NCBI RefSeq assembly: GCF_001676785.2
Contig: NZ_CP015910.2
Coordinates: 1,240,001 to 1,304,000 of the forward strand
Length of the DNA: 64,000 nt
Direction of reading: 5' to 3'
Origin: Brachyspira hyodysenteriae ATCC 27164
GTDB lineage: Bacteria > Spirochaetota > Brachyspiria > Brachyspirales > Brachyspiraceae
Shown: positions 1 to 64,000 of the stretch, piece by piece
Layout: each line of letters opens with the position of its first letter
Position numbering within the stretch: position 1 is the stretch's first letter
Notes under the pieces: generated by a model
What the model was told of the DNA's origin: nothing
Seen by the model: the letters and a program-made list of their open reading frames with translations, nothing else
The model's database searches: none
Position numbers and translations under genes: made by a program

Positions 1-572
1 AAAGGGTCATAGAAAGGGTAGGTTCTAATACTCCTATTGATGTTGATATAAGAGTAATTGCTGCCACAAACAAGAAATTATCAGAGGAAATAAAAGAAGG
101 TAAATTCAGAGAAGATTTATATTATAGACTTAATGTAATAAAAATAGAAATGCCTCCTCTTAGAGAGAGAAGAGAAGATATACCTCTTTTGATAGATAAT
201 TTTATAAAAGAGTTTTCTAAAGTTCATTCTATAGAAATAAAATCAGTTGATAAGAAAGTGTATAAAATATTATCTTCATTGCAATGGGAAGGAAATGTAA
301 GAGAACTTAGAAACACTATAGAAACTATGGTGGTTATGTGTAAAGACGGTAAAATTGATGAGAGCAATATACCTGATTGGGCTTTGAAAAATAGCGAAAG
401 TAATTTTGTAGTTGAAAATGATGTTACATTAGAAGAACTTGAAAGAATGTATATTAATCATTTGCTTAGCAATAATAATTTCAATAAGGCTCAGGTTGCT
501 AAAATACTTGGAATTGAAAGAGCTACTCTTTATAGAAAATTGAAAGAGGATAATAAAGATATTAAAGAATAA
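1..572 (+). CDS. Sigma-54-dependent transcriptional activator, C-terminal part (5' end outside window)
   Basis: The reading frame is open from base 3 of the window to the TAA at 570-572, so the gene begins upstream. The first residues read as the second half of an NtrC-type AAA+ domain: a stretch with the sensor motif IAATN, then FREDLYYRLNV and PPLRERREDI, which are hallmarks of this family, followed by the WxGNVRELRN segment. The last 45 residues form a Fis-type helix-turn-helix (AQVAKILGIERATLYRKL). The protein would drive sigma-54 RNA polymerase at a distant promoter. Its input domain (receiver, PAS or other) cannot be seen, so the signal is unknown. Assignment to the family is firm; the target genes are not. 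Confidence 0.93.
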   Translation, partial: RVIERVGSNTPIDVDIRVIAATNKKLSEEIKEGKFREDLYYRLNVIKIEMPPLRERREDIPLLIDNFIKEFSKVHSIEIKSVDKKVYKILSSLQWEGNVRELRNTIETMVVMCKDGKIDESNIPDWALKNSESNFVVENDVTLEELERMYINHLLSNNNFNKAQVAKILGIERATLYRKLKEDNKDIKE

Positions 573-605
573 AAAAGAGGAGCTTTTTATTTCTCCTCTA
601 ATATT
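573..605. terminator. Hairpin terminator between convergent genes
   Basis: A 7-bp perfect stem (576-582 with 593-599, AGAGGAG/CTCCTCT) has an A-rich left flank and a T-rich right flank. It lies between the convergent sigma-54 activator and PTS IIA genes and could serve both strands. The U tract is weak. Confidence 0.55.
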
Positions 606-638
606 TATTATATATTCAAAATAAATATATTTTATTCG

Positions 639-1103
639 TTATTTTACAACAGTCATTATAGTATCTTCTAAAGAAACTTCCCTAGGAGCTGTTTTAGTTA
701 ACGATTTTAATTCAGAAAAATTAGGTATTATAACAGGAGAAGTAATATCATATTCTTTTTCTACCTCTTCTTTATCAAATTCTATAAGCAATGTACCTAC
801 TTTAACTTTATCACCTTCTTTAACATGTGCTTTGAAATGTTTACCTTTTAATTTTACAGTATCCATTCCAATGTGTATAAGTATTTCTATACCTTTAGAA
901 GACAAGCCTATAGCATGATTGCTATCAACCATTGTTATAACTTCTCCGTCAATAGGAGAGTACACTTTTCCTTCATCTGGTATAATAGCCATTCCGTCAC
1001 CAAGTGCTTTTGTAGAGAAAGCTTCATCTTTTACTTCTGTAACATCCACTAATTTACCTTTTATAGGGCTTTTTACTTCAATTTTCTTAGAGAATAATCC
1101 CAT
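639..1103 (-). CDS. crr: PTS glucose-family IIA component (single-domain)
   Basis: This 154-residue stand-alone IIA(Glc)-type domain takes phosphate from HPr and passes it to a IIB domain in the cytoplasm. The family pattern is clear: SPIKGKLVDVTEV near the start, GDGMAIIP, SPIDGEV, then the two active-site histidines H63 (SNHAIGL) and H77 (ILIHIGMDTV). Length matches free-standing Crr proteins. A strong GGAGGT ribosome-binding site lies 7 bases ahead of the ATG. It is divergent from the NagE-like IICB gene at 1380, which lacks its own IIA domain, so the two probably work together. It could also serve other IIA-less permeases in the genome. Confidence 0.93.
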   Translation of the reverse strand: MGLFSKKIEVKSPIKGKLVDVTEVKDEAFSTKALGDGMAIIPDEGKVYSPIDGEVITMVDSNHAIGLSSKGIEILIHIGMDTVKLKGKHFKAHVKEGDKVKVGTLLIEFDKEEVEKEYDITSPVIIPNFSELKSLTKTAPREVSLEDTIMTVVK

Positions 1104-1284
1104 ATAAATACCTCCGCTAAATAACTTTGTTTTTATTTTATCACAAATGTTTATAAAGTAAATAACTTTATTCTAAAAAATATTATAATAGTTTTTATGT
1201 GTGATTATTGTAATATTATACGTATAAATTTTAGTTTTTATTTCCATAAACTGTAAAAAGCAGTAAAAAAAGAATGAATAAATT

Positions 1285-1322
1285 GTATAATACTTGATAA
1301 TATAATAAATAAGTATTATACT
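1285..1322 (+). promoter_or_regulatory. Promoter with embedded inverted repeat upstream of PTS IICB
   Basis: TTGATA (1294-1299) and TATACT (1317-1322) are separated by 17 bases, a good sigma-70 match. They are overlaid by a perfect 11-bp inverted repeat, GTATAATACTT (1285-1295) and AAGTATTATAC (1311-1321). A repressor bound there would cover the promoter. The regulator is unknown, and the repeat could be coincidental in such AT-rich DNA. Confidence 0.5.
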
Positions 1323-1379
1323 ATGTAATATAAGTAAAAAATATAATTTTTTTATTTTTTTAATTTTTATGGAGGATAT

Positions 1380-2840
1380 ATGTTTAATTATCTACAAAGA
1401 ATAGGTAAGTCCCTAATGGTTCCGGTTGCTGTATTACCTGCAGCAGCTATTCTATTGGGTATCGGTTATTGGATTGACCCAAATGGATGGGGCGGCGGAA
1501 GTCCTGTTGCAGCTTTCTTCATTAAAGCTGGAGGATCTATTATAGACAATATGCCTATACTTTTCGCTATTGGTGTTGCTTTCGGTATGTCCAAAGATAG
1601 AAATGGTTCTGCTGCTTTAGCTGGTCTTGTTGCTTTTCTTGTTGTAACAACTCTTTTAGCTCCTGCTACAGTTGGTATGATTCAAAGCAAAGCTGTTGAA
1701 GATGTTCCTGCTGGTTTTGCTAAAATCAATAACCAATTTATAGGTATATTATGAGGAGTTATTGCAGGAGGTTTATATAATAAATTTTCTGAAATAAAAT
1801 TGCCTGAATTTTTGGCATTCTTCAGCGGAAGAAGATTCGTACCAATAATTACATCTGTAGTTATGATGGTGGTATCTTTTATTTTAATGGTTATTTGGCC
1901 TGCAATTTATGGCGGTTTAGTAGCATTTGGTGAAGCTATAATAGGTCTTGGTCCTATAGGAGCAGGTATTTATGGTTTCTTCAATAGATTATTAATCCCT
2001 GTTGGTTTACACCATGCACTTAACTCAGTATTCTGGTTCGACGTTGCTGGTATTAATGATATACCTAATTTCTTAGGCGGTCAGGCTTCTATAGATGCCG
2101 GCACAGCTACAATAGGTGTTACTGGTATGTATCAGGCTGGTTTCTTCCCTATTATGATGTTCGGACTTTTAGGTGCTTGTTTAGCATTCATTAAAAATGC
2201 TAAGCCTCAAAATAGAAACAAAATTAAATCTATAATGTTAGCTGCTGGTTTTGCTAGCTTCTTTACTGGCGTTACTGAACCTATAGAATTCTCATTTATG
2301 TTCGTAGCTCCTGTATTATATGTAATACATGCATTATTAACTTGTATTTCTTTAATCATTTCTGCTAGCTTTAAATGGATGGCTGGATTCGGATTCTCTG
2401 CTGGTTTAATAGACTTACTTCTTTCTACTAAAAACCCATTAGCTTGTAATTGGTATATGCTTATTATACAAGGTTTAGTATTCTTTGTATTATATTTTGT
2501 TATATTCAATTTTGCTATACAGAAATTCAATCTTAAAACTCCTGGTAGAGAAGATGATGATGAGGCAGAAGTAGAAATTACTGTTTCAGGCGATGCTTCT
2601 TATGCAGAAAAAGCATTAATGCTTCTTCCTTTGCTTGGCGGTATAGAAAATATAGTTGATATTGATAACTGCGCAACTAGATTAAGATTAGAAGTAAAAG
2701 ATAATACAATAATACAGGCTGCTGAAATTAAAAAAATATTCCCTGGTGTATTAACTCCTGGAAAAACTTCTGTACAAGTAATTGTAGGACCTAAAGTACA
2801 ATTCTTAGCAGATGAATTTAAGAAAGTAGCTAAAAAATAA
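1380..2840 (+). pseudogene. nagE: NagE-like PTS IICB permease interrupted by an in-frame TGA
   Basis: Two open segments (1380-1754 and about 1755-2840) share one frame and join into a 486-codon IICB protein broken only by the TGA at 1752-1754. The IIC domain resembles NagE (N-acetylglucosamine family): LPAAAILLGIGYW, KLPEFLAFFSGRRFVPI, LLIPVGLHHALNSVFWF, GMYQAGFFPIMMFG, FTGVTEPIEF and NLKTPGRED. The IIB domain ends the protein with the phosphorylation cysteine in DNCATRLRL. There is no IIA domain; the divergent IIA gene may supply it. The start has a GGAGGA site. A downstream restart at TTG 1800 lacks a well-placed ribosome site. The stop may be a true nonsense mutation, a sequencing error, or readthrough. 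TGG encodes tryptophan nearby, so a reassigned code is unlikely. Confidence 0.85.
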
Positions 2841-2864
2841 TTATTTATATAATTTATGATATGA

Positions 2865-2901
2865 TAGCCTGCAATACTATTAAATATTGCAGGCTATTTT
2901 T
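2865..2901 (+). terminator. Rho-independent terminator after PTS IICB
   Basis: A perfect 12-bp stem, TAGCCTGCAATA (2865-2876) with TATTGCAGGCTA (2885-2896), is followed by TTTTT. It separates the IICB gene from the tetra-IIB gene, which therefore probably has its own promoter or depends on readthrough. Confidence 0.88.
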
Positions 2902-2963
2902 GTAGAAATAAAATAAATATTATGTTAGTATTTATGTATATACTAGCATAATGAGGTTTAATA

Positions 2964-3950
2964 ATGGAATCAAATAAAAAAGATGTTAAATTTATACTTC
3001 CTTTAAGTTTATTAGGAGGAAGGGAAAATATAGTAAAAGTAAATAATTGTGCAACTAGATTAAGATTGGAAGTAAAAGATACTAGTAAAGTGAATATTGA
3101 TGAAATAAAAAAGTATTATCCTGCTGTGCAAAAAATAAGTGATACAGAGATTCATATAGTAGTAGGTACAGATGCAAGCGAACTTGCTGAATCTTTAAAA
3201 AGAATAATAGCTTTTGATTATGATCCTTCTAGTATGGCTATGACTCTTATTCCTTTGCTTGGAGGCAGAGAAAATATAGTAAAAGTAAATAATTGTGCTA
3301 CTAGAGTTAGACTTGAAGTTGTGAATGCTGATAAAGTTAATGAAGAGAAATATTATCCTGTAATACAGAAAATAAGTGTTACAGAGGTTCATGTATTAGT
3401 AGGCACTAAGGCTTCTGAGGTTGCTAATGAATTATCAAAGATTTTAAATATCTCTGATAATAATACAAATACAAACTATTCTTATAGAGCTTGGCTTCTT
3501 TTTCCTATGCTTGGAGGAATAGAAAATGTTGTAAAAATAAATAATTGTGCTACTAGATTAAGACTTGAATTAAAAGATGTTAATAAAGTAAATATTGAAG
3601 AAATAAAGAAATATTATCCTGCTGTACAGAAAATAAGTGATACAGAGCTTCATATAGTAATTGGTACGGATGCAAGTTTATTTGCTGATGCTTTTAGAAA
3701 TATATTTGAAAGTCATAAATTGAAAACTGCTTTAATTCTTCCATTGGTTGGGGGTATAGATAATATAACTAAAGTAAATAATTGTGCTACTAGATTAAGA
3801 TTAGAAATAAAAGATATTAATAAAGTTGATGTTGAAAGTATAAAGAAATATTATCCTGCTGTTGAAAAAATAGATGATAAGGAGCTGCATATAGTTGTTG
3901 GTATTGATGCTAATGAACTTGCTAATGAATTCAAAAAATTTGTAATTTAA
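2964..3950 (+). CDS. Protein of four tandem PTS IIB domains, no IIC or IIA
   Basis: The 328 residues consist of four repeats of about 75-80 residues: roughly 8-82, 91-161, 174-248 and 254-328. Each opens with (L/F)P(L/M)xGGxxN, carries NNCATR(L/V)RLE, and ends with (K)YYPxxxKI and a VG/IG-TDAS-like helix start. This is the fold signature of glucose-family PTS IIB. The phosphorylatable cysteine is present in all four copies (C29, C111, C195, C274). There is no signal peptide or membrane segment, so it should be cytoplasmic. The repeats resemble the IIB domain of the preceding IICB gene, which suggests amplification from it. It could be a phosphate reservoir, a supplier of IIB to IIC proteins, or a sensor; none is shown by the sequence. 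Confidence 0.88.
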   Translation: MESNKKDVKFILPLSLLGGRENIVKVNNCATRLRLEVKDTSKVNIDEIKKYYPAVQKISDTEIHIVVGTDASELAESLKRIIAFDYDPSSMAMTLIPLLGGRENIVKVNNCATRVRLEVVNADKVNEEKYYPVIQKISVTEVHVLVGTKASEVANELSKILNISDNNTNTNYSYRAWLLFPMLGGIENVVKINNCATRLRLELKDVNKVNIEEIKKYYPAVQKISDTELHIVIGTDASLFADAFRNIFESHKLKTALILPLVGGIDNITKVNNCATRLRLEIKDINKVDVESIKKYYPAVEKIDDKELHIVVGIDANELANEFKKFVI

Positions 3951-3958
3951 AATAAAAT

Positions 3959-3996
3959 AATAATAAGAGGGTATTAATAAATACTCTCTTATTATT
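3959..3996. terminator. Bidirectional hairpin terminator
   Basis: A 17-bp perfect stem, 3959-3975 with 3980-3996 (core AAGAGGGTATT/AATACTCTCTT), lies between the convergent tetra-IIB and dihydrouridine synthase genes. A-rich and T-rich flanks allow use on both strands. Confidence 0.85.
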
Positions 3997-4021
3997 TATT
4001 AATATAAAAAATCATTTTTTA

Positions 4022-4999
4022 TTATTCTGTTATAATATTATCCAATATTTTAAATAGTTCTTCTTTATTTTCGCATTTCATAAGTTCTATTTTATTTTCC
4101 ATTCTATAGCCTGTTAAATATTTCATAATAAATTTACGCATAAAATGAATTCCGCTTACTTCTCCGTAAAGTTCGCAGCATCCGTTAATATGTTCTTTTA
4201 TTATGTTTTTTAAATTGTCTTTTTCATCTATTTTATTATTATATTCATCATTATCTTCAAATATAGTATTAAGTTCTGTAAATATCCAAGGATTTCCAAT
4301 AGCACCTCTTCCTACCATTATTCCATCTACTTTAGATATATCAAATGCCTTTACAGCATCTTCTTTACTTTTTATATCACCATTTCCTATTAAAATATAA
4401 TCTTCACCTAATGCTTCTTTTATTTTTGCTATTGCTTCCCAATCTGCAGTTCCTCTATACATATCGCTTGCATATCTGCCATGCAAAGTTAAAAAGCATG
4501 CTCCGTTTTCTTTCATAGCCAAAGCTCTTTCTATTTCACTGCCTTCGCCTCTTTTTAGTCCCAATCTTATTTTTACACTTACAGGTAAAGGAGACACGCT
4601 TTTTACAGCATTTAATACGGAAATCATTTTATCAGTATCTTCTAAAAGTCCGGCACCCCCATTATTTTTTACTACTTTTTTAGTAGGGCATCCCATATTA
4701 ATATCTATAAAAGAAAAACCGCTTAAATCTGTTATTTCTATAGCCCTTTTATAATCATCTTCATTTGCTCCGAATAACTGAAGTGATATAGGATATTCAT
4801 CTTCTTTATGTTCCATATATCTATAAGTTTTTTTTACTTGTCTTGCCAAAGCAGCGGCACTTACTAATTCTGTTACTAAGAGTCCGGCTCCAAATTTTCT
4901 TGATAATCTTCTAAATACATAATCAGTATATCCTGCCATAGGGGCTAAGAAGAACCTTGAGGGTATATTTACGCCTTCTATTAATATATTTCTTTTCAT
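4022..4999 (-). CDS. dusB: tRNA-dihydrouridine synthase (DusB-like)
   Basis: A 325-residue FMN-dependent TIM-barrel enzyme that reduces uridines in the tRNA D-loop. The N-terminus shows FFLAPMAGYTDYVFRRL, followed by the TELVSA and LQLFGA strands. The catalytic cysteine is C104 in NMGCPTKKVV, next to NNGGAGLL. Later come SVKIRLG, TLHGR, GNGDIKS and the phosphate-binding VGRGAIGNPW. Length and order are normal for the Dus family; the DusB subgroup is a judgement from overall sequence style. It appears to be monocistronic, convergent with the tetra-IIB gene and divergent from the PP2C phosphatase gene. Confidence 0.93.
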   Translation of the reverse strand: MKRNILIEGVNIPSRFFLAPMAGYTDYVFRRLSRKFGAGLLVTELVSAAALARQVKKTYRYMEHKEDEYPISLQLFGANEDDYKRAIEITDLSGFSFIDINMGCPTKKVVKNNGGAGLLEDTDKMISVLNAVKSVSPLPVSVKIRLGLKRGEGSEIERALAMKENGACFLTLHGRYASDMYRGTADWEAIAKIKEALGEDYILIGNGDIKSKEDAVKAFDISKVDGIMVGRGAIGNPWIFTELNTIFEDNDEYNNKIDEKDNLKNIIKEHINGCCELYGEVSGIHFMRKFIMKYLTGYRMENKIELMKCENKEELFKILDNIITE

Positions 5000-5088
5000 A
5001 TTTTCCTTAAATTATATGCATTAAAATTTTGATATAATATAAACAATTAATTAAAAAACTTCAAGGGTATAAAAAGATTAAATATATG

Positions 5089-5116
5089 TTGACTATAAAA
5101 TACTCTATGATATAAT
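5089..5116 (+). promoter_or_regulatory. Sigma-70-type promoter of the PP2C phosphatase gene
   Basis: TTGACT (5089-5094) and TATAAT (5111-5116) are 16 bases apart, about 40 bases ahead of the GTG start at 5155. Confidence 0.65.
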
Positions 5117-5154
5117 AAAATAGTGTATACTAACTAATATATTAGAGGTACTTT

Positions 5155-6930
5155 GTGGATATATATGATATAGTCGATGATCCGGAAAAACAATTAGAAG
5201 TATTTTCTGGAATTATTAAAAGAATGAATGCTAGTAATGATCATGATGAAACTTTAATTACTATTATATCTGAAATAAAAACTATAATGTATACAGATTC
5301 TATACTATTATATTTAGTAGATCAAGAATTATATAATTTGCATTATGAAATGTCCATAGGACCTCTAGGAAGCAAATTTTTTGGAAATATTATAGACTGT
5401 GAAAAACCTTTGGCTGTAAGAGCATATACTACATCATGCTCTTTATATTCTAATGATCCTCAGGAAGATTCTGCTTTCATACCTATGAAAGAGGTTTTGG
5501 GAGAGGATTTAAAAAATATATTATTTGTGCCTTTAAAAGTAAGAAAGAAAAATATAGGTTCTTTATTCTTAATTAATAAGAAGAATGGTAAATTTATAGA
5601 AAAAGATACTGTTGTAATGTCATTATTTGCTAATATTGTTTCTTTAGCTTTAGTTAATAAAATGGTATATGACAGAGCTCAATCTAGAGCTTATGAGGTT
5701 GGAGCCTTATATCAGATGTCAATATCTATTAATAAATGCGAAACTATTGAAGAAATACTTAATGATAATATTAGTATAGTCTGCGAGGCATTTGAAGTAC
5801 ATAGAGTTTCTGTAATATTGAAAGAGAATGGAGTTTTCAAATTTAAAGCAGGAATTGGTATTGATGAAAATGTACTTAAATATGGTGTTGTAACAGTTGA
5901 TGATAATGTTCTTGCTGAAGTTCTTCGTACTGGTAAGCCTGTTTATTCTATTGATGTAGACAGAGATATTAGATTCAGACCTAATAAAAATCTTAGATAT
6001 ACTAGAAATAGTTTTATGGTTGCTCCTATAGTTGGAAAAGATGAGATTATAGGATTCCTTTCTGCAACTGAGAGAAATATAAATAAAGCATTTAATTTAA
6101 GCAATTTATCTCTTTTAGAAATGCTTGCTCAGCAGATAGGTGAAAACTATATGCATGTACTTTTATCTGAGGAGTCAAAAATAAAAGAATCTTTAACAGA
6201 GGAAATTAACTTTACAGAACAGCTTCAAAAAAGCGTACTTCCTAAAGAATTCCCTAGTAATGGATTATTTGATATTGCTGCTGTAAGTATACCTAGTAAG
6301 AATGTAGGCGGTGATTTTTACGATTACATAAAAATAAGTGATACTAAATACGGACTTGTTATTGCTGATGTATCAGGTAAAGGATTAGGGGCAGGATTCT
6401 TTATGACTATGACTCGTTCTATACTTAGAGTATATTTCTCTGAGATGGACGATCCTTCTAAAATATTAGAATCTACTAATAAGCATATATATAAAGATTC
6501 TAATAATGGTATGTTTGTTACTTGTTTCTTGCTTGTTATTGACACAGAAAATAAAACTATTACATATTCTAATGCAGGTCATTTGCCTCAGTTCTTAATA
6601 AAGAAATATTCAATTAGCACTTTAGATTCTATACATGAAATGCATACTCATGGAAAGCCTTTAGGATTTATTGAAAATGCTACTTATCAAAATAAACAAA
6701 TTTCTTATTCTAGTTCTGATACTATTATATTATTTACAGACGGAATAACAGAAACATTCAATAAATCTGAAGAAGAATACGGAGAGGAAAGATTAAAATC
6801 TCTTCTTAAGAATGATTATGACAACGCTAAAGAATTAGTTGATGATATAGTAAATGAAACAGTTTCATTTAGAGGAAAAACTCCTCAATTTGATGATATT
6901 ACTCTTTTAGTTGCAAGATTATTAAATTGA
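5155..6930 (+). CDS. GAF-GAF-SpoIIE-type PP2C serine phosphatase
   Basis: This 591-residue soluble protein has two GAF-like sensory domains (about 20-170 and 190-335), a short coiled linker (about 340-370), and a SpoIIE/RsbU-type PP2C domain (about 375-591). The metal-binding aspartates are visible in VGGDFYDY, ADVSGKG (about 404) and the late LFTDGITET (about 529) and FDDITLL. Such enzymes dephosphorylate anti-anti-sigma factors in partner-switching pathways. The start is GTG at 5155 with AGAGGT 6 bases upstream. No kinase, anti-sigma or STAS gene lies next to it, so its substrate is elsewhere. The GAF ligand is unknown. Confidence 0.9.
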   Translation: MDIYDIVDDPEKQLEVFSGIIKRMNASNDHDETLITIISEIKTIMYTDSILLYLVDQELYNLHYEMSIGPLGSKFFGNIIDCEKPLAVRAYTTSCSLYSNDPQEDSAFIPMKEVLGEDLKNILFVPLKVRKKNIGSLFLINKKNGKFIEKDTVVMSLFANIVSLALVNKMVYDRAQSRAYEVGALYQMSISINKCETIEEILNDNISIVCEAFEVHRVSVILKENGVFKFKAGIGIDENVLKYGVVTVDDNVLAEVLRTGKPVYSIDVDRDIRFRPNKNLRYTRNSFMVAPIVGKDEIIGFLSATERNINKAFNLSNLSLLEMLAQQIGENYMHVLLSEESKIKESLTEEINFTEQLQKSVLPKEFPSNGLFDIAAVSIPSKNVGGDFYDYIKISDTKYGLVIADVSGKGLGAGFFMTMTRSILRVYFSEMDDPSKILESTNKHIYKDSNNGMFVTCFLLVIDTENKTITYSNAGHLPQFLIKKYSISTLDSIHEMHTHGKPLGFIENATYQNKQISYSSSDTIILFTDGITETFNKSEEEYGEERLKSLLKNDYDNAKELVDDIVNETVSFRGKTPQFDDITLLVARLLN

Positions 6931-6966
6931 TTGTTATTACATTTTTATAAATTTAATATGTTTTTC

Positions 6967-6995
6967 TTGAAATAAATACGGCTTTATGGTATATT
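6967..6995 (+). promoter_or_regulatory. Promoter of first tandem lipoprotein gene
   Basis: TTGAAA (6967-6972), 17 bases, TATATT (6990-6995). The stretch TTGAAATAAATAC is shared with the promoter of the second copy at 8112, so the promoter was duplicated along with the gene. Confidence 0.65.
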
Positions 6996-7023
6996 GGATT
7001 AATATTCTATAAAGGATTTTCTT

Positions 7024-8022
7024 ATGAAAAAAATATTTTTATTAATCACGATTATGTCTTTAATTATAATTCAATGCGGTAATAAAACAGATACTCAAAC
7101 TACTTCTGCTAATACAAATGAAGCAGTACAGTCAAATAATACTATACCAGCAACAAAAATATTATCTCAAGCAGATACAGCATTTTTAGAGAAAGTAAAA
7201 AATAAAATAGTAATAGACAGAAATTCTCAATATACTTTCAAAGAGAATGGAGATATAGAATATGTATTTGAGAGCGGAGATTATAGAGAAGATAAAAATT
7301 ATATATTTGAATCTTCAAAAGACGGAACTAATGCTTATTATTATGAAACTTATAATATACAGGATAAATACAAAGAAGGACCAAGCAATATAGCTACAAA
7401 TTATGAAGGCTTTTCTGTAATAAATGGAATTCTTTATGAGGATAATTATGAAGGTTATGAAGGCGATCCTATTGAAACTATAATGGTTAAATGGGAAAAA
7501 GAAAATTATTATTCTAATTACTATTACAGAGAAGTAAAAGAAAATCCTAACTTCGATAATTTCCCTTATGAGAATAAAGCCGATGTAACTTTCGATAACT
7601 ATAATAGAATATCAAGAGGTGTATTAATATCAAAATCAGATTATAAACTTGAAGAAGTAGGGGATATTAGCATGTATAATTTTGATAATGTATATACAAA
7701 TGGTTATAATGCATCTATTGAATTAAAGAAAAATGATGACGGAACATTCTATTTCTATGCTATTAATATAACTACAGATGAAAACGGACAAACAGTAACT
7801 AATATTCAAAGCACAGATGTTAGTAAAATGGTATTATCAGAAAATCAGTATGTTGAGCCTTATTGTGAAATATTTGACGATTCTATTCAGTATGGAGAAG
7901 TTTACGGTGCTGATGGTACATATATAATAGATATAACTCCTATAAGTTCTGATGCTTTAATTTTAGTTGAAAATAATGGAAGCTATGGATTTAGCGGAGT
8001 TTTTAAAAAGCAGTCTAATTAA
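7024..8022 (+). CDS. Lipoprotein, first copy of a tandem pair
   Basis: A 332-residue exported lipoprotein of unknown function. The N-terminus MKKIFLLIT is followed by a hydrophobic stretch and a relaxed spirochaete lipobox ending at C18 (LIIIQC-GNK). A Thr/Asn/Gln-rich linker covers about 20-45. The rest is rich in Tyr, Asn, Asp and Lys with no recognisable enzyme motif. It is strongly similar along its whole length to the first two thirds of the next gene at 8168, including promoter and signal peptide, so the pair arose by tandem duplication. A hairpin terminator follows. I do not recognise a named family. Confidence 0.85.
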   Translation: MKKIFLLITIMSLIIIQCGNKTDTQTTSANTNEAVQSNNTIPATKILSQADTAFLEKVKNKIVIDRNSQYTFKENGDIEYVFESGDYREDKNYIFESSKDGTNAYYYETYNIQDKYKEGPSNIATNYEGFSVINGILYEDNYEGYEGDPIETIMVKWEKENYYSNYYYREVKENPNFDNFPYENKADVTFDNYNRISRGVLISKSDYKLEEVGDISMYNFDNVYTNGYNASIELKKNDDGTFYFYAINITTDENGQTVTNIQSTDVSKMVLSENQYVEPYCEIFDDSIQYGEVYGADGTYIIDITPISSDALILVENNGSYGFSGVFKKQSN

Positions 8023-8044
8023 TTTTTATTTAGTTTTAAATTTT

Positions 8045-8083
8045 AAGGCTTTATCAATGACTATATTGATAGAGCCTTTTTAT
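8045..8083 (+). terminator. Rho-independent terminator after first lipoprotein
   Basis: A 14-bp stem with one mismatch, AAGGCTTTATCAAT (from 8045) and ATTGATAGAGCCTT, is followed by TTTTATTTT. Confidence 0.85.
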
Positions 8084-8111
8084 TTTATATAAAGAATCAA
8101 TAATACTTATA

Positions 8112-8140
8112 TTGAAATAAATACATCTATATAGTATACT
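8112..8140 (+). promoter_or_regulatory. Promoter of second tandem lipoprotein gene
   Basis: TTGAAA (8112-8117), 17 bases, TATACT (8135-8140). It shares TTGAAATAAATAC with the promoter at 6967. Confidence 0.65.
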
Positions 8141-8167
8141 TATTTTAATAATATAAAAGGAAAAACT

Positions 8168-9658
8168 ATGAAGAAAATATTTGCACTCATTACAATAATG
8201 TCTTTAATAATAATTCAATGCGGTAATAAAACTGATAATCAAACTACTTCTAATAACAATGTTAATACAAATGAAACAGTACAGTCAAATGAAACTATAC
8301 CAGTAACAAAAATATTATCACAGGAAGATGCTGCATTTTTGGATAAGGTAAAGAATAAAATAATTATAAGCGGTATGGCTAAATACACTTTCAAAGATAA
8401 CGGGGATATAGAATATGTATATGATTCTGGAAGTTATAGAGAAGATAAAAATTATATTTTTGAATCTTCAAAAGACGGAACTAATGCTTATTATTATGAA
8501 CTTTATAATATACAAGATAAGTACGAAGAAGGACCAAGTAATATAGCTACAAATTATAAAGGCTTTTCTGTAAAAAATGGAATTCTTTATGAGGATAATT
8601 ATCAAGGTTATGAAAGTGATCCTAATGAAACTATAATAACTAAATGGGAAAAAGAAAATTATTATTCTAATTATTATTACAGAGAAGTAAAAGAAAATCC
8701 TAACTTCGATAATTTCCCTTATGAGAATAAGGCTGATGTAACTTTTGAAGCGTATAATGAAAGACAAGAAGGTATATTAATATTAGAATCAGAGTATAGA
8801 CCAGAAGAAGTAGGTAATATTAATACTTATAATTTTAACGGTATATATTCAAATAATAATTCTTCTATAGAATTAAATAAAAATAATGATGAAACTTTCT
8901 ATTTATATGCTATTAACATAACTACAGATGAAAACGGACAAACAGTAACTAATATTCAAAGTACAGATGTTAGTAAAATGATATTACAAGAAAATCAGTA
9001 TGTTGAGCCTCATTGCGGTATAGGTTCTCATACTTTAGATTATGAAGAGACTGTAGGAATGGATGGAGGTTATATTATATCTATTCATCCTATAAATGCT
9101 GATACTATTATGGTAACAGAGCCTAACGGAAGCTATGGATTTACCGGCATATATAAAAAAGCTTCTGAAATAGCGGATGCTGTAGATGCCAATGATAAAA
9201 GCACTAAAGAAAAAGCATATTATAATGCTTGCAGATGGTATGCTGAAAATTACAGTGAATTAAGTGATATTTTTAATAAAATTGTAGATTTTGATTTTGA
9301 GGGCGGCGGATATTATGAGATTAATATGGAGAATGTATATCTCTATATAGCTAAATTTAAAAATTCTGGATATTTTTCTGACAATTATATTAAAAATTTA
9401 GAAAATAGTTTTGAAGAAATAAAAAATAATTTGGAAGAAAATAAACAAAATGATGGATCTGTTGAGGGTATGGAAGCAGACTGGTTTTTAGCTACACAGG
9501 AAATTGATTATTATCTTAATATTATAACTAATGAAATGAATCTTGAAGATATAGTACCTTATGGAGATGAAGGAGATTCTTTATGCATAAGTAATGAAGC
9601 AGGAGAGTCTGTTATTTTAGAGGTTAAAAAATATGGTAATGAATGGTTAATTGAATAA
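8168..9658 (+). CDS. Lipoprotein, second copy with a C-terminal extension
   Basis: A 496-residue lipoprotein with lipobox cysteine C18 (LIIIQC-GNK). Residues 1 to about 333 are a diverged copy of the protein at 7024; runs such as EDKNYIFESSKDGTNAYYYE and NENLQ-free linker regions can be aligned without large gaps. The extra C-terminal part of about 160 residues is absent from the first copy. It starts near KKASEIADAVDAN and is helical and acidic (NACRWYAENYSELSDIF, LENSFEEIKNNLEEN). The extension may be a separate domain gained by fusion, or the first copy may have lost it. Function is unknown. It is its own transcription unit. Confidence 0.85.
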   Translation: MKKIFALITIMSLIIIQCGNKTDNQTTSNNNVNTNETVQSNETIPVTKILSQEDAAFLDKVKNKIIISGMAKYTFKDNGDIEYVYDSGSYREDKNYIFESSKDGTNAYYYELYNIQDKYEEGPSNIATNYKGFSVKNGILYEDNYQGYESDPNETIITKWEKENYYSNYYYREVKENPNFDNFPYENKADVTFEAYNERQEGILILESEYRPEEVGNINTYNFNGIYSNNNSSIELNKNNDETFYLYAINITTDENGQTVTNIQSTDVSKMILQENQYVEPHCGIGSHTLDYEETVGMDGGYIISIHPINADTIMVTEPNGSYGFTGIYKKASEIADAVDANDKSTKEKAYYNACRWYAENYSELSDIFNKIVDFDFEGGGYYEINMENVYLYIAKFKNSGYFSDNYIKNLENSFEEIKNNLEENKQNDGSVEGMEADWFLATQEIDYYLNIITNEMNLEDIVPYGDEGDSLCISNEAGESVILEVKKYGNEWLIE

Positions 9659-9704
9659 TAAATATTGTATAGAAAGTTATTTACTATAAATATGCAGTAA
9701 AATT

Positions 9705-9746
9705 ATTATGAGTGTCTTATTTATAAAAGGCACTCATAATTTTTTA
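9705..9746 (+). terminator. Rho-independent terminator after second lipoprotein
   Basis: A 14-bp stem, ATTATGAGTGTCTT (9705-9718) with AAGGCACTCATAAT (9727-9740) and one G-T wobble, is followed by TTTTTT. It also lies downstream of the convergent cupin gene. Confidence 0.88.
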
Positions 9747-9759
9747 ACACTTTTATTAA

Positions 9760-10206
9760 TTACTTATTCTTTTTATAAGCATTATACTCTTCATCAGTAA
9801 CATGTTCTAACCAAGTAACATTGTTTCCGTCTTTATCTCCTGTAATAGCAATATGCTTCATTCTGCAGTCAGGCGAAGCACCATGCCAATGTTTTTTATC
9901 TTTAGGACAGTAAAGAGCCTCTCCAGCATGAAACTCTAAAACTTCTCCGCCTTCTTCCTGAGTAAGTCCTATACCTTCAACTACAATTAAATGCTGTCCG
10001 CAAGGATGAGTATGCCATGCAGTTCTTGCACCTGCTTCAAATGTTACATAAGCTACAGAGAAATGAGAATCTTCATTAGGCTCTGTAATAATTTCTACTT
10101 CAACATCTCCTGTAAAATATTCTTTTGCTCCTTTAAATTTTTTTCCTTCTCCGTTTTTTATAAATACAGTTTTTTCTGGTGATTTTGGATATTGATAATC
10201 TGACAT
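9760..10206 (-). CDS. Small cupin-domain protein
   Basis: A 148-residue single-domain cupin, probably a cytoplasmic metal-binding protein. Metal-ligand motifs are visible: AWHTHPCGQHLIVVEG (first cupin motif, with histidines in HTH...QH) and the second motif YCPKDKKHWHGAS. The N-terminal 35 residues precede the barrel. Small cupins of this type often sit beside flavodoxins, aldo/keto reductases and MerR regulators, as here. The chemistry cannot be read from sequence; a role in redox or aldehyde stress is inferred from context. It is the last gene of the minus-strand redox cluster. Confidence 0.85.
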   Translation of the reverse strand: MSDYQYPKSPEKTVFIKNGEGKKFKGAKEYFTGDVEVEIITEPNEDSHFSVAYVTFEAGARTAWHTHPCGQHLIVVEGIGLTQEEGGEVLEFHAGEALYCPKDKKHWHGASPDCRMKHIAITGDKDGNNVTWLEHVTDEEYNAYKKNK

Positions 10207-10236
10207 TTTATTTCTCCTTTTTATTATTTTATTACA

Positions 10237-10740
10237 TCATTTTATTTTTACAAATATATCTTTAATCCATTTCTTTATTTCATTTTCAGCACTTGAAGCA
10301 GAACTTCCATATACACTCAATATTTTAGCTACTTGTTTAGATTTTGATTCCTTTTCTATATCCCTTTTAATGCTTCCAGAACCTCCGCCTCCGTGCGTAC
10401 AGAAAGGCATTATTATTTTATTAGAAAAGTCAAAACTATTCAAGAATGTATTTACCGGAGGTGCCATAGTATTCCACCAATTTGGGCTTCCTACAAATAT
10501 AACATCATAATCATCTATGCTTTTTATATTGTTTTTTAATTTTGGTTTATGATTACTGTTTATATCTTTTTTAGCCTCATTTAAAACTGTGTTGTAACTT
10601 GATGAATACGGCTTTTCTGGTTCTGTATAAAAAAAGTCTGTTTCAGCATTTGGAAATTCTGATTTTATAACTTTTCCTATAAACTCCGCAAGTTTTTTAG
10701 TGTTTGATGAATGTGAATAATATGCTATCAATGCTTTCAT
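10237..10740 (-). CDS. Flavodoxin
   Basis: A 167-residue FMN-binding electron-transfer protein. The phosphate-binding loop is YYSHSSNTKKLAEFI at the N-terminus. The isoalloxazine loops are GSPNWWNTMAPPV and FCTHGGGGSGS, typical of the longer flavodoxins found with oxidoreductases. No signal peptide is present. It lies between the cupin gene (30 bases downstream) and the exported-type aldo/keto reductase gene (36 bases upstream) on the same strand, so it is probably co-transcribed. A likely role is to shuttle electrons or take part in quinone or aldehyde reduction, inferred from neighbours. Confidence 0.9.
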   Translation of the reverse strand: MKALIAYYSHSSNTKKLAEFIGKVIKSEFPNAETDFFYTEPEKPYSSSYNTVLNEAKKDINSNHKPKLKNNIKSIDDYDVIFVGSPNWWNTMAPPVNTFLNSFDFSNKIIMPFCTHGGGGSGSIKRDIEKESKSKQVAKILSVYGSSASSAENEIKKWIKDIFVKIK

Positions 10741-10776
10741 TCTAAACTCCTATTATATATTAACTAAAATTATTAT

Positions 10777-11676
10777 TTAATACCAATCATGTTTTTCATT
10801 ACGATTTAATTCTGATATTCTTTTCATATCATCATCGCTCAATTCAAATTCATATATTTCAGTATTTTCTATTATATGTTCTCTGTTGCTTGATCCTGGT
10901 ATTACAATTACACCTCTTTGTAAATTCCATCTTAATATTATTTGAGCAACTGATTTATTATATTTTGTTGCTATATCTTTTAATACTTTATCATTTAAAA
11001 GTTCTTTTTGATGTCCTCTGCCTCCTAACGGATACCATCCTTGAACAGCTATACCTAAACTTTGAATATATTCTATTACTTCAGTATCTTGATAATATGG
11101 ATGTATTTCATTTTGTACTAAAGCAGGCATTATATTTATCTTTGGAAGAAATTCTTTTAATTCTTTTATATACCAATTAGAAAGACCTACAGAGCGTATT
11201 TTTCCTTCTTTAATAGCTTTCTCTATAGCTTTATATGCCTCAACATCATTATTTCCCGGGTGATGAAGAAGCATCATATCAATATATTCTACATTTAATT
11301 TTTTTAATGCATCATTTATAGCTTTTTTTGCATTATTATATTGATTAGGATATAATTTTGTAATGATAAAAATATCTTTTCTGTTTATTTTAGAATCTCT
11401 TACGGCCTTTCCAACTTCTTCCTCATTATTGTATATGTATGCGGTGTCTATCAATCTTACTCCGTTTTGTAAGGCATAAAGAATAGAATTATAGCAAACA
11501 TCATTTAATAGACTATATGTTCCTATTCCATTTAAAGGTATTTCGTATCCGCTGTTTAATTTAACAGTTTTTGTATTGAAATTAAAATTGCCTTTCATAT
11601 TATTTGCCTCTGCTTTATTATTAAAAATTAGTACTATCATATAAATCAATAAAAAACTTATAAAAATATTTTTCAT
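10777..11676 (-). CDS. Aldo/keto reductase with an N-terminal signal sequence
   Basis: A 299-residue aldo/keto reductase. After a hydrophobic leader (about residues 1-24, MKNIFISFLLIYMIVLIF then NNKAEANN) the catalytic barrel runs to the end. Family motifs: RLIDTAYIYNNEEEVGKAV with catalytic Asp and Tyr, IIT-KLYP with the lysine, MLLHHPG with the histidine, GLSNW, LVQNEIHPYYQ, and the NADPH-binding VIPGSSNREHI. The leader suggests export or membrane anchoring, which is unusual for an NADPH-dependent enzyme. The cleavage site is weak, so it could be an uncleaved anchor. The second reductase at 12081 has no leader. Confidence 0.88.
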   Translation of the reverse strand: MKNIFISFLLIYMIVLIFNNKAEANNMKGNFNFNTKTVKLNSGYEIPLNGIGTYSLLNDVCYNSILYALQNGVRLIDTAYIYNNEEEVGKAVRDSKINRKDIFIITKLYPNQYNNAKKAINDALKKLNVEYIDMMLLHHPGNNDVEAYKAIEKAIKEGKIRSVGLSNWYIKELKEFLPKINIMPALVQNEIHPYYQDTEVIEYIQSLGIAVQGWYPLGGRGHQKELLNDKVLKDIATKYNKSVAQIILRWNLQRGVIVIPGSSNREHIIENTEIYEFELSDDDMKRISELNRNEKHDWY

Positions 11677-11789
11677 AATTTTCCTTTTATAAATTAAAAC
11701 CTATTTTGTATTATTAAAACAATGCTGTAATTTTCAAAGATGAAATAATACTAAAAAAATTATATTCTCCAATTTTAGTTGTTATTTTT

Positions 11790-12060
11790 CTCTCAGCATA
11801 CGCTCTTCGGACTTCGTCAAAGTTGCTGCCTACGGCACGCAGAGCGAAAAACGCACAAACGACAGTTTAATATTTTAAGAATATGTATTAAATATTGTGT
11901 AATACCATAATTTTAGTTTACACCCTTAAAGGTGTACTTCGTTAAATGCAGTCTTTTTGGTTCTCGCCGCAGGCGGGCTTTGCCTGTGCCAACAAAAGAA
12001 CTTGGGGTGTTACGAAGTACGCAGAGCGGTGGGACTAGTCCCCACAAATAATCTAAATTT
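11790..12060 (+). repeat. GC-rich composite intergenic repeat, copy A
   Basis: This fills most of the 404-base gap between the two aldo/keto reductase genes. It has two modules. Module 1 (about 11790-11863) contains CAAAGTTGCTGCC and GCGAAAAACGCA. Module 2 (about 11948-12050) contains CTTTTTGG, TTCTCGCCGCAGGCG, AAAAGAACTTGGGG and a near-perfect hairpin around 12028-12045 (GTGGGACT/AGTCCCCAC). Both modules recur in the same order and orientation at 18500-18720. The GC content is far above that of flanking DNA. There is no protein-coding signal beyond a short open frame. The rest of the gap (11677-11789) is AT-rich with nothing recognised. Confidence 0.75.
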
Positions 12061-12080
12061 AAAATTGCATTTTTTACTTA

Positions 12081-12926
12081 TTATATTTTATAATTACATA
12101 AATATTTTACAGTTTCAACATCAGTATGCGATAAGAATAAACTATGTTTAGTATCAAGTTTAGAAATTTCTTTCATATCATTATCATCTAATTCAAAATC
12201 AAATACATTGAAATTTTCTATTATTCTTTCTTTGTGTACACTTTTTGGTATAACAACAACATTTCTTTTTATAAGCCAATTTAATATAACTTGAGCAACT
12301 GTTTTATTATACTTTTTTGCTATAGATTGTAATATTTCATTAGTAAACATATTATTTCTGCCTTCAGCAAATGGTCCCCAAGATTCTATTTGAATATTAT
12401 ACTCTTTCATAAGTTTATTATCTTCTTCCCTTTGGAAAAATGGATGAGTTTCAATCTGATTGACCATAGGAGCTATTTTATTGTGCATAACAAAATCTAA
12501 TAATCTGTCAGGATAAAAATTGCATACGCCTATAGCTTTGATTTTTCCTTCATTATATAAATCTTCCATAGCTCTCCAAGATCCATAATAATCACCGAAA
12601 GGCTGATGTATTAAATATAAATCTGAATAATCTAAACCTAATTTATTCATAGAAGTTTCAAAAGCCTTTTTAGCATTATCATATCCAGCATCGCTTATCC
12701 ATAATTTAGTAGTTATGAATAATTCTTTTCTATCGATTCCGCTTTCTTTTATGGCATCACCCACAGCTTTTTCATTATTATATGCAGAGGCTGTATCTAT
12801 TAATCTGTAACCTGCTTCAATGGCGTTTAATACAGATTTTTTACATTCTTCATAATCAGGTATTTGAAAAACTCCGAAGCCTAATATGGGCATTTCAAGT
12901 CCGTTATTTAATTTTACTTGTTTCAT
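12081..12926 (-). CDS. Aldo/keto reductase (cytoplasmic, 2,5-diketogluconate-reductase type)
   Basis: A 281-residue NADPH-dependent aldo/keto reductase. Motifs in order: [28 protein letters not shown] (catalytic Asp and Tyr), LFITTKLWI (Lys), [11 protein letters not shown] (His), [41 protein letters not shown]. The length is standard and no leader is present. A MerR-type promoter with a 19-base spacer holding a palindrome lies 70-100 bases upstream (12999-13029). This makes it a direct target of the MerR regulator encoded at 13520. Detoxification of reactive aldehydes is the likely role, by analogy with other MerR-controlled reductases. Confidence 0.92.
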
Positions 12927-12998
12927 TGTTTCTCCATTGTTGCTATTAATAAACTCGCTTATTATAATTTATTAAGTTTACTAATAAATTATTTTCAA

Positions 12999-13029
12999 AT
13001 TATAGCATTAGAGTGCACTCCAATGTCAA
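12999..13029 (-). promoter_or_regulatory. MerR-type promoter and operator for the aldo/keto reductase
   Basis: Read on the minus strand, TTGACA (13029-13024) and TATAAT (13004-12999) are 19 bases apart. Optimal spacing is 17, and MerR activators correct such overlong spacers by twisting DNA. The spacer holds a near-perfect palindrome, 13006-13025 (CATTAGAGTGCACTCCAATG on the plus strand), that matches the one at 13936-13955 with one base changed. Confidence 0.85.
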
Positions 13030-13047
13030 TAGTCTTTTTATAATTTT

Positions 13048-13500
13048 TTAATTATTAACACTGAAAGTTATTTGTACGCTTCCTCTGCCAAGTGAATCTT
13101 TAAGTCCTGATACATTTTCTATATATCCTATTTTTGTATAGCTATATGATGTAGAAAAACTTTCATAAAAAAGAACTAAACAATTACTGCCGTAAAGCAT
13201 AAAGTCGCCTGTTTTTATGCTTCCAACTCTTGATGATTGTGTTGTAAGGTTTTTACTCAAATTATGATATTTTTCATTAGCATTCAAATCATTCATAGTT
13301 ATTGTTAAAGGCATCATAGCTAAAAAATCTTTCGCTGTTTGATTATCATAAAGTATCAATTTATAATCTTTATTATTTATTTTTAAATTAATAGATGTAT
13401 TTAATGTATTCATAGTTGTATTATCTCCATATACTGAATTGCATGCTGTCATTATAAAAAGAAAAAAAGTTAATAATATTTTTATATTTAATCCTTTCAT
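13048..13500 (-). CDS. Cyclophilin-like-fold lipoprotein
   Basis: A 150-residue predicted lipoprotein. The start at 13500 is chosen because AAAGGA lies just upstream; the in-frame ATG at 13515 has no ribosome site. The leader MKGLNIKILLTFFLFIMTAC ends in a lipobox cysteine. The mature part matches the small cyclophilin-like family often found with flavodoxins and aldo/keto reductases: LILYDNQTAKDFLAMMPLT, KTGDFMLYGSNCLVLFYESF, YTKIGYIENVSGL, GSVQITF. It lies directly after the merR gene and is presumably co-transcribed from the same MerR promoter. The molecular role of this family is unclear. Confidence 0.82.
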   Translation of the reverse strand: MKGLNIKILLTFFLFIMTACNSVYGDNTTMNTLNTSINLKINNKDYKLILYDNQTAKDFLAMMPLTITMNDLNANEKYHNLSKNLTTQSSRVGSIKTGDFMLYGSNCLVLFYESFSTSYSYTKIGYIENVSGLKDSLGRGSVQITFSVNN

Positions 13501-13519
13501 TTTTAATCCTTTCATTATA

Positions 13520-13903
13520 TTAATTATTTTTAGATAGTCTTTTTTCACATTCTCTCATCTTTGTATCATAGTTCTGTATTTTAAAATCTAATTTTTCCAA
13601 TGTTTCTTTAAGTTCATTTATTCTATTGACTATTGTTTCTCTTTGATCTATTAGTAATTGTTTTCTTGCTTCTAAAGTGGCATCTCCTTTATTGTATAGT
13701 TTTATATATTCTATTAATGACTCTATTCCCATTCCGGCACTTCTCATATATTTGGCAAATTCTATCCAAACTAAATCATGATCAGTATAATTTCTTATTC
13801 CGCTTTCGCTTCTTTCTACTTCAGGTATTATTCCTATTCTTTCATAGTATCTCAATGTATCAGTGGATAATTCTGTTTTTTTACTAACTTCTGCTATAGT
13901 CAT
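13520..13903 (-). CDS. MerR-family transcriptional regulator (AdhR/NmlR-like)
   Basis: A 127-residue regulator. The start at 13903 is preferred over the upstream ATG because AAGGAGGT lies 9 bases ahead of it. The N-terminal winged helix-turn-helix shows MTIAEVSKKTELSTDTLRYYE and GIRNYTDHDL. A coiled-coil dimerisation helix follows (RETIVNRINELKETLEKLDFKI). There is no cysteine-rich metal-binding C-terminus; the single cysteine lies near the end (MRECEKRL). This suits the aldehyde/electrophile-responsive subgroup rather than metal sensors. Two identical-type operators (13006-13025, 13936-13955) lie in the promoters of the reductase gene and of merR itself, so autoregulation is likely. Confidence 0.92.
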   Translation of the reverse strand: MTIAEVSKKTELSTDTLRYYERIGIIPEVERSESGIRNYTDHDLVWIEFAKYMRSAGMGIESLIEYIKLYNKGDATLEARKQLLIDQRETIVNRINELKETLEKLDFKIQNYDTKMRECEKRLSKNN

Positions 13904-13928
13904 TATATGTTTACCTCCTTTTTGTGTA

Positions 13929-13959
13929 ATTATATCATTGGAGTGCACTCCAATGTCAA
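13929..13959 (-). promoter_or_regulatory. MerR-type autoregulated promoter and operator
   Basis: On the minus strand, TTGACA (13959-13954), a 19-base spacer and TATAAT (13934-13929). The spacer carries a perfect 20-bp palindrome, CATTGGAGTGCACTCCAATG (13936-13955). The layout is the classic MerR promoter and should drive merR and the cyclophilin-like lipoprotein. Confidence 0.88.
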
Positions 13960-14050
13960 TATTATTTAGTTTAATTTATTATATAATTATATCAAATACT
14001 TATATATTATAGTTATATATACTTAAAAGGTATGATACATTAAATTTTAT

Positions 14051-14080
14051 TACTTGTTCTATTGATTTATTAAACAAGTA
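14051..14080. promoter_or_regulatory. Inverted repeat upstream of the polyene-like operon promoter
   Basis: TACTTGTT (14051-14058) and AACAAGTA (14073-14080) form a perfect 8-bp dyad with a 14-base centre. It ends 8 bases before the -35 box at 14089, a position suited to an activator. No regulator gene is adjacent except the MerR, whose sites look different. Confidence 0.45.
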
Positions 14081-14088
14081 TATTATAG

Positions 14089-14116
14089 TTGACTTTATAA
14101 TATAATTTTGTATAAT
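14089..14116 (+). promoter_or_regulatory. Promoter of the first polyene-like operon
   Basis: TTGACT (14089-14094), 16 bases, TATAAT (14111-14116), 40 bases ahead of the chain-length-factor gene. Confidence 0.7.
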
Positions 14117-14155
14117 GAAAAATAATGAAATTATGATTTTTGTTTTAGGAAGTTT

Positions 14156-14860
14156 ATGACAGGTTTAAGTTTTAGAGTATTGGATTGGGATTTTTTTGCC
14201 CCAAATATGGATAAGAATTTTATATTAGAGAATATAAACAATGATATAAAAATTACTTACGGCGATTCTAATCCGGATTTAGACTTTATACCTAGAGCAC
14301 AAAAAAGAAGATTAAGCCAAATAACTAAATTTTCTTTTGAATCCATTAAAAATATTTTAAAAGAAAATGAACAAATACCAATTTTTTTCGTATCTAAATA
14401 TGGTGAAATAAAACAGCAGTATAATATGTCTAAAAAGATAGTAACAGAACATGAAGTTTCTCCTGCTCTTTTTAGTTTTTCTGTTTTTAATACAGCAGTG
14501 GCACAGCTTACTATATTTTATCAAAATCATGAAAGAGCTATTGCAATTACATGCTATAATAATTTTATAGATACAGCACTTATTCAGGCTATGGCTTTTT
14601 TAAAAACTTCTGAAAGCGATAAAGCTCTTATATTAATAGCTGATGAAAAGTTGCCTGAAAGTTATGAGGAAATATCAAAAGACGGTAATTATTCATTTGC
14701 ATTTTCTTGTCTTATTTCTAAAAAAGACCCAAATATTGATATTGATGTTATTGACAGCGATCTTGATAAAGATGAAAATTCTATTATAGATTTTATAAAA
14801 TTTATATCAACAGATACTGCCGATTTAGAATTAGGAAAAATTAAATTAATAAAAAAATAA
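14156..14860 (+). CDS. Beta-ketoacyl synthase chain-length-factor-like protein (aryl-polyene type)
   Basis: A 234-residue short ketosynthase-like protein of the small chain-length-factor class found in aryl-polyene and flexirubin clusters. Visible features are the N-terminal RVLDWDFFAPN, the segment DFIPRAQKRRLSQITKFSFE, typical of this family, and SPALFSFSVFNTAVAQLTIFY, which aligns with the nucleophile-elbow region of ketosynthases but has no active cysteine. The C-terminal half of a normal ketosynthase is missing. In known systems it pairs with a full ketosynthase, here the one at 21719, to set polyene length. It is the first gene of the operon. Confidence 0.85.
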   Translation: MTGLSFRVLDWDFFAPNMDKNFILENINNDIKITYGDSNPDLDFIPRAQKRRLSQITKFSFESIKNILKENEQIPIFFVSKYGEIKQQYNMSKKIVTEHEVSPALFSFSVFNTAVAQLTIFYQNHERAIAITCYNNFIDTALIQAMAFLKTSESDKALILIADEKLPESYEEISKDGNYSFAFSCLISKKDPNIDIDVIDSDLDKDENSIIDFIKFISTDTADLELGKIKLIKK

Positions 14861-14909
14861 TATATTTTATTGATAGATTTATGTAAAATTATAATAAGGA
14901 GAATTGTAT

Positions 14910-15170
14910 ATGAGTATTGAAGATCAAATAAAGCAAATTGTAATAGAGTCAGCAAATTTAGAAGGTGTATCTATAGAAGATATAGACACAGATGCTCCTT
15001 TATTCGGAGATGAATTAGGACTTGATTCTATAGATGCATTAGAGATAGGTGTTGCAATAAGAAAAAAATTTAATATAACTTTTTCTGATGTAGAAGAAAA
15101 CAATAAGCAGTATTTTTATTCTGTTGCAACATTAGCAAAATATATAAGAGAAAATTCAGATAATAAATAA
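14910..15170 (+). CDS. Acyl carrier protein
   Basis: An 86-residue acyl carrier protein. The start is ATG 14910 with AAGGAGAA 6-7 bases upstream; a TTG two codons earlier is not needed. The phosphopantetheine attachment site is S40 in DELGLDSIDALEIG, and the protein is acidic and helical as expected. It is the only carrier protein in the cluster, whereas characterised aryl-polyene clusters usually carry two. It presumably carries starter and growing polyene chain between the ligase, ketosynthase, reductase and dehydratases encoded around it. Confidence 0.95.
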   Translation: MSIEDQIKQIVIESANLEGVSIEDIDTDAPLFGDELGLDSIDALEIGVAIRKKFNITFSDVEENNKQYFYSVATLAKYIRENSDNK

Positions 15171-15178
15171 AAAATATT

Positions 15179-16525
15179 ATGAGAAAATTAAGCAATACAA
15201 ATTTTTATTCATTAAAAGATTCAGAAGATATTTTTCTTATTCATAAAGAGAATAAGAATTTTATAAAATATAAAGAGTTTGTTTCTGATATAGTAAAAAG
15301 TTTAGAATATATTTCTAAATTTGAAGAGGATACTATTACTGTATTTATTGAAAATGCATATAGATTTATTGTTATTATTACTGCGGGGTTCATTCTTAAA
15401 AAAAGAGTGAATGTCTTAAATAATAATAGTCCTAAATATGTTGAAAGCATAATAGATAATACTATGGTTTATATATCCGACACAGAAAATTCGGCTTTAA
15501 ATTTAGATGAAGTTTTTGAAAGCAGCTGCAATGATAAATGGTTTGATGTACTTAAAGAAACAATAATAGATGAAAATGTATATGTGAATTTTTATACTTC
15601 AGGATCAACAGGATATCCTAAACTTATAGAAAAAACTCTAAAACAGTTTGAAGCTGAGGCTACTAAAATAGTTAATCAATTCACTGAAAATATTAAAGAT
15701 TCTTTATTTTTGTATACAGTACCTCATTATCATAGCTATGGTTTTGTATTTGCTGTTTTAGTACCTTTTATGCTTGAGGCTAAATGTATAAATAATAGAA
15801 TAAATTATTTAGAAACTGTTAATAATTTTGCAGATTATGAAAAAATTACTATAGTTACTACACCTGCATTTTTAAAGAGAATAGATAAATCTTCTTTAAA
15901 AATAAAGTCTAATTGGTATTTATTTTCATCTACAGGAATGCTTGAAGAGAAAGTTAATGATCTTTGTAAAGAGATATTTGGTACTGACGTTACAGAAATT
16001 TATGGAAGTACTGAAGCTGGTGCTATGGCTTATAGAAGAAGAAGTGAAAATCAATTATGGACTAGATTAAGTGTTGTAAAACTTAAAGTTGATGAAAATG
16101 GAAGTATAGAATGCTGTTCCGGTTATACAGGTGAAAATGTTTGGATACATGTAGGCGATGTTGTGAATATGAAAAATGAAGATGAGTTTGAACTTTTGGG
16201 AAGGGAAGATTCAATAGTAAAAATAGAAGGCAAGAGAATAAGTGTTCAGCAGATAGACAGACAAATATTGATGGATAAGCATTTTAAAGACAGCTACACT
16301 ATATATTGTAAATCTGATAAAAGAGAATATATTGTTTCCTTTATAGTAATGAATAATAAAAATAGAAATTCAGAAGATATGAAAAAGTATGTTATTGATT
16401 ATTTAAAAGGTTATTTTGAAACTGTTGTATTGCCTAAAAAAATATATTTTGTTGATTCTATACCTAGAAGTGAAATCGGTAAAATAGACAGAAAAGCACT
16501 TGATGCCATAATGGAAGGAAATTAA
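15179..16525 (+). CDS. ANL-family acyl/aryl-ACP ligase
   Basis: A 448-residue adenylate-forming enzyme. The ATP-binding loop is YTSGSTGYPK, followed by VPHYHSYGF, the adenine motif YGSTEAGA, HVGDVV and GREDSIVKIEGKRIS. The C-terminal catalytic lysine lies in GKIDRKAL. The length is slightly short, like the AasC-type ligases of aryl-polyene clusters, which activate a 4-hydroxybenzoyl or fatty starter and load it on the ACP. It starts 8 bases after the ACP stop with a poor ribosome site, so translation is probably coupled. The actual starter acid cannot be told from sequence. Confidence 0.88.
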   Translation: MRKLSNTNFYSLKDSEDIFLIHKENKNFIKYKEFVSDIVKSLEYISKFEEDTITVFIENAYRFIVIITAGFILKKRVNVLNNNSPKYVESIIDNTMVYISDTENSALNLDEVFESSCNDKWFDVLKETIIDENVYVNFYTSGSTGYPKLIEKTLKQFEAEATKIVNQFTENIKDSLFLYTVPHYHSYGFVFAVLVPFMLEAKCINNRINYLETVNNFADYEKITIVTTPAFLKRIDKSSLKIKSNWYLFSSTGMLEEKVNDLCKEIFGTDVTEIYGSTEAGAMAYRRRSENQLWTRLSVVKLKVDENGSIECCSGYTGENVWIHVGDVVNMKNEDEFELLGREDSIVKIEGKRISVQQIDRQILMDKHFKDSYTIYCKSDKREYIVSFIVMNNKNRNSEDMKKYVIDYLKGYFETVVLPKKIYFVDSIPRSEIGKIDRKALDAIMEGN

Positions 16526-16526
16526 A

Positions 16527-16859
16527 TTGTCTAGTATAGATTATTCTATAGAAGAACATAATTCTGATATGTTTAAAGTTAAAGTCTTTATAGGCGAAGA
16601 TTTAATTTATTTTAATGGACATTTTGAAAAATTTAAGCTTCTTCCTGCTATAGCTCAGATAAAAATTATTACTGATATATCTAAAGATATTTTTCATAAA
16701 GAGTTAGTAGTAAATAAATTATTAAAATTAAAATTTACCGATATGATTCTTCCAAATACAAATATTTTTATAGAATGTCATTTATCTGACAATATTATTT
16801 CTTTTAAGATATATGATGATAATAAAAAATATTCAGACGGTAAAGTTTATTTTTCTTAA
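16527..16859 (+). CDS. Hotdog-fold 3-hydroxyacyl-ACP dehydratase-like protein, first copy
   Basis: A 110-residue protein that starts with TTG immediately after the ligase stop, so it is translationally coupled. It resembles the short FabA/FabZ-like dehydratases of aryl-polyene clusters. The segment YFNGHFEKFKLLPAIAQIKII is a diverged form of the family GHFPxxPxxPGxxQ motif and keeps the histidine. Glycine and proline positions of the classical motif are partly lost. It would remove water from 3-hydroxyacyl intermediates to build conjugated double bonds. A second hotdog protein is encoded at 22910; the two may form a heterodimer as in related systems. Confidence 0.72.
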   Translation: MSSIDYSIEEHNSDMFKVKVFIGEDLIYFNGHFEKFKLLPAIAQIKIITDISKDIFHKELVVNKLLKLKFTDMILPNTNIFIECHLSDNIISFKIYDDNKKYSDGKVYFS

Positions 16860-16871
16860 AGGTTTTTTGTT

Positions 16872-17834
16872 ATGGCTCATTGGACGGAAGAAAAAGAAAT
16901 AGGCAAGAGATGGAAAGCATTATTTTCCGTATTTGTATATAAAATTTTGGGAAGAACTTTTATAATTCTTTATCTTATTCCTATAAGTATAGTTTATTTC
17001 TTTTATTCAAAAACTAGAATGCAGGCTTCCAGAGAATATTTAAAAAAGATGTCTAAATATAATAAAAAAATTAAATCGAATTTTATTTGTTCTTATAGGC
17101 ATTTACTTTCATTTGTTGTCTCCATTGCAGAGAAATTTTCAGCTTGGAATGGAGATATACCTATTACAGATTTAGTGGTTAAAACTAAGGATAGCTATAA
17201 TGAAGTAATTGATTTGCTTAATAAAAAAAAAGGTATGATAATATTATTTTCTCATATAGGAAATATCGAACTTCTAAAAGGGTTAGCTGCTATTAATGAA
17301 GGCAATCCTATTAAAGATTATAAGATAAATATAATAATAGATCCTAAAGTAAATAAAAATGTTAATATAGTTCTTGAAGAGGGTAAAAATAATTCTTGTA
17401 TAGATTTTATAGATGCTTCTAATATAGGACCTCATACCATAATAAGTATTGAAGATAAATTGAATAATGGTGAGATAGTAGCAATAGCAGGTGATAGAAC
17501 TACAAATAAAACGGATAAAGTAAATTATATAAACTTTTTAGGTGAAGATGCACCTTTTCCATGCGGAGCTTTTTTGATACCTATTTTGCTCAGATATCCT
17601 GTTTATTATTTCTTTGCTTTAAGAGAAAATGATAAAATACTTTCAAAGAAATATAATTTTTATATATATCCTTCAGAAATAAAATTAAATGATGAAGAAT
17701 TAAAAAATAGAAAAAAGAAAAATGAAGTTATATTAGAATTAACAAAAGAATTTGCTTCCATTATAGAACAAAAAGCTATAGAATATCCTTATCAATGGTA
17801 TAATTTCCATGATTTTTGGTACAAAGGAGATTAA
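16872..17834 (+). CDS. LpxL-like lysophospholipid/lipid acyltransferase
   Basis: A 320-residue inner-membrane-associated acyltransferase of the LpxL/HtrB type. A hydrophobic N-terminal anchor covers about 20-46 (LGRTFIILYLIPISIVYFFY). The catalytic H(x4)E-type motif is in LFSHIGNIELLKG, and the second motif is AGDRTTNK. Such enzymes in aryl-polyene clusters are thought to transfer the polyene chain or a fatty acid onto a lipid carrier. It is 12 bases after the dehydratase gene and 3 bases before the thioesterase gene, in one operon. A role in ordinary lipid A acylation is possible but less likely given the setting. Confidence 0.85.
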   Translation: MAHWTEEKEIGKRWKALFSVFVYKILGRTFIILYLIPISIVYFFYSKTRMQASREYLKKMSKYNKKIKSNFICSYRHLLSFVVSIAEKFSAWNGDIPITDLVVKTKDSYNEVIDLLNKKKGMIILFSHIGNIELLKGLAAINEGNPIKDYKINIIIDPKVNKNVNIVLEEGKNNSCIDFIDASNIGPHTIISIEDKLNNGEIVAIAGDRTTNKTDKVNYINFLGEDAPFPCGAFLIPILLRYPVYYFFALRENDKILSKKYNFYIYPSEIKLNDEELKNRKKKNEVILELTKEFASIIEQKAIEYPYQWYNFHDFWYKGD

Positions 17835-17837
17835 TTT

Positions 17838-18263
17838 ATGGCGGATAAAAAATGTTATTTAGAAAATGATTATTATATAAAGCCTTCTTTTTATGATTTG
17901 GATCCTATGGGAGTTGTTTGGCATGGTAATTATATTAAGTTTATGGAGCAGGCTAGAGAGGCTATGCTTGAAATTATAGATTATAACTATGATATTATGA
18001 CTGCTAAAGGCGTTATGTGGCCTATAGTAAAATTGGAAATTAAATATATAAACTCTATAAAATTAAATCAGAAGGTTAGAATACATACGGCAATTACTGA
18101 ATATTTGAATGGTATGAGAGTAGAATATACTTTTTATGATGAAAATAATAAAATCATATCAAAATCAAGTACATTGCAAATGCCTATTGATAGTGAAACT
18201 AGAAAAGGTTTTTTGAATAGTCCTAAAGATTTTATAGAGAGAATAGAAAGAATTAATAATTAA
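17838..18263 (+). CDS. 4-hydroxybenzoyl-CoA-type acyl thioesterase
   Basis: A 141-residue hotdog thioesterase. The family motif is YDLDPMGVVWHGNYIKFMEQAREAM, here seen in pieces as LDPMGVVWHGNY with the catalytic Asp, followed by KFMEQAREAML. Later strands VKLEIKYINSIKLNQKVRI and MRVEYTFYD fit the YbgC/4HBT group. A strong AAAGGAGA site lies 7 bases ahead. In aryl-polyene clusters a thioesterase of this type edits or releases carrier-bound chains. It is the last gene of the first operon; a 532-base gap with a repeat follows. Confidence 0.88.
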   Translation: MADKKCYLENDYYIKPSFYDLDPMGVVWHGNYIKFMEQAREAMLEIIDYNYDIMTAKGVMWPIVKLEIKYINSIKLNQKVRIHTAITEYLNGMRVEYTFYDENNKIISKSSTLQMPIDSETRKGFLNSPKDFIERIERINN

Positions 18264-18499
18264 GTATAAAGTTTTTTTACAATTTGTATTTTTATTGTAT
18301 TTTATAATTTATAAAATAAAATTAGTATGATTTATTACTAATTTATTTGCACTTTAGCTGCAGGAGTATTTTGTATGTTTATTTATGAAGTATGCATAAT
18401 GTATGAGGTGTTAAAAAGAACAATATAAAATTTTTAGTATATACTAAGAATTTTTAACTTTGTCAACTGATGCACTTTATATAGAATTATCAACTTTTT
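18264..18499. other. AT-rich spacer with two dyads
   Basis: No gene is recognised here. One dyad, AAATTAGTA (18319-18327) with TACTAATTT (18336-18344), could end the thioesterase transcript, though its T tract is poor. A second, longer palindrome is at 18428-18453: arms AAATTTTTAGTAT and ATACTAAGAATTT, a contiguous 26-bp dyad with one mismatch. It may be an operator or part of a decayed element. Confidence 0.45.
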
Positions 18500-18720
18500 T
18501 GCCGCACACGCCACAGGCGGGCTTCGCCAAAGTTGCTGCCGTAGGCACGCTTCGCGAAAACGCAACTGCTAGAACTTTATATTAAAAACATTCCTATTAA
18601 ATATAGGATATGCAGCCTTTTTGCTTCTCGCCGCAGGCGTACTTCGTATGTGGCAACACCGAGTAGGTGCCTATTCGGCAAAAGAAGTTGGGTGCGGGGC
18701 AAAGCCCTGCATATATTTAA
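18500..18720 (+). repeat. GC-rich composite intergenic repeat, copy B
   Basis: Module 1 (18500-18570) carries CTTCGCCAAAGTTGCTGCC and GCGAAAACGCAAC. Module 2 (18611-18720) carries GCAGCCTTTTTG, TTCTCGCCGCAGGCG, AAAAGAAGTTGGGTG and a terminal hairpin at about 18692-18711 (TGCGGGGC, AAA, GCCCTGCA). Both modules match copy A at 11790-12060 in order and strand. Module 2 here has about 20 extra bases (around ACACCGAGTAGGTGCCTATT). The element splits the polyene-like cluster into two operon groups. Confidence 0.75.
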
Positions 18721-18795
18721 AATTTTAAAAAATTATTTTTGACCAAATATAGTTGTTTGGGCATATACTATATAAATAATATTAGGAAATGTAAA

Positions 18796-19365
18796 ATGAG
18801 AAAAATTTTTATAATATTTATGGCAATGGCTTCTATTTTATTATGCCAAATTAAAGACGAATATAAAAATGCTAAACTTTTAAAAGGAAGCTATACACAA
18901 ATAGTAAGTCAGAAAGGAAGAAGTTTTGAATCTTCAGGTGATTTTATTGTAGTTAGCGGTTATGGTATATGCTGGTTTACTAAAAGTCCAAAAGAGTCTA
19001 TAACTGTGATGGGTGAAAAAAATGTCGTTCAGATAATGCCTGACGGAAAAAAGAAAGTTATGGCTGATTCTAATAATGCTATGTTTGCTCAAATAGCTAA
19101 TATAATAAAGTCAATTTTTACCTATGATGAAAAGACTATAAATGAATCATTTGATCAAAGTATAAATGGGAATATTATAGTTTATACTCCTAAAACAAAT
19201 GAGCTTAAAAAAATAATAGAGAAGATAGAAGTAAGTTTTGCTAATGCGGGATATATAGAAAAAATAAAAATGTATTCTTCTAATAACAGCACTACTGAAT
19301 ATATAATGAAAGTTTTATCTAAATCTAATAGAATAACCTCTGAGGAGACAAAATATTTTGAATAA
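18796..19365 (+). CDS. LolA-like periplasmic lipid/lipoprotein carrier
   Basis: A 189-residue exported protein. The start is ATG 18796, 7 bases after AGGAA; open frame extends further 5' from a TTG but through promoter-like sequence. The signal peptide is MRKIFIIFMAMASILLC, with C17 just before QIKDEYK. The mature part has the LolA layout: LKGSYTQIVSQKGR, SSGDFIVVSGYGICWFTKSP, MPDGKK and a C-terminal IEKIKMYSSNNSTTEY strand pair. In aryl-polyene clusters a LolA-like protein accompanies the MMPL exporter and is thought to move the lipid-linked product across the periplasm. Its gene overlaps the exporter gene by 8 bases. Confidence 0.82.
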   Translation: MRKIFIIFMAMASILLCQIKDEYKNAKLLKGSYTQIVSQKGRSFESSGDFIVVSGYGICWFTKSPKESITVMGEKNVVQIMPDGKKKVMADSNNAMFAQIANIIKSIFTYDEKTINESFDQSINGNIIVYTPKTNELKKIIEKIEVSFANAGYIEKIKMYSSNNSTTEYIMKVLSKSNRITSEETKYFE

Positions 19366-21667
19366 AAGTATTTTAAATAATAATAGAAGAAAAATTTTTA
19401 TATATATTTGGATAATTTTTCATTTATTTGCGGTGATATTATTTTTATCAAGATTTGGAAAAACAGCCAGAATAGATACTAATTTTTTGTCTATAACTCC
19501 TAAGTTTTTGGAAGATAAAGATTTTCAAAAGCCTTTAGAAGATTTCTTTTTTAAAAATTCAAGCAGCGTAAAAATATTTATAGAAAGTGAAGATTTTGAT
19601 AATGCTAAAAGTAATGCATTAAAATTAGATGAACATATAAAACAGTCTTATAGTAATGTATTAGTTAATTTATATTCGAGAAATTATGATGATATTTTAA
19701 ATACTATGGTGAAGTATAAATATCAGCTTCTTTCAAAGGAGATAAGAAATTATTTATTGAATGATGAGGCGGATATTGTGGCTGAAAATGCACTTGCTAA
19801 TTTTTATTCTCCTTTTTTTATACCTATAGTTGATAATATTGAAGATGATCCTTTTTTGACTGTTAATTCAAAAATAAATGAGATTCTCACTTCAGAAAAT
19901 AATTTGCAGTCAAGAGATTCAATACAATTTATAAATTATAATGATAAATATAATATTCTTGTAAATATTGATATGCCTAAAAATATTGATAATGAAAAGT
20001 TTTTTGATGATATCACAGAGTATTTAAAAATATTAGAAAATGAAGGAAATATAAAGACATATATTTCAGGTGTGCCAATACATACTTATTATAGTCAGAA
20101 AAGTGCAAAGTTTGAAATTACTATTATATCTATAGTATCGTTTATTGTTATTTGTTTGATATTCGTTTTTATATTCAAATCTTTGAAGCCTTATATTATT
20201 TCAATGTGCACTATACTGATATCAGGTTTATCAGCATTTTTATATTCATCAGTATTTTTTGATTCGATTCATATATTTACATTTGTATTTGGTACAAGCC
20301 TTATAGGTATATCAATAGATCATTCAATACATTTTATAACTGAATGGTATAATGAAGAAGATAAAAAAGAAGTACTGAAAAAAATATTTCCTAGCATGCT
20401 TTTAGGATTTGTAACTACAATAGTAAGTTATTTATCATTATCTTTAACATCTCTTATATTATTAAAGCAAATAGCATTATTTTCTATATTCGGACTTTTA
20501 AGCTCATTTCTTACAGTAAACATAATATATCCTGTATTATTTAAAAATGATAAAAGCGTAATAAAAAAATCTATACTTGATAAAAGCAAGAATATATTAA
20601 ATGATTATGTTAAAGTGATAAGTATAAAGAATGTGTTAATTATATTTGTAGCAGTTATAATAATTTCTATAATATTTGTACCAAGAATAAAAGTAAATTT
20701 CTCTGCTAATCAGTTATATAATACACCGGATTTTTTGCTTAATAGTGAAAAAGAAGTTTATAACAGATTAAATACATCTCTTGCAAAAAATATTATAATT
20801 TCAAAAGGAGATACTCTTTCAAAGGCATTATCAGCAGAGGAGAGCATAGCGAATAATTTCAGCAATAATAATTATACTGCTATATCAAAGATATTATATT
20901 CAGAGGAAAGACAGAAAGATAATGTGAAGCTAGTAAATGATAAATTAATGCCTATATTAAGAAAACAGACTGAGGCTTTGAATTTAGATGATGGCTCTTA
21001 TCAGAGAATAAAATCAGAATTTGAAAACACTAAAAATGAAATTATTGATATAAATAAAATACTTGAAAATACTAATTTCAATGATTTGAATAAAATTATA
21101 GTTGCTAATAATAATAAATATTTTATTATAGCAACTAGTGATTATGATACAAACAATATAATAAAATCGGATAATAACGATGTGAAAATATTTAATATAA
21201 ATGAAGAAATTAATAATGCTTTAGACGGAACTGCTAAAACCGCTGTAAAAATGGCTGTAATAGCTTATATTATAATATTTATAGCCATGATAATATTCTT
21301 TGATACAAGTAAGGCCATAGCTATAATAATTGTACAGTTAATGTCTGTATTAATAAATTTATCACTACATTCAATATTTGGTATTAATATAAATATATTT
21401 TCTATATTTGCTTTGATACTTTCAATAGGAATATCAATAGATTATTCAATATTTTTCTCAAATAGTGCTGCAGATAAAGAAATTACATTTTTGGCTGTAT
21501 TTTTATCTATGATGACAACCGTATTATCATTTGGTACATTGGCATTCAGCAGTTTTATACCTGTTAAATCTTTCGGATTATTCTTATTTATTGGAATTTT
21601 ATCATCATTTATAATTTCTCCTGTATTGTTTAATTTTAATAAATTGATAAAAAAGAATAATGATTAA
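19358..21667 (+). CDS. MMPL/RND-family exporter
   Basis: A 769-residue membrane protein with the RND-superfamily duplication. TM1 (about 13-31) is followed by a large periplasmic domain to about 240. Then comes a block of five helices (about 245-400), TM7 near 420, a second periplasmic domain to about 625, and a final helix block. Motifs GISIDHSIHF and SIGISIDYSIFF occupy the same place in each half. The start is TTG at 19358 with GAGGAG 10 bases upstream, overlapping the LolA-like gene. Related exporters in aryl-polyene clusters carry the finished pigment or its lipid conjugate outward. Confidence 0.88.
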   Translation: MNKSILNNNRRKIFIYIWIIFHLFAVILFLSRFGKTARIDTNFLSITPKFLEDKDFQKPLEDFFFKNSSSVKIFIESEDFDNAKSNALKLDEHIKQSYSNVLVNLYSRNYDDILNTMVKYKYQLLSKEIRNYLLNDEADIVAENALANFYSPFFIPIVDNIEDDPFLTVNSKINEILTSENNLQSRDSIQFINYNDKYNILVNIDMPKNIDNEKFFDDITEYLKILENEGNIKTYISGVPIHTYYSQKSAKFEITIISIVSFIVICLIFVFIFKSLKPYIISMCTILISGLSAFLYSSVFFDSIHIFTFVFGTSLIGISIDHSIHFITEWYNEEDKKEVLKKIFPSMLLGFVTTIVSYLSLSLTSLILLKQIALFSIFGLLSSFLTVNIIYPVLFKNDKSVIKKSILDKSKNILNDYVKVISIKNVLIIFVAVIIISIIFVPRIKVNFSANQLYNTPDFLLNSEKEVYNRLNTSLAKNIIISKGDTLSKALSAEESIANNFSNNNYTAISKILYSEERQKDNVKLVNDKLMPILRKQTEALNLDDGSYQRIKSEFENTKNEIIDINKILENTNFNDLNKIIVANNNKYFIIATSDYDTNNIIKSDNNDVKIFNINEEINNALDGTAKTAVKMAVIAYIIIFIAMIIFFDTSKAIAIIIVQLMSVLINLSLHSIFGININIFSIFALILSIGISIDYSIFFSNSAADKEITFLAVFLSMMTTVLSFGTLAFSSFIPVKSFGLFLFIGILSSFIISPVLFNFNKLIKKNND

Positions 21668-21672
21668 ATAAT

Positions 21673-21701
21673 TTGACATTTTTGTTATAGAATTATATAC
21701 T
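21673..21701 (+). promoter_or_regulatory. Near-consensus promoter of the ketosynthase operon
   Basis: TTGACA (21673-21678), 17 bases, TATACT (21696-21701). It begins 5 bases after the exporter stop and drives the ketosynthase, dehydratase and ketoreductase genes. Confidence 0.8.
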
Positions 21702-21718
21702 CGATCCTGAGGTGTTTT

Positions 21719-22891
21719 ATGAGTAACGTATTATTAGATTTCGGAATTATTAATTGTTTAGCTAGAAATAAGGAAGAATTGTATAATAAATATTTTTTGA
21801 ATGGCGAATATGGTTTAAAAGAGAATAATGATTATGTAAAAAAATTCTTTTTAGGCAAAATAGATAATGATTTTTTTAATTTTGAACTTGATAACCCTTA
21901 TAATAATAAAATAAATAAAATGGCTTTGCATGCTGTTAATCAATTAAAGCCTATAATCGATGAAGCGAAAAAGAGATACGGAAAAAATAGAATATCAGTT
22001 ATAGTGGGTACTTGCGAAAACGGAAGCGATGAAACTAAAGACTATATATTAAAGGGAAGCGTAATCGATGAGAAAAAAATATTGATTATGCAAAGTCTTA
22101 ATATATGCTGTGATTTTTTACAGAAGTATTTCGATGTTTCAGGTATTTCATTTACTATATCTACTGCATGTACTTCTAGTGCTAATGCTATAATAGCAGC
22201 CGATGAACTTATAAGAAGCGGAGTAATAGATGCAGCTATAGTAGGCGGTGCTGATGTTGTAACTGATACCGTTGTTTACGGATTCGATTCTCTTGAAGTT
22301 GTTGATTATAATAAAACTAATTCTTTTTCAAAAAACAGAAAAGGTATTAATTTAGGAGAAGGTGCTGCATTTACAGTGCTTGCAAAAGATAATTTAATTG
22401 ATTCAAAAAATGCATTATATCTTAAAGGCTATAACAGCAATTCAGATTCTCATCATATGACTAGTCCGGATATAGACGGTACTACTACAAGCAAATGTAT
22501 AAATGATGCTTTAAAACATGCTGATATGAATATAAATGATATAGATTATATTAATCTTCATGGTACAGGAACTTCAATAAATGATAAAATGGAAAGTACA
22601 ACACTAAATATAGTTAATGCTTCTAATATATACTGCAGTTCTAGTAAAACATCATTCGGTCATACTATAGGTGCAGCTGCAGCTATGGAGCTTGGAGTTT
22701 GCTATATTACACTTTCTGATATTAATAAAGAAAAAATACTTCCTCCGCATTTATATGACGGCGAGTATGATGATACATTAGCTAAAATAAATTTGGTTAC
22801 AGGTAAAGTTAAATCTGAAAGACTTGAAAATTGTATGAGCGTATCATTTGGTTTCGGCGGAAGCAATACTTGTTTGATAGTTGGAAAATAA
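21719..22891 (+). CDS. Beta-ketoacyl-ACP synthase (aryl-polyene type)
   Basis: A 390-residue ketosynthase with an intact Cys-His-His triad: C151 in STACTSSANAI, H281 in NLHGTGTS and H315 in SFGHTIGAAAAME. The C-terminal SFGFGGSNTCLIV is also typical. The N-terminal 80 residues are diverged and Asn/Lys-rich compared with FabF. It should condense malonyl-ACP with the growing chain, probably as partner of the chain-length factor at 14156. GAGGTG lies 4 bases ahead of the ATG. Characterised aryl-polyene clusters have additional ketosynthases; only this complete one is present here. Confidence 0.92.
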   Translation: MSNVLLDFGIINCLARNKEELYNKYFLNGEYGLKENNDYVKKFFLGKIDNDFFNFELDNPYNNKINKMALHAVNQLKPIIDEAKKRYGKNRISVIVGTCENGSDETKDYILKGSVIDEKKILIMQSLNICCDFLQKYFDVSGISFTISTACTSSANAIIAADELIRSGVIDAAIVGGADVVTDTVVYGFDSLEVVDYNKTNSFSKNRKGINLGEGAAFTVLAKDNLIDSKNALYLKGYNSNSDSHHMTSPDIDGTTTSKCINDALKHADMNINDIDYINLHGTGTSINDKMESTTLNIVNASNIYCSSSKTSFGHTIGAAAAMELGVCYITLSDINKEKILPPHLYDGEYDDTLAKINLVTGKVKSERLENCMSVSFGFGGSNTCLIVGK

Positions 22892-22909
22892 TTTCGGATT
22901 AATGATTTT

Positions 22910-23398
22910 ATGGAAAATAAATATAAATTGAATATACCTCATAAAGGAAAAATGTTATTGATAGAAGGTATATCCGATATTAATTTTGATAATAAAGAGA
23001 TACTTTCTTTTGCGGATATTAAAAAAGATAATATTTTTTATGATGTTTCAGAACCTGAAGGTATAGACTCTTATATATTTACAGAGTATGCAGCACAGAC
23101 TGCAGCAGCCTATAACGGGGCTTTATCAAATAATAGCGATGATAAAAGAATAGGCTTTATTTTAAATATAAAGAAAGTTAATTGCTATATAAATAAAATA
23201 AAATCTGATAATAGAGTTTATATATTTGTGAAAGAAACTTTTAATGATAAAAAAATAGCCTATTATGACGGAGAAGCTATTGTTTATAATGATGATATAA
23301 ATACTTTAGATGAATACAAAAAAATAATTAATGATGATAATAAAATCATGGACTGTTCTATAATGGTTATGGAAAGTTCAGCAGATGTTTTTAATTAA
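22910..23398 (+). CDS. Hotdog-fold 3-hydroxyacyl-ACP dehydratase, second copy
   Basis: A 162-residue protein of the ApeP-like dehydratase group. The N-terminal IPHKGKMLLIEGI matches the family opening (PHxxxMLLxD). The central helix IFTEYAAQTAAAYNG has the conserved E-x3-Q-x3-A pattern, and IGFILNIKKVNCY is the following strand. It would dehydrate carrier-bound 3-hydroxyacyl chains. It sits between ketosynthase (18 bases) and ketoreductase (25 bases) genes, the classical order of a chain-extension module. Confidence 0.82.
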   Translation: MENKYKLNIPHKGKMLLIEGISDINFDNKEILSFADIKKDNIFYDVSEPEGIDSYIFTEYAAQTAAAYNGALSNNSDDKRIGFILNIKKVNCYINKIKSDNRVYIFVKETFNDKKIAYYDGEAIVYNDDINTLDEYKKIINDDNKIMDCSIMVMESSADVFN

Positions 23399-23423
23399 TA
23401 ATAATGATATAAACGGATAAAAG

Positions 23424-24152
23424 ATGAAAAATAAATCTATTTTAATAACAGGTGCTTCAGGCAGTATAGGATTTGCTATATCAAAAAAGATAATAGAAAA
23501 TGGATACGATGCTGTAATGTGCTATAACAAAAATGATTCTTTTATAGAGAAAATAAAAGATTTTGCAAAAGATTATGATGTTAACATAAGATTTTTAAAA
23601 ATTAATGTTACAGACAGAGAAGAAGTTAAAAATATTCTTATTAAAGATATAGAAGAAAACGGAGCTTATTATGGCATAGTGCTTTCATCTGGAATCACTA
23701 TGGATAATGCTTTTCCAGCTATGACCGGAGATGAATGGGACAATGTCATAGATGTTAATCTTAAAAGTTTTTATAATATAGTTAATCCTCTCATAATGCC
23801 TATGATAAGAAATAAAAAAGGCGGAAGAATTATAGCTATAAGTTCAATAACAGGAATTATTGGAAATAGGGGGCAGGTTAATTATGCAGCTTCTAAGGCT
23901 GGATTAATAGGTGCTGTTAAATCTTTAGCTATAGAATTGGGTAAAAGAAATATTACTGTAAACTGTATTGCTCCTGGTATTATTGAAAGCGAAATGATAA
24001 ATGAAGAAATAATAGAGCATGCCAAGAATATGATAGCTTTAAAAAGAATAGGAAAGCCAGAAGATGTGGCAAATGCTGTAAATTTTTTATTGTCTGATGA
24101 GGCTAATTATATTACTAAGCAGGTTATAAGTGTTGACGGCGGAATGAATTAG
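23424..24152 (+). CDS. 3-ketoacyl-ACP reductase (FabG-like SDR)
   Basis: A 242-residue short-chain dehydrogenase. The nucleotide-binding loop is TGASGSIGFAI, with SSGI (NNAG equivalent), the catalytic serine in IAISSITG, and the YxxxK motif Y154/K158 in NYAASKAG. The C-terminus has VNCIAPGIIESEM and QVISVDGGMN, both typical of FabG. In this operon it would reduce the ketoacyl chain made by the ketosynthase. It is the last biosynthetic gene of the cluster; an ankyrin protein gene follows after 88 AT-rich bases. Confidence 0.92.
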   Translation: MKNKSILITGASGSIGFAISKKIIENGYDAVMCYNKNDSFIEKIKDFAKDYDVNIRFLKINVTDREEVKNILIKDIEENGAYYGIVLSSGITMDNAFPAMTGDEWDNVIDVNLKSFYNIVNPLIMPMIRNKKGGRIIAISSITGIIGNRGQVNYAASKAGLIGAVKSLAIELGKRNITVNCIAPGIIESEMINEEIIEHAKNMIALKRIGKPEDVANAVNFLLSDEANYITKQVISVDGGMN

Positions 24153-24240
24153 ATATTTTTAATATAATTATACAAAAAATGTTTTACAAATATAGTTTTA
24201 ATTATATTATATATAATAGTTATATATATATGGGTTGTTT

Positions 24241-24909
24241 ATGAAAAAATTAATAAATATTATTTTTATTTTTACCATATTTGTTAATGCATCTTATGCC
24301 TTGACAGATACTGAAAGCAAGTTTTTAAAATCCTGTGAAGAAGGTAAATATGATGCCGTGGTTGCTTTTATAAATAGAAAGATTAATGTTAATGCTGTAT
24401 CTGATGATGGCGTTACAGGATTAATGTTGGCATCTCATCATGGACATACTGCTATTGTAAGGCTTTTGGTTAATTCCAAAGCAGATGTAAATGTTTCTGA
24501 TAAAGTAGGTTATACTGCTTTATTAATGGCTACGGCAGGCGGATATCATGATATTGTTAAGATTTTATTAAAGGCAAAAGCAGATGTTAATGCTGCTAAT
24601 AGTTATGGAGAAACTGCTTTGCATATTGCTTCGTATAGATTGTATGCCGATATAGTTAAGACTTTGATTGATTATAAAGTAAACATAAATGCTGTCAATA
24701 AGGACGGAGATAATGCTTTAATAATGGTTTTTATGTCAGCTGATAAAAGTGAAAATATGCTTCCTGTAGCGAAATTGCTTTGCGATAATGGCATAGATGT
24801 TAATGCAAAAGATAAACATGGAAGAACAGCATTAACTTATGTTAAAGATAATTATAAAAAACCTGATACTTTAATAGCATTTTTAACTGAATATGGTGCA
24901 TCCGAATAA
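24241..24909 (+). CDS. Exported ankyrin-repeat protein
   Basis: A 222-residue protein with a signal peptide (MKKLINIIFIFTIFVNASYA, cleavage before LTD). About five ankyrin repeats follow, recognisable by G(V/Y)TxLxxA and VxxLLxxxADVN patterns: GVTGLMLASHHGH, GYTALLMATAGGY, GETALHIASYRL, GDNALIMVFMS, GRTALTYV. It would act outside the cytoplasm as a binding protein; the partner is unknown. ATG 24241 is chosen over the upstream TTG because only it begins a clean signal peptide. A second, cytoplasmic ankyrin protein is encoded at 30962. Confidence 0.9.
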   Translation: MKKLINIIFIFTIFVNASYALTDTESKFLKSCEEGKYDAVVAFINRKINVNAVSDDGVTGLMLASHHGHTAIVRLLVNSKADVNVSDKVGYTALLMATAGGYHDIVKILLKAKADVNAANSYGETALHIASYRLYADIVKTLIDYKVNINAVNKDGDNALIMVFMSADKSENMLPVAKLLCDNGIDVNAKDKHGRTALTYVKDNYKKPDTLIAFLTEYGASE

Positions 24910-24969
24910 TATTTCATAATTTTCTAAAAACATATATAATTAATCATAATTTATTTTAAGGAATGTTTA

Positions 24970-25596
24970 ATGATAGAAGAATTGATAAATAGAATTCCTA
25001 AATTGGAAAATATAAAAGATGATATTGAATCTGCTATAAATGAAACTATAAAATGTTATGAGAGAGGAAATAAAGTTTTAATAGCAGGAAACGGAGGAAG
25101 TGCCTGCGATAGTGAACATATAGCAGGTGAATTATTAAAAAGTTTTTTGAAGAAGCGTCCTATTAAAGAAGAAATAAGAAAAGAGCTTTTACAATTTGAT
25201 GACGGAGAGTATATTGCTGATAATTTAGAATCTCCTTTGAGAGCTGTTGCTTTAACTTCGCATTTAGGACTTTCAAGTGCTTATCTCAATGATAAAGAAC
25301 CTTATTTAGTATTTGCTCAGCAGTTATTAGGTTTCGGAGATAAGGGAGATATTTTCTTCGCTATAAGCACATCTGGTAATGCAAAAAATATTATTTATGC
25401 TACTAAACTTGCTAAAGCTATGGGAATAAAAGTTGTTTCATTTACTAATGAAAATGGAGGTAAACTTGCTGAGATGGCTGATATTGCTATCAAGGCTCCT
25501 GCAAAAGAAACTCATATATCTCAGGAATTTCATGAGGCAATATATCATGAAATTTGTATAAGAGTAGAAGAACATTTTTTTAAGGAAAACAGATAA
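24970..25596 (+). CDS. gmhA: Sedoheptulose-7-phosphate isomerase (SIS domain)
   Basis: A 208-residue SIS-domain isomerase that would convert sedoheptulose 7-phosphate to D-glycero-manno-heptose 7-phosphate for surface heptose synthesis. The phosphosugar loops are AGNGGSACDSEHIAGEL and AISTSGNAKNI. The metal/catalytic region QEFHEAIYHEICIRVEEHFF ends the protein, as in GmhA. Length fits. A GT9 glycosyltransferase of heptosyltransferase type is encoded 1.3 kb downstream, which supports a role in heptose-containing lipooligosaccharide. Related SIS isomerases with other substrates cannot be excluded. Confidence 0.87.
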   Translation: MIEELINRIPKLENIKDDIESAINETIKCYERGNKVLIAGNGGSACDSEHIAGELLKSFLKKRPIKEEIRKELLQFDDGEYIADNLESPLRAVALTSHLGLSSAYLNDKEPYLVFAQQLLGFGDKGDIFFAISTSGNAKNIIYATKLAKAMGIKVVSFTNENGGKLAEMADIAIKAPAKETHISQEFHEAIYHEICIRVEEHFFKENR

Positions 25597-25610
25597 TAAT
25601 TAAAAATTAG

Positions 25611-25641
25611 AGGCTTGTAATTAAATAATAATTACAAGCCT
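25611..25641. terminator. Hairpin terminator between convergent genes
   Basis: A 13-bp stem, AGGCTTGTAATTA (25611-25623) with TAATTACAAGCCT (25629-25641), lies between gmhA and the convergent substrate-binding protein gene. The T tract is short. Confidence 0.7.
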
Positions 25642-25690
25642 TATCTATGTAGTAATCTAAATACGGAACTATTCTATTTTTATTATAGTA

Positions 25691-26674
25691 TTAATTATTA
25701 TAAATATCATTTGGTATGCTTAGTCCTAATTTATTAATCATATTAGCATTAACAACAAAGTTATAATTCTCTGAAGGCTCTAATGGTATGTTTTTTATAT
25801 CATTTATACCTTCTAATACTTCTATTGTCTTTTTAGCAGTAGCAACTCCCATATCATAATAATCAACGGAATAAGTAACAGTGCCACCTATCTTTGTCAT
25901 ACTGGCATCAGCACATACAACAGGTATTTTTGTGCTTTCTTCTATCATAGCAACATTAGCCATGCTGTTTGCTATTATATTATCAGTAGGTGAGAATATA
26001 GCATCTACTTTATTTGCCGCACTTAACATAATTTGCTGAATTTCATTGGCGTTTGCTACGGTTAAATCAATATATTCAAGTCCCAAAGAATCTAATTTCT
26101 CTTTTGCTAATTTAATTTGATATGCAGAATTAATTTCACTTGAACAATATAAAAGTCCTATTTTCTTAGCATTTGGAAGAAGTGTATGCATAAGTTCTAT
26201 CTGCTTTGATATAGGAGGAAGATTAATAATTCCTGTTACATTTACATTAGGTTTATTTAAATTCGTTACAAGCCTTGCCCCTATAGGATCTCCTATACCT
26301 GAAACTATTATTGGTATATCCTTGGTTAAATTGACGGCTGACTGTGCCGAAGGCGTGCCTATCGCTATTATAATATTCTTTTTATCATTAACAAACTTTT
26401 GTGCTATTGTATTGCAGTTTGCCTGTTCTCCTTGAGCATTTTGATAATCTATATTTATTTTTTTATTGCTGTCTTTATAATATTTATTTAATTCATCTGT
26501 TATGCCTTTATAAATCAAATCTAATGCATCATGCTCTATCATTTGACTTATTCCTATTGTTATAACTTTATCAGCATCATTTTTTGGATACATATATTTT
26601 TTACTTATAGTGAATGATGATACTAGTACAAATATTATTATTAATACAAAAATTATAGTTTTATTATTTTTCAT
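25691..26674 (-). CDS. ABC-type substrate-binding protein, orphan (TrpX-like family)
   Basis: A 327-residue exported binding protein. The N-terminal hydrophobic segment (about 5-25, IIFVLIIIFVLVSSFTI) lacks a lipobox cysteine, so it may stay anchored or be cleaved. The two-lobed fold of the ABC_sub_bind family shows ITIGISQMIEHDALD, YQNAQGEQANC, IIAIGTPSAQSAV, IIVSGIGDP, TGIINLPP, KKIGLLYCSSEINS, AIFSPTDN and VVCADASM. Members bind aromatic amino acids or similar ligands. No permease or ATPase gene is adjacent, unlike typical trpXYZ-like operons. A large palindrome covers its promoter. Confidence 0.85.
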   Translation of the reverse strand: MKNNKTIIFVLIIIFVLVSSFTISKKYMYPKNDADKVITIGISQMIEHDALDLIYKGITDELNKYYKDSNKKINIDYQNAQGEQANCNTIAQKFVNDKKNIIIAIGTPSAQSAVNLTKDIPIIVSGIGDPIGARLVTNLNKPNVNVTGIINLPPISKQIELMHTLLPNAKKIGLLYCSSEINSAYQIKLAKEKLDSLGLEYIDLTVANANEIQQIMLSAANKVDAIFSPTDNIIANSMANVAMIEESTKIPVVCADASMTKIGGTVTYSVDYYDMGVATAKKTIEVLEGINDIKNIPLEPSENYNFVVNANMINKLGLSIPNDIYNN

Positions 26675-26712
26675 TTTTTAATCCTTTTATATTTAATTTA
26701 TTATTTTTAGTT

Positions 26713-26757
26713 AATTACTTTATGTAGTAATATTACTATATAAAGTAATTTTGTCAA
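26713..26757 (-). promoter_or_regulatory. Large palindromic operator over the orphan binding-protein promoter
   Basis: A 38-bp near-perfect palindrome spans 26713-26750, with outer arms AATTACTTTAT and ATAAAGTAATT and an inner TAGTAA/TTACTA. A TTGACA on the minus strand (26757-26752) touches its edge. A -10-like TAATAT or AATATT falls in its centre 16-17 bases away. Binding would block transcription. A further GTAGTAA half-site lies just beyond it. The regulator is not encoded nearby. Confidence 0.6.
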
Positions 26758-26857
26758 TACTATTTGTAGTAATTTTTATATATTTTTATTATTTTTTATT
26801 GATTATTATAAAAAAATATATATCATTATATTATTATTTAATAAGGTGTATTTAGTA

Positions 26858-27901
26858 ATGAAGATACTTTTAATAAAACAAACTTCTTTAGGTGATGTTT
26901 TGCATATGACTCCCGTTATAAGGGCTTTAAAAAAATGGAAGCCAGATTGTACTATAGATGTTGTTACAGATAAAAGAGCCTTAGGAATATTAGAAAATAA
27001 TCCTTATATAAATAAATTGTATGTTTTGGATATATACAGATATGAAACAGAAATATTTAAATCTCCATTATTGTTTTTTTCAACTATAAGAGAATTTTTT
27101 TCACATATAAAAGATGTAAGAAAAGAGCATTATGATATAGCTATGGATTTGCAGGGACTTGAAAGGAGTGTTATATTTTTGTATTTATGTCATTCAAAAA
27201 AGAAATATGCTAAGGGAAAATGGCTAGGACTTAAAAGCAATTATTATAAAGATATAAATGCAATAGAGGGATTATTGTCTTTTTTGAAGTTTATAGATTG
27301 TCCGGATGACGGTACAGATTTAGACTATTTTTTACCTAATAATATAGATATAGATTTTGCTGAAAGAATAGAAAAGATAAAATATTCTATAAACAGCAAT
27401 TTTGATATAAATAGTGAGTATATAGTATTTTCTCCTTTTTCAAGATGGGATACTAAAGATTTGTCTGTTAATAAATCAAGAGAGATAATAAAAGAAATAC
27501 AAAAATTAAAAGATATACAAATAATAGTTTCAGCTACATCTGATTATGACAAAGAATGTTCTGAAATAGTGAAAGGTTTTGATAATGTATTAAATACTTC
27601 AGGACTTTTTAATCTTCCGCAATTAGCATATCTTATAAGAAATTCGAAAGGAATGATTACAGTAGATTCTTTTCCTATGCATACAGGATGTGCATTTCAA
27701 AAACCGCTTATAGCAATATTCGGACCGACTAGTGAGGTTAGGGTAGGTCCAATTGCAAAAAATTCTGAAACTATAAGAGTAGAAAATTTAGAATGTGCCA
27801 GATGTTATAAGAGAAAGAATTGCCCTAATAATCATATATGCATAGAAAATATAGATGCTGAAAAATTAGCAAAAAGATTCATCGAAAAACTTCAGTATTG
27901 A
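26858..27901 (+). CDS. Glycosyltransferase family 9 (heptosyltransferase-like)
   Basis: A 347-residue GT9 enzyme related to LPS heptosyltransferases. The ATG at 26858 is 9 bases after AAGGTG; a GTG four codons earlier overlaps that ribosome site. The N-terminal KILLIKQTSLGDVLHMTPVIRAL is diagnostic, seen in parts as TSLGDVLHMTP. Later come MDLQGLERS, FSPFSRWDTK, TVDSFPMHTGCAF and IFGPTSEVRVGP. A C-terminal cysteine-rich patch (ECARCYKRKNCPNNHIC) is present. The acceptor is probably lipid A-core or lipooligosaccharide; the sugar donor may be ADP-heptose given the nearby isomerase gene. Confidence 0.88.
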   Translation: MKILLIKQTSLGDVLHMTPVIRALKKWKPDCTIDVVTDKRALGILENNPYINKLYVLDIYRYETEIFKSPLLFFSTIREFFSHIKDVRKEHYDIAMDLQGLERSVIFLYLCHSKKKYAKGKWLGLKSNYYKDINAIEGLLSFLKFIDCPDDGTDLDYFLPNNIDIDFAERIEKIKYSINSNFDINSEYIVFSPFSRWDTKDLSVNKSREIIKEIQKLKDIQIIVSATSDYDKECSEIVKGFDNVLNTSGLFNLPQLAYLIRNSKGMITVDSFPMHTGCAFQKPLIAIFGPTSEVRVGPIAKNSETIRVENLECARCYKRKNCPNNHICIENIDAEKLAKRFIEKLQY

Positions 27902-27952
27902 TATAAAAAATATAAATTATATAATATGTATACATAAAAAAGGAGGTATATT

Positions 27953-28711
27953 ATGAGAATAACTTTTTTAGGAACAGGTACTTCCGACGGCGTCCCTATG
28001 ATAGGATGCAAATGTAAGGTATGCACAAGTAAAGATAAAAGAGATAAAAGAACTCGTTCATCAATACTCATAAGACATAATAATAAAAATTATGTGGTTG
28101 ATACTTCTGCTGATTTCAGAGCTCAGATGTTAAGAGAGAAAGTGGATAGTCTTGAAGCTGTATTTTATACGCATTCACATGCAGATCATACTTCAGGAAT
28201 TGTGGATTTAAGATCATTAAATTTTATAATGCATACATCAATAGATTGTTATGGTAATAAAGACACTATGGATAATTTAAGGGAAAAGTATGATTTCTTT
28301 TTTAATCCGGTTCAGATAGGAGGAGGACTTCCTCAAGTTGTTTTTCATCATATAGAAAATGAAATGATGTTTGATGATATAAAAGTTACTCCTATTGCTG
28401 TAAAACATGGAGTGCTCAATATATTAGGATATAGATTTAATAATTTTACATATATTACAGATGCAAGTCATATAAGCGATGAAAGTTTGAAATTAATTGA
28501 AGGAACTGAAATTTTAGTTTTGAATGGATTAAGATATAGACAGCATCATACACATTTATCTTTGCAGGAATCTGTAAATATAGCTGATAAATTAGGAGTA
28601 AAAAAGGCTTATTTTACTCATATGACTCATGATGTTTTGCATAGAAATTTAGAAAAAGAACTTCCTCCAAATATGTATCCTGCTTATGACGGACTTAGTA
28701 TAGAATTTTAA
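27953..28711 (+). CDS. MBL-fold metallohydrolase (PhnP-like)
   Basis: A 252-residue metallo-beta-lactamase-fold hydrolase. The start MRITFLGTGTSDGVP and the cysteines of IGCKCKVCTS match the PhnP-like cyclic phosphodiesterase group. The metal site is in FYTHSHADHTSGI, with further ligands in ITDASH and the late HHTH and YFTHMTHD segments. A GGAGG ribosome site lies 6 bases ahead. The physiological substrate is not evident; it is common in bacteria next to unrelated genes. Confidence 0.88.
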   Translation: MRITFLGTGTSDGVPMIGCKCKVCTSKDKRDKRTRSSILIRHNNKNYVVDTSADFRAQMLREKVDSLEAVFYTHSHADHTSGIVDLRSLNFIMHTSIDCYGNKDTMDNLREKYDFFFNPVQIGGGLPQVVFHHIENEMMFDDIKVTPIAVKHGVLNILGYRFNNFTYITDASHISDESLKLIEGTEILVLNGLRYRQHHTHLSLQESVNIADKLGVKKAYFTHMTHDVLHRNLEKELPPNMYPAYDGLSIEF

Positions 28712-28715
28712 TGAT

Positions 28716-28744
28716 TTGACATTATATTGTTTTTTTTATATTAT
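28716..28744 (+). promoter_or_regulatory. Promoter of the exported protein gene
   Basis: TTGACA (28716-28721), 17 bases, TATTAT (28739-28744), about 30 bases ahead of ATG 28777. Confidence 0.7.
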
Positions 28745-28776
28745 AATAATATATACATAATTTGAGAGAGAACATT

Positions 28777-29445
28777 ATGAAAAAATTAATTTCATCATTA
28801 TTTATTATAACATTTTTGAGTATAAATGCATTTGCTCAGCATGGAGGTGGAGTTGCTTTATTTGTGCCATTAACAGGAAGTTTTGCCTTTGCTGATGTGA
28901 GAGGATTGGATAATAAAAAAGTTGATATATTAAAAAGCAGCAGTTCATTTGATTTTGGTGTATTGCTTCAGCCTGGATATTTTTATGATTTCGGGGGATT
29001 ATTGGGTATTGATGTATTAGCTGATATAGGATATTACAGAAGTTCTTATAAATATATAAATTCTCAGGAAGGTAAAATAGTTTCTTATGCATTTGACACT
29101 TTAAATACAGGTGCTATGTTTAGAGTTACTTTTTTGGTATTATCTTTAGGTATAGGGGCAGGAGCAAAAATACCATTGGCAGCTAATTTGAATGATGGTA
29201 ATTATAGTGCTAAATTAAATTATGATGAAATAAAAAAGTCATTTACATCTGCAGTGATACCATATCTTAAATTTACTATAGATTTTAAATATAATTTAAG
29301 CAGTTTTGCCGCTGTTGCAGCAGGTTTATATTTCAATTATGATTTTGCTATGAATTATAAGCATCCTAGTTATTCAAGATATAATATACATTCTTTTGAT
29401 TTCGGAGTACAAATAGGTACTTATTTAGTTGGAACTAGTTATTAA
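28777..29445 (+). CDS. Putative outer-membrane beta-barrel protein
   Basis: A 222-residue exported protein. ATG 28777 starts a clear signal peptide (MKKLISSLFIITFLSINAFA, cleavage before QHGGG); GAGAG lies upstream. The mature part alternates Gly/aromatic-rich strands: VALFVPLTGSFAF, FDFGVLLQPGYFYDFGG, IDVLADIGYYRSS, LGIGAGAKIPL, LKFTIDFKYNLSSFAAVAAGLYFNY, ending in FDFGVQIGTYLV. This pattern suits a small eight-stranded outer-membrane barrel. I do not recognise the specific family. Confidence 0.75.
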   Translation: MKKLISSLFIITFLSINAFAQHGGGVALFVPLTGSFAFADVRGLDNKKVDILKSSSSFDFGVLLQPGYFYDFGGLLGIDVLADIGYYRSSYKYINSQEGKIVSYAFDTLNTGAMFRVTFLVLSLGIGAGAKIPLAANLNDGNYSAKLNYDEIKKSFTSAVIPYLKFTIDFKYNLSSFAAVAAGLYFNYDFAMNYKHPSYSRYNIHSFDFGVQIGTYLVGTSY

Positions 29446-29487
29446 TTTATTGTCAAAATTTTATATTATAATACATAGGGTATAAAT

Positions 29488-30846
29488 ATGCTGAAAGAGC
29501 TTTTACAGCCTGAGATTGAAGATTTGATAGAAGAAAAAGAATGGGAAGCATTAAGCGATATACTTCCTCTATGGCAGGAGGTAGAAACTGCTAATCTTAT
29601 AACTTCATTAAAAAATGATGATAAATATAAAGTTTTTAGCATATTACCAAAAGATTATTATTATAAAGTATTTCCAGAACTTGCTCCTGTAGATCAGCAG
29701 AGAATCATAGATAATATGCAGGAAGCAGATATTAAAGACTTGCTAGAAAATATCAATCCTGATGACAGAACATATTTTTTAGCATCTATTCCTGAAACTA
29801 TGTCCGAAAGTATATTAAAACTTTTGGGAAGTGAAGAAAGAGAAATAGCTTCATGGCTTTTAGCATATCCGGAAGGAAGTATAGGACGTTTAATGACTCC
29901 AGAATATATAAGCATTAAACCGGATTGGACTGTAAGCGAAGCATTTGAGTATGTTAGAAGTAATATAGAAGAATCAGAAACCTATACCACTTTATATGTT
30001 ACAGATGCAAGAAGAACATTGATTGGCTCTATTGCTTTAAGAAAATTATTTTTTACTGATAAAAATACATTAATATCAGAAATAACTAATAATTGTCCTT
30101 ATATATCAGCTTATGAAGATCAGGAGAATGCTATTGATATAATAAAAAAATATAATCTCCATTCTCTTGCCGTTGTTGATGATAGGCATTCTATGATAGG
30201 AATTGTTACAGTAGATGATATAATGGATATAGCAGAAGAAGAGTATACTGATGATTTTCACAAAATGGCAGGTATAACATCTAGTGAGGATCAGTTTGAT
30301 GATAATTTAAAAATTACTCCAATATCTACTCTTTATAAGCAGAGGATATTATGGCTTTTAATATTGGTATTTATTAATATATTTTCAGGAGGTGTTATAG
30401 GAATATTTCAAAATACTCTTCAGAAGCATATAGTTTTGGTTGTTTTTTTGCCTTTGCTTATAGGAAGCGGAGGAAATGCAGGAAGCCAGTCAGCTACTCT
30501 TGTGATAAGATCTTTGGCTATTGGAGATGTTGTATTAAAAGATTGGTTTTATATGCTTTCAAAAGAGTTGTTGGTAGCATCTATGTTGGGTTTGAGTATG
30601 GCAGTTGGTGCTTATTTGTTAGGTATAATAAGGGGAGGATTAGAAATAGCGGCTATTGTGTCTATATCAATGTTTAGTATAGTTTTTATTGGAAGTGTTA
30701 TAGGGCTTTGTCTGCCTTTTATACTTACAAAATTTAATATAGATCCTGCTATAAGCGGTGCACCAATGCTTACTTCTATATGTGATATAGTTGGAACAGC
30801 TTTGTACTGTTCTATAGCTACATTGGCTTTTATAATATTTTTTTGA
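29488..30846 (+). CDS. mgtE: MgtE-type magnesium transporter
   Basis: A 452-residue Mg2+ channel. The N-terminal superhelical MgtE_N domain (about 1-125) is followed by two CBS domains (about 135-250), a linker helix, and five membrane helices (about 285-452). Diagnostic motifs are AYPEGSIGRLMTPEYI before the CBS pair and GSGGNAGSQSATLVIRSLA in the pore, plus the closing AISGAPMLTSICDIVGTALY with the Mg-binding aspartate. Length and order are normal. The gene seems monocistronic. No Mg-sensing leader is evident upstream; control probably acts through the cytoplasmic domains. Confidence 0.95.
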   Translation: MLKELLQPEIEDLIEEKEWEALSDILPLWQEVETANLITSLKNDDKYKVFSILPKDYYYKVFPELAPVDQQRIIDNMQEADIKDLLENINPDDRTYFLASIPETMSESILKLLGSEEREIASWLLAYPEGSIGRLMTPEYISIKPDWTVSEAFEYVRSNIEESETYTTLYVTDARRTLIGSIALRKLFFTDKNTLISEITNNCPYISAYEDQENAIDIIKKYNLHSLAVVDDRHSMIGIVTVDDIMDIAEEEYTDDFHKMAGITSSEDQFDDNLKITPISTLYKQRILWLLILVFINIFSGGVIGIFQNTLQKHIVLVVFLPLLIGSGGNAGSQSATLVIRSLAIGDVVLKDWFYMLSKELLVASMLGLSMAVGAYLLGIIRGGLEIAAIVSISMFSIVFIGSVIGLCLPFILTKFNIDPAISGAPMLTSICDIVGTALYCSIATLAFIIFF

Positions 30847-30961
30847 TTTTTTTTAAATAATTGTTAAATTATCATTAATATGTTATATTATACAAATAAA
30901 ATATGTTTGACTATTTATGCTTTTATATTACATTTAATATATAATATGAGGTTTATTATTT

Positions 30962-32587
30962 ATGAGAGAAATTGAGATTGAATTACATGAGGCTTCTGCA
31001 AAGAATAATGTATTAGCAGTTGAAATATTATTAAAAAATAAAGATATAGATGTTAATTTAAGTAATATATTAGGATTAACTCCATTAACACATGCCTGTA
31101 AAGCAGGATATAAAGAGATAGTTGAATTACTATTGAAAGCAGGAGCAGATCCTAATAAGGCAGATCAATTATATATAACACCTTTGATGAATGCGTGTGC
31201 AAATGGGCATAAAGATATAGCCGAAATATTAATCAAAAATGGTGCTTTGGTAAATTTGAGTAACTGCAATAATGAAACTCCTTTACATTATTCTTGTTCT
31301 GAAAATCATTTTGATATTATAAAACTTCTTGTGGAAAATGGTGCTGATGTTAATGCTAAAACAGATATTAATATAACCCCTTTAATGTATTCATGCCAGA
31401 AATCAAATTTTGAAGCTGTTAAATTTTTAATAGATAATCATGCTAATTTAAATGATGTAGATATATACGAAGAAACTGTATTATCCTATGCTATATCAAG
31501 CGGCAATATAGATATAGTGGAATATATATTAAATAAGGGTGATATAGAAATACCTAAATATTCTTTAACAATAGCAGCAATTAGCGGCAATTTGTCATTA
31601 GTTCATTATATACATTCGAAATTAGGCGGAAATAAGCATAATGTATTTTCAAGTGCTTTCATATCTGCAGCTTATAATGGGCATTTAGATGTTGTAAGAT
31701 ACTTCTTTGATAATTCCAAGAAAAAAGCTCCTAAAGCATTGGCTATAGCAGCATCAGCCGGACATAAGGATATTGTTAAGTATTTTCTTATGAATAAAGT
31801 ACAGCCGGATGGCGTTACTGATAATGGAAAATCTGCTTTGATATTGGCTATAGAAATTGAAAATAAAGAAATTATAGACTTATTAATAAAGCATAATGTT
31901 AATGTAAATCAGGCAGATGATGATTATGTTACTCCTCTTATGTATGCATGTTATATTGGAAATATTGAGATAGTAAAGACTTTACTTGATAATAATGCAG
32001 ATATTTCTTCTGTAGATAGTATAGAAAGAAATGCAATTATTCATGCCATTATAGCAGGTAATATAGATATAGTTGAACTTCTTTTAATGCATGGAATGAG
32101 TTTAAAAGGAGACGGAGAATCTATAACACCTTTAATGTGGGCTGTTATATATGATAATTTAAAGTCTGTAAAGTATTTGATACAAAAAGGAATAGATATT
32201 TATCAAACAGATATTAATGGCTGGAATTGCTTTATGTTTGCATGTGCTAAAGGTTATGATGATATTGTTAAATACATTTTAGAACTATATCCTGATATAA
32301 TTGATAATAAGAATAAATTAGGTGAAACAGCCTTAATGATAGCTGCTGATAATGGAAAAATAGAAATAGTAGATTATCTTCTAAAAAATAATGCTTCTAT
32401 AAAAGAACAGAATGTTAATGGAGATACTGCTTTATATATAGCTTCTTCAAAAGGCTATTTTGAAATATGCGAGCAATTAGTTAAATATTATGAGATAAAT
32501 GATTTTAGCGGAAAAGAATATGATGTTGCTAAAGAAAAAGGATACAGCAGTATTATCAATTTATTCAATAATAAACTTAAATCATAA
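30962..32587 (+). CDS. Large cytoplasmic ankyrin-repeat protein
   Basis: A 541-residue protein made almost wholly of ankyrin repeats, about 15 copies of 33 residues. Typical units are GLTPLTHACKAGYKEIVELLLKAG, seen in part as TPLTHACKAGY, LYITPLMNACANGHKDIA, NETPLHYSCSENH, YVTPLMYACYIGN, ESITPLMWAVIYDN, GETALMIAADNGK and GDTALYIASSKGY. Some middle repeats (about 190-290) have drifted from the consensus. There is no signal peptide, so it is probably cytoplasmic. Ankyrin arrays mediate protein contact; no partner is suggested by neighbours (mgtE, EamA transporter). Confidence 0.93.
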   Translation: MREIEIELHEASAKNNVLAVEILLKNKDIDVNLSNILGLTPLTHACKAGYKEIVELLLKAGADPNKADQLYITPLMNACANGHKDIAEILIKNGALVNLSNCNNETPLHYSCSENHFDIIKLLVENGADVNAKTDINITPLMYSCQKSNFEAVKFLIDNHANLNDVDIYEETVLSYAISSGNIDIVEYILNKGDIEIPKYSLTIAAISGNLSLVHYIHSKLGGNKHNVFSSAFISAAYNGHLDVVRYFFDNSKKKAPKALAIAASAGHKDIVKYFLMNKVQPDGVTDNGKSALILAIEIENKEIIDLLIKHNVNVNQADDDYVTPLMYACYIGNIEIVKTLLDNNADISSVDSIERNAIIHAIIAGNIDIVELLLMHGMSLKGDGESITPLMWAVIYDNLKSVKYLIQKGIDIYQTDINGWNCFMFACAKGYDDIVKYILELYPDIIDNKNKLGETALMIAADNGKIEIVDYLLKNNASIKEQNVNGDTALYIASSKGYFEICEQLVKYYEINDFSGKEYDVAKEKGYSSIINLFNNKLKS

Positions 32588-32602
32588 TTTAATTAATATA
32601 TT

Positions 32603-32631
32603 TTGACATTTTAATCTAAATATTATATTAT
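32603..32631 (+). promoter_or_regulatory. Promoter of the EamA transporter gene
   Basis: TTGACA (32603-32608), 17 bases, TATTAT (32626-32631), 37 bases ahead of the ATG. Confidence 0.7.
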
Positions 32632-32668
32632 CTAATACTAATAAATTTAATTATTAGGTTAGTAGTAT

Positions 32669-33544
32669 ATGGCTAATAAAGAAAGATTAGGAACTATAGG
32701 AATATTTTTGACAGCATTAATTTGGGGATATAGTTTTGTTGCTGTTAAGGTTGTAGTTAGAGAAATAGAACCTTTTTACCTTGTAGGAATAAGAAATTTT
32801 GCCGGAGGAATTTTTCTATCTCTCGTATTTTTCAAAAGAATGAAGAATATTTCAAAAAAGGATATTATATTATCAATACCTGTTGGAATAGCATTATTTT
32901 TAGGATTCTTTTTGCAGACTATGAGTTCTAAATTTATAACAGCTTCAAAGGTGGCATTTTTTACAGGTTCTTATGTTATATTTATACCATTTTTTTCTTG
33001 GATAGTATATAAAAAAAGCCCTCATATTTCAGCATTTATAGCAGCAGTGATTACAGTTTTGGGTTTATATTTATTGAGTTCTTTCGATGGGTTTTCAGGA
33101 ATAGAGATTGGTGATTTATTTGCATTGATTTGTGCTGTTGTATTTGCTGTACATTTAATGCTTATAGATAAAATGCTTGAATATGTAGACGGTGTTATAA
33201 TGGCGGCTCTTCAACTTATTATAGCTGGAATAGTTTCTCTTTCTGTAGGGGTGGTGACTTCTACTCCTTTCAATTTTAATGTTTCTAGTGAGGCTATTTA
33301 CTCACTTATTTATTTAGCCATAGGAGCTACAGGTATTGCTTATTTGCTTCAAACAGTATCTCAAAAGTATGTAAATCCTAGTAAGGCTGGAATTATACTC
33401 AGTTTAGAGTCTTTTTTGGGAGCATTAGGAGGAGTGATTTTTATGAAAGATCCAGTTACAATAAATTTTGTTATAGGCGGTGCTTGCATGATTGCTGCTG
33501 TATTTATATGTGAGATAGGAAGCAGCGTGAAAAAAGATGCATAA
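32669..33544 (+). CDS. EamA/DMT-family transporter
   Basis: A 291-residue inner-membrane protein with ten predicted helices in two EamA repeats. The first repeat opens with LTALIWGYSFVAVKV and REIEPFYLVGIRNFAGG. The second starts near GDLFALICAVVFAVHLMLIDKML, and its end has QTVSQKYVNPSKAGIILSLESFLGALGGVIF, a highly conserved DMT stretch. Such proteins move amino acids or other small metabolites. The substrate cannot be predicted. The gene is followed by a 592-base AT-rich region with no gene. Confidence 0.92.
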   Translation: MANKERLGTIGIFLTALIWGYSFVAVKVVVREIEPFYLVGIRNFAGGIFLSLVFFKRMKNISKKDIILSIPVGIALFLGFFLQTMSSKFITASKVAFFTGSYVIFIPFFSWIVYKKSPHISAFIAAVITVLGLYLLSSFDGFSGIEIGDLFALICAVVFAVHLMLIDKMLEYVDGVIMAALQLIIAGIVSLSVGVVTSTPFNFNVSSEAIYSLIYLAIGATGIAYLLQTVSQKYVNPSKAGIILSLESFLGALGGVIFMKDPVTINFVIGGACMIAAVFICEIGSSVKKDA

Positions 33545-34070
33545 ATTAGTCTATATAATCATTACAACTAAATTAATTTTTATATTTAATTCTGACTATT
33601 TAAGATTATATAAAAATGTTAATCCTTTATATGCTTAGCTCTTAATAAATTTATTATGCAGAATTTTTTATTTATATTATTTTTCAATAGGTTTAGAATA
33701 TCATAAAAACTATATATTGTTATCAATAGTATAATTTTTAGTATTGTTTTTTTAGATTTTGATACTAGTATATACATTTTTTATTTATGTTTTTGTATTA
33801 TATATAAATTTTGTTTATAAAATATTTCAGTATGTGGATATTATAATACTAATTCAGACTATTATATTATATATAACATATATTTTGCTTATAGGCTACT
33901 ACTTTAAAATATTTAAATGTATTAAATTAAAGCCTAGTCGGGTATGCTATTTATACAGCAAAAAAACTTTAAAATTAAAATTACATATTTAGATAGTAAT
34001 AAAATATTGATTGTATATTAATTAAAATTAATTATTTTTCATAAAAATTATACTTATGCCTAGTATATGT
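33545..34070. other. AT-rich intergenic region without recognised gene
   Basis: The sequence is extremely AT-rich. A 77-codon open frame (33759-33992) is only Ile/Tyr/Phe-rich translation of AT-rich DNA and has no ribosome site. Short dyads such as the TACTAGTA core near 33763 are seen, but nothing resembles a terminator, riboswitch or tRNA. Confidence 0.6.
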
Positions 34071-34099
34071 TTGCAAAATTCTAATTTATGTATTAAAAT
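34071..34099 (+). promoter_or_regulatory. Putative promoter of pta
   Basis: TTGCAA (34071-34076), 17 bases, TAAAAT (34094-34099), 38 bases ahead of the ATG. It is a moderate match; several other AT-rich combinations are possible. Confidence 0.45.
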
Positions 34100-34136
34100 A
34101 TATAGATAGTAATTTATTTTTTAAGAGGTTTTTATT

Positions 34137-35144
34137 ATGGCATCATTTATGGATAATTTAAAAGAAAAAGTAAAATCTAATCCAAAAACTATAATCTTAG
34201 CAGAAGGATATGATGAAAGACATGTTAAGGCTACTGTTATATTAAAAAAAGAACAGTTAGTTAAAGGAATCATATTAGTAGGAGATACTGCTAAAATAGA
34301 AAGTCTAGCTAAAGAAAATGATTTAAAATTAGACGATGGTTTTGCAAGAATTTTTGATCCAAAAAAAGAAGCTAAATCAGAAGAATATATTGAAATGCTT
34401 TTCAAAGCTAGAGAAAAGAAAGGTATGACTAAAGATCATGCTAGAGATTTAATTACAAATCATTCTATATACGCAGCCGCTGCAATGATAGCTGATAATG
34501 ATGCTGACGGTATGGTAGGCGGTGCTGTTTATTCTACAGGTGAAATGCTTAGAGCTGCTTTATTCTTAATAGGCTTAAAACCAGGAATTAGAACTTTATC
34601 ATCTACATTCTTCCTTGAAAGCCCTGATAAGTCTTTATTTACAAATGGTATATCATGTTTTGCTGACTGTGCGGTTATACCTGAACCTACACCTCAACAG
34701 CTTGCTGATATTGCTAAAGCTACAGCTGAATCTTATAGGAATATGACAGGTAATGAACCTAAAGTTGCTTTACTTTCATTCTCTACTAAAGGTTCTGCTG
34801 AACATGAATCAATTGAGAGAGTTAGAGAAGCTAAAAAGATTTTGGATTCTCAAGAAGTTGATTTTGTTTATGACGGCGAAATGCAGCTTGATGCAGCTAT
34901 GATTGAAAAAGTTGCTGCTCAAAAAGCTCCTGGTTCTCCTATTAAAGGTGATGCTAACGTATTTATATTCCCAGAATTAAACTCAGGAAATATCGGACAC
35001 AAAATAGCTCAGAGAGTTGGTAAATGTACAGCTATAGGTCCTATGCTTCAAGGTATTGCTAAACCTGCTAATGACCTTTCAAGAGGATGTTCTGCTCAGG
35101 ATATTGCTGATTTAGCTGTTATAACTTCTTTACAAGCTAAATAA
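34137..35144 (+). CDS. pta: Phosphate acetyltransferase
   Basis: A 335-residue Pta of the short type, interconverting acetyl-CoA and acetyl phosphate in fermentative energy metabolism. Motifs: NPKTIILAEGYDERHVKA, IILVGD, ARDLITNHSIYAAAAMIADNDADGMVGGAVYSTGEMLRAAL (shown here in parts: DADGMVGGAVYST), LSTF-FLES, EPTPQQLADIA, KVALLSFSTKGSA, DGEMQLDAAM, ANVFIFPELNSGNIGHKIAQR. An AGAGG site precedes the ATG. Codon use is richer in GCT/GGT than neighbours, suggesting high expression. No acetate kinase gene is adjacent; it must be elsewhere. Confidence 0.95.
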   Translation: MASFMDNLKEKVKSNPKTIILAEGYDERHVKATVILKKEQLVKGIILVGDTAKIESLAKENDLKLDDGFARIFDPKKEAKSEEYIEMLFKAREKKGMTKDHARDLITNHSIYAAAAMIADNDADGMVGGAVYSTGEMLRAALFLIGLKPGIRTLSSTFFLESPDKSLFTNGISCFADCAVIPEPTPQQLADIAKATAESYRNMTGNEPKVALLSFSTKGSAEHESIERVREAKKILDSQEVDFVYDGEMQLDAAMIEKVAAQKAPGSPIKGDANVFIFPELNSGNIGHKIAQRVGKCTAIGPMLQGIAKPANDLSRGCSAQDIADLAVITSLQAK

Positions 35145-35181
35145 TTATAAATAAAACTTTATTTAAATAATAATATTATTT

Positions 35182-35217
35182 AAGGCTGTCAATTATTTAT
35201 TGGCAGCCTTTATTTTT
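35182..35217 (+). terminator. Rho-independent terminator after pta
   Basis: An 11-bp perfect stem, AAGGCTGTCAA (35182-35192) with TTGGCAGCCTT (35200-35210), is followed by TATTTTT. Confidence 0.88.
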
Positions 35218-35271
35218 ATATTAAAATAAATTTTTTTATATTGATATGATGTTTAAGATTAAAAAAATAGA

Positions 35272-36294
35272 TTAATGCAGTATTACCTTATTTCTTCCAA
35301 GGTGTTTTGCTTCATACATTGCAGTATCCGCATTTTTTATTGTTTCTGCTATAGGTTTTTTAGATGTTCCTTTGTGTTCTGCAATACCAACACTTACTGT
35401 TACATTTATGATAGTAGATTCATAACTAAATCTTTTCTTTTCTACAGTTTTTCTTATTCTTTCAGCTACTATATAGGCTTGCTCTTTTTTAGTATTAGGA
35501 CATATAACTATAAATTCTTCACCGCCGTAACGAATAGCTATATCACTTTTTCTAAGCATATTAATATTCTCAGATGTGTTACTTAATAATCTTCCTATTT
35601 CATGAAGAACAACATTGCCACAATCATGACCATATATATCATTAATATCTTTGAAATGGTCAAGGTCCATAAATATAATAGATATACTGTATTTATATCT
35701 TTTAGCTCTTTCTACTTCTTCTTCTATAATTTTATTGAAATATCTTACATTAAACAATCCTGTTAAAGGATCTATAGTAGATTGAGCATGCAAAGTATCT
35801 ATTTCTTTCATTAATTTTTTTATTACTTTGTCTTTTTCTATAGAAGATTTCTTTTCTACCTCATTGATAGCTAAATTCATATTGCGCATTCGTATTTTTA
35901 TTATTGTTTCATATATATCATATATATTAATAATTCCAATAGGGTAATGATCATTATTTACTATTACTAAATAATCTATTTTATTTTCTTTCATTATATC
36001 AAAAGCAACTGATATATCGTCTTCAGGATGCGCTATTACAAGGTTTTTATTCATAAAAGTTGATATTGCTTTATTAAAAATATTTTTTGAATCTTTTTTA
36101 TTAATATTTTTTAATATATTTACTAATAATTCATTATAGTTAATTATTCCAACTATTTTATCAGAATCATTAATAACAGCTAATATCTTATTAGAAGATT
36201 TAGATACAAGAGAAGCTACCTCTACTAAAGTAGAGTCTTTCTTTATTACTTCGATTTTGTTTTCCATTATCGATTTGATAATACTTCTATACAT
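35272..36294 (-). CDS. Diguanylate cyclase with N-terminal CBS pair
   Basis: A 340-residue cytoplasmic protein. Two CBS domains cover about 5-130 (DSTLVEVASLVSKSSNKILAVIND seen in part as SNKILAVIND, and HPEDDISVAFDIMKENKIDYLVI in part as KIDYLVIVNND). A short coiled helix leads into a GGDEF domain (about 175-340) with DPLTGLFNVRYF, IIFMDLDHFKDIND and the active site IRYGGEEFIV. The GGEEF motif is catalytically competent, so it should make cyclic di-GMP. CBS domains usually sense adenine nucleotides, which would link c-di-GMP to energy state. ATG 36294 is chosen over the TTG one codon upstream. Confidence 0.92.
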   Translation of the reverse strand: MYRSIIKSIMENKIEVIKKDSTLVEVASLVSKSSNKILAVINDSDKIVGIINYNELLVNILKNINKKDSKNIFNKAISTFMNKNLVIAHPEDDISVAFDIMKENKIDYLVIVNNDHYPIGIINIYDIYETIIKIRMRNMNLAINEVEKKSSIEKDKVIKKLMKEIDTLHAQSTIDPLTGLFNVRYFNKIIEEEVERAKRYKYSISIIFMDLDHFKDINDIYGHDCGNVVLHEIGRLLSNTSENINMLRKSDIAIRYGGEEFIVICPNTKKEQAYIVAERIRKTVEKKRFSYESTIINVTVSVGIAEHKGTSKKPIAETIKNADTAMYEAKHLGRNKVILH

Positions 36295-36475
36295 CAAAAA
36301 AGCCTTGGCTAAGATATAAAATATATCTTATATTAACATATATATCCTTTTTTTTCAATCTATTTTTTGTATATATTAGTTATATATTAAAATAGTAAAA
36401 TTATATTTTTTATCTTGATTTTTTTATTTTATAAAGTATCATATTAAAAAAGTTTTCATAATTTTTGAGATTTGA

Positions 36476-37360
36476 ATGAAAAAAATAAATATTCTTATAG
36501 TGTTAGTTTTTATATATTCAAAGATTGTTTTTGCAGATATAAATACTATTTTTAATATGGATATATATGAAAGGAATTTACCAATTAATACTAATACAGG
36601 TATTTATAGTAATGAACTTTTTATAGAACAAACTGCTTTGGGGGGATTTAATTATATAAGATTTAATTTAGAGACTAGACTATATTATAGATTATATTTT
36701 TATAAAAATGCAACAAATTTTTTATTTAAAAATACGAAAGCTGATTTTGGCATAGAGAATAATTTTTCATTATCTTCCGATATGGTTGGAGTATATGTAG
36801 ATATTAAACCATTATCATTTTTAGGTATCAGAGTAAGCGGATATGCAGACTTTATGTTTAATGCTATGAATTTTGGTTATGCAGGATTTGATAGTAAAGA
36901 TGTAAGTTATTCTTTCAATGAATTATATGCTATGGAAAAGGGTAATGCATTTGGGTATATAATAAATGTTGCACCATATTTTATATTTAAATTTAATAAT
37001 TTTATTTTAATAAATAATCTAAATATGTCTTATGTTAATGTTGGGGATAAAAAATATTATTATGATCCTAGAACTTCAATATTACATGCAAAAAGTGAGT
37101 TTGAATTGATTAATGATTTTTATCTTTTGGGAAAGATAAGCATGTTCTATATAGGCGGATATTACGGGCTTACTTACCTAATTAATTCAAAACATTTATC
37201 TCATAAATTTGGTATAGCTGGTATTATAAATTTCAATTTTTTGAAAGAAACTTTAATTTTTAATATTGGGGCTTCGGCAGGACTGCATGTCGGACTTCCT
37301 CATTATAATAATACGACATTTATAGAATTAAAAATGTCATTAGGTTATAAGATACTATAA
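36476..37360 (+). CDS. Putative outer-membrane or surface beta-barrel protein
   Basis: A 294-residue exported protein. The signal peptide is MKKINILIVLVFIYSKIVFA, with cleavage before DINT. The mature part is rich in aromatic residues and alternating strands: FNYIRFNLETRLYYRLYFYKN seen in parts, VGVYVDIKPLSFLGIRVSGYADF, MFYIGGYYGLTY, ILNIGASAGLHVGLP-like strands, ending TFIELKMSLGYKIL. This fits an outer-membrane barrel of about 12 strands. I do not recognise the family. It is 14 bases upstream of ftsW, so the cell-wall genes may be partly transcribed with it. Confidence 0.72.
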   Translation: MKKINILIVLVFIYSKIVFADINTIFNMDIYERNLPINTNTGIYSNELFIEQTALGGFNYIRFNLETRLYYRLYFYKNATNFLFKNTKADFGIENNFSLSSDMVGVYVDIKPLSFLGIRVSGYADFMFNAMNFGYAGFDSKDVSYSFNELYAMEKGNAFGYIINVAPYFIFKFNNFILINNLNMSYVNVGDKKYYYDPRTSILHAKSEFELINDFYLLGKISMFYIGGYYGLTYLINSKHLSHKFGIAGIINFNFLKETLIFNIGASAGLHVGLPHYNNTTFIELKMSLGYKIL

Positions 37361-37374
37361 GATAGAAGAGTGTT

Positions 37375-38469
37375 ATGATAAATAGAAAATTGTTTCCTGA
37401 TAAATATTTATTAATAATATATATAGCTTTACTTGTAGCTGGATTAGTTGCTATATATGGGGCGCAAACAATACATGAGCCTAATACAGCATATTTTTCT
37501 AATCATTTGAAATTATTATCATTTATGCTTATTTTTACTATTATTATGATGATAATTCCGGATTTCTTTACATTTTTGGATAAAATGGTTCCTTTAATTT
37601 TACTTTTTACATTACTGCTTCTTGCATCTGTATGTTTATTTGGTATAACTGTTGCAGGAAGTTATGCAAGAAGATGGCTTCTTCTTCCATTTGGAATTAC
37701 AATACAGCCTTCAGAAATAGCAAAGATAACTTGCAGTATATATTTTGCAAGTGTTTTAAGTAAGAAAGGAGAGAAATTAATTGATATAAAAAGAGGGTTA
37801 TTTCCTCCGTTATTAATTTTAATAATAGTTTCAGGACTTATTTTAGTAGAGCCTGATTCCGGTACTGCACTTCTATTTTCTATAGTTGGTTTTGCTATAT
37901 TCTTTTATGGAGGCATACCTTTAAGATCAATACTTCTTTCAGGTATTTTGTTATTAATTCTTTTTGCTATATTTATTTTTAATACCCCTTATATGAAAAG
38001 CAGAGTTGTATCATTTTTAGATCCTCAGAGTCAGCCTGAAGAAGAGGTTTATCAAATTAGAAGGGCAAAATTAGCATTTAATTATGGGGGCGTTACAGGA
38101 ATTCCAGATGAATATATAGCTGATGTTAGTACGCATTTGCCTGCTGCTTTAACTGACTTTATATATGCTTCTGTTTCTCAAAGATATGGATTGGTTGGGA
38201 ATTTGATTATATTACTTTTATTTTTATCATTTACTATTAGGGGATTTATAATATCGTCGCGTACTAATGATCTGTTTTTGAAAAATCTTTCATTTGCCAT
38301 TACCATGTTCATTAGTGTGCAGGCATATTTAAATATAATGGTAGCTACTCTTATGCTGCCTACTACAGGTATGACGCTTCCTATCATTAGTTATGGAAGA
38401 AATGCTTTAGTTGTTAATATGATAATGATAGGTATCTTATTAAAAATAACTCAAAGGAGAGAACAATGA
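37375..38469 (+). CDS. ftsW: SEDS-family peptidoglycan glycosyltransferase FtsW
   Basis: A 364-residue membrane protein with about ten helices. SEDS motifs: GSYARRWLLLPFGITIQPSEIAKI (shown in part: RRWL, QPSEIAKI), LILVEPDSGTALLF, YQIRRAKLAFNYGGVTG, TDFIYASVSQRYGLVGN and LPTTGMTLPIISYG. It polymerises lipid II at the septum together with a class B PBP. FtsW rather than RodA is inferred from its place before murG and murC. The stop overlaps the murG start by 4 bases (ATGA), so they are translationally coupled. Confidence 0.92.
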   Translation: MINRKLFPDKYLLIIYIALLVAGLVAIYGAQTIHEPNTAYFSNHLKLLSFMLIFTIIMMIIPDFFTFLDKMVPLILLFTLLLLASVCLFGITVAGSYARRWLLLPFGITIQPSEIAKITCSIYFASVLSKKGEKLIDIKRGLFPPLLILIIVSGLILVEPDSGTALLFSIVGFAIFFYGGIPLRSILLSGILLLILFAIFIFNTPYMKSRVVSFLDPQSQPEEEVYQIRRAKLAFNYGGVTGIPDEYIADVSTHLPAALTDFIYASVSQRYGLVGNLIILLLFLSFTIRGFIISSRTNDLFLKNLSFAITMFISVQAYLNIMVATLMLPTTGMTLPIISYGRNALVVNMIMIGILLKITQRREQ

Positions 38470-39542
38470 ATGTAATTTTATGCGGCGGAGGAACTGCCGG
38501 ACACATAACTCCTGCTATTTCTATATATGATTATATGAAAAAAGGAGGGCATAAACCAAGACTTGTTGTTGCTCAAAAAGATTATCCATTGATACCGAGC
38601 AATTATGATTTTAATACTATAGATATTAATTCTCCAGGAAATTTTTTAAAGAAAATAGTATTTATATTAAAATTTATACCAGCTTTGATGAAATCATATA
38701 GTATAATAAAAAGGCATAAGCCTGATTGTGTAATAGGTATGGGAGGATTTGTATCATTTCCTATGCTTTATGCAGCAAAGAGTAAGAATATACCTATATT
38801 TTTATGCGAACAGAATTCAATACCTGGTAAGGTTAATAGAATATTCTATAAAGATGCTAAAAGAGCATATTTAACTTTTTCAAAGACTTTAGAGTTTATG
38901 CCTAATGGAAAAGTTTTTGGAAACCCTGTTAGAAATGATTTCTTTGTGGTTCATAGAGAAAGTGCAAGAACTGTTATGAAATTAAAAGAAGATGATAAAC
39001 TTTTAGTTGTTATGGGAGGATCGCAGGGTGCTTTAAAATTGAATGAATTATTTTTTGAATGCATAAAAGATATAAAAGAAAAAGTTAATAATTTATATAT
39101 AGTATGGCTTGCAGGTCCTAAATGGGCTAATGATATAATTGCTAAAGTGAATAATGCCAAATTTGAAAATGTTTTTGTACATAGTTATTATAGAGATATG
39201 GCAAATTTACTACATGCAGCAGATTTTGTTATATCTAGAGCAGGAAGCAGTTCTATCAGTGAAATATTAGCTGTAAATGTTCCTTCATTATTAGTACCTT
39301 TTCCTTATGCAACAGATAATCATCAATATTTTAATGCTTTAGATTTGCTTAATAAAGATATGGCATATTTGATAGAAGAATCTGATTTGGATAAGGAAAA
39401 ATTGGAGAATATTGTTGTGAATAATTTGAATAATGAAGACAGATTAAAAAAGATGAGAGATAATATTAAAAATAATTGGAGTGCTAGAGCTGTATCTTCA
39501 ATAGTTGATGATATAACTGGAATTCTAGAACAAAATAATTAA
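38466..39542 (+). CDS. murG: MurG, lipid II-forming GlcNAc transferase
   Basis: A 358-residue membrane-associated glycosyltransferase that adds GlcNAc from UDP-GlcNAc to lipid I. Motifs: LCGGGTAGHITPAISI at the N-terminus, GMGGFVSFPML, EQNSIPGKVNRI, VMGGSQGALKLNE, HSYYRDMANLLHAADFVISRAGSSSISEIL (in part SRAGSSSISE), LLVPFPYATDNHQ. Order and length are standard for the family. The gene overlaps ftsW by four bases and is followed after 29 bases by murC. Confidence 0.96.
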   Translation: MNVILCGGGTAGHITPAISIYDYMKKGGHKPRLVVAQKDYPLIPSNYDFNTIDINSPGNFLKKIVFILKFIPALMKSYSIIKRHKPDCVIGMGGFVSFPMLYAAKSKNIPIFLCEQNSIPGKVNRIFYKDAKRAYLTFSKTLEFMPNGKVFGNPVRNDFFVVHRESARTVMKLKEDDKLLVVMGGSQGALKLNELFFECIKDIKEKVNNLYIVWLAGPKWANDIIAKVNNAKFENVFVHSYYRDMANLLHAADFVISRAGSSSISEILAVNVPSLLVPFPYATDNHQYFNALDLLNKDMAYLIEESDLDKEKLENIVVNNLNNEDRLKKMRDNIKNNWSARAVSSIVDDITGILEQNN

Positions 39543-39571
39543 TCAAAAAATAATGAAAAATTGAGGAATAT

Positions 39572-40960
39572 ATGTTTACAAAGAGAAAAGAAAAGATACA
39601 TTTTATAGGAATCGGCGGAATTGGAATGAGTGCTATAGCAAGTGTATTAAATGCTATAGGTTTTACTATAACAGGAAGTGATTTAGCTAAAACAGCAAAA
39701 ACAGAATCTTTAGAATCTTCAGGAATAAAAGTTTATTATGGGCATAAAGCACAAAATATTGAAGATGATGTTACAGCAGTAGTAACTTCATCGGCTATAA
39801 GTCCAACTAATGAAGAAATTATAGAAGCGAAATCAAAAAAGATAACAGTTATATCAAGAGGTGAAATGCTTGCTGAACTTATGCGTTTAAGATATGGTAT
39901 AGCTATATCAGGTTCGCATGGTAAAACTACAACAACATCTCTTATAAGTCAGATAATGATGCATGCCGGACTCAATCCTGTTTGTATAATAGGAGGAAAT
40001 CATTTTAATTTGAAAAGCAATGCTGCTTGCAATGATTTAAGCAGTGAGTATATGGTATGTGAGGCAGATGAGAGTGACGGAAGTTTTTTAAGGCTTTCAC
40101 CTGTTATTAATGTAGTTACTAATATTGATAATGATCATTTGGATTATTATGGAAATGTAGAGGCTTTAAGAGTTGCTTTTTTAGAGTTTATAAATAAAGT
40201 ACCTTTTTACGGCTGTTCATTTTTATGTTTTGAAGATAATGTGGTAAAAGATTTATCAAAGAGTGCTAATAAAAAATATTATTCTTATGGTTTTTCAAAA
40301 GATTATGATTTTTACGTTGATAGAGATTCTATTAGAGTGGAAGCGCCTATAACTTATTTTACTGCTTATCATAATAGTGAATGTTTAGGAGAGTTTTCTG
40401 TTCCTCTTATAGGAATTCATAATGTATTGAATTCTTTAGCTTCTATAGGGGTTGGTATTCATTTAGGTATAGATATTGCTGATATAAAAGAAGGATTAAA
40501 AACTTTTGAAGGCGTTGGAAGGAGATTAAATAAGCTTTACGATAAAGAGATAACTTTATTTGATGATTATGCTCATCACCCTACAGAGATAAAAGCTACA
40601 CTTTCATCTGTAAGAAATGCTTATAAAAATAGAAGAATAATAGCTGTATTTCAGCCTCATAGATACAGCAGGACAGAACTTCTTCTTAATGATTTTGAAT
40701 CTGCATTTAATGATGCTGACGAAGTTATTATTAGTGATATTTATGCTGCAGGAGAATCACCTATACCTGGAATAAGCGGCGAGATTATATGTGATGTTGT
40801 TAGAAAACAGAATAATCATGTAAGATATGTTCCAAATATAGAAGATGTATTGCCTGTACTTGATGATATAAAAAAAGATGGCGATATAATATTGACTTTG
40901 GGAGCAGGCAATATAGTAAGGATTAGTAATGAATATGCAAGAAAATTACAAAATGGTTGA
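39572..40960 (+). CDS. murC: UDP-N-acetylmuramate--L-alanine ligase
   Basis: A 462-residue Mur ligase adding L-alanine to UDP-MurNAc. The N-terminal Rossmann loop is IGIGGIGMSAIA; the ATP-binding loop is ISGSHGKTTTTSLI. Then come CEADESDGSFL, NIDNDHLDYYG, LFDDYAHHPTEIKATL and VFQPHRYSRTELL. Length and motif order are normal. The 3' end overlaps the next gene, the MurB-like protein, by 32 bases in another frame. It is the last canonical enzyme of this short division and cell-wall cluster; murD, murE, murF, ddl and ftsQAZ are not here. Confidence 0.96.
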   Translation: MFTKRKEKIHFIGIGGIGMSAIASVLNAIGFTITGSDLAKTAKTESLESSGIKVYYGHKAQNIEDDVTAVVTSSAISPTNEEIIEAKSKKITVISRGEMLAELMRLRYGIAISGSHGKTTTTSLISQIMMHAGLNPVCIIGGNHFNLKSNAACNDLSSEYMVCEADESDGSFLRLSPVINVVTNIDNDHLDYYGNVEALRVAFLEFINKVPFYGCSFLCFEDNVVKDLSKSANKKYYSYGFSKDYDFYVDRDSIRVEAPITYFTAYHNSECLGEFSVPLIGIHNVLNSLASIGVGIHLGIDIADIKEGLKTFEGVGRRLNKLYDKEITLFDDYAHHPTEIKATLSSVRNAYKNRRIIAVFQPHRYSRTELLLNDFESAFNDADEVIISDIYAAGESPIPGISGEIICDVVRKQNNHVRYVPNIEDVLPVLDDIKKDGDIILTLGAGNIVRISNEYARKLQNG

Positions 40961-41855
40961 GAACTTTCTCAAAGAAAGAAATATAGAATATTATATAAAT
41001 CAAGCTTTTAGTAAATTCAGCAGTTTTTATGTAGGCGGAAATATTGATTTGTATATCATTGTTAAAAAAATATCTGATTTTTTAGATCTTGCTAATTTTT
41101 TATATAAGAATTTTATTGATTATTTTGTTATGGGTGATACTAGTAAGGTTATAGTTTCTGATAATGGGTATAATGGTATAATAGTTTCATTGGAAGGGGA
41201 GTTTGAATCTTTTGAGTTTTTGGAAGATGGTGTTTTGAAATCTAATAGTTCTGCTATTTTAGAGAGACTTTCTCATGAATCGAGAATTAGAAATTTTTCA
41301 GGATTAGAATTTGTGGCTTTAGTTAATACTAGAATAGGGGCTGCTATATATGATAAATTGGAATCTTTTGGAATATCTTTGCTTAATTTTGTTAAATCTG
41401 TAACATTGTTTAATAAACAGGATTGTACTGTAACAGAACTAAGTAAAGATGAATATTTAGCTTTAACTGATAAGGAGAAAAGATTTATAATTATATTATC
41501 AGCTGTATTGGTATTAGAAAAAGATAGTCCTGAAAGTATTGATAATAGAATAGATTGGTTTAGATATATAAGAGGTTCTGTTGCTCCTACAGAGGCCAGC
41601 ATAGGTCCTGTATTTGAAGATTTTTATGATATTAAGGCTTATGAGATGGTAGAGAGGGTAGGCGGACTTGATATGCAGTTTGGGGCTATGAAATGGCATA
41701 AGCGATTTCCTAATTATATTATTAATGAATCTTTATATAATTCTGAAACTGAATGCAGGGCTGAAGATGTTATTAATTTAATAGAAGATACTAGAAAAAA
41801 AATAGAACAGCATTATGCTTTTAATCCAAAAATTAATATTGTTTTACTTAGTTAA
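40929..41855 (+). CDS. MurB-like protein lacking recognisable catalytic residues
   Basis: A 308-residue protein with the layout of UDP-N-acetylenolpyruvoylglucosamine reductase. The FAD-domain start FSSFYVGGNIDLYIIVK and YFVMGDTSKVIVSDNGYNGIIVSL parallel the MurB opening and its G-x-GSN-LLVSD loop, here GDTSKVIVSD. FSGLEFVALVNTRIGAAI parallels the SGLEFxAGIPGTVGGA segment. The catalytic serine of GSxFKNP appears as proline (IGPVFEDF). The YR-x-S motif is missing, and the C-terminal glutamate stretch reads FNPKINIVLL. It overlaps murC by 32 bases, with AAGGAT just ahead of the start. A pseudoenzyme or regulatory role is possible. Confidence 0.75.
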   Translation: MNMQENYKMVENFLKERNIEYYINQAFSKFSSFYVGGNIDLYIIVKKISDFLDLANFLYKNFIDYFVMGDTSKVIVSDNGYNGIIVSLEGEFESFEFLEDGVLKSNSSAILERLSHESRIRNFSGLEFVALVNTRIGAAIYDKLESFGISLLNFVKSVTLFNKQDCTVTELSKDEYLALTDKEKRFIIILSAVLVLEKDSPESIDNRIDWFRYIRGSVAPTEASIGPVFEDFYDIKAYEMVERVGGLDMQFGAMKWHKRFPNYIINESLYNSETECRAEDVINLIEDTRKKIEQHYAFNPKINIVLLS

Positions 41856-41881
41856 TAATTGAACTATTTAGATTAAAAAAT

Positions 41882-41913
41882 AAAAGGGCTTAAAAAATAA
41901 GCCCTTTTTTTAT
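41882..41913. terminator. Strong hairpin terminator
   Basis: An 11-bp stem of AAAAGGGCTTA and TAAGCCCTTTT with a 5-6-base loop is followed by a T run. It ends the cell-wall operon and also serves the convergent lipoprotein gene. Confidence 0.9.
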
Positions 41914-41935
41914 TGTTTATAATTATTATTTATTA

Positions 41936-42454
41936 TTATTTTTTATGCCAATGTATAGAATTCACATATAGTACAGATAAATTTGTCAAATCTTTATCAT
42001 CTTCTATTTTTGCAGATAAAGTATAATATATATCATCTACTTTCCACAAAGTAAATTTTTCATTTAATGAAGTTACATTATATTCTACATCTATTTTGTA
42101 TTCATTTTCCGTAAAATTTTTATTTGTATTATTTTGATAATCTCCGTAAAGCGATAGTAATGCTTCTTTATCTTTTGATGCTCTGTATACATAAGCATTA
42201 TTCATATAATCGAATGTAGATTCAGCAATATTTTTGTTTACTATGAAATATTTTCCATTTTGTCCATGTTCAGGAGGTGCAACTGTTATGCCTATTCCCA
42301 AAGGGGCAAATGAATTTGGAGAATCAACTTGAACATAATCTAATACGCTTTCAGATGTATTAGCTTTTTTTTTATCAGTATTATTTGAATTATTAGAGCA
42401 TGAAATACTGAATAAGATAATAAATAGAATTGTAATTAAATGTTTAGTTATCAT
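41936..42454 (-). CDS. Small lipoprotein of unknown function
   Basis: A 172-residue predicted lipoprotein. The leader MITKHLITILFIILFSISC ends in a good lipobox (FSISC, C19), followed by an Asn/Lys/Ser-rich linker to about residue 40. The mature part has no motif I recognise; it shows VDSPNSFAPLGIGITVAPP and ends in beta-like strands (FTLWKVDDIYYTLSAKI). It lies 29 bases after the interrupted HD-domain gene on the same strand and may share its transcript. Confidence 0.82.
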   Translation of the reverse strand: MITKHLITILFIILFSISCSNNSNNTDKKKANTSESVLDYVQVDSPNSFAPLGIGITVAPPEHGQNGKYFIVNKNIAESTFDYMNNAYVYRASKDKEALLSLYGDYQNNTNKNFTENEYKIDVEYNVTSLNEKFTLWKVDDIYYTLSAKIEDDKDLTNLSVLYVNSIHWHKK

Positions 42455-42483
42455 ATGTTATCCTTTTTCTAATTTAGTGTTTA

Positions 42484-43905
42484 TTAATTGAAAGTTTTCA
42501 TATCTGATAAATAATTTTTGAAAATTGAAAATATTATATAATCTATTTTTACTTCATCTTTCAAAAAGTTATCATACATATAATCTACTATTTCTAAATC
42601 AGTATTGATTTCATTTATACAAATATCATGTTTATATTTTAGAAAATCATATAAATCTAATATTTCTATAATTTTAACAGGATAGTATATAAAAGCTGTG
42701 AAATTAAATATATCTTTAGAATCAAAACTTATTAAATATGGATATTCAAAATGAGGTCTTTTAGATTTCATAGCTTCACATAATGTTATTGAAAGTCCAT
42801 GTCCGTATCCATAGTATTCATGATGAACTCCAACAGCTAAGTTTATATCCTGATTATTAGATATAGAGTATTTTATATAGTTATATGATTTAATAGAATG
42901 TGAATATAATTCATTATTTATGTTAATATTTTCTGTAGGTAAATAATTAATTATTTCTGTTAATGTAATATCATGAAGAAGTGCTGCAATAGACATATTT
43001 ACAATTTCGCTATAATCAAATTGTCTTATTCCTAATTTGAATATATTATCTAATTTTGAAATGTCTTTTATAAATTTATTTTTCTTTGATATTTTTATAT
43101 AATAAGGCATATAATCGTTTTTCCATTTAGCTCTTATTTTTGAAAGCATTCCCATACTTATATTCTTATTATAGAATATCATAAATTCTATTGTATTAAT
43201 AAATAATCTATTGCTGTGATCTATTATATTACATCCTGTGAATCCAATTACATCAGAGAACATATCTTCTTTTTCATAATTTTTATTTAGTAATACGAAA
43301 GCACTTTCAGCAATACTCTTCATTAATTCTTCATAGTTTGTATTATATTTCTTACTTTCATAAATATTCCTATGACTTTCAGTATTTTCAGATATATTTC
43401 CTATTACATTTATTCTTATCATAAGACCTAATCTTATTAATATTTCTCCTACAAGTTTTGCAGCTTTGCAGGTGAATTTATCTCTATTTTCTTCTATTTC
43501 TAGTTCTATTATTAAATTTTTTATATTTTCAACTCTTTGGTATTCATTCATAGATAATATATTTTCGAGTATAGCTTCCTGAGCTTTTTCTGTATTTTCT
43601 ATAGGATCTTTACAATTTGTAAAAATAGAGTAGAAATAGTCTTTACTATTTAATTCATTAGGATCAATGAAGAATTCTATCATATCTAAATAAGATTTAT
43701 ATATATAATATTTGGATCCGGCAAATAAAGTATTTTTTTCTAAATTATTATTAAACAAATAATCAATTTTATTATATGGTATAACATTAACTACACCATT
43801 TTCATTTTTAGAAATAATTTATATTTTATCTTTTAGTATTACTTCTTTATAATCTTTTATTTTTTCTAATGGTATTGTTACATAGTTATCTAAATTAATT
43901 TCCAT
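42484..43905 (-). pseudogene. HD-domain (HD-GYP-like) protein gene with an early in-frame TAA
   Basis: From ATG 43905, which has AGGTAA upstream, the frame reads 28 codons (MEINLDNYVTIPLEKIKDYK...), meets TAA at 43821-43819, then continues in the same frame for another 445 codons to 42484. The downstream part could start at TTG 43758 (424 residues), but there is no ribosome site there. The C-terminal domain has HD-type metal ligands: MSIAALLHDITLTEI and VGVHHEYYGYGHGLSI, the latter like the HHE..G.GYP motif of cyclic di-GMP phosphodiesterases but lacking the exact GYP. The remaining N-terminal region is helical. Loss of function, sequencing error or restart are all possible. Confidence 0.75.
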
Positions 43906-44052
43906 TTAATTACCTATATTAATTATTATTCATTATTATTATACATATATAAAATAATAAAACAAATATTTTGGTGAAAAAAATTTGGAAAATGCAAAAA
44001 AATTATTATATTATAACAGTATTATTTATTATTAATAAAAATTGGAGAAGCA

Positions 44053-44721
44053 ATGTATAATTATATATACACTCAAGAAGATTTCAGCATATTAAATAGT
44101 TATAAAAATATTTCTATATCATTAGGTAAATATCTTGGTGATAATGTTGAAATAGTGATATATTCTTTTGAAAATGATGATTGTCCTATAGTTTTTATAG
44201 TTAATGAATATTTGCATAATAAAAACATTGGCGATGCTATTTCCGATAAAGACAGAAGCATATTAAATGAAATGCTTGATAAAAATAATAATAAATTTTT
44301 TAAAAATAATTTTATTGAAACTGTTACAGGTGAATGTCATAAAATAAATTATACAGTTATAGAAAATTCTAATGGTATTCCTATAGCTATGATGGTTATA
44401 AGTTGGAAATTTGATATTTCTTTGGTTAATACATTAAAAGTGTTTATACCTGATAATATTAATTCAGATGTAAAAGATACTAAAAAAAGTAAGTCAGAAG
44501 ATATTATTGTAGACTCTCTTAAAAAAGTTATAGGAACAGTAGATAAAGATGAAGTAGGTCCTTCCGTTTATAATAAAACAATAATAAAAAAATTATATGC
44601 ACAGGGTATATTTGAGTTTAAAGAGTCAGTTCAATTAGTAGCAAATTATTTGAATATTTCGCATCATACGGTGTATTTGCATCTTAGAAGTATAAAGAGA
44701 TCTAAAAAAAATAGCAAATAA
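44053..44721 (+). CDS. YheO-like PAS/HTH transcriptional regulator
   Basis: A 222-residue cytoplasmic regulator. The N-terminal YheO-type PAS domain (about 10-135) includes SLGKYLGDNVEIVIYSFEND and YTVIENSNGIPIAMMVISWKF. A variable linker follows. The C-terminal helix-turn-helix (about 170-215) has KLYAQGIFEFKESVQLVANYLNISHHTVYLHLR, seen in parts as FKESVQLVANYLNIS and TVYLHLR. Relatives such as DauR control amino-acid catabolism. No obvious target operon is adjacent; the convergent neighbour is a Xer recombinase and the divergent one is the interrupted HD gene. A GGAGAAG site precedes the start. Confidence 0.85.
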   Translation: MYNYIYTQEDFSILNSYKNISISLGKYLGDNVEIVIYSFENDDCPIVFIVNEYLHNKNIGDAISDKDRSILNEMLDKNNNKFFKNNFIETVTGECHKINYTVIENSNGIPIAMMVISWKFDISLVNTLKVFIPDNINSDVKDTKKSKSEDIIVDSLKKVIGTVDKDEVGPSVYNKTIIKKLYAQGIFEFKESVQLVANYLNISHHTVYLHLRSIKRSKKNSK

Positions 44722-44801
44722 TTTTTATTAAAAATAAAAAATATATGAATATATCTTTTATATATTATTTTATTATTAAAAAAATATTTAAAATAAAAAT
44801 T

Positions 44802-45731
44802 TTAATTATTAGAATGAGGATGAAATTTATTATATACTTCAAATAATCTCGAATTTGTAACATGAGTATATCTTTGTGTGGTGGCTATTGTTTCATGTCC
44901 CAATAATTCCTGAACTCCTCTGATTTCAGCATCATTATTAAGTAAATGAGTAGCGAAAGTATGTCTTAATGTATGAGGTGAAAAATCTATAGATATATTT
45001 GCATTTCTTATTAAGCGTTTCATAGATGTTCTTATGCTTCTGTCGCTTATAGGCTTTCCGAATCTGTTTATAAATATATAATCATTATTTTCAGAATATT
45101 CTCTTTGTATTATTCTTCTTTTTTCCATATATACATCCCAATTTTCATATATTATAGGAAGTATTGGTATATCTCTTACTTTTGATCCTTTACCGCATAT
45201 TCTTAATGTTTCTGAGCCTTTTTTTATCATGCTTAGTTTTAATGAGGCTAGTTCTGATACTCTTAATCCTATTGCATACATAAATAAGGCCATCATTTTA
45301 TCTCTGATAAGTGTAAAATCCCCTCCATCATCTATAGCTAATATGTTGTCTATATCATCTATAGATAAAAATTTAGCTATATGTTCCTCCCTTTTCGGAC
45401 TTTTCATATCTACTATTCTGTTCTTATCTGAATATCCATTTCTTATTAAATATTTATAAAATTTTTTTATTGATGATAAATGCCTTGACATAGTGGAGTT
45501 AGTTAGAGATTTTTCTTTTAAAAATGTTAAATAATCTCTTACTGTATAATGATTAGCCTCATCTAATGGAATGTTTTTATTATGTAAGAATTGAAAATAT
45601 TCTTTTAAATCTTTGTTATAACTATTGATAGTATGAGCAGCGAAATTTAAAGTTTGCAAATAATCACTGAATTCTTCCAACAAAACATATATTTTTTCAT
45701 CATTGAAAACATAATCATTTTGCATATTCAT
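44802..45731 (-). CDS. xerD: Tyrosine recombinase of the XerC/XerD type
   Basis: A 309-residue site-specific recombinase. The N-terminal SAM-like core-binding domain covers about 10-105. The catalytic domain has R157 (IGLRVSELASL), a lysine in GKGSKVRDIP (about 181-184), H253/R256 (SPHTLRHTFATHLL), H279 (ELLGHETIATTQRYTH) and nucleophile Y288. Length and motif spacing match chromosome-dimer-resolving Xer proteins rather than phage integrases, and no phage genes or att repeats are near. Whether it is XerC or XerD cannot be decided here; the symbol is tentative. Confidence 0.88.
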   Translation of the reverse strand: MNMQNDYVFNDEKIYVLLEEFSDYLQTLNFAAHTINSYNKDLKEYFQFLHNKNIPLDEANHYTVRDYLTFLKEKSLTNSTMSRHLSSIKKFYKYLIRNGYSDKNRIVDMKSPKREEHIAKFLSIDDIDNILAIDDGGDFTLIRDKMMALFMYAIGLRVSELASLKLSMIKKGSETLRICGKGSKVRDIPILPIIYENWDVYMEKRRIIQREYSENNDYIFINRFGKPISDRSIRTSMKRLIRNANISIDFSPHTLRHTFATHLLNNDAEIRGVQELLGHETIATTQRYTHVTNSRLFEVYNKFHPHSNN

Positions 45732-45947
45732 AATAAAAACCCCATAAAAATATATCTTTTAAGTTATTATCGAAAGTTTAAATTATAAATTTATGAAGTA
45801 TGTTAACTTGATATAAAAAAATTATTGATAATCATATTATTATTAAAAAATAAAATTAGGTTAATTTATATGTTTTGATATAAAATTATAAGTATTTATA
45901 TTAAAGTAAAAAAAATCATTTTTTGATTGCTTTTTTTATAAAAAAAA

Positions 45948-45976
45948 TTGATTTTAGTTAGTTAGTTTACTATACT
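45948..45976 (+). promoter_or_regulatory. Promoter of the beta-propeller/ABC importer locus
   Basis: TTGATT (45948-45953), 17 bases, TATACT (45971-45976). The spacer holds three AGTT repeats, and a short dyad TTAGT...ACTAA (45962-45978) overlaps the -10 box. It could be the operator of the ROK regulator encoded at the end of the locus. Confidence 0.55.
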
Positions 45977-46012
45977 AATTAATATACAAAATAATATACG
46001 AGGTATTTTATT

Positions 46013-47101
46013 ATGATAAATTTAGAAAAAAAGTTAATGGAATTTTCTCTTAAATTGATAGATGAAAAAAAAGCTAAAATCATTGTACCTGTAACACCAG
46101 AAACAGGATATTGGTTTGGCGGCGGAAATATGATAGAAGATAAAGAAGGTAATTTATATATTTCAGGAAGATACAGAAATTCTGGAGATTCAAGAACAGG
46201 TTTGGATTTAGGAGATAGGGGAGCTGAATTAGCAATATTTAAATCTTCAGACAAAGGAAATACTTGGACAAAAATAAAAAGTATATTAAAAAAAGAACTT
46301 CCTAGAGGTGTTTTATCTATAGAGGGTACTGCTTTAAGATTCAACAAAGATAATGAAGTTGAGCTTTATATTTCTTCCGAGAAATCTGAAAATAAGTATC
46401 CTGATCATCTTAAAGAGTATTTAAAACCAGGCACTGGTGTATGGGATATTGATGTTATAGTAGCTGATAAAATAGAAAATTTAAGTGCTTCTAATGTAAA
46501 AGAACTTATTAAAGGTGAAGATTCAAGATTTATACATTTGAAAGATCCTTTTGTATATGATAGTTATAATGGTGAAAAATATTTAATGTTCTGTACACAT
46601 CCTTATAACTGGACTAGTTCAAATACAGGCTATATGTTAAGAAGAGGTGAGAAACTTAATTTTGAGGCACCTGTATTCTATTTCTTTGAAAAAGGTCATA
46701 CTTGGGATATTGCTATGACTAGAGGAACTTGTGTTGTTGATATGCCTCAGATTGGAGTATTAAAAAACAAAAGAATAAGTTTATTTTTCTATGACGGCGG
46801 AGAATGTGTTAGAAATTTAGATGAGCATGAAAAAGCTGTAAAAAGACCTAGAGGATATTCATGTGAAGAATTAGGCGGAGTTGCTTATATAGAAAACGGA
46901 TCATTCTCACATATTGAAAGAATAAGTAAAGAACTTCCTCTATTTGTAAGCCCTTATGGTACAGGATGTTCAAGATATGTAGATGTACTAAGAACTAAAG
47001 ATGGTATGTATGCAACTTGGCAGCAGTCTCAGGATAATAAATCTCAGCCTTTAGTTATGAATTTCTTAAGCAATGCTGAAATAGAAGATATATTGAAATA
47101 A
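46013..47101 (+). CDS. Sialidase-like beta-propeller glycoside hydrolase (cytoplasmic)
   Basis: A 362-residue protein without a signal peptide. A bacterial Asp-box is present, KSSDKGNTWTKI (S-x-D-x-G-x-T-W), as in sialidases. FGGGNMIEDKEGNLYISGRYRNSGDSR resembles blade one of five- and six-bladed glycosidases, and FIHLKDPFVYD with YLMFCTHPYNW recalls GH43/GH130-like folds. The exact family and bond specificity cannot be set. It is the first gene of a locus with an ABC importer, three substrate-binding proteins and a ROK repressor, so it probably processes an imported sugar-containing compound inside the cell. Confidence 0.7.
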   Translation: MINLEKKLMEFSLKLIDEKKAKIIVPVTPETGYWFGGGNMIEDKEGNLYISGRYRNSGDSRTGLDLGDRGAELAIFKSSDKGNTWTKIKSILKKELPRGVLSIEGTALRFNKDNEVELYISSEKSENKYPDHLKEYLKPGTGVWDIDVIVADKIENLSASNVKELIKGEDSRFIHLKDPFVYDSYNGEKYLMFCTHPYNWTSSNTGYMLRRGEKLNFEAPVFYFFEKGHTWDIAMTRGTCVVDMPQIGVLKNKRISLFFYDGGECVRNLDEHEKAVKRPRGYSCEELGGVAYIENGSFSHIERISKELPLFVSPYGTGCSRYVDVLRTKDGMYATWQQSQDNKSQPLVMNFLSNAEIEDILK

Positions 47102-47129
47102 TAATTATAATTTATTATGGAGTAATATT

Positions 47130-48113
47130 ATGAAAAAAGTTTTATTAGCTGTAACATTTATTTTTATATTTAGTTTTTTAATATCATGCGGTAAGAAAAC
47201 AAATGAAAATGCAGGTAAAATAAGAGTAGCATATCACCCAAATGTAGGAGGAGCTTCTGCAATAATTACAGGTATACAGCAGAATTATTTTAAAGATGAA
47301 GGTTTGGATATAGAACTTGTTAAATTTACAAGCGGACCTACAGAAATAGCAGCTATGGTTTCAGGAGATATACAAATAGGTTATATAGGTTTTGGAGCAC
47401 ATACATTGGCAGCAGAAGGAAAAGTTCAAATAATAGCTACTGACGGAATAGCTGTTGTAGAAGGTATTAGAACATTAAAAACTTCAGGCATAAACTCTGT
47501 TGAAAAATTAAAAGGCAGAAGTTTAATAACTCAATTAGGTACATCAGGAGAAACTATTATAGATCAGGTATTAGCAGGAACAGGAGTTAATAAAACAGAT
47601 ATAAATATACTTAATGCTGAAGTTTCAAGTGCTGTTGCATCATTCTTGGCTAATAAAGTTGATGCTATATCTGTATGGCCTCCTTATACTGTTGAAATAG
47701 ATAATAGAATTGGTATAGAGAATTTGTATATTATAAAACCTCAGGATGTAGGAGTTGATTCTACTGCAAGCTGGATAGTAACTCCTAACTATTTGGAAGC
47801 TAATACTGATACAGTTATAAAATTCACAAGAGCATTATATAAATCAATGGATTATAGAAAATCACATTTAGATGAAGCTATTACAAATGTATCAAATCTT
47901 ATAGGTTTAGATATAGCTACAGTTTCACAAGAGAAATACAGTTCTGACTGGATGGATTCTCAAACAATGAAAAGCAGAATAAATGACGGAAGCATAAGTA
48001 ATATTTATAAAAAACAAATAGACTATTTTGTACAGAATAATAGATTAAATTCTGAGCCTGTTCCTGTAGACAAATATGTAAGAATCGACATTATAGAAAA
48101 AGCATTAAATTGA
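47130..48113 (+). CDS. NitT/TauT-type substrate-binding lipoprotein, first
   Basis: A 327-residue lipoprotein. The leader (MKKVLLAVTFIFIFSFLISC) ends at lipobox C20. The SsuA/NMT1-like fold shows KIRVAYHPNVGGASAI, QQNYFKDEGLDIELVKFTSGPTEIAAMVSGDIQIGYIGFGAHTLA (seen in parts), LKGRSLITQLGTSGETI, VDAISVWPPYTVEI and ASWIVTPNYLE. It differs more from the two later binding proteins than they do from each other. It delivers ligand to the permease at 48232. A perfect hairpin follows the gene. Confidence 0.9.
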   Translation: MKKVLLAVTFIFIFSFLISCGKKTNENAGKIRVAYHPNVGGASAIITGIQQNYFKDEGLDIELVKFTSGPTEIAAMVSGDIQIGYIGFGAHTLAAEGKVQIIATDGIAVVEGIRTLKTSGINSVEKLKGRSLITQLGTSGETIIDQVLAGTGVNKTDINILNAEVSSAVASFLANKVDAISVWPPYTVEIDNRIGIENLYIIKPQDVGVDSTASWIVTPNYLEANTDTVIKFTRALYKSMDYRKSHLDEAITNVSNLIGLDIATVSQEKYSSDWMDSQTMKSRINDGSISNIYKKQIDYFVQNNRLNSEPVPVDKYVRIDIIEKALN

Positions 48114-48128
48114 TTAATTAATGGTAAA

Positions 48129-48164
48129 GTTTATAGTTAAAATATGTGTATTTTAACTATAAAC
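48129..48164 (+). terminator. Perfect 16-bp hairpin between binding-protein and permease genes
   Basis: GTTTATAGTTAAAATA (48129-48144), loop TGTG, TATTTTAACTATAAAC (48149-48164). The following tract is AT-mixed rather than a clean T run, so it may be a leaky terminator or a 3' stabiliser that lets the binding protein be made in excess over the permease. Confidence 0.7.
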
Positions 48165-48231
48165 TATTAAATTTTGAATAATTTTATTTTATATATGATA
48201 TAGTTTTTATTATATATTAAGAGGTATAAAA

Positions 48232-49002
48232 ATGAATAGCAAACCTATGGGTAAAAAGAAATATATATTTACCGCTGCTTCTATTATTATAGCTTTATTG
48301 ATATGGCAGTTAGTATCTTCTTCTGTGGCAGGGGCAGTTATTGCAAGTCCTGCTGATGTATTAAAATCATTTGTAAGAGAAATTAGCAATGGTAAATTGT
48401 TGAATCATATAGGTATAAGTTTATTTAGAGTATTGTCCGGTTTCGGATTAGCTTTCGTTGTATCAATACCTATAGCATTTTTAATGGGTTGGTATCAGCC
48501 TGTTCAATTATTAATAGAACCTGTAATACAATTTGTTAGGAATATACCTGCTTTGGCATATATACCTTTAGTTGTAGTTGCTCAGGGAGTTGGAGAAAGT
48601 GCTAAAATAACAGTTATATTTATATCTACTTTTTTGGTAATGATTGTAACAGTTTATCAAGGTGTAAGAGAGGTTGATCAAACTTTAATAAAAGCTGCCA
48701 GAGTTCTTGGAGCAAAAGATAAAGATATTTTCTTAAAAGTTGTAATACCCGCTTCAGTACCATATATATTAGTTGGTATGCGTTTAGGATTAGGTGCTTC
48801 CCTTACAACTCTTATTGCTGCTGAATTAACAGGATCTAGTTCAGGATTAGGCCAGATGATTCAGGAAGCAAGTCTTTACTTTAGAATGGATATAGTTATG
48901 CTTGGAATAATACTTATTGGTATTACAGGTTTAATATTAAATTTTATAGTAAGTTTAATAGAAAACAAGTTAACTATATGGCAGGAAAAGAAAAAAAGAT
49001 AA
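48232..49002 (+). CDS. ABC permease, SsuC/TauC type
   Basis: A 256-residue inner-membrane permease with six predicted helices. The coupling-helix motif is EVDQTLIKAARVLGAKDKDIFLKVVIPASVPYILVGMRLGLGASLTTLIAAEL, shown in parts as ARVLGAKDKDIF and VIPASVPYILVGMRLG. RNIPALAYIPLVVVAQGVGESAKI is also typical of the NitT/TauT class. An AAGAGG site precedes the ATG. It works with the ATPase at 49052 and with one or more of the three binding lipoproteins. Confidence 0.93.
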   Translation: MNSKPMGKKKYIFTAASIIIALLIWQLVSSSVAGAVIASPADVLKSFVREISNGKLLNHIGISLFRVLSGFGLAFVVSIPIAFLMGWYQPVQLLIEPVIQFVRNIPALAYIPLVVVAQGVGESAKITVIFISTFLVMIVTVYQGVREVDQTLIKAARVLGAKDKDIFLKVVIPASVPYILVGMRLGLGASLTTLIAAELTGSSSGLGQMIQEASLYFRMDIVMLGIILIGITGLILNFIVSLIENKLTIWQEKKKR

Positions 49003-49051
49003 TAATTAAAAAATTTATATATTAAAAAAATTATATAAAAGAGATTATAAT

Positions 49052-49837
49052 ATGTCAAATAAAGAAGTAAAAGTAAAAATTTCTAATGTTAGCAAAATAT
49101 ATAAAGGAACTTCTAAAGATGTTCATGCTTTAGATAATGTAAATTTAGATATATATAAAAATGAATTTGTATGTGTAATAGGTTCTTCCGGATGCGGAAA
49201 AAGTACATTGCTTAATATACTTGCAGGACTTGATACACCAAATTCTGGAAGCATAGAAATAGATGGAAAACCTATAGAAGGTACAGGAGTTGACAGGGGT
49301 GTAGTATTTCAGCAGTATGCATTATTTCCTTGGCTTACCGTTGGAAAGAATGTTGCTTTTGGATTGGAATTGCAAAAGAGATCAAAGTCAGAGATAAATG
49401 ATATAGTTGACCATTATTTGAAGGCTGTTGGTTTAATAGATTTTAAAAATTCATATCCTAAAGAACTTTCCGGAGGTATGAAGCAGCGTGTAGCTATAGC
49501 TAGGGCTTATGCTGTCAATCCAAATATACTTCTTATGGATGAACCTTTTGGAGCATTAGATGCGCAGACAAGAGCACAATTACAAACAGAGCTTTTAAAT
49601 ACTTGGGATAATGAAAAGAAAACTTGTTTCTTTATTACTCATGATGTAGATGAAGCTGTATTTTTGGCTCAAAGAGTTGTTATAATGAGTCCAAGGCCTG
49701 GAAGAATTAAGAGTATAGTAGAAGTACCTATTGCCTATCCTAGAGTACCTGAAACTAAATTATCTGCAGAATTTAATGATATTAAAAATCAATTATGGCA
49801 ATTAGTATATCAGGAATATTTAGAAGCTAAAAAATAA
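49052..49837 (+). CDS. ABC ATPase, SsuB/TauB type
   Basis: A 261-residue ATP-binding subunit. Walker A GSSGCGKSTLLNILAGLD, Q-loop VFQQYALFPWLTVGKNV, signature LSGGMKQRVAIARAYA, Walker B LLMDEPFGALD and H-loop FFITHDVDEAVFLAQRV are all intact. The C-terminal GRIKSIVEVPIAYPR matches the nitrate/sulfonate/taurine subclass. It lies 49 bases after the permease gene and 14 bases before the TIM-barrel gene, in one operon. Confidence 0.95.
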   Translation: MSNKEVKVKISNVSKIYKGTSKDVHALDNVNLDIYKNEFVCVIGSSGCGKSTLLNILAGLDTPNSGSIEIDGKPIEGTGVDRGVVFQQYALFPWLTVGKNVAFGLELQKRSKSEINDIVDHYLKAVGLIDFKNSYPKELSGGMKQRVAIARAYAVNPNILLMDEPFGALDAQTRAQLQTELLNTWDNEKKTCFFITHDVDEAVFLAQRVVIMSPRPGRIKSIVEVPIAYPRVPETKLSAEFNDIKNQLWQLVYQEYLEAKK

Positions 49838-49851
49838 AGGAATAATATAAA

Positions 49852-50799
49852 ATGAAAAGGATATTTGAATTAAATTATACTGATACATTCAATATGGATA
49901 CAAATACATTGATAGAAACTATTAGGAATTCTGAAGGCAGAACATTAATGGCTGAATCTTTAATATATAAAAGACCATTAATAGAAAGAGTTACTGATCC
50001 TGAAATCTTGGCTGCTATGGGAGTTGATTTAATTACATTAAACATATTTGATTTACTTAATCCTTTTATATATGATTTGGATGAAGTTGAAGCTGATGAA
50101 TCTATGCCTTTAGTTGAAAGAACTTTTAAAGGACAGCTTAAATTATATGAATCTTCAAGAAAGAAAAATGATCATATACAAAGAATAAAAAAATATACAG
50201 GAAGATTTATAGGAATCAATCTGGAACCTGTTGGAGAAGGCGTTGATTATCCTGAAGGTTTAAAAGCTACTAAAGATAATTATAAAAGAGCATTAGATTT
50301 TGGAATTGATTATATAGTATTGACAGGCAATCCGCATACTAAAGTATCTATGGATACAATAGCAAAAGCAACAGAGGAATTGGCTTCTATTGCTAAGGGT
50401 AAAATGATGATTGTTGCTGGTAAAATGCATGGAGCAGGAGCCGGAAATACTGATACATTGGCTACAGTAAAACAAATTGCTGATGCTGGTGCTGATGTAA
50501 TAATGTTTGGAGCACCTGGAACTTTGCCTGGTTATACTGTGGAAAAAGTTCATGAATTAATAGATGAAGCTAAAAGATTAGGAATGCTTACAAAAACTGC
50601 TATAGGAACTGCTCAGGAAGGTGCTCCTATAGATACAATAAAACAGATTGCATTAATGTCAAAGATGGCAGGTGCTGATATAATGCATATAGGTGATGCA
50701 GGAGTGGGAGGAATATCAAGTCCTATGAATGCTATGGCTATATCATTAGTATTAAGAGGAGAGGTACATACATATAGAAGAATGGCTTTAAGAAGATAA
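49852..50799 (+). CDS. TIM-barrel protein of unassigned function
   Basis: A 315-residue cytoplasmic protein. The pattern of strand-ending motifs suggests a TIM barrel: MGVDLITLNIFD, FIGINLEPVG, IDYIVLTGNPHT, MMIVAGKMHGAGAG, AGADVIMFGAPGTLPGYT, KTAIGTAQEGAP and GADIMHIGDAGVGGISSP. Glycine-rich phosphate-binding turns near the end fit a phosphorylated ligand. I recall similar proteins only as a domain of unknown function in sugar-uptake operons and cannot assign a reaction. The tight link to the ABC genes suggests it acts on the imported compound. Confidence 0.65.
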   Translation: MKRIFELNYTDTFNMDTNTLIETIRNSEGRTLMAESLIYKRPLIERVTDPEILAAMGVDLITLNIFDLLNPFIYDLDEVEADESMPLVERTFKGQLKLYESSRKKNDHIQRIKKYTGRFIGINLEPVGEGVDYPEGLKATKDNYKRALDFGIDYIVLTGNPHTKVSMDTIAKATEELASIAKGKMMIVAGKMHGAGAGNTDTLATVKQIADAGADVIMFGAPGTLPGYTVEKVHELIDEAKRLGMLTKTAIGTAQEGAPIDTIKQIALMSKMAGADIMHIGDAGVGGISSPMNAMAISLVLRGEVHTYRRMALRR

Positions 50800-50874
50800 T
50801 AAAATTATATTATTAACAATAAATTCTTTTTTATACGAATAAGTTTTAAAAAAATAATTAGAAGGAGAATAAAA

Positions 50875-51888
50875 ATGAAAAAAACTATGTTTATTTCTAT
50901 TTTATCAATGGCAGTGATATCTTTAATAATATCCTGTTCAGGAGGAAATAAAGCTCCTGCTGCTTCAGCAGATGGTACACTTGATAAAATAAGAGTTGCT
51001 TATCTTGCAGATTTTGCAGGAACTTCTTCTGTTGCTATAGCTCAGGAAAAAGGTTTTTTTAAAGAAGAAAATTTAGATGTTGAATTAGTTAAATTTTTAA
51101 ATGGACCTTCTGAAGTTGCTGCTATGCTCTCTGGAGATATACAATTTGCATATATAGGACATGGTGCACATTCTCTAGCTATTCAAGGTAAAGTTAATGT
51201 ATTATTCCCTAATGGTTTAGGTAAATCTGAAGAAATTATAGTTGGTAAATGGGCCAATGTTAATGATTTAGCAGGATTAAAAGGAAAAACTATAGGTACT
51301 CAGCTTGGTACTTCTGGAGATATAGTATTGGATATTGCATTAAGAAAAGTTGGACTTTCCAAAGAAGATGTTAATGTTGTCAATATGGATGTAAGCGGAA
51401 TAGTATCTTCTATGATTGGTAAAAAAGTAGATGCAGTTTCTTTATGGGCTCCTTATACTTTTGAAATAACTAAACAGCTTGGAGATGAAGCTGTTGTAAT
51501 TGCTTCTATTACAAATTATTTAGATGAAGCTGTATTTCCTAGCAGTTGGATAGTTACTCCTGATTATCAAAATAATAATCAAGACATAGTGAATAGATTC
51601 TCTAAAGCTATATTTAAAGCTATGGATTATAGAAGTGAGAATATGGATGAGGCTGTTGAAATTGTAGCTAAATTAAATGGAACTCCTGTTGATTCTGTTG
51701 CTTTAGAAAAAGAAACTGCTATATGGCTTACTTCTTCTGATATAAAAAATTCTTATACTGATGGAACAGCTGCTAAATGGTATCAAGCTCAGCAGAAAAT
51801 ATTTTTAAACTCAGAAGTAGTTACTGAAGAAGTAGATGTTAATAATTATGTACAGATAAATTATATAATTGATAATGTGCTTAAATAA
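50875..51888 (+). CDS. NitT/TauT-type substrate-binding lipoprotein, second
   Basis: A 337-residue lipoprotein with lipobox C21 (LIISC-SGGNK) and an AAGGAG site ahead of the ATG. The binding fold shows KIRVAYLADFAGTSSVAIAQ, GFFKEENLDVELVKFLNGPSE (in part), AYIGHGAHSLAIQGKVNVLFPNG (in part), GKTIGTQLGTSGDIV, VDAVSLWAPYTFEI and PSSWIVTPDYQ. It is much closer to the third binding protein than to the first, so the latter two arose by a recent duplication. The GHGAH and PSSWIV segments probably line the ligand pocket. Confidence 0.9.
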   Translation: MKKTMFISILSMAVISLIISCSGGNKAPAASADGTLDKIRVAYLADFAGTSSVAIAQEKGFFKEENLDVELVKFLNGPSEVAAMLSGDIQFAYIGHGAHSLAIQGKVNVLFPNGLGKSEEIIVGKWANVNDLAGLKGKTIGTQLGTSGDIVLDIALRKVGLSKEDVNVVNMDVSGIVSSMIGKKVDAVSLWAPYTFEITKQLGDEAVVIASITNYLDEAVFPSSWIVTPDYQNNNQDIVNRFSKAIFKAMDYRSENMDEAVEIVAKLNGTPVDSVALEKETAIWLTSSDIKNSYTDGTAAKWYQAQQKIFLNSEVVTEEVDVNNYVQINYIIDNVLK

Positions 51889-51979
51889 AAAAATATTTTT
51901 CATATTTTCATATTGAAATTTTTTATAATTAATAAAGAATATATAATAAATTTTTTATTGATATAAGGTGGTCTGCAAT

Positions 51980-52984
51980 ATGAATAAGAAGAACATTATA
52001 TTATTATTATCTATTATTATGATGCTGATTGTATCATGTGAGGAAAAAACAGAAAGTACTGTGCCAATACAAAAATATCCAATAAGAGTTGGATATATGC
52101 CAGATTTTTCTGGAAGTTCTGCTGTTGCTATAGCAAAAGAAAAGGGTTATTTTGATGAAGAAAATTTAGATGTTACATTGGTTGAGTTTTTAGATGGTCC
52201 TTCTGAAGTAGAGGAGATGCTTTTAAAAAATTTAGAATTTGCTTATATAGGACATGGTGCACATGCTTTAGCTATTGAAGGTAAAGTTAATGTATTATTT
52301 CCTAATGGTTTAAGCAGATCTGAACAAATTATAGTAAGAAATGCTTCTCAAATAGAATCTATTAAAGATTTAAGAGGTAAAAAAGTTGGAACACAATTAG
52401 GAACTTCTTCAGAAATTTTACTTTATTTGGCTCTTCAGTCATTAGGTATTAAAGCAGAAGAAGTAGATATTATAAATATGGATGGAAATACTATAGTATC
52501 ATCTATAGCTGATGGTACTATTGATGCTGCTTCAGTGCAAGCTCCATATACTTTTGAAATATTAAATAATACTGAAAACAATGTAAAGTCTATAGCTACA
52601 ACTGTTGATTATTCTGATGTAGGTTCTTTTCCTAGCAGCTGGATAGTTACACCTTCTTATCAAAGTAATAATACAGATATAGTTAATAGATTTTCAAGAG
52701 CTATACTTAAAGCTATGGACTATAGACAACTTAATATGAGTGAAGCTGTGCAATTGGTTGCTAACATGAATAGTAAAACAGTTGAAGAAGTTGATTTAGA
52801 AAGAGAAACAGGAGTATGGTTTTCTGGTAATGAGATAAAGCAAGCATATATTAATGGTGATGCTGGTAAATGGTATAAAACACAGCAGAATATATTTATT
52901 TATACTAAAACTATTACAAATAATATTGATATTAATAATTATGTGCAGTTAAAATACATGGTTGATAATGTATTTAATGAATAA
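51980..52984 (+). CDS. NitT/TauT-type substrate-binding lipoprotein, third
   Basis: A 334-residue lipoprotein. ATG 51980 is chosen; a GTG four codons upstream overlaps the AAGGTGG ribosome site. The lipobox is LMLIVSC-EEK. It is a paralogue of the second binding protein: the fold opens with IRVGYMPDFSGSSAVAIAKEKGY (seen in part), retains AYIGHGAHALAIEG and PSSWIVTPSYQ, but reads VDAVSLWAPYTFEI as IDAASVQAPYTFEI and has drifted in EMLLKNLEF. Loss of the W before APY may change ligand choice. A terminator follows. Confidence 0.9.
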   Translation: MNKKNIILLLSIIMMLIVSCEEKTESTVPIQKYPIRVGYMPDFSGSSAVAIAKEKGYFDEENLDVTLVEFLDGPSEVEEMLLKNLEFAYIGHGAHALAIEGKVNVLFPNGLSRSEQIIVRNASQIESIKDLRGKKVGTQLGTSSEILLYLALQSLGIKAEEVDIINMDGNTIVSSIADGTIDAASVQAPYTFEILNNTENNVKSIATTVDYSDVGSFPSSWIVTPSYQSNNTDIVNRFSRAILKAMDYRQLNMSEAVQLVANMNSKTVEEVDLERETGVWFSGNEIKQAYINGDAGKWYKTQQNIFIYTKTITNNIDINNYVQLKYMVDNVFNE

Positions 52985-53007
52985 ATAGTTTTTATATTAA
53001 ATTTATA

Positions 53008-53042
53008 AGCGGTGTATAATTAAATATGCATCGCTTTTTTTT
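53008..53042 (+). terminator. Rho-independent terminator after third binding protein
   Basis: AGCGGTGTATA and TATGCATCGCT (with wobble pairs) form the stem, followed by TTTTTTTT. It separates the importer genes from the ROK gene. Confidence 0.85.
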
Positions 53043-53081
53043 AATGCTATTGTAAAATATAACTTTATATAAAGATAAAAA

Positions 53082-54275
53082 ATGAAAAGATTAAAAGCAA
53101 AGAATTTAAAAGAACAAAATTATATTGATATAGTAAAATTATTAAAAATAGGAAATTATTCAAGAGCTGATTTAGCTTATAATTTGGAATTAAGCAAAGC
53201 AAGTATATCTGTATTAGTAGAGGATTTAATTAATATGGGTATAATATATGAGAAATGTGATGGAGAATCATCTTCTCTTGGCGGTAAAAAACCTATATTA
53301 TTAGATATAAATAAAAACATAGGATATTTTATAGCAATTCATTTTAGGAGAGAATTTTGTAATATTGCTATAGTTAATTTAGAAAATGAAATTATAGAAG
53401 AATGTTCATTAAATGTAAATATAAATGATGATTATAAAATAACATTTAATCCAATAATTAAAAAGATTAAAGAATTAAAAAATAAATATAAAAACAAAAA
53501 AATATTTTCTATAGGAATATCTGTACCTGGTAAAATAAGTAAAAAAAATAATAATATGCTCGTAGATTGTATGGGAATACCTGAATGGAAAAATATACCA
53601 TTAAAAGAATATATAGAACAAAATACTGATATAGATGTTATAATAGATAGATATGCATGTGCTATGCTAACATACGGTATGCTTGAAGAGATGAAAAAAT
53701 CTATGCCTATACAAACTTCTTCCGTATATGTTTATTTGGGAAATTGGATTGGTGTATCTGTTTCTAATAATGGATCAATTTTATACGGAACTCATGATAC
53801 AGCTGCTAACTATTCTCATACTATAGTAACTGATTCTAATTATATTTGTATGTGCGGTAAAAAAGGCTGTTGGGAATCTGTTGCTAGTATAAATGCTTTT
53901 ATGAAAGAACTTCAAAGTAAAAGCAATAAATATAAAAATGTAAGTTATGAAGAAATTATTAAAAATCATATTAATGATGATATTGTAATTGAAACTTATA
54001 AGAAATTTTCGGCTTATTGGGTATCAATAGGAATATATAATATAGTTAATACTTTTGACCCTGAGACTATATTTATAGGCGGAGAAATGCTTTATTTAGG
54101 TGATGATTTTATCAATGAAATAAAAAATAATATTAAAAATAAATACAATTCATATAACTTCCTTACAGAAATAAATTTTATCAATAATTTTAAAGATATA
54201 GAAATATATGCAGCTGCTTCTGTAGCTATATATGATTTTTATAATTATAATCTTTATAAATATTTATCTAAGTAA
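53082..54275 (+). CDS. ROK-family (NagC/XylR-like) transcriptional regulator
   Basis: A 397-residue protein. The N-terminal winged helix-turn-helix (about 15-75) includes NYSRADLAYNLELSKASISVLVEDL (shown as YSRADLAYNLELSKASI). The ROK sugar-kinase-like fold follows with ISVPGKI, VDCMGIPEWKNIPL, YVYLGNWIGVSV and the zinc motif CMCGKKGCWESVASI. DPETIFIGGEM is the C-terminal ATP-fold strand. Such proteins sense sugars or sugar phosphates and usually repress adjacent uptake genes. Its presence implies that the neighbouring importer handles a sugar-like compound. No ribosome site stronger than AAAG is visible. Confidence 0.9.
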   Translation: MKRLKAKNLKEQNYIDIVKLLKIGNYSRADLAYNLELSKASISVLVEDLINMGIIYEKCDGESSSLGGKKPILLDINKNIGYFIAIHFRREFCNIAIVNLENEIIEECSLNVNINDDYKITFNPIIKKIKELKNKYKNKKIFSIGISVPGKISKKNNNMLVDCMGIPEWKNIPLKEYIEQNTDIDVIIDRYACAMLTYGMLEEMKKSMPIQTSSVYVYLGNWIGVSVSNNGSILYGTHDTAANYSHTIVTDSNYICMCGKKGCWESVASINAFMKELQSKSNKYKNVSYEEIIKNHINDDIVIETYKKFSAYWVSIGIYNIVNTFDPETIFIGGEMLYLGDDFINEIKNNIKNKYNSYNFLTEINFINNFKDIEIYAAASVAIYDFYNYNLYKYLSK

Positions 54276-54293
54276 TATATTTTTTATATAATA

Positions 54294-54322
54294 TTGATAT
54301 TTTCTCTGTATTATGTTAATAT
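54294..54322 (+). promoter_or_regulatory. Putative promoter of the DNA methyltransferase gene
   Basis: TTGATA (54294-54299), 17 bases, TAATAT (54317-54322). Transcription from it would start near 54329, after the ATG at 54313, which supports the later start at 54355. Confidence 0.5.
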
Positions 54323-54354
54323 TATTATGTAAACTATATTATGATAATAAGATT

Positions 54355-56067
54355 ATGATAACTAATACTGAAGAAAATATTAAAGATAAATATTTAAAAG
54401 AAAATTTGATAGCATATATTGGAAATAAGAGAAGACTGCTTTCATTTATAGAAAATACTATTTCTGGAATTTTAGAAGAGGATGGTAATATAAAAACTGC
54501 ATTGGATTTATTTGCAGGAAGCGGAAGTGTTTCAAGACTTTTAAAAACTTTAGATTTAGAAGTTTATTCTAATGATTGGGAATATTATTCTTATATTTTA
54601 AACTATGCTCATTTATCGATTAATGAAGAAGAGCTCTCTAATATGTTTATTCATACAGGCGGGGCAGAGAATACAATAAATATGATTAATAATATTAAAT
54701 ATATAGATGATGATGACAGATATATATCAAAATATTATGCTCCTTCAAATGATGAAAATCCTGATTTAATAAATGAAAGACTTTTTTATACTCATTACAA
54801 TGCTGAAAGAATTGATATTATAAGACATAATATAGAAATGCTTTATAAAAATAAAGTAATAAATCAAAAAGAATATTATTATTTGATAGCTTCAATTATA
54901 TATGAATCAGCTACGCATACAAATACTTCAGGAGTTTTTAAAGCATTTCATGCAGGTTTCGGAGGAAGGAATAAAGATGCATTGCATAGAATAATGGCTC
55001 CTATATCATTAAAGCCAATACCTTTATATAATGGCAAAAAATGTTATGTAAGTATGGAAGATGCAAATAAGTTTGTTATTAAAAATAAAGATAAGCATTT
55101 TGATTTGGTATATTTAGATCCTCCATATAATCAGCATCAATATGGAAGTAATTATCATTTACTTAATACTATAGCTTTATGGGATAAGCCTGCAATTAAT
55201 AAGAATATATATATAAACGGTAAAAAAACAGATAAAGGCGGAATTAGAAAAGATTGGGTAAAAACTAAATCAATGTACTGTTATAAAAAAACAGCAAAGG
55301 ATACTTTAATAAATTTATTAGATAATATAGATTCTAAGCATATAGTTATGAGTTATTCTACTGACGGAATAATAGAGTATGATGATTTAATTTCAATACT
55401 TGAAAATAGAGGTAAATTAGATATTGTTACTTCTGAATATACTAAATACAGAGGTGCTAAAAGATCTATAGTTAATAAAACCAAAAATATAGAATATTTA
55501 TTTGTATTAGATACTTCAAAAACAAATTACAGCAGTGTTAATAAAAAATTAAGATACATAGACAATATAAGATTGAAAATGGACAGTCCTTTGGATTGTT
55601 CTAAAGATAATCTAATATTTGATTATGATAAAGATGATGTTATAGTATTAAATTTAAAATATTCTGTTCATATAATAAATAAAGATGAGATATGTGATAA
55701 ACTTAAAAATAAAAGTTTAGAATATATAAAAATGTTTTCTATTTTTTTGGATAAATACATTAAAGAAGATAATATCAGTGCATTGAAGATTTATTTTTAT
55801 CATATTAATGCAGCCATACTTGCTAATGATATAAGGCTTATAAAATATTTTGGTGAATATATATTGCAAGTTTACAGCAGATTATGTTCAAGAAAATCAA
55901 ATGAATATATTATTGATATTACAAATAGTATTTTAGATATTTTATCATATTCAAATGATGAAATAAGCATTATTTCTAGAATAAAACAGAGAATTATTTA
56001 TAATATAAAACATTCTAATATTTCCGAAATTAATAAAAATAAATTACTTATTAGACTTGAAAAATAA
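54355..56067 (+). CDS. Orphan D12-class DNA adenine methyltransferase with C-terminal extension
   Basis: A 570-residue protein. The N-terminal LIAYIGNKRRLLSFI and SAM-binding LDLFAGSGSVSRLLK match D12-class N6-adenine methyltransferases; the catalytic motif is VYLDPPYNQHQYGSNYH. The GNKRR opening and PPYNxxxY context fit the group that accompanies type II systems. The catalytic part ends near residue 385; about 190 residues of helical, Lys/Ile/Asn-rich sequence follow and match nothing I know. No restriction endonuclease gene is adjacent, so it may be an orphan epigenetic or protective enzyme. ATG 54355 is preferred over 54313 because of the promoter position. Confidence 0.82.
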   Translation: MITNTEENIKDKYLKENLIAYIGNKRRLLSFIENTISGILEEDGNIKTALDLFAGSGSVSRLLKTLDLEVYSNDWEYYSYILNYAHLSINEEELSNMFIHTGGAENTINMINNIKYIDDDDRYISKYYAPSNDENPDLINERLFYTHYNAERIDIIRHNIEMLYKNKVINQKEYYYLIASIIYESATHTNTSGVFKAFHAGFGGRNKDALHRIMAPISLKPIPLYNGKKCYVSMEDANKFVIKNKDKHFDLVYLDPPYNQHQYGSNYHLLNTIALWDKPAINKNIYINGKKTDKGGIRKDWVKTKSMYCYKKTAKDTLINLLDNIDSKHIVMSYSTDGIIEYDDLISILENRGKLDIVTSEYTKYRGAKRSIVNKTKNIEYLFVLDTSKTNYSSVNKKLRYIDNIRLKMDSPLDCSKDNLIFDYDKDDVIVLNLKYSVHIINKDEICDKLKNKSLEYIKMFSIFLDKYIKEDNISALKIYFYHINAAILANDIRLIKYFGEYILQVYSRLCSRKSNEYIIDITNSILDILSYSNDEISIISRIKQRIIYNIKHSNISEINKNKLLIRLEK

Positions 56068-56145
56068 TGAAAAAATATTATATTTATTCATATAGAATAA
56101 GGTTTTATGGAAATATAATTTTTTTTAATAGTAAAGTAAAAATAT

Positions 56146-56598
56146 ATGAATAATATTTTAATAAATGTAATTATTATCATCATATGCAGTTTTAATTTTT
56201 TACTTGCACAAAATTATAATGATGATATTAATTCTATGCTGAGAATATTTAATGAAATAAGGGATAATGAGAATTTATACTCATTTGAAATTGATGATAG
56301 ATTAAACAGTATTGCTGATACTAGATCAAAAGAGCTTGCTATCAATTTTTCACATATAAGACCTAATAATACAAAGTATGATGAATTGCTTTATGAAAAT
56401 AGGATAATTGTTTTTTCATCTGATGAAAATATAGCTTACAGATTTAAAAATGCTGAAACAGTTGCTAGTTATTGGATGAATTCTAATAAATATAAGGTTA
56501 ATATCTTAAGCAATAAATTTACCCATATAGGAGTGGCTCATTATGCTATTAATGGAGAGGATTTTTGGGTAGTTATATTTGCTCAATTGAGAAGGTAA
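56146..56598 (+). CDS. Secreted CAP/SCP-domain protein
   Basis: A 150-residue exported protein with a signal peptide (MNNILINVIIIIICSFNFLLA, cleavage before QNYND). The CAP domain is complete in miniature: MLRIFNEIRDNENLYSFEIDDRLNSIADTRSKELA in parts as FNEIRDNE and LNSIADTRSKEL, then FSHIRP, DENIAYRF, ASYWMNSNKYKVNIL, FTHIGVAHY and WVVIFAQ. The conserved His and Glu (FSHIRP, DENIA) and the second His (FTHIG) are present. Bacterial CAP proteins have been linked to surface or peptidoglycan interactions, but the role here is unknown. It is convergent with hflX, with one base between the stops. Confidence 0.87.
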   Translation: MNNILINVIIIIICSFNFLLAQNYNDDINSMLRIFNEIRDNENLYSFEIDDRLNSIADTRSKELAINFSHIRPNNTKYDELLYENRIIVFSSDENIAYRFKNAETVASYWMNSNKYKVNILSNKFTHIGVAHYAINGEDFWVVIFAQLRR

Positions 56599-56599
56599 T

Positions 56600-57712
56600 T
56601 TAATTATTATTTAATTCTAATATAGTGTCTAGTATTTTCTTTCTTAATAATTCTATATTTGTATTATTTTTTGCACTTATAAAAATTGCATCATCATAAG
56701 AAGTTAATATTTTATTTTTTTGTACTTCATCTATGCTGTCAGATTTATTAAATATCACTATTCTTTTTATATGAGAAGCATCTATTTCTTTTATTATGCT
56801 TTCTACATGCAAAAGCTTTTCTTCTATATTTTCATCGCTTGCATCTGATAAATGCAGAAGTAAATCCGCTTCAACAACTTCGGATAATGTAGATTTAAAT
56901 GAAGCAACTAAAGTATGCGGAAGTCTGTCTATGAATCCTACAGTATCGCTTATTATAACTTCAACAGGAGTATCATCTGTTAAATATAATTTTCTAGTAT
57001 GGGTATCTAATGTTGCAAATAATTTATCTTCAACATAAACAGATTCTTTGCAAAGCAGATTAAATAATGTACTTTTTCCTGCATTAGTGTATCCAACTAT
57101 TGCTATTCTAAAAGTATTTTCTCTTCCTTTTCTTCCTGTACTTGCAGATTTTTCTACTTTGCTTAATTGAGATTTTAATTTATGTATACGCTCTCTTGCT
57201 CTTCTTCTGTCATATTCAAGCTGTTTTTCTCCGGCTCCGCCTCTTAATCCTATACCTCCTTTTATTTGGCTTAGATTAGTTCTTTTACCTTTTAATCTTG
57301 GATATTCAAATTCTAAAAAAGCTAATTCCACCTGCATCTTTGCTGTCATAGTTTTAGCACGTAATGCAAATATTTCTAATATTATTTCTGTTCTTGTGAG
57401 AGCCGTTATATTAGAGCCTTCTTCTATAGCATTTACCTGAGAACCGCTAAGCTCATTATCAAATATAAAATATTCTACATTATCAATGGTGGCACTTTCT
57501 TTTAAACTTTCCAATTTTCCTGTGCCAATATAAGTTCCTGCTGTTATTTTAGGCTGTATGAATGAATATTTATTTACAACTTCATAACCAGCAGTATCGC
57601 ATAGCATAGCAAGTTCATTTAGAATATTATCTATATTTATTTTGCTGTTTCTATATTGTCTGCTGTCTGTTACAAATATTATATACGCTTTTTTTAGATT
57701 ATCATTATTCAT
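56600..57712 (-). CDS. hflX: GTPase HflX
   Basis: A 370-residue ribosome-associated GTPase. The N-terminal HflX domain includes GTYIGTGKLESLKE and FDNELSGSQVNAIEE, followed by the glycine-rich RLKGKRTNLSQIKGGIGLRGGAGEKQLEYDRR region (in part GGIGLRGGAGEKQLE). The G domain has G1 GYTNAGKSTLFNLL, G3 SDTVGFIDRLPHTL and G4 FNKSD. It splits stalled or stress-damaged ribosomes in known cases. It lies 20 bases after yqeK on the same strand, so the two are probably co-transcribed. Confidence 0.95.
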   Translation of the reverse strand: MNNDNLKKAYIIFVTDSRQYRNSKINIDNILNELAMLCDTAGYEVVNKYSFIQPKITAGTYIGTGKLESLKESATIDNVEYFIFDNELSGSQVNAIEEGSNITALTRTEIILEIFALRAKTMTAKMQVELAFLEFEYPRLKGKRTNLSQIKGGIGLRGGAGEKQLEYDRRRARERIHKLKSQLSKVEKSASTGRKGRENTFRIAIVGYTNAGKSTLFNLLCKESVYVEDKLFATLDTHTRKLYLTDDTPVEVIISDTVGFIDRLPHTLVASFKSTLSEVVEADLLLHLSDASDENIEEKLLHVESIIKEIDASHIKRIVIFNKSDSIDEVQKNKILTSYDDAIFISAKNNTNIELLRKKILDTILELNNN

Positions 57713-57731
57713 AAAAAATTACCTAATACCA

Positions 57732-58301
57732 TTATTTAATAACTAATGAATTATAAAGTTCTATTGTTTTATCTGATAAATACTGTTTTTTACTCAAAAC
57801 AAAATTTATAGATTCCAACACCACTTCTAAAAATGCATTATCAAAATCAGTAAAAATTTTCTCTCTTATTTTATCAGCAGCAGGTATATTTCTTGTGGGC
57901 TCAAGATAATCGGATGCATATATTATCTTTTCAAGCATAGTCATATTTCCATGTCCTACTGTATGACTTTCTATTGCATCTAAAATTTCCCTGTCATTTA
58001 TTGAGAATTCTTTTTCAGTGATTATAGAACTTACTCTTGCATGAAGCAAAGCACCTGTTATATAATTAGGATATTCTTTATTATCATTTTCAAGTATTAT
58101 TTTACGCATTTCATCATCTTTATATCTTTTTCCCAAATCATGGCATAATGCAGCGATAGAGGCTTTATTTGTATCAACATTATATTTTTCTGCTATTTGA
58201 ATGGAAAGATCTCTTGTAGAAAATATATGTTTTGATCTGAATGGTAAATATTTTTCTATATATTCAGCTATTTTTTTTTCCTGATCATTGTATTCTTTCA
58301 T
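57732..58301 (-). CDS. yqeK: YqeK-type HD-domain hydrolase (Ap4A hydrolase family)
   Basis: A 189-residue HD-domain phosphohydrolase. Metal ligands lie in RSKHIFSTRDLSIQIAEKY (first His), ALCHDLGKRYKD (HD), LLHARVSSII and ESHTVGHGNMTMLEKIIYASDYLEPTR (shown as SHTVGHGNMTML and YASDYLEPTR). The pattern is that of YqeK, which hydrolyses diadenosine tetraphosphate symmetrically in studied bacteria. Length is normal. It is encoded immediately before hflX, so both may belong to a stress-related transcript. Confidence 0.9.
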   Translation of the reverse strand: MKEYNDQEKKIAEYIEKYLPFRSKHIFSTRDLSIQIAEKYNVDTNKASIAALCHDLGKRYKDDEMRKIILENDNKEYPNYITGALLHARVSSIITEKEFSINDREILDAIESHTVGHGNMTMLEKIIYASDYLEPTRNIPAADKIREKIFTDFDNAFLEVVLESINFVLSKKQYLSDKTIELYNSLVIK

Positions 58302-58371
58302 AATAATTTATTCCTGTTTATGATTAATTATTTTTTATTATACTGAAATTATTTTGTAATTTCAATATTAT

Positions 58372-59364
58372 TTACTCTGCAAATAGGCATGAAACAGAAT
58401 GATTTTCTGAAATCTTTTTAGTATTTGGAATATTGTTTTTGCATTCTTCTTTTGCATATATGCATCTTGTATGGAATCTGCATCCTGAAGGAATATCTGA
58501 TGCATTAGGAATTTCTCCTTTGATAGGAAGTTCTTTTATTATATTAACTCTTCCTGAAGAAGCATCTGGTACTGCCGCAATTAAAGCCTTTGTATAAGGA
58601 TGTTTAGGATTATCTATTATTTCATCAGCGTCTCCAATTTCTACAATATTACCTAAATACATAACTGCTATTCTATCTGCAAAATATCTTGCTGTTGATA
58701 AATCATGAGTAATGTATATATAGCTTAAATTCTTTTCTGTTTGAAGTTCTTTCATCATATAAAGTATTTCAGCTCTTGTAGACAAATCTATCATAGAAAC
58801 AGGCTCATCAGCAACAACTAGTTTAGGATTAAGTATCAAAGCTCTAGCAGTTGCTATTCTTTGACGCTGTCCACCTGAAAGCATATGAGGGTATCTTTCC
58901 ATAAACTCTTCCGGAGGATTAATCTTTACATCTTTCAAAGCCTTTATAACCATTTCATCATAAACCTTTTCATCTCCCTCAATATTATGAATATATAAAG
59001 GCTCTTTTAATACATCTTTTATTTTAAATCTTGGATTCATAGAGGCATAAGGATCCTGGAATATCATCTGAACATTTCTTCTGTATTTAGCTGTTTCTTC
59101 TTTATTAAAGTTATTAATATTTTCATTTTCAAATATAATATTTCCTGAAGTAGGGTTTATCAATTTCATTACAAGCTTACCTATAGTAGTTTTTCCGCTT
59201 CCGGATTCTCCTATTATGGCAAGTATTTCTCCTCTTTTTACTTCTATACTTATATCATCAACTGCTTTTATTTCCTTTGATTTTTTAATCAAGCTTTCCA
59301 CTATATTAGTACGAGGATAAAAATATTTTTTTACATTTTCAAGTTTTAATATTATATCATTCAT
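58372..59364 (-). CDS. dppF: Dipeptide/oligopeptide ABC transporter ATPase (DppF/OppF type)
   Basis: A 330-residue ATPase. Walker A GESGSGKTTIGKL, Q-loop MIFQDPYASMNPRF, signature LSGGQRQRIATARAL, Walker B VVADEPVSMID and switch YITHDLSTARYFADR are intact. The C-terminal oligopeptide-transporter extension has IPSGCRFHTRCIYAKEEC, whose cysteines are conserved in the subfamily. It lies 31 bases after the DppD-like gene in one operon. Binding protein and permease genes are not in the window; they must be encoded elsewhere. Confidence 0.93.
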   Translation of the reverse strand: MNDIILKLENVKKYFYPRTNIVESLIKKSKEIKAVDDISIEVKRGEILAIIGESGSGKTTIGKLVMKLINPTSGNIIFENENINNFNKEETAKYRRNVQMIFQDPYASMNPRFKIKDVLKEPLYIHNIEGDEKVYDEMVIKALKDVKINPPEEFMERYPHMLSGGQRQRIATARALILNPKLVVADEPVSMIDLSTRAEILYMMKELQTEKNLSYIYITHDLSTARYFADRIAVMYLGNIVEIGDADEIIDNPKHPYTKALIAAVPDASSGRVNIIKELPIKGEIPNASDIPSGCRFHTRCIYAKEECKNNIPNTKKISENHSVSCLFAE

Positions 59365-59395
59365 AATTTTTCTTCTTTTTTATTATTAATTATAT

Positions 59396-60358
59396 TTAGT
59401 TATTAATAAGATGGCATGCACATAAATGTCCGTTTCCTATATCTTTTAATATAGGCTCTTCATTTTTGCATTTATCTATTCTTTCTTTACATCTGTCATA
59501 AAACATACAGCCTTTAGGAGGATTAAGTAAATCCGGAGGAGTACCTTCTATAAACTCCAATTTGCTTACAGCTTTATTTAGTCTAGGAGTAGCAGCTAAA
59601 AGTCTTTTTGTATATGGATGTTTAGCATTTTTATATATATCTTCATTGCTTGCAAGCTCTGCAATCTTTCCTCCGTACATAACGCATACCTTATCTGAAA
59701 TTTCAGCTTCTAATGCCAAATCATGCGTTATAAAAATAAATGACAAATCAAAATCTTTCTTTAATTTTTTTAATAAGTTTATAATCTGTGCCTGCACTAT
59801 AACATCTAATGCAGTAGTAGGTTCATCAAGTATAATTAGTTTAGGTTTCAAAAATAGGGCAGTAGCTATAACAACTCTTTGCTTCATACCTCCTGAAAGT
59901 TCATGCGGATATCTCTTTGCAACATCAGCATGAAGTCCTACATATCCTAAATATTCTTCTATAAGTTTACTAGCCTCTGATTTGCTCATATCAATATGTC
60001 TGTTTATAGTTTCTATCATTTGGTTTTCTATAGTGTATACAGGAGTGAGGGAATTCATTGCACCTTGAAAAACCATAGATATTTTAGTCCATCTTATATT
60101 TTTTCTTACATACTCTTCTTTAAGCGGAATAATATCTTCATTATCGAGTATTATTCTTCCTCCTTCATATTTACCAGGTATAGAAGGCATTCTTAAAAGA
60201 GATGTTCCAAGACTAGTTTTACCGCATCCTGATTCACCTACAATACCTAAAGTTTCACCTTTCTTTATTTTAAAACTGATATCATTAATAGCCTTTACTA
60301 AACCTTTTGAGGTATGATAGTACATTTTTAAATTTTCTACTTCTAGTATATTTTCCAT
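59396..60358 (-). CDS. dppD: Dipeptide/oligopeptide ABC transporter ATPase (DppD/OppD type)
   Basis: A 320-residue ATPase. Walker A GESGCGKTSLGTSLL, Q-loop MVFQGAMNSLTPVY, signature LSGGMKQRVVIATAL, Walker B LIILDEPTTALD and FIFITHDLALEAEISD are seen. The C-terminal extension ends in GCMFYDRCKERIDKC. It pairs with the DppF-like subunit just downstream. A minus-strand promoter TTGTAA-17-TATAAT lies 35-60 bases ahead of the start, so this pair forms an independent unit. Confidence 0.93.
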   Translation of the reverse strand: MENILEVENLKMYYHTSKGLVKAINDISFKIKKGETLGIVGESGCGKTSLGTSLLRMPSIPGKYEGGRIILDNEDIIPLKEEYVRKNIRWTKISMVFQGAMNSLTPVYTIENQMIETINRHIDMSKSEASKLIEEYLGYVGLHADVAKRYPHELSGGMKQRVVIATALFLKPKLIILDEPTTALDVIVQAQIINLLKKLKKDFDLSFIFITHDLALEAEISDKVCVMYGGKIAELASNEDIYKNAKHPYTKRLLAATPRLNKAVSKLEFIEGTPPDLLNPPKGCMFYDRCKERIDKCKNEEPILKDIGNGHLCACHLINN

Positions 60359-60391
60359 TGATAGTCCTATTTACAATAACATATTATGTTA

Positions 60392-60420
60392 ATTATAATA
60401 TAATATTAATATTTTTACAA
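60392..60420 (-). promoter_or_regulatory. Promoter of the dppD-dppF pair
   Basis: On the minus strand, TTGTAA (60420-60415), 17 bases, TATAAT (60397-60392). Confidence 0.6.
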
Positions 60421-60443
60421 TTGACTTTTATTAAAATGAATTA

Positions 60444-60893
60444 TTAATAAATCATATAATGAAAATGTACTCCGTTTTCTTCCTGAATATCATTATATAA
60501 TTCTACGAATCCTAATTTTTTATAGAATTCACATGCATAATGACTAGATTTTACTGTGTACTTATCTGAATTTAAAATATTTTTTGCTTCTTCAAATAAA
60601 CTGCTGGCTATACCCAATTTGAAATATTTGTCGTCCACAAAAAAAAGAGAAATATGATCGAAATCAGTTATTTCAAGCATTCCTACTATTATATCATTTT
60701 CATTTTTAGCAATGAGCATCAAAGAGCCTTGCATAAAAAATCTTAGCCTCATATTGTTAGTTGATATAAAAGTTAATACATTATTAATACCTTCATTGGT
60801 ATCTAAATTGGAATTGTATTTTAAGTATATATTTTTGGCGAGAAGAGAAATATCATCAAGATTTTCAATTCCCGCCTTCTCAATTTTAAACAT
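60444..60893 (-). CDS. GNAT-family acetyltransferase
   Basis: A 149-residue acetyltransferase. The N-terminal FKIEKAGIENLDDISLLAKNIY, the strand LIAKNENDIIVGMLEITDFDHISLFFVDDKYFKLGIASSLFEEAKNIL (seen in parts as ISLFFVDDKYFKLGIASSLFEEA), and the late ACEFYKKLGFVEL are the GNAT motifs B, A and the C-terminal helix. The acetyl-CoA loop is a diverged KLGIAS in place of Q/RxxGxG/A. Substrate unknown. It lies 8 bases after the thioredoxin-like gene on the same strand. Confidence 0.85.
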   Translation of the reverse strand: MFKIEKAGIENLDDISLLAKNIYLKYNSNLDTNEGINNVLTFISTNNMRLRFFMQGSLMLIAKNENDIIVGMLEITDFDHISLFFVDDKYFKLGIASSLFEEAKNILNSDKYTVKSSHYACEFYKKLGFVELYNDIQEENGVHFHYMIY

Positions 60894-60901
60894 TGTATTT
60901 T

Positions 60902-61261
60902 TTATTGAAATGCTTTTATTAATCTTTGGAAAGGTAAATGATTAGTATCTTTTACAAATGAGCCATTTTTATAATATCTTAAATAAGGTATTAAATCATT
61001 GCCCCATACTGTTTCTTTGAAATTCATAAAAGGTTCATATAAAGGACTTTCATTATACATACAAATAAAAATAGTTATATCAATATCAGCATTATCTTTA
61101 TTTGCATTTAATTCTCTTTGTAAGCCTTTCCAATCTCCGCACCAATCCTGAGTGAATATAGCCAAAACATTTTCTGAAGATTTTTTTATATCATCGCTTA
61201 CTTCTTTAGTATCCATTATATGCTGCATTTCTTTATCATCAATGGTTTTAAAAGTTAACAT
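60902..61261 (-). CDS. Thioredoxin-like protein with a CGDW site
   Basis: A 119-residue cytoplasmic protein with a thioredoxin-like layout. NVLAIFTQDWCGDWKGLQRELN corresponds to the strand, WC-x-x active-site turn and helix, with only the first cysteine left (CGDW instead of CGPC). Then follow ITIFICMYNESP and the cis-proline-like DLIPYLRYYKNG strand. Without the second cysteine it cannot act as a normal dithiol reductase; glutathione- or thiol-transfer or a binding role are possible. A single GGAGAAA site precedes the start. It is co-directional with the GNAT gene. Confidence 0.7.
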   Translation of the reverse strand: MLTFKTIDDKEMQHIMDTKEVSDDIKKSSENVLAIFTQDWCGDWKGLQRELNANKDNADIDITIFICMYNESPLYEPFMNFKETVWGNDLIPYLRYYKNGSFVKDTNHLPFQRLIKAFQ

Positions 61262-61367
61262 TAGTTTCTCCTTAAAATATAAGTAATCTAATAATAATAC
61301 AGTAAAATATATTTTTTATCAAGGAAATATTTCTAATTACGATATTTTATTCAATAGGGGGATTTTT

Positions 61368-62108
61368 ATGAAAAAAATTATTATATCTATTATTGTTTTA
61401 AATATGATTAATTCTTTTTTATTTGCTGGAGATTTTCTCGATGATCAAAAAAGATATAATAGAGTTAGAACTGCCATAAAAGAAAAAGATAATATTGTAA
61501 AAAATACATTAAAAAATAATAATATAAAATTAGAAGAATTAAATATATTGATAACTGTATATAAGCAGGAAGATATACTTGAAATATATGCTAAAAATAA
61601 ATCTGACAGTACATATAAAAAAATAGCTTCATATAATGTAGCAGCAAAATCAGGTATATTAGGTCCCAAGAGAATGGAAGGAGATTTGCAGGTTCCTGAA
61701 GGTTTTTATTATATAGACAGATTCAATCCTGCAAGCAGCTATTATCTATCATTAGGTATTAATTATCCAAATGAATCCGACAAAAAGAAAAGTAATGCAT
61801 CAAGATTAGGAGGAGATATATTTATTCATGGTGCTAATGTTACAATAGGATGCATGCCTATGACTGATGATAAAATAAAGGAAATATATTTATATGCAGT
61901 TTATGCAAAAGATAATGGTCAAAATAAAATACCTGTTTATATATTTCCTTTTCAAATGACAGACAGAAATTTTGATTATTATAAAAAATATTATAATGAA
62001 TCTTTAATTAATTTTTGGGATAATATAAAAAAAGGATATGATATATTCCAAAATTCAAAAAAAGAATTAAATATAAAAATAGATTCTAATGGAAACTATG
62101 TATTTTAA
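61368..62108 (+). CDS. L,D-transpeptidase-fold (YkuD) exported protein, DpaA/YafK-like
   Basis: A 246-residue exported protein. The signal peptide is about MKKIIISIIVLNMINSFLFA, with cleavage before GDFLD. The catalytic domain shows GDLQVPEGFYYIDRFNPASSYYLSLGINYPN (in parts: QVPEGFYYIDRFNP, YLSLGINYPN) and the YkuD motif IFIHGANVTIGCMPM with H154 and nucleophile C162. This sequence style is closer to the E. coli YafK (DpaA) branch, which cleaves rather than forms links to peptidoglycan, than to cross-linking Ldt enzymes. It should act in the periplasm. A GGGG-rich site precedes the start. Confidence 0.87.
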   Translation: MKKIIISIIVLNMINSFLFAGDFLDDQKRYNRVRTAIKEKDNIVKNTLKNNNIKLEELNILITVYKQEDILEIYAKNKSDSTYKKIASYNVAAKSGILGPKRMEGDLQVPEGFYYIDRFNPASSYYLSLGINYPNESDKKKSNASRLGGDIFIHGANVTIGCMPMTDDKIKEIYLYAVYAKDNGQNKIPVYIFPFQMTDRNFDYYKKYYNESLINFWDNIKKGYDIFQNSKKELNIKIDSNGNYVF

Positions 62109-62178
62109 ATTCTTGCAATTTTTCTATAAAAATATTACTATATAACAGATAATAATTATATAATAGCGAATGATTTAA

Positions 62179-63150
62179 ATGAATAAAAATACTTCTTTTG
62201 TAGGTGCATATAGTTTCTGGTCATACTTACTGATTGCCATTGTATTTTTTAACTATTTGTTTTTTAGAACTTTAGTAATTGATAATAATTCTTTTATATA
62301 TCTATTTACATTTATTTTAAATTATATTGTATTAATATCTTTTTTTCTTTTGGTATTTTATAAATTTTATAATTGTATATTTAATTCAGAGGTTTTTTTA
62401 GCTGTATTTGGTATATTGTTTCTAATATCAGGTACTTTAAGACTTTATGCCATAGAAATTAGTATTTATAATTATATAGAATTATTATATTTTTTATCAA
62501 TATTGATTCTTACAATAAAAATTTTACTTACTATAATAAAATCAAATAATATAATGGAATTAGATAGGGGAATATATGTTTTTATACTTGTTTCATTATC
62601 TTCATCTAATATTAATTATATTTTAATATCAGCTAATAAAATAATAGATACAGATATTTTTCATTATATATCTACTTTTATATCAGCTTATATGAGTAAA
62701 TTATCATCTTTCTCCTTTCTGGTATTAATGATAGCTTATATATTGATTTTTATAAAGAAAGTTGTTATGAAAAATATTAATAAATCATTCTTTTTTATTA
62801 TCATGATGGTGATATTATCAATAATAGCAATATTAGTATTTGGTAATTCATTCTTTTTAATTATAGTATCTTTTTTTGGTGCATTAGGTATCGTTATGTA
62901 TTTGCCTTTTACTATTTATCTTGTAGTAATTATAATGTTTTTAATGACTTTATTTACATCTTTTATGAGTTCTTTGGTATCTAAATATTATTATCCTTCA
63001 TTGATAATATTTACTTTATTTATGCTTGCAGGACTTGATATAAGTAATTTTTCATTAAGATTAATTTCTATATTTGCCATTATGGAAATGCTTAGTATGT
63101 GTAAAGATAAAAAAGATGATACTGAATATTTGACAAATAATACTCTATAA
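62179..63150 (+). CDS. Polytopic membrane protein of unknown function
   Basis: A 323-residue very hydrophobic protein with about nine or ten predicted helices spread from residue 12 to 305. Short loops include RTLVIDNNS and KSNNIMELDRG. There are no charged catalytic or transporter motifs that I recognise; composition is dominated by Ile, Phe, Leu and Ser. The start is ATG 62179 with only a weak ribosome site. It is followed after 54 bases by tsaE. The open frame is long and in keeping with coding use of the region, so it is real, but its function is unknown. Confidence 0.75.
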   Translation: MNKNTSFVGAYSFWSYLLIAIVFFNYLFFRTLVIDNNSFIYLFTFILNYIVLISFFLLVFYKFYNCIFNSEVFLAVFGILFLISGTLRLYAIEISIYNYIELLYFLSILILTIKILLTIIKSNNIMELDRGIYVFILVSLSSSNINYILISANKIIDTDIFHYISTFISAYMSKLSSFSFLVLMIAYILIFIKKVVMKNINKSFFFIIMMVILSIIAILVFGNSFFLIIVSFFGALGIVMYLPFTIYLVVIIMFLMTLFTSFMSSLVSKYYYPSLIIFTLFMLAGLDISNFSLRLISIFAIMEMLSMCKDKKDDTEYLTNNTL

Positions 63151-63204
63151 TATATTATTTCTATAATTTTAAAATTATGATTTTGGAATATAAAACTATT
63201 GAAT

Positions 63205-63654
63205 ATGAAAAAAGAGATTATTAAAGAAGAAAAAAATATAAGTCTTGATGATATAGAAAAAATTGCTGAATTTTTTAAGAGTGTATTAAAAGACGGTGAT
63301 ATAGTTATAATGGAAGGAAATCTTGGATTCGGTAAAACTACATTTGTAAGAATATTATCAAGATTAATGGAAAGTGAAGATATTGTCAGCAGTCCTTCAT
63401 TTACTTTGATAAACGAGTATGATATAATTTTGAATGGCGAAGAAAGTATTTTGAGGCATGTTGATTTATATAGACTTGAAAAAGAAGATGAGCTTGATGA
63501 TATAGGTTTTAAAGATAAAATAAGAGAGAATGGCATTACTATGATAGAATGGGGTAATAAGTTTAAAGATTACTTTGAGGCTCCATATTATTTATTTGAG
63601 ATAGAAATGTATGAAGAAAATAATAGATTATATAGGATTAGTTTAATTTCATGA
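63205..63654 (+). CDS. tsaE: tRNA N6-threonylcarbamoyladenosine ATPase TsaE
   Basis: A 149-residue P-loop ATPase that with TsaB and TsaD makes the t6A modification of ANN-reading tRNAs. The Walker A motif is MEGNLGFGKTTFVRIL (GNLGFGKTT in place of the usual GDLGAGKTT). Then come SSPSFTLINEY, the family hallmark, RHVDLYRLEKEDELDDIGF and ITMIEWGNKF. Length is normal. ATG 63205 is used; a TTG two codons upstream (63199) is a possible alternative. Its stop overlaps the next start by four bases (ATGA). Confidence 0.94.
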   Translation: MKKEIIKEEKNISLDDIEKIAEFFKSVLKDGDIVIMEGNLGFGKTTFVRILSRLMESEDIVSSPSFTLINEYDIILNGEESILRHVDLYRLEKEDELDDIGFKDKIRENGITMIEWGNKFKDYFEAPYYLFEIEMYEENNRLYRISLIS

Positions 63655-64000
63655 AAAAATCATTTATATTATTCATAATGATATTTACTTTATTAATATC
63701 TTGTTCTAAAAAAGTAGATAAGAATGTTATAGTAAATGCTGTAAGTACTATTTCATCTGTTAATGTTGTTATTGGAAATACTATAGATTATGAAGTTCGT
63801 ATACTTTCTAAAAATAATATAGAATATAATTTTGAGGATTTATCATTTGATGACAGAGATAATAAATGCAGAATTATATCTGTTGAAAATAAAACTAGAG
63901 ATTCAGGAGAATATAAAGAGAGAATCATAAAATATAAATTAGGTTTTTATGATGTAGGACAATTTGTAGTATATCCATTTAAGATTTCATATAATTATAA
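63651..64000 (+). CDS. Lipoprotein, 3' end outside window
   Basis: The frame from ATG 63651 (overlapping the tsaE stop as ATGA) is open to the window end, giving at least 116 residues. The leader MKKSFILFIMIFTLLISC ends with a good lipobox at C18, followed by SKKVDKN. The visible mature part (VIGNTIDYEVRILSKNNI, GFYDVGQFVVYPFKISYNY) looks like an immunoglobulin-like beta-sandwich start. Function unknown. The overlap implies translational coupling to tsaE. Confidence 0.82.
   Translation, partial: MKKSFILFIMIFTLLISCSKKVDKNVIVNAVSTISSVNVVIGNTIDYEVRILSKNNIEYNFEDLSFDDRDNKCRIISVENKTRDSGEYKERIIKYKLGFYDVGQFVVYPFKISYNY

Follow-up and report, generated by a model that had tools for sequence, protein, structure and literature searches.

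Gene content of the locus and architecture of iib4

In the 64,000-nucleotide stretch of Brachyspira hyodysenteriae ATCC 27164 analysed here (the window), a gene that we designate iib4 follows a nagE-type gene, and further upstream lie a stand-alone IIA gene and the end of a gene for a sigma-54 response regulator (Table 1), which is itself preceded, outside the window, by an AtoS-like histidine kinase.

Table 1. Features at the iib4 locus, with positions counted from the first letter of the window
Feature	Position	Strand	Basis
NtrC-type sigma-54 response regulator, C-terminal part	1..572	+	L043:2002-4572
Stand-alone IIA, glucose family, divergent, likely phosphoryl donor	639..1103	-	PF00358
nagE-type IICB, 486 codons, probable source of the iib4 repeats	1380..2840	+	TIGR01998, 631.6 bits, over cut-off
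Hairpin and T tract downstream of nagE, likely terminator between nagE and iib4	2863..2902	+	Fold -20.1 kcal/mol, z -6.8
Conserved 29-bp element TAGAAATAAAATAAATATTATGTTAGTAT, promoter and/or operator candidate	2903..2931	+	Alignment
iib4, four tandem glucose/NagE-type IIB domains, soluble, 328 aa	2964..3950	+	ORF, Pfam, NCBIfam, orthologues
IIB repeat 1, aa 9-80; phospho-Cys29 codon 3048-3050; His64 codon 3153-3155	2988..3203	+	
IIB repeat 2, aa 91-162; Cys111 codon 3294-3296; His143 codon 3390-3392	3234..3449	+	
IIB repeat 3, aa 175-246; Cys195 codon 3546-3548; His230 codon 3651-3653	3486..3701	+	
IIB repeat 4, aa 254-325; Cys274 codon 3783-3785; His309 codon 3888-3890	3723..3938	+	

The iib4 frame is uninterrupted, and a Pfam scan (hmmscan) resolved its product into four separate PTS_EIIB stretches (PF00367; 183 bits against a cut-off of 27, E=5e-55), with neither a IIA nor a IIC domain found, in agreement with the initial annotation, which had read it as four tandem IIB domains in one soluble protein devoid of IIC and IIA. 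The protein also exceeded the NCBIfam EIIB_glc cut-off (TIGR00826, 129.7 versus 45.75 bits), its domains being closest to the NagE-type IIB (TIGR01998). It failed, on the other hand, as a full NagE IICB (184 bits against the TIGR01998 cut-off of 553, without PF02378), and as a FruA-type permease with duplicated IIB, since its IIBs belong to the glucose family and no IIC accompanies them.

Each of the four cysteines lies within an NNCATR[L/V]R motif, as expected from the earlier claim that every active cysteine is kept. Indeed, the phospho-acceptor motif C-x-T-R-x-R is present in 4/4 repeats here and in all repeats across 18 genomes: among the 74 complete repeats compared, all 74 carry CATR[L/V]R and retain the Cys and both Arg of CxTRxR. 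Successive cysteines are separated by 82, 84 and 79 residues, with short inter-domain links, the last of these three values recurring in all four-repeat relatives; in repeat 2, three residues are deleted ahead of KYYP.

The AlphaFold2 model, based on 19 homologues, displays the IIB topology four times, with a mean pLDDT of 79.6 and a pTM of 0.57, indicating that the domains are fairly well predicted and that their mutual arrangement is not. Foldseek matched this model to structures of E. coli IIBGlc, either free or complexed with IIA or Mlc, namely 1o2f_B (rmsd 1.2, with a target-length TM of 0.89), 3bp3 and the Mlc/EIIB entry 3bp8, with target-length TM values of 0.84-0.89 over the set. Profile scores, motif and predicted fold thus all identify the repeats as members of the glucose-family EIIB.

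A distinctive trait of these repeats is found in the last strand, where His (xHIVVG) occupies, in 74/74 complete repeats, the position of the usual Gln (VQVIVG), a residue that is common rather than strictly defining for glucose-family EIIB (VQ-hydrophobic-G). Gln stands there in all 30 ordinary Brachyspira IIBs compared (26 from NagE and four others of this genome), as well as in E. coli IIBGlc (GVQAIFG), where we take it to lie near the phospho-Cys. Among the further IIBs compared, His was found in two only: an ordinary IIB (L144), so the substitution need not abolish transport nor exclude EIIB membership, and the first of the tandem C-terminal IIBs in a NagE of a distant spirochaete (G316; L113:1466-3523), in which a His-type LAHVVIG is followed by a canonical AVQVIIG.

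The G316 protein resembles iib4 in having an extra IIB, with both the Cys motif and the Gln-to-His change, beside a canonical one, and differs in that its two IIBs are fused to a IIC. The tree places its His-type IIB outside the iib4 repeats, an AU test does not reject their grouping (p 0.47), and a common origin may be considered. The statement that PTS proteins carry one IIB consequently holds as the norm and not as a rule, as this NagE has two and so does E. coli FruA, whose full activity needs both (PMC2405797). FruA-type IIB'-IIB-IIC proteins share with iib4 the presence of more than one IIB per chain; however, they are membrane proteins with two copies of a fructose-family IIB, the extra one being fused to IIC.

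Among known systems, the IIB of NagE (IICB-GlcNAc; TIGR01998, PF00367) is the nearest in sequence (45-47% to the NagE IIB of the window), sharing the Cys and Arg motif and the predicted fold. Unlike NagE, iib4 lacks a IIC and the KTPGRED linker, presents four copies in a soluble chain, and carries, in addition to the last-strand His, AVQKIS in place of the GV..PGK loop. Similarly, E. coli IIBGlc, alone or with Mlc (1o2f, 3bp3, 3bp8), has the same fold and CxTRxR, but it is a single domain of a membrane protein and keeps the last-strand Gln. Stand-alone IIBs such as LicB and GmuB, from lactose-family PTS (PMC6148471), are soluble and separate from IIC like iib4, whereas they belong to another IIB family, consist of one domain, and serve a cognate IIC that lacks its own IIB. 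Separately, two Brachyspira genomes without iib4 encode stand-alone 86-aa IIBs of the B-first glucose-family type, with Gln (L111:4586-4846 and L112:3394-3654). No published description of the iib4 protein was found in a literature search; a proteome paper reports NagE (PMC4955376), and no mention of iib4 was found in it. In the papers found, then, neither this architecture nor its strand residue is described.

Distribution, maintenance and origin of the repeats

Orthologues of iib4, usually with four repeats, occur in 18 of the 26 Brachyspira species genomes and are absent from the other eight, which answers the earlier call to look for this architecture across the genus. The full four-repeat ORF is present in 16 genomes, i.e., this one and 15 others, several of the latter being assemblies of 1-4 contigs only, and both chance and an artefact of assembly, the latter an objection raised in the initial annotation itself, are therefore rejected. 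Variants comprise a three-repeat form (G017), a three-repeat together with a four-repeat gene (G014), and a two-repeat gene preceding a four-repeat one (G008), while in G007 the gene is split across contig ends. Mapped on the NagE tree, presence and absence require two changes, e.g., one gain and one loss.

Beyond the genus, no all-IIB tandem protein was found in the other Spirochaetota genomes of a sample of 296. Outside the Spirochaetota, the survey consisted of a GTDB-wide scan with patterns of the iib4 protein itself, which returned Brachyspira matches only, and of 72,556 plasmid records, among which no locus covered 80% of the protein and no all-IIB tandem was seen. Hence, iib4 is a real and conserved family restricted to Brachyspira and fixed in one Brachyspira group.

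Whole-gene pairwise dN/dS values ranged from 0.12 to 0.29, denoting purifying selection and a gene that is maintained; with the Cys present in every repeat of 18 genomes, this agrees with the view that iib4 is not a decaying duplication. In parallel, the repeats exchange sequence. Between this genome (G000) and G025, dS was 0.54 in repeat 1, 0.02 in repeats 2 and 3, and 0.35 in repeat 4, and blocks covering repeats 2 and 3 are near-identical between genomes with differing flanks; such blocks and the uneven dS point to recombination of repeats between species, a signal in which chimeras are possible given that some iib4-bearing genomes are metagenome assemblies.

This exchange could recall a selfish or near-neutral duplication, in which a recombining repeat gene is retained by chance, and the repeat number of 2, 3 or 4, the paralogous copies in G008 and G014, and the absence of iib4 from nearly a third of the genomes could be accommodated in the same manner. 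We regard such an origin as highly improbable; the retention of every Cys, the purifying selection, and the upstream element conserved even in relocated copies speak against it, and the selection data already disfavour it.

Regarding their origin, the repeats form a single clade (support 100/100) within the Brachyspira NagE IIBs (99/92), in a tree of 72-73 columns that also included IIBs from other spirochaetes, a plasmid and E. coli. This nesting suggests that the IIB of the adjoining NagE served as their template, and, within the limits of so short an alignment, the proposed derivation from the adjacent gene is borne out by the repeat phylogeny. The repeat-by-repeat tree, built on 72 columns from repeats that recombine, leaves many forks open and yields no order of duplication.

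Transcriptional context and neighbouring genes

About 60 bases ahead of the iib4 start codon begins the element TAGAAATAAAATAAATATTATGTTAGTAT, which is near-identical upstream of all 19 iib4 copies aligned, relocated ones included, and occurs once in this genome when up to 3 mismatches are allowed. It is promoter-like (TAGAAA-17-TAGTAT, with a TG before the -10 and 4/6 matches in each hexamer), and a consensus promoter scan did not list it. Judged on these letters, a promoter whose hexamers are 17 bp apart is possible, and the conservation of the spacer suggests an operator role too. Moreover, in three genomes (G018, G002 and G020; L051, L056 and L057), iib4 and the element are found together at a site remote from nagE, flanked by ftsK on one side and by a gene for a UgpC/MalK-type ABC ATPase on the other. 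The likely terminator behind nagE, together with an element of its own that is relocated with the gene, indicates that iib4 is most likely its own transcription unit.

Beside the intact iib4, nagE is interrupted in this genome by an in-frame TGA at codon 125 (1752-1754), where 25/25 Brachyspira relatives have Cys. Since the frame is otherwise undecayed, with two other private changes, the stop would be recent, whether it is a trait of the strain or an error in the sequence. The intact iib4 next to a broken nagE is compatible with a function independent of transport by NagE, although so recent a stop makes this weak evidence. Selenocysteine at this TGA was considered and found no support: a hairpin follows the codon, yet its sequence is nearly unchanged in a Cys-bearing relative, and Rfam finds nothing.

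The stand-alone IIA has orthologues in 24 of the 26 Brachyspira genomes, and a specific tie of iib4 to it was discarded, as the IIA is also present in most genomes without iib4. The UgpC/MalK-type ATPase adjoins iib4 in many genomes and at the relocated loci; nevertheless, it is absent from four genomes with iib4 (this one, G005, G024 and G025) and present in four without it (G001, G011, G016 and G019), a mismatch in both directions indicating that it is not a required partner. Elsewhere in the window, two tandem paralogous lipoprotein-like genes (7024-8022 and 8168-9658) have nearly identical N-termini, the second with an extra C-terminal part.

Putative role of iib4 in the phosphotransferase system

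The genome encodes EI, IIA and IIC proteins, and phosphate would pass from PEP through EI, HPr and a IIA, probably the stand-alone one of Table 1, to the four iib4 cysteines. An EI N-terminal domain was also noted in three proteins of this one genome (G000:C1:2608389, 888545 and 686508; frames of 588, 589 and 488 aa). Glucose-family IIAs freely charge non-cognate IIBs (PMC6148471), so that IIA~P would likely charge each of the four cysteines, and we consider phosphorylation of iib4 by IIA to be probable. Cut off from a IIC and with the Gln-to-His change in every repeat, iib4 most likely does not itself drive transport; that its role is that of a buffer or readout instead is, from motifs and gene context, an evenly balanced judgement.

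In this context, we propose that iib4 would be a cytosolic PTS phospho-acceptor made of IIB domains only, which at the level of IIA~P would reversibly store or report PTS phosphorylation on several sites. It would be charged in the absence of sugar flow and discharged during flow, and would either damp IIA~P or let a partner bind any of four similar surfaces of dephospho-IIB. As an overall explanation, a multisite phospho-acceptor that is charged by IIA~P and buffers or reports the PTS state seems to us plausible, with about equal weight for and against. A more specific version, tentative and somewhat doubtful, is that of a dedicated cytosolic PTS "capacitor", a four-site phosphocysteine protein whose altered active-site region, with its uniform Gln-to-His change, would retain phosphate with greater stability than the IIB of a transporter does and set the IIA~P signal. 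It would then represent a class of PTS component with no transport role.

A IIB domain is usually interpreted as part of a transporter, and iib4 is a conserved soluble protein consisting of nothing else; if the proposal is right, cells can store or read the IIB~P state as such in their cytosol. The PTS phosphorylation state is a main bacterial nutrient signal, and little is known of regulation in animal gut spirochaetes.

Besides a phosphate buffer and a sensor, roles that sequence does not tell apart, the initial annotation had also suggested that iib4 might supply IIB to IIC proteins. In that case it would donate phosphate in trans to sugar bound in NagE or another glucose-family IIC and raise the local IIB~P concentration. 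The catalytic residues of the Cys motif, all kept, and the ancestry in the NagE IIB would be in accordance with such donation, as would the requirement for both FruA IIBs for full activity (PMC2405797). Furthermore, E. coli PtsG stays active in trans when its IIC and IIB are separated (cited in PMC6148471), and EIIA/EIIB cross-talk is common (PMC6148471), so that donation by iib4 to a IIC would be possible. Nevertheless, NagE and every other glucose-family IIC of this genome already carry their own IIB, iib4 has no KTPGRED linker and has His for Gln in every repeat, and the neighbouring IIC is broken here while iib4 is intact, all of which weakens the supplier idea; its separate upstream element, with a terminator between it and nagE, is likewise unfavourable, and we deem this role unlikely. 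An orphan IIC in need of a soluble IIB was sought and set aside: the one IIC-only gene found with PF02378 (449 aa, L076) looks, by its sequence, lactose/cellobiose-like, and a matching IIB would belong to another family.

Another alternative to the phospho-acceptor role is that of a decoy or sensor acting on a regulator. In E. coli, membrane tethering matters for the inactivation of the repressor Mlc, and iib4 is soluble, which makes a direct parallel questionable. Dephosphorylated IICBGlc binds Mlc (PMC3901232) and, by analogy, the dephospho repeats might bind a transcription factor, with four sites titrating it. The fold match to the IIB of the Mlc/EIIB complex (3bp8), the upstream element proper to iib4, and the ROK proteins of this genome, one of which (window 53082-54275) reads as having an HTH-like N-terminus, are compatible with this; however, no regulator is linked to iib4, the ROK gene being 50 kb away, and we find such a function quite unlikely. 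Just before that ROK-family gene lie two tandem paralogous ABC substrate-binding-like lipoprotein genes (window 50875-51888 and 51968-52984).
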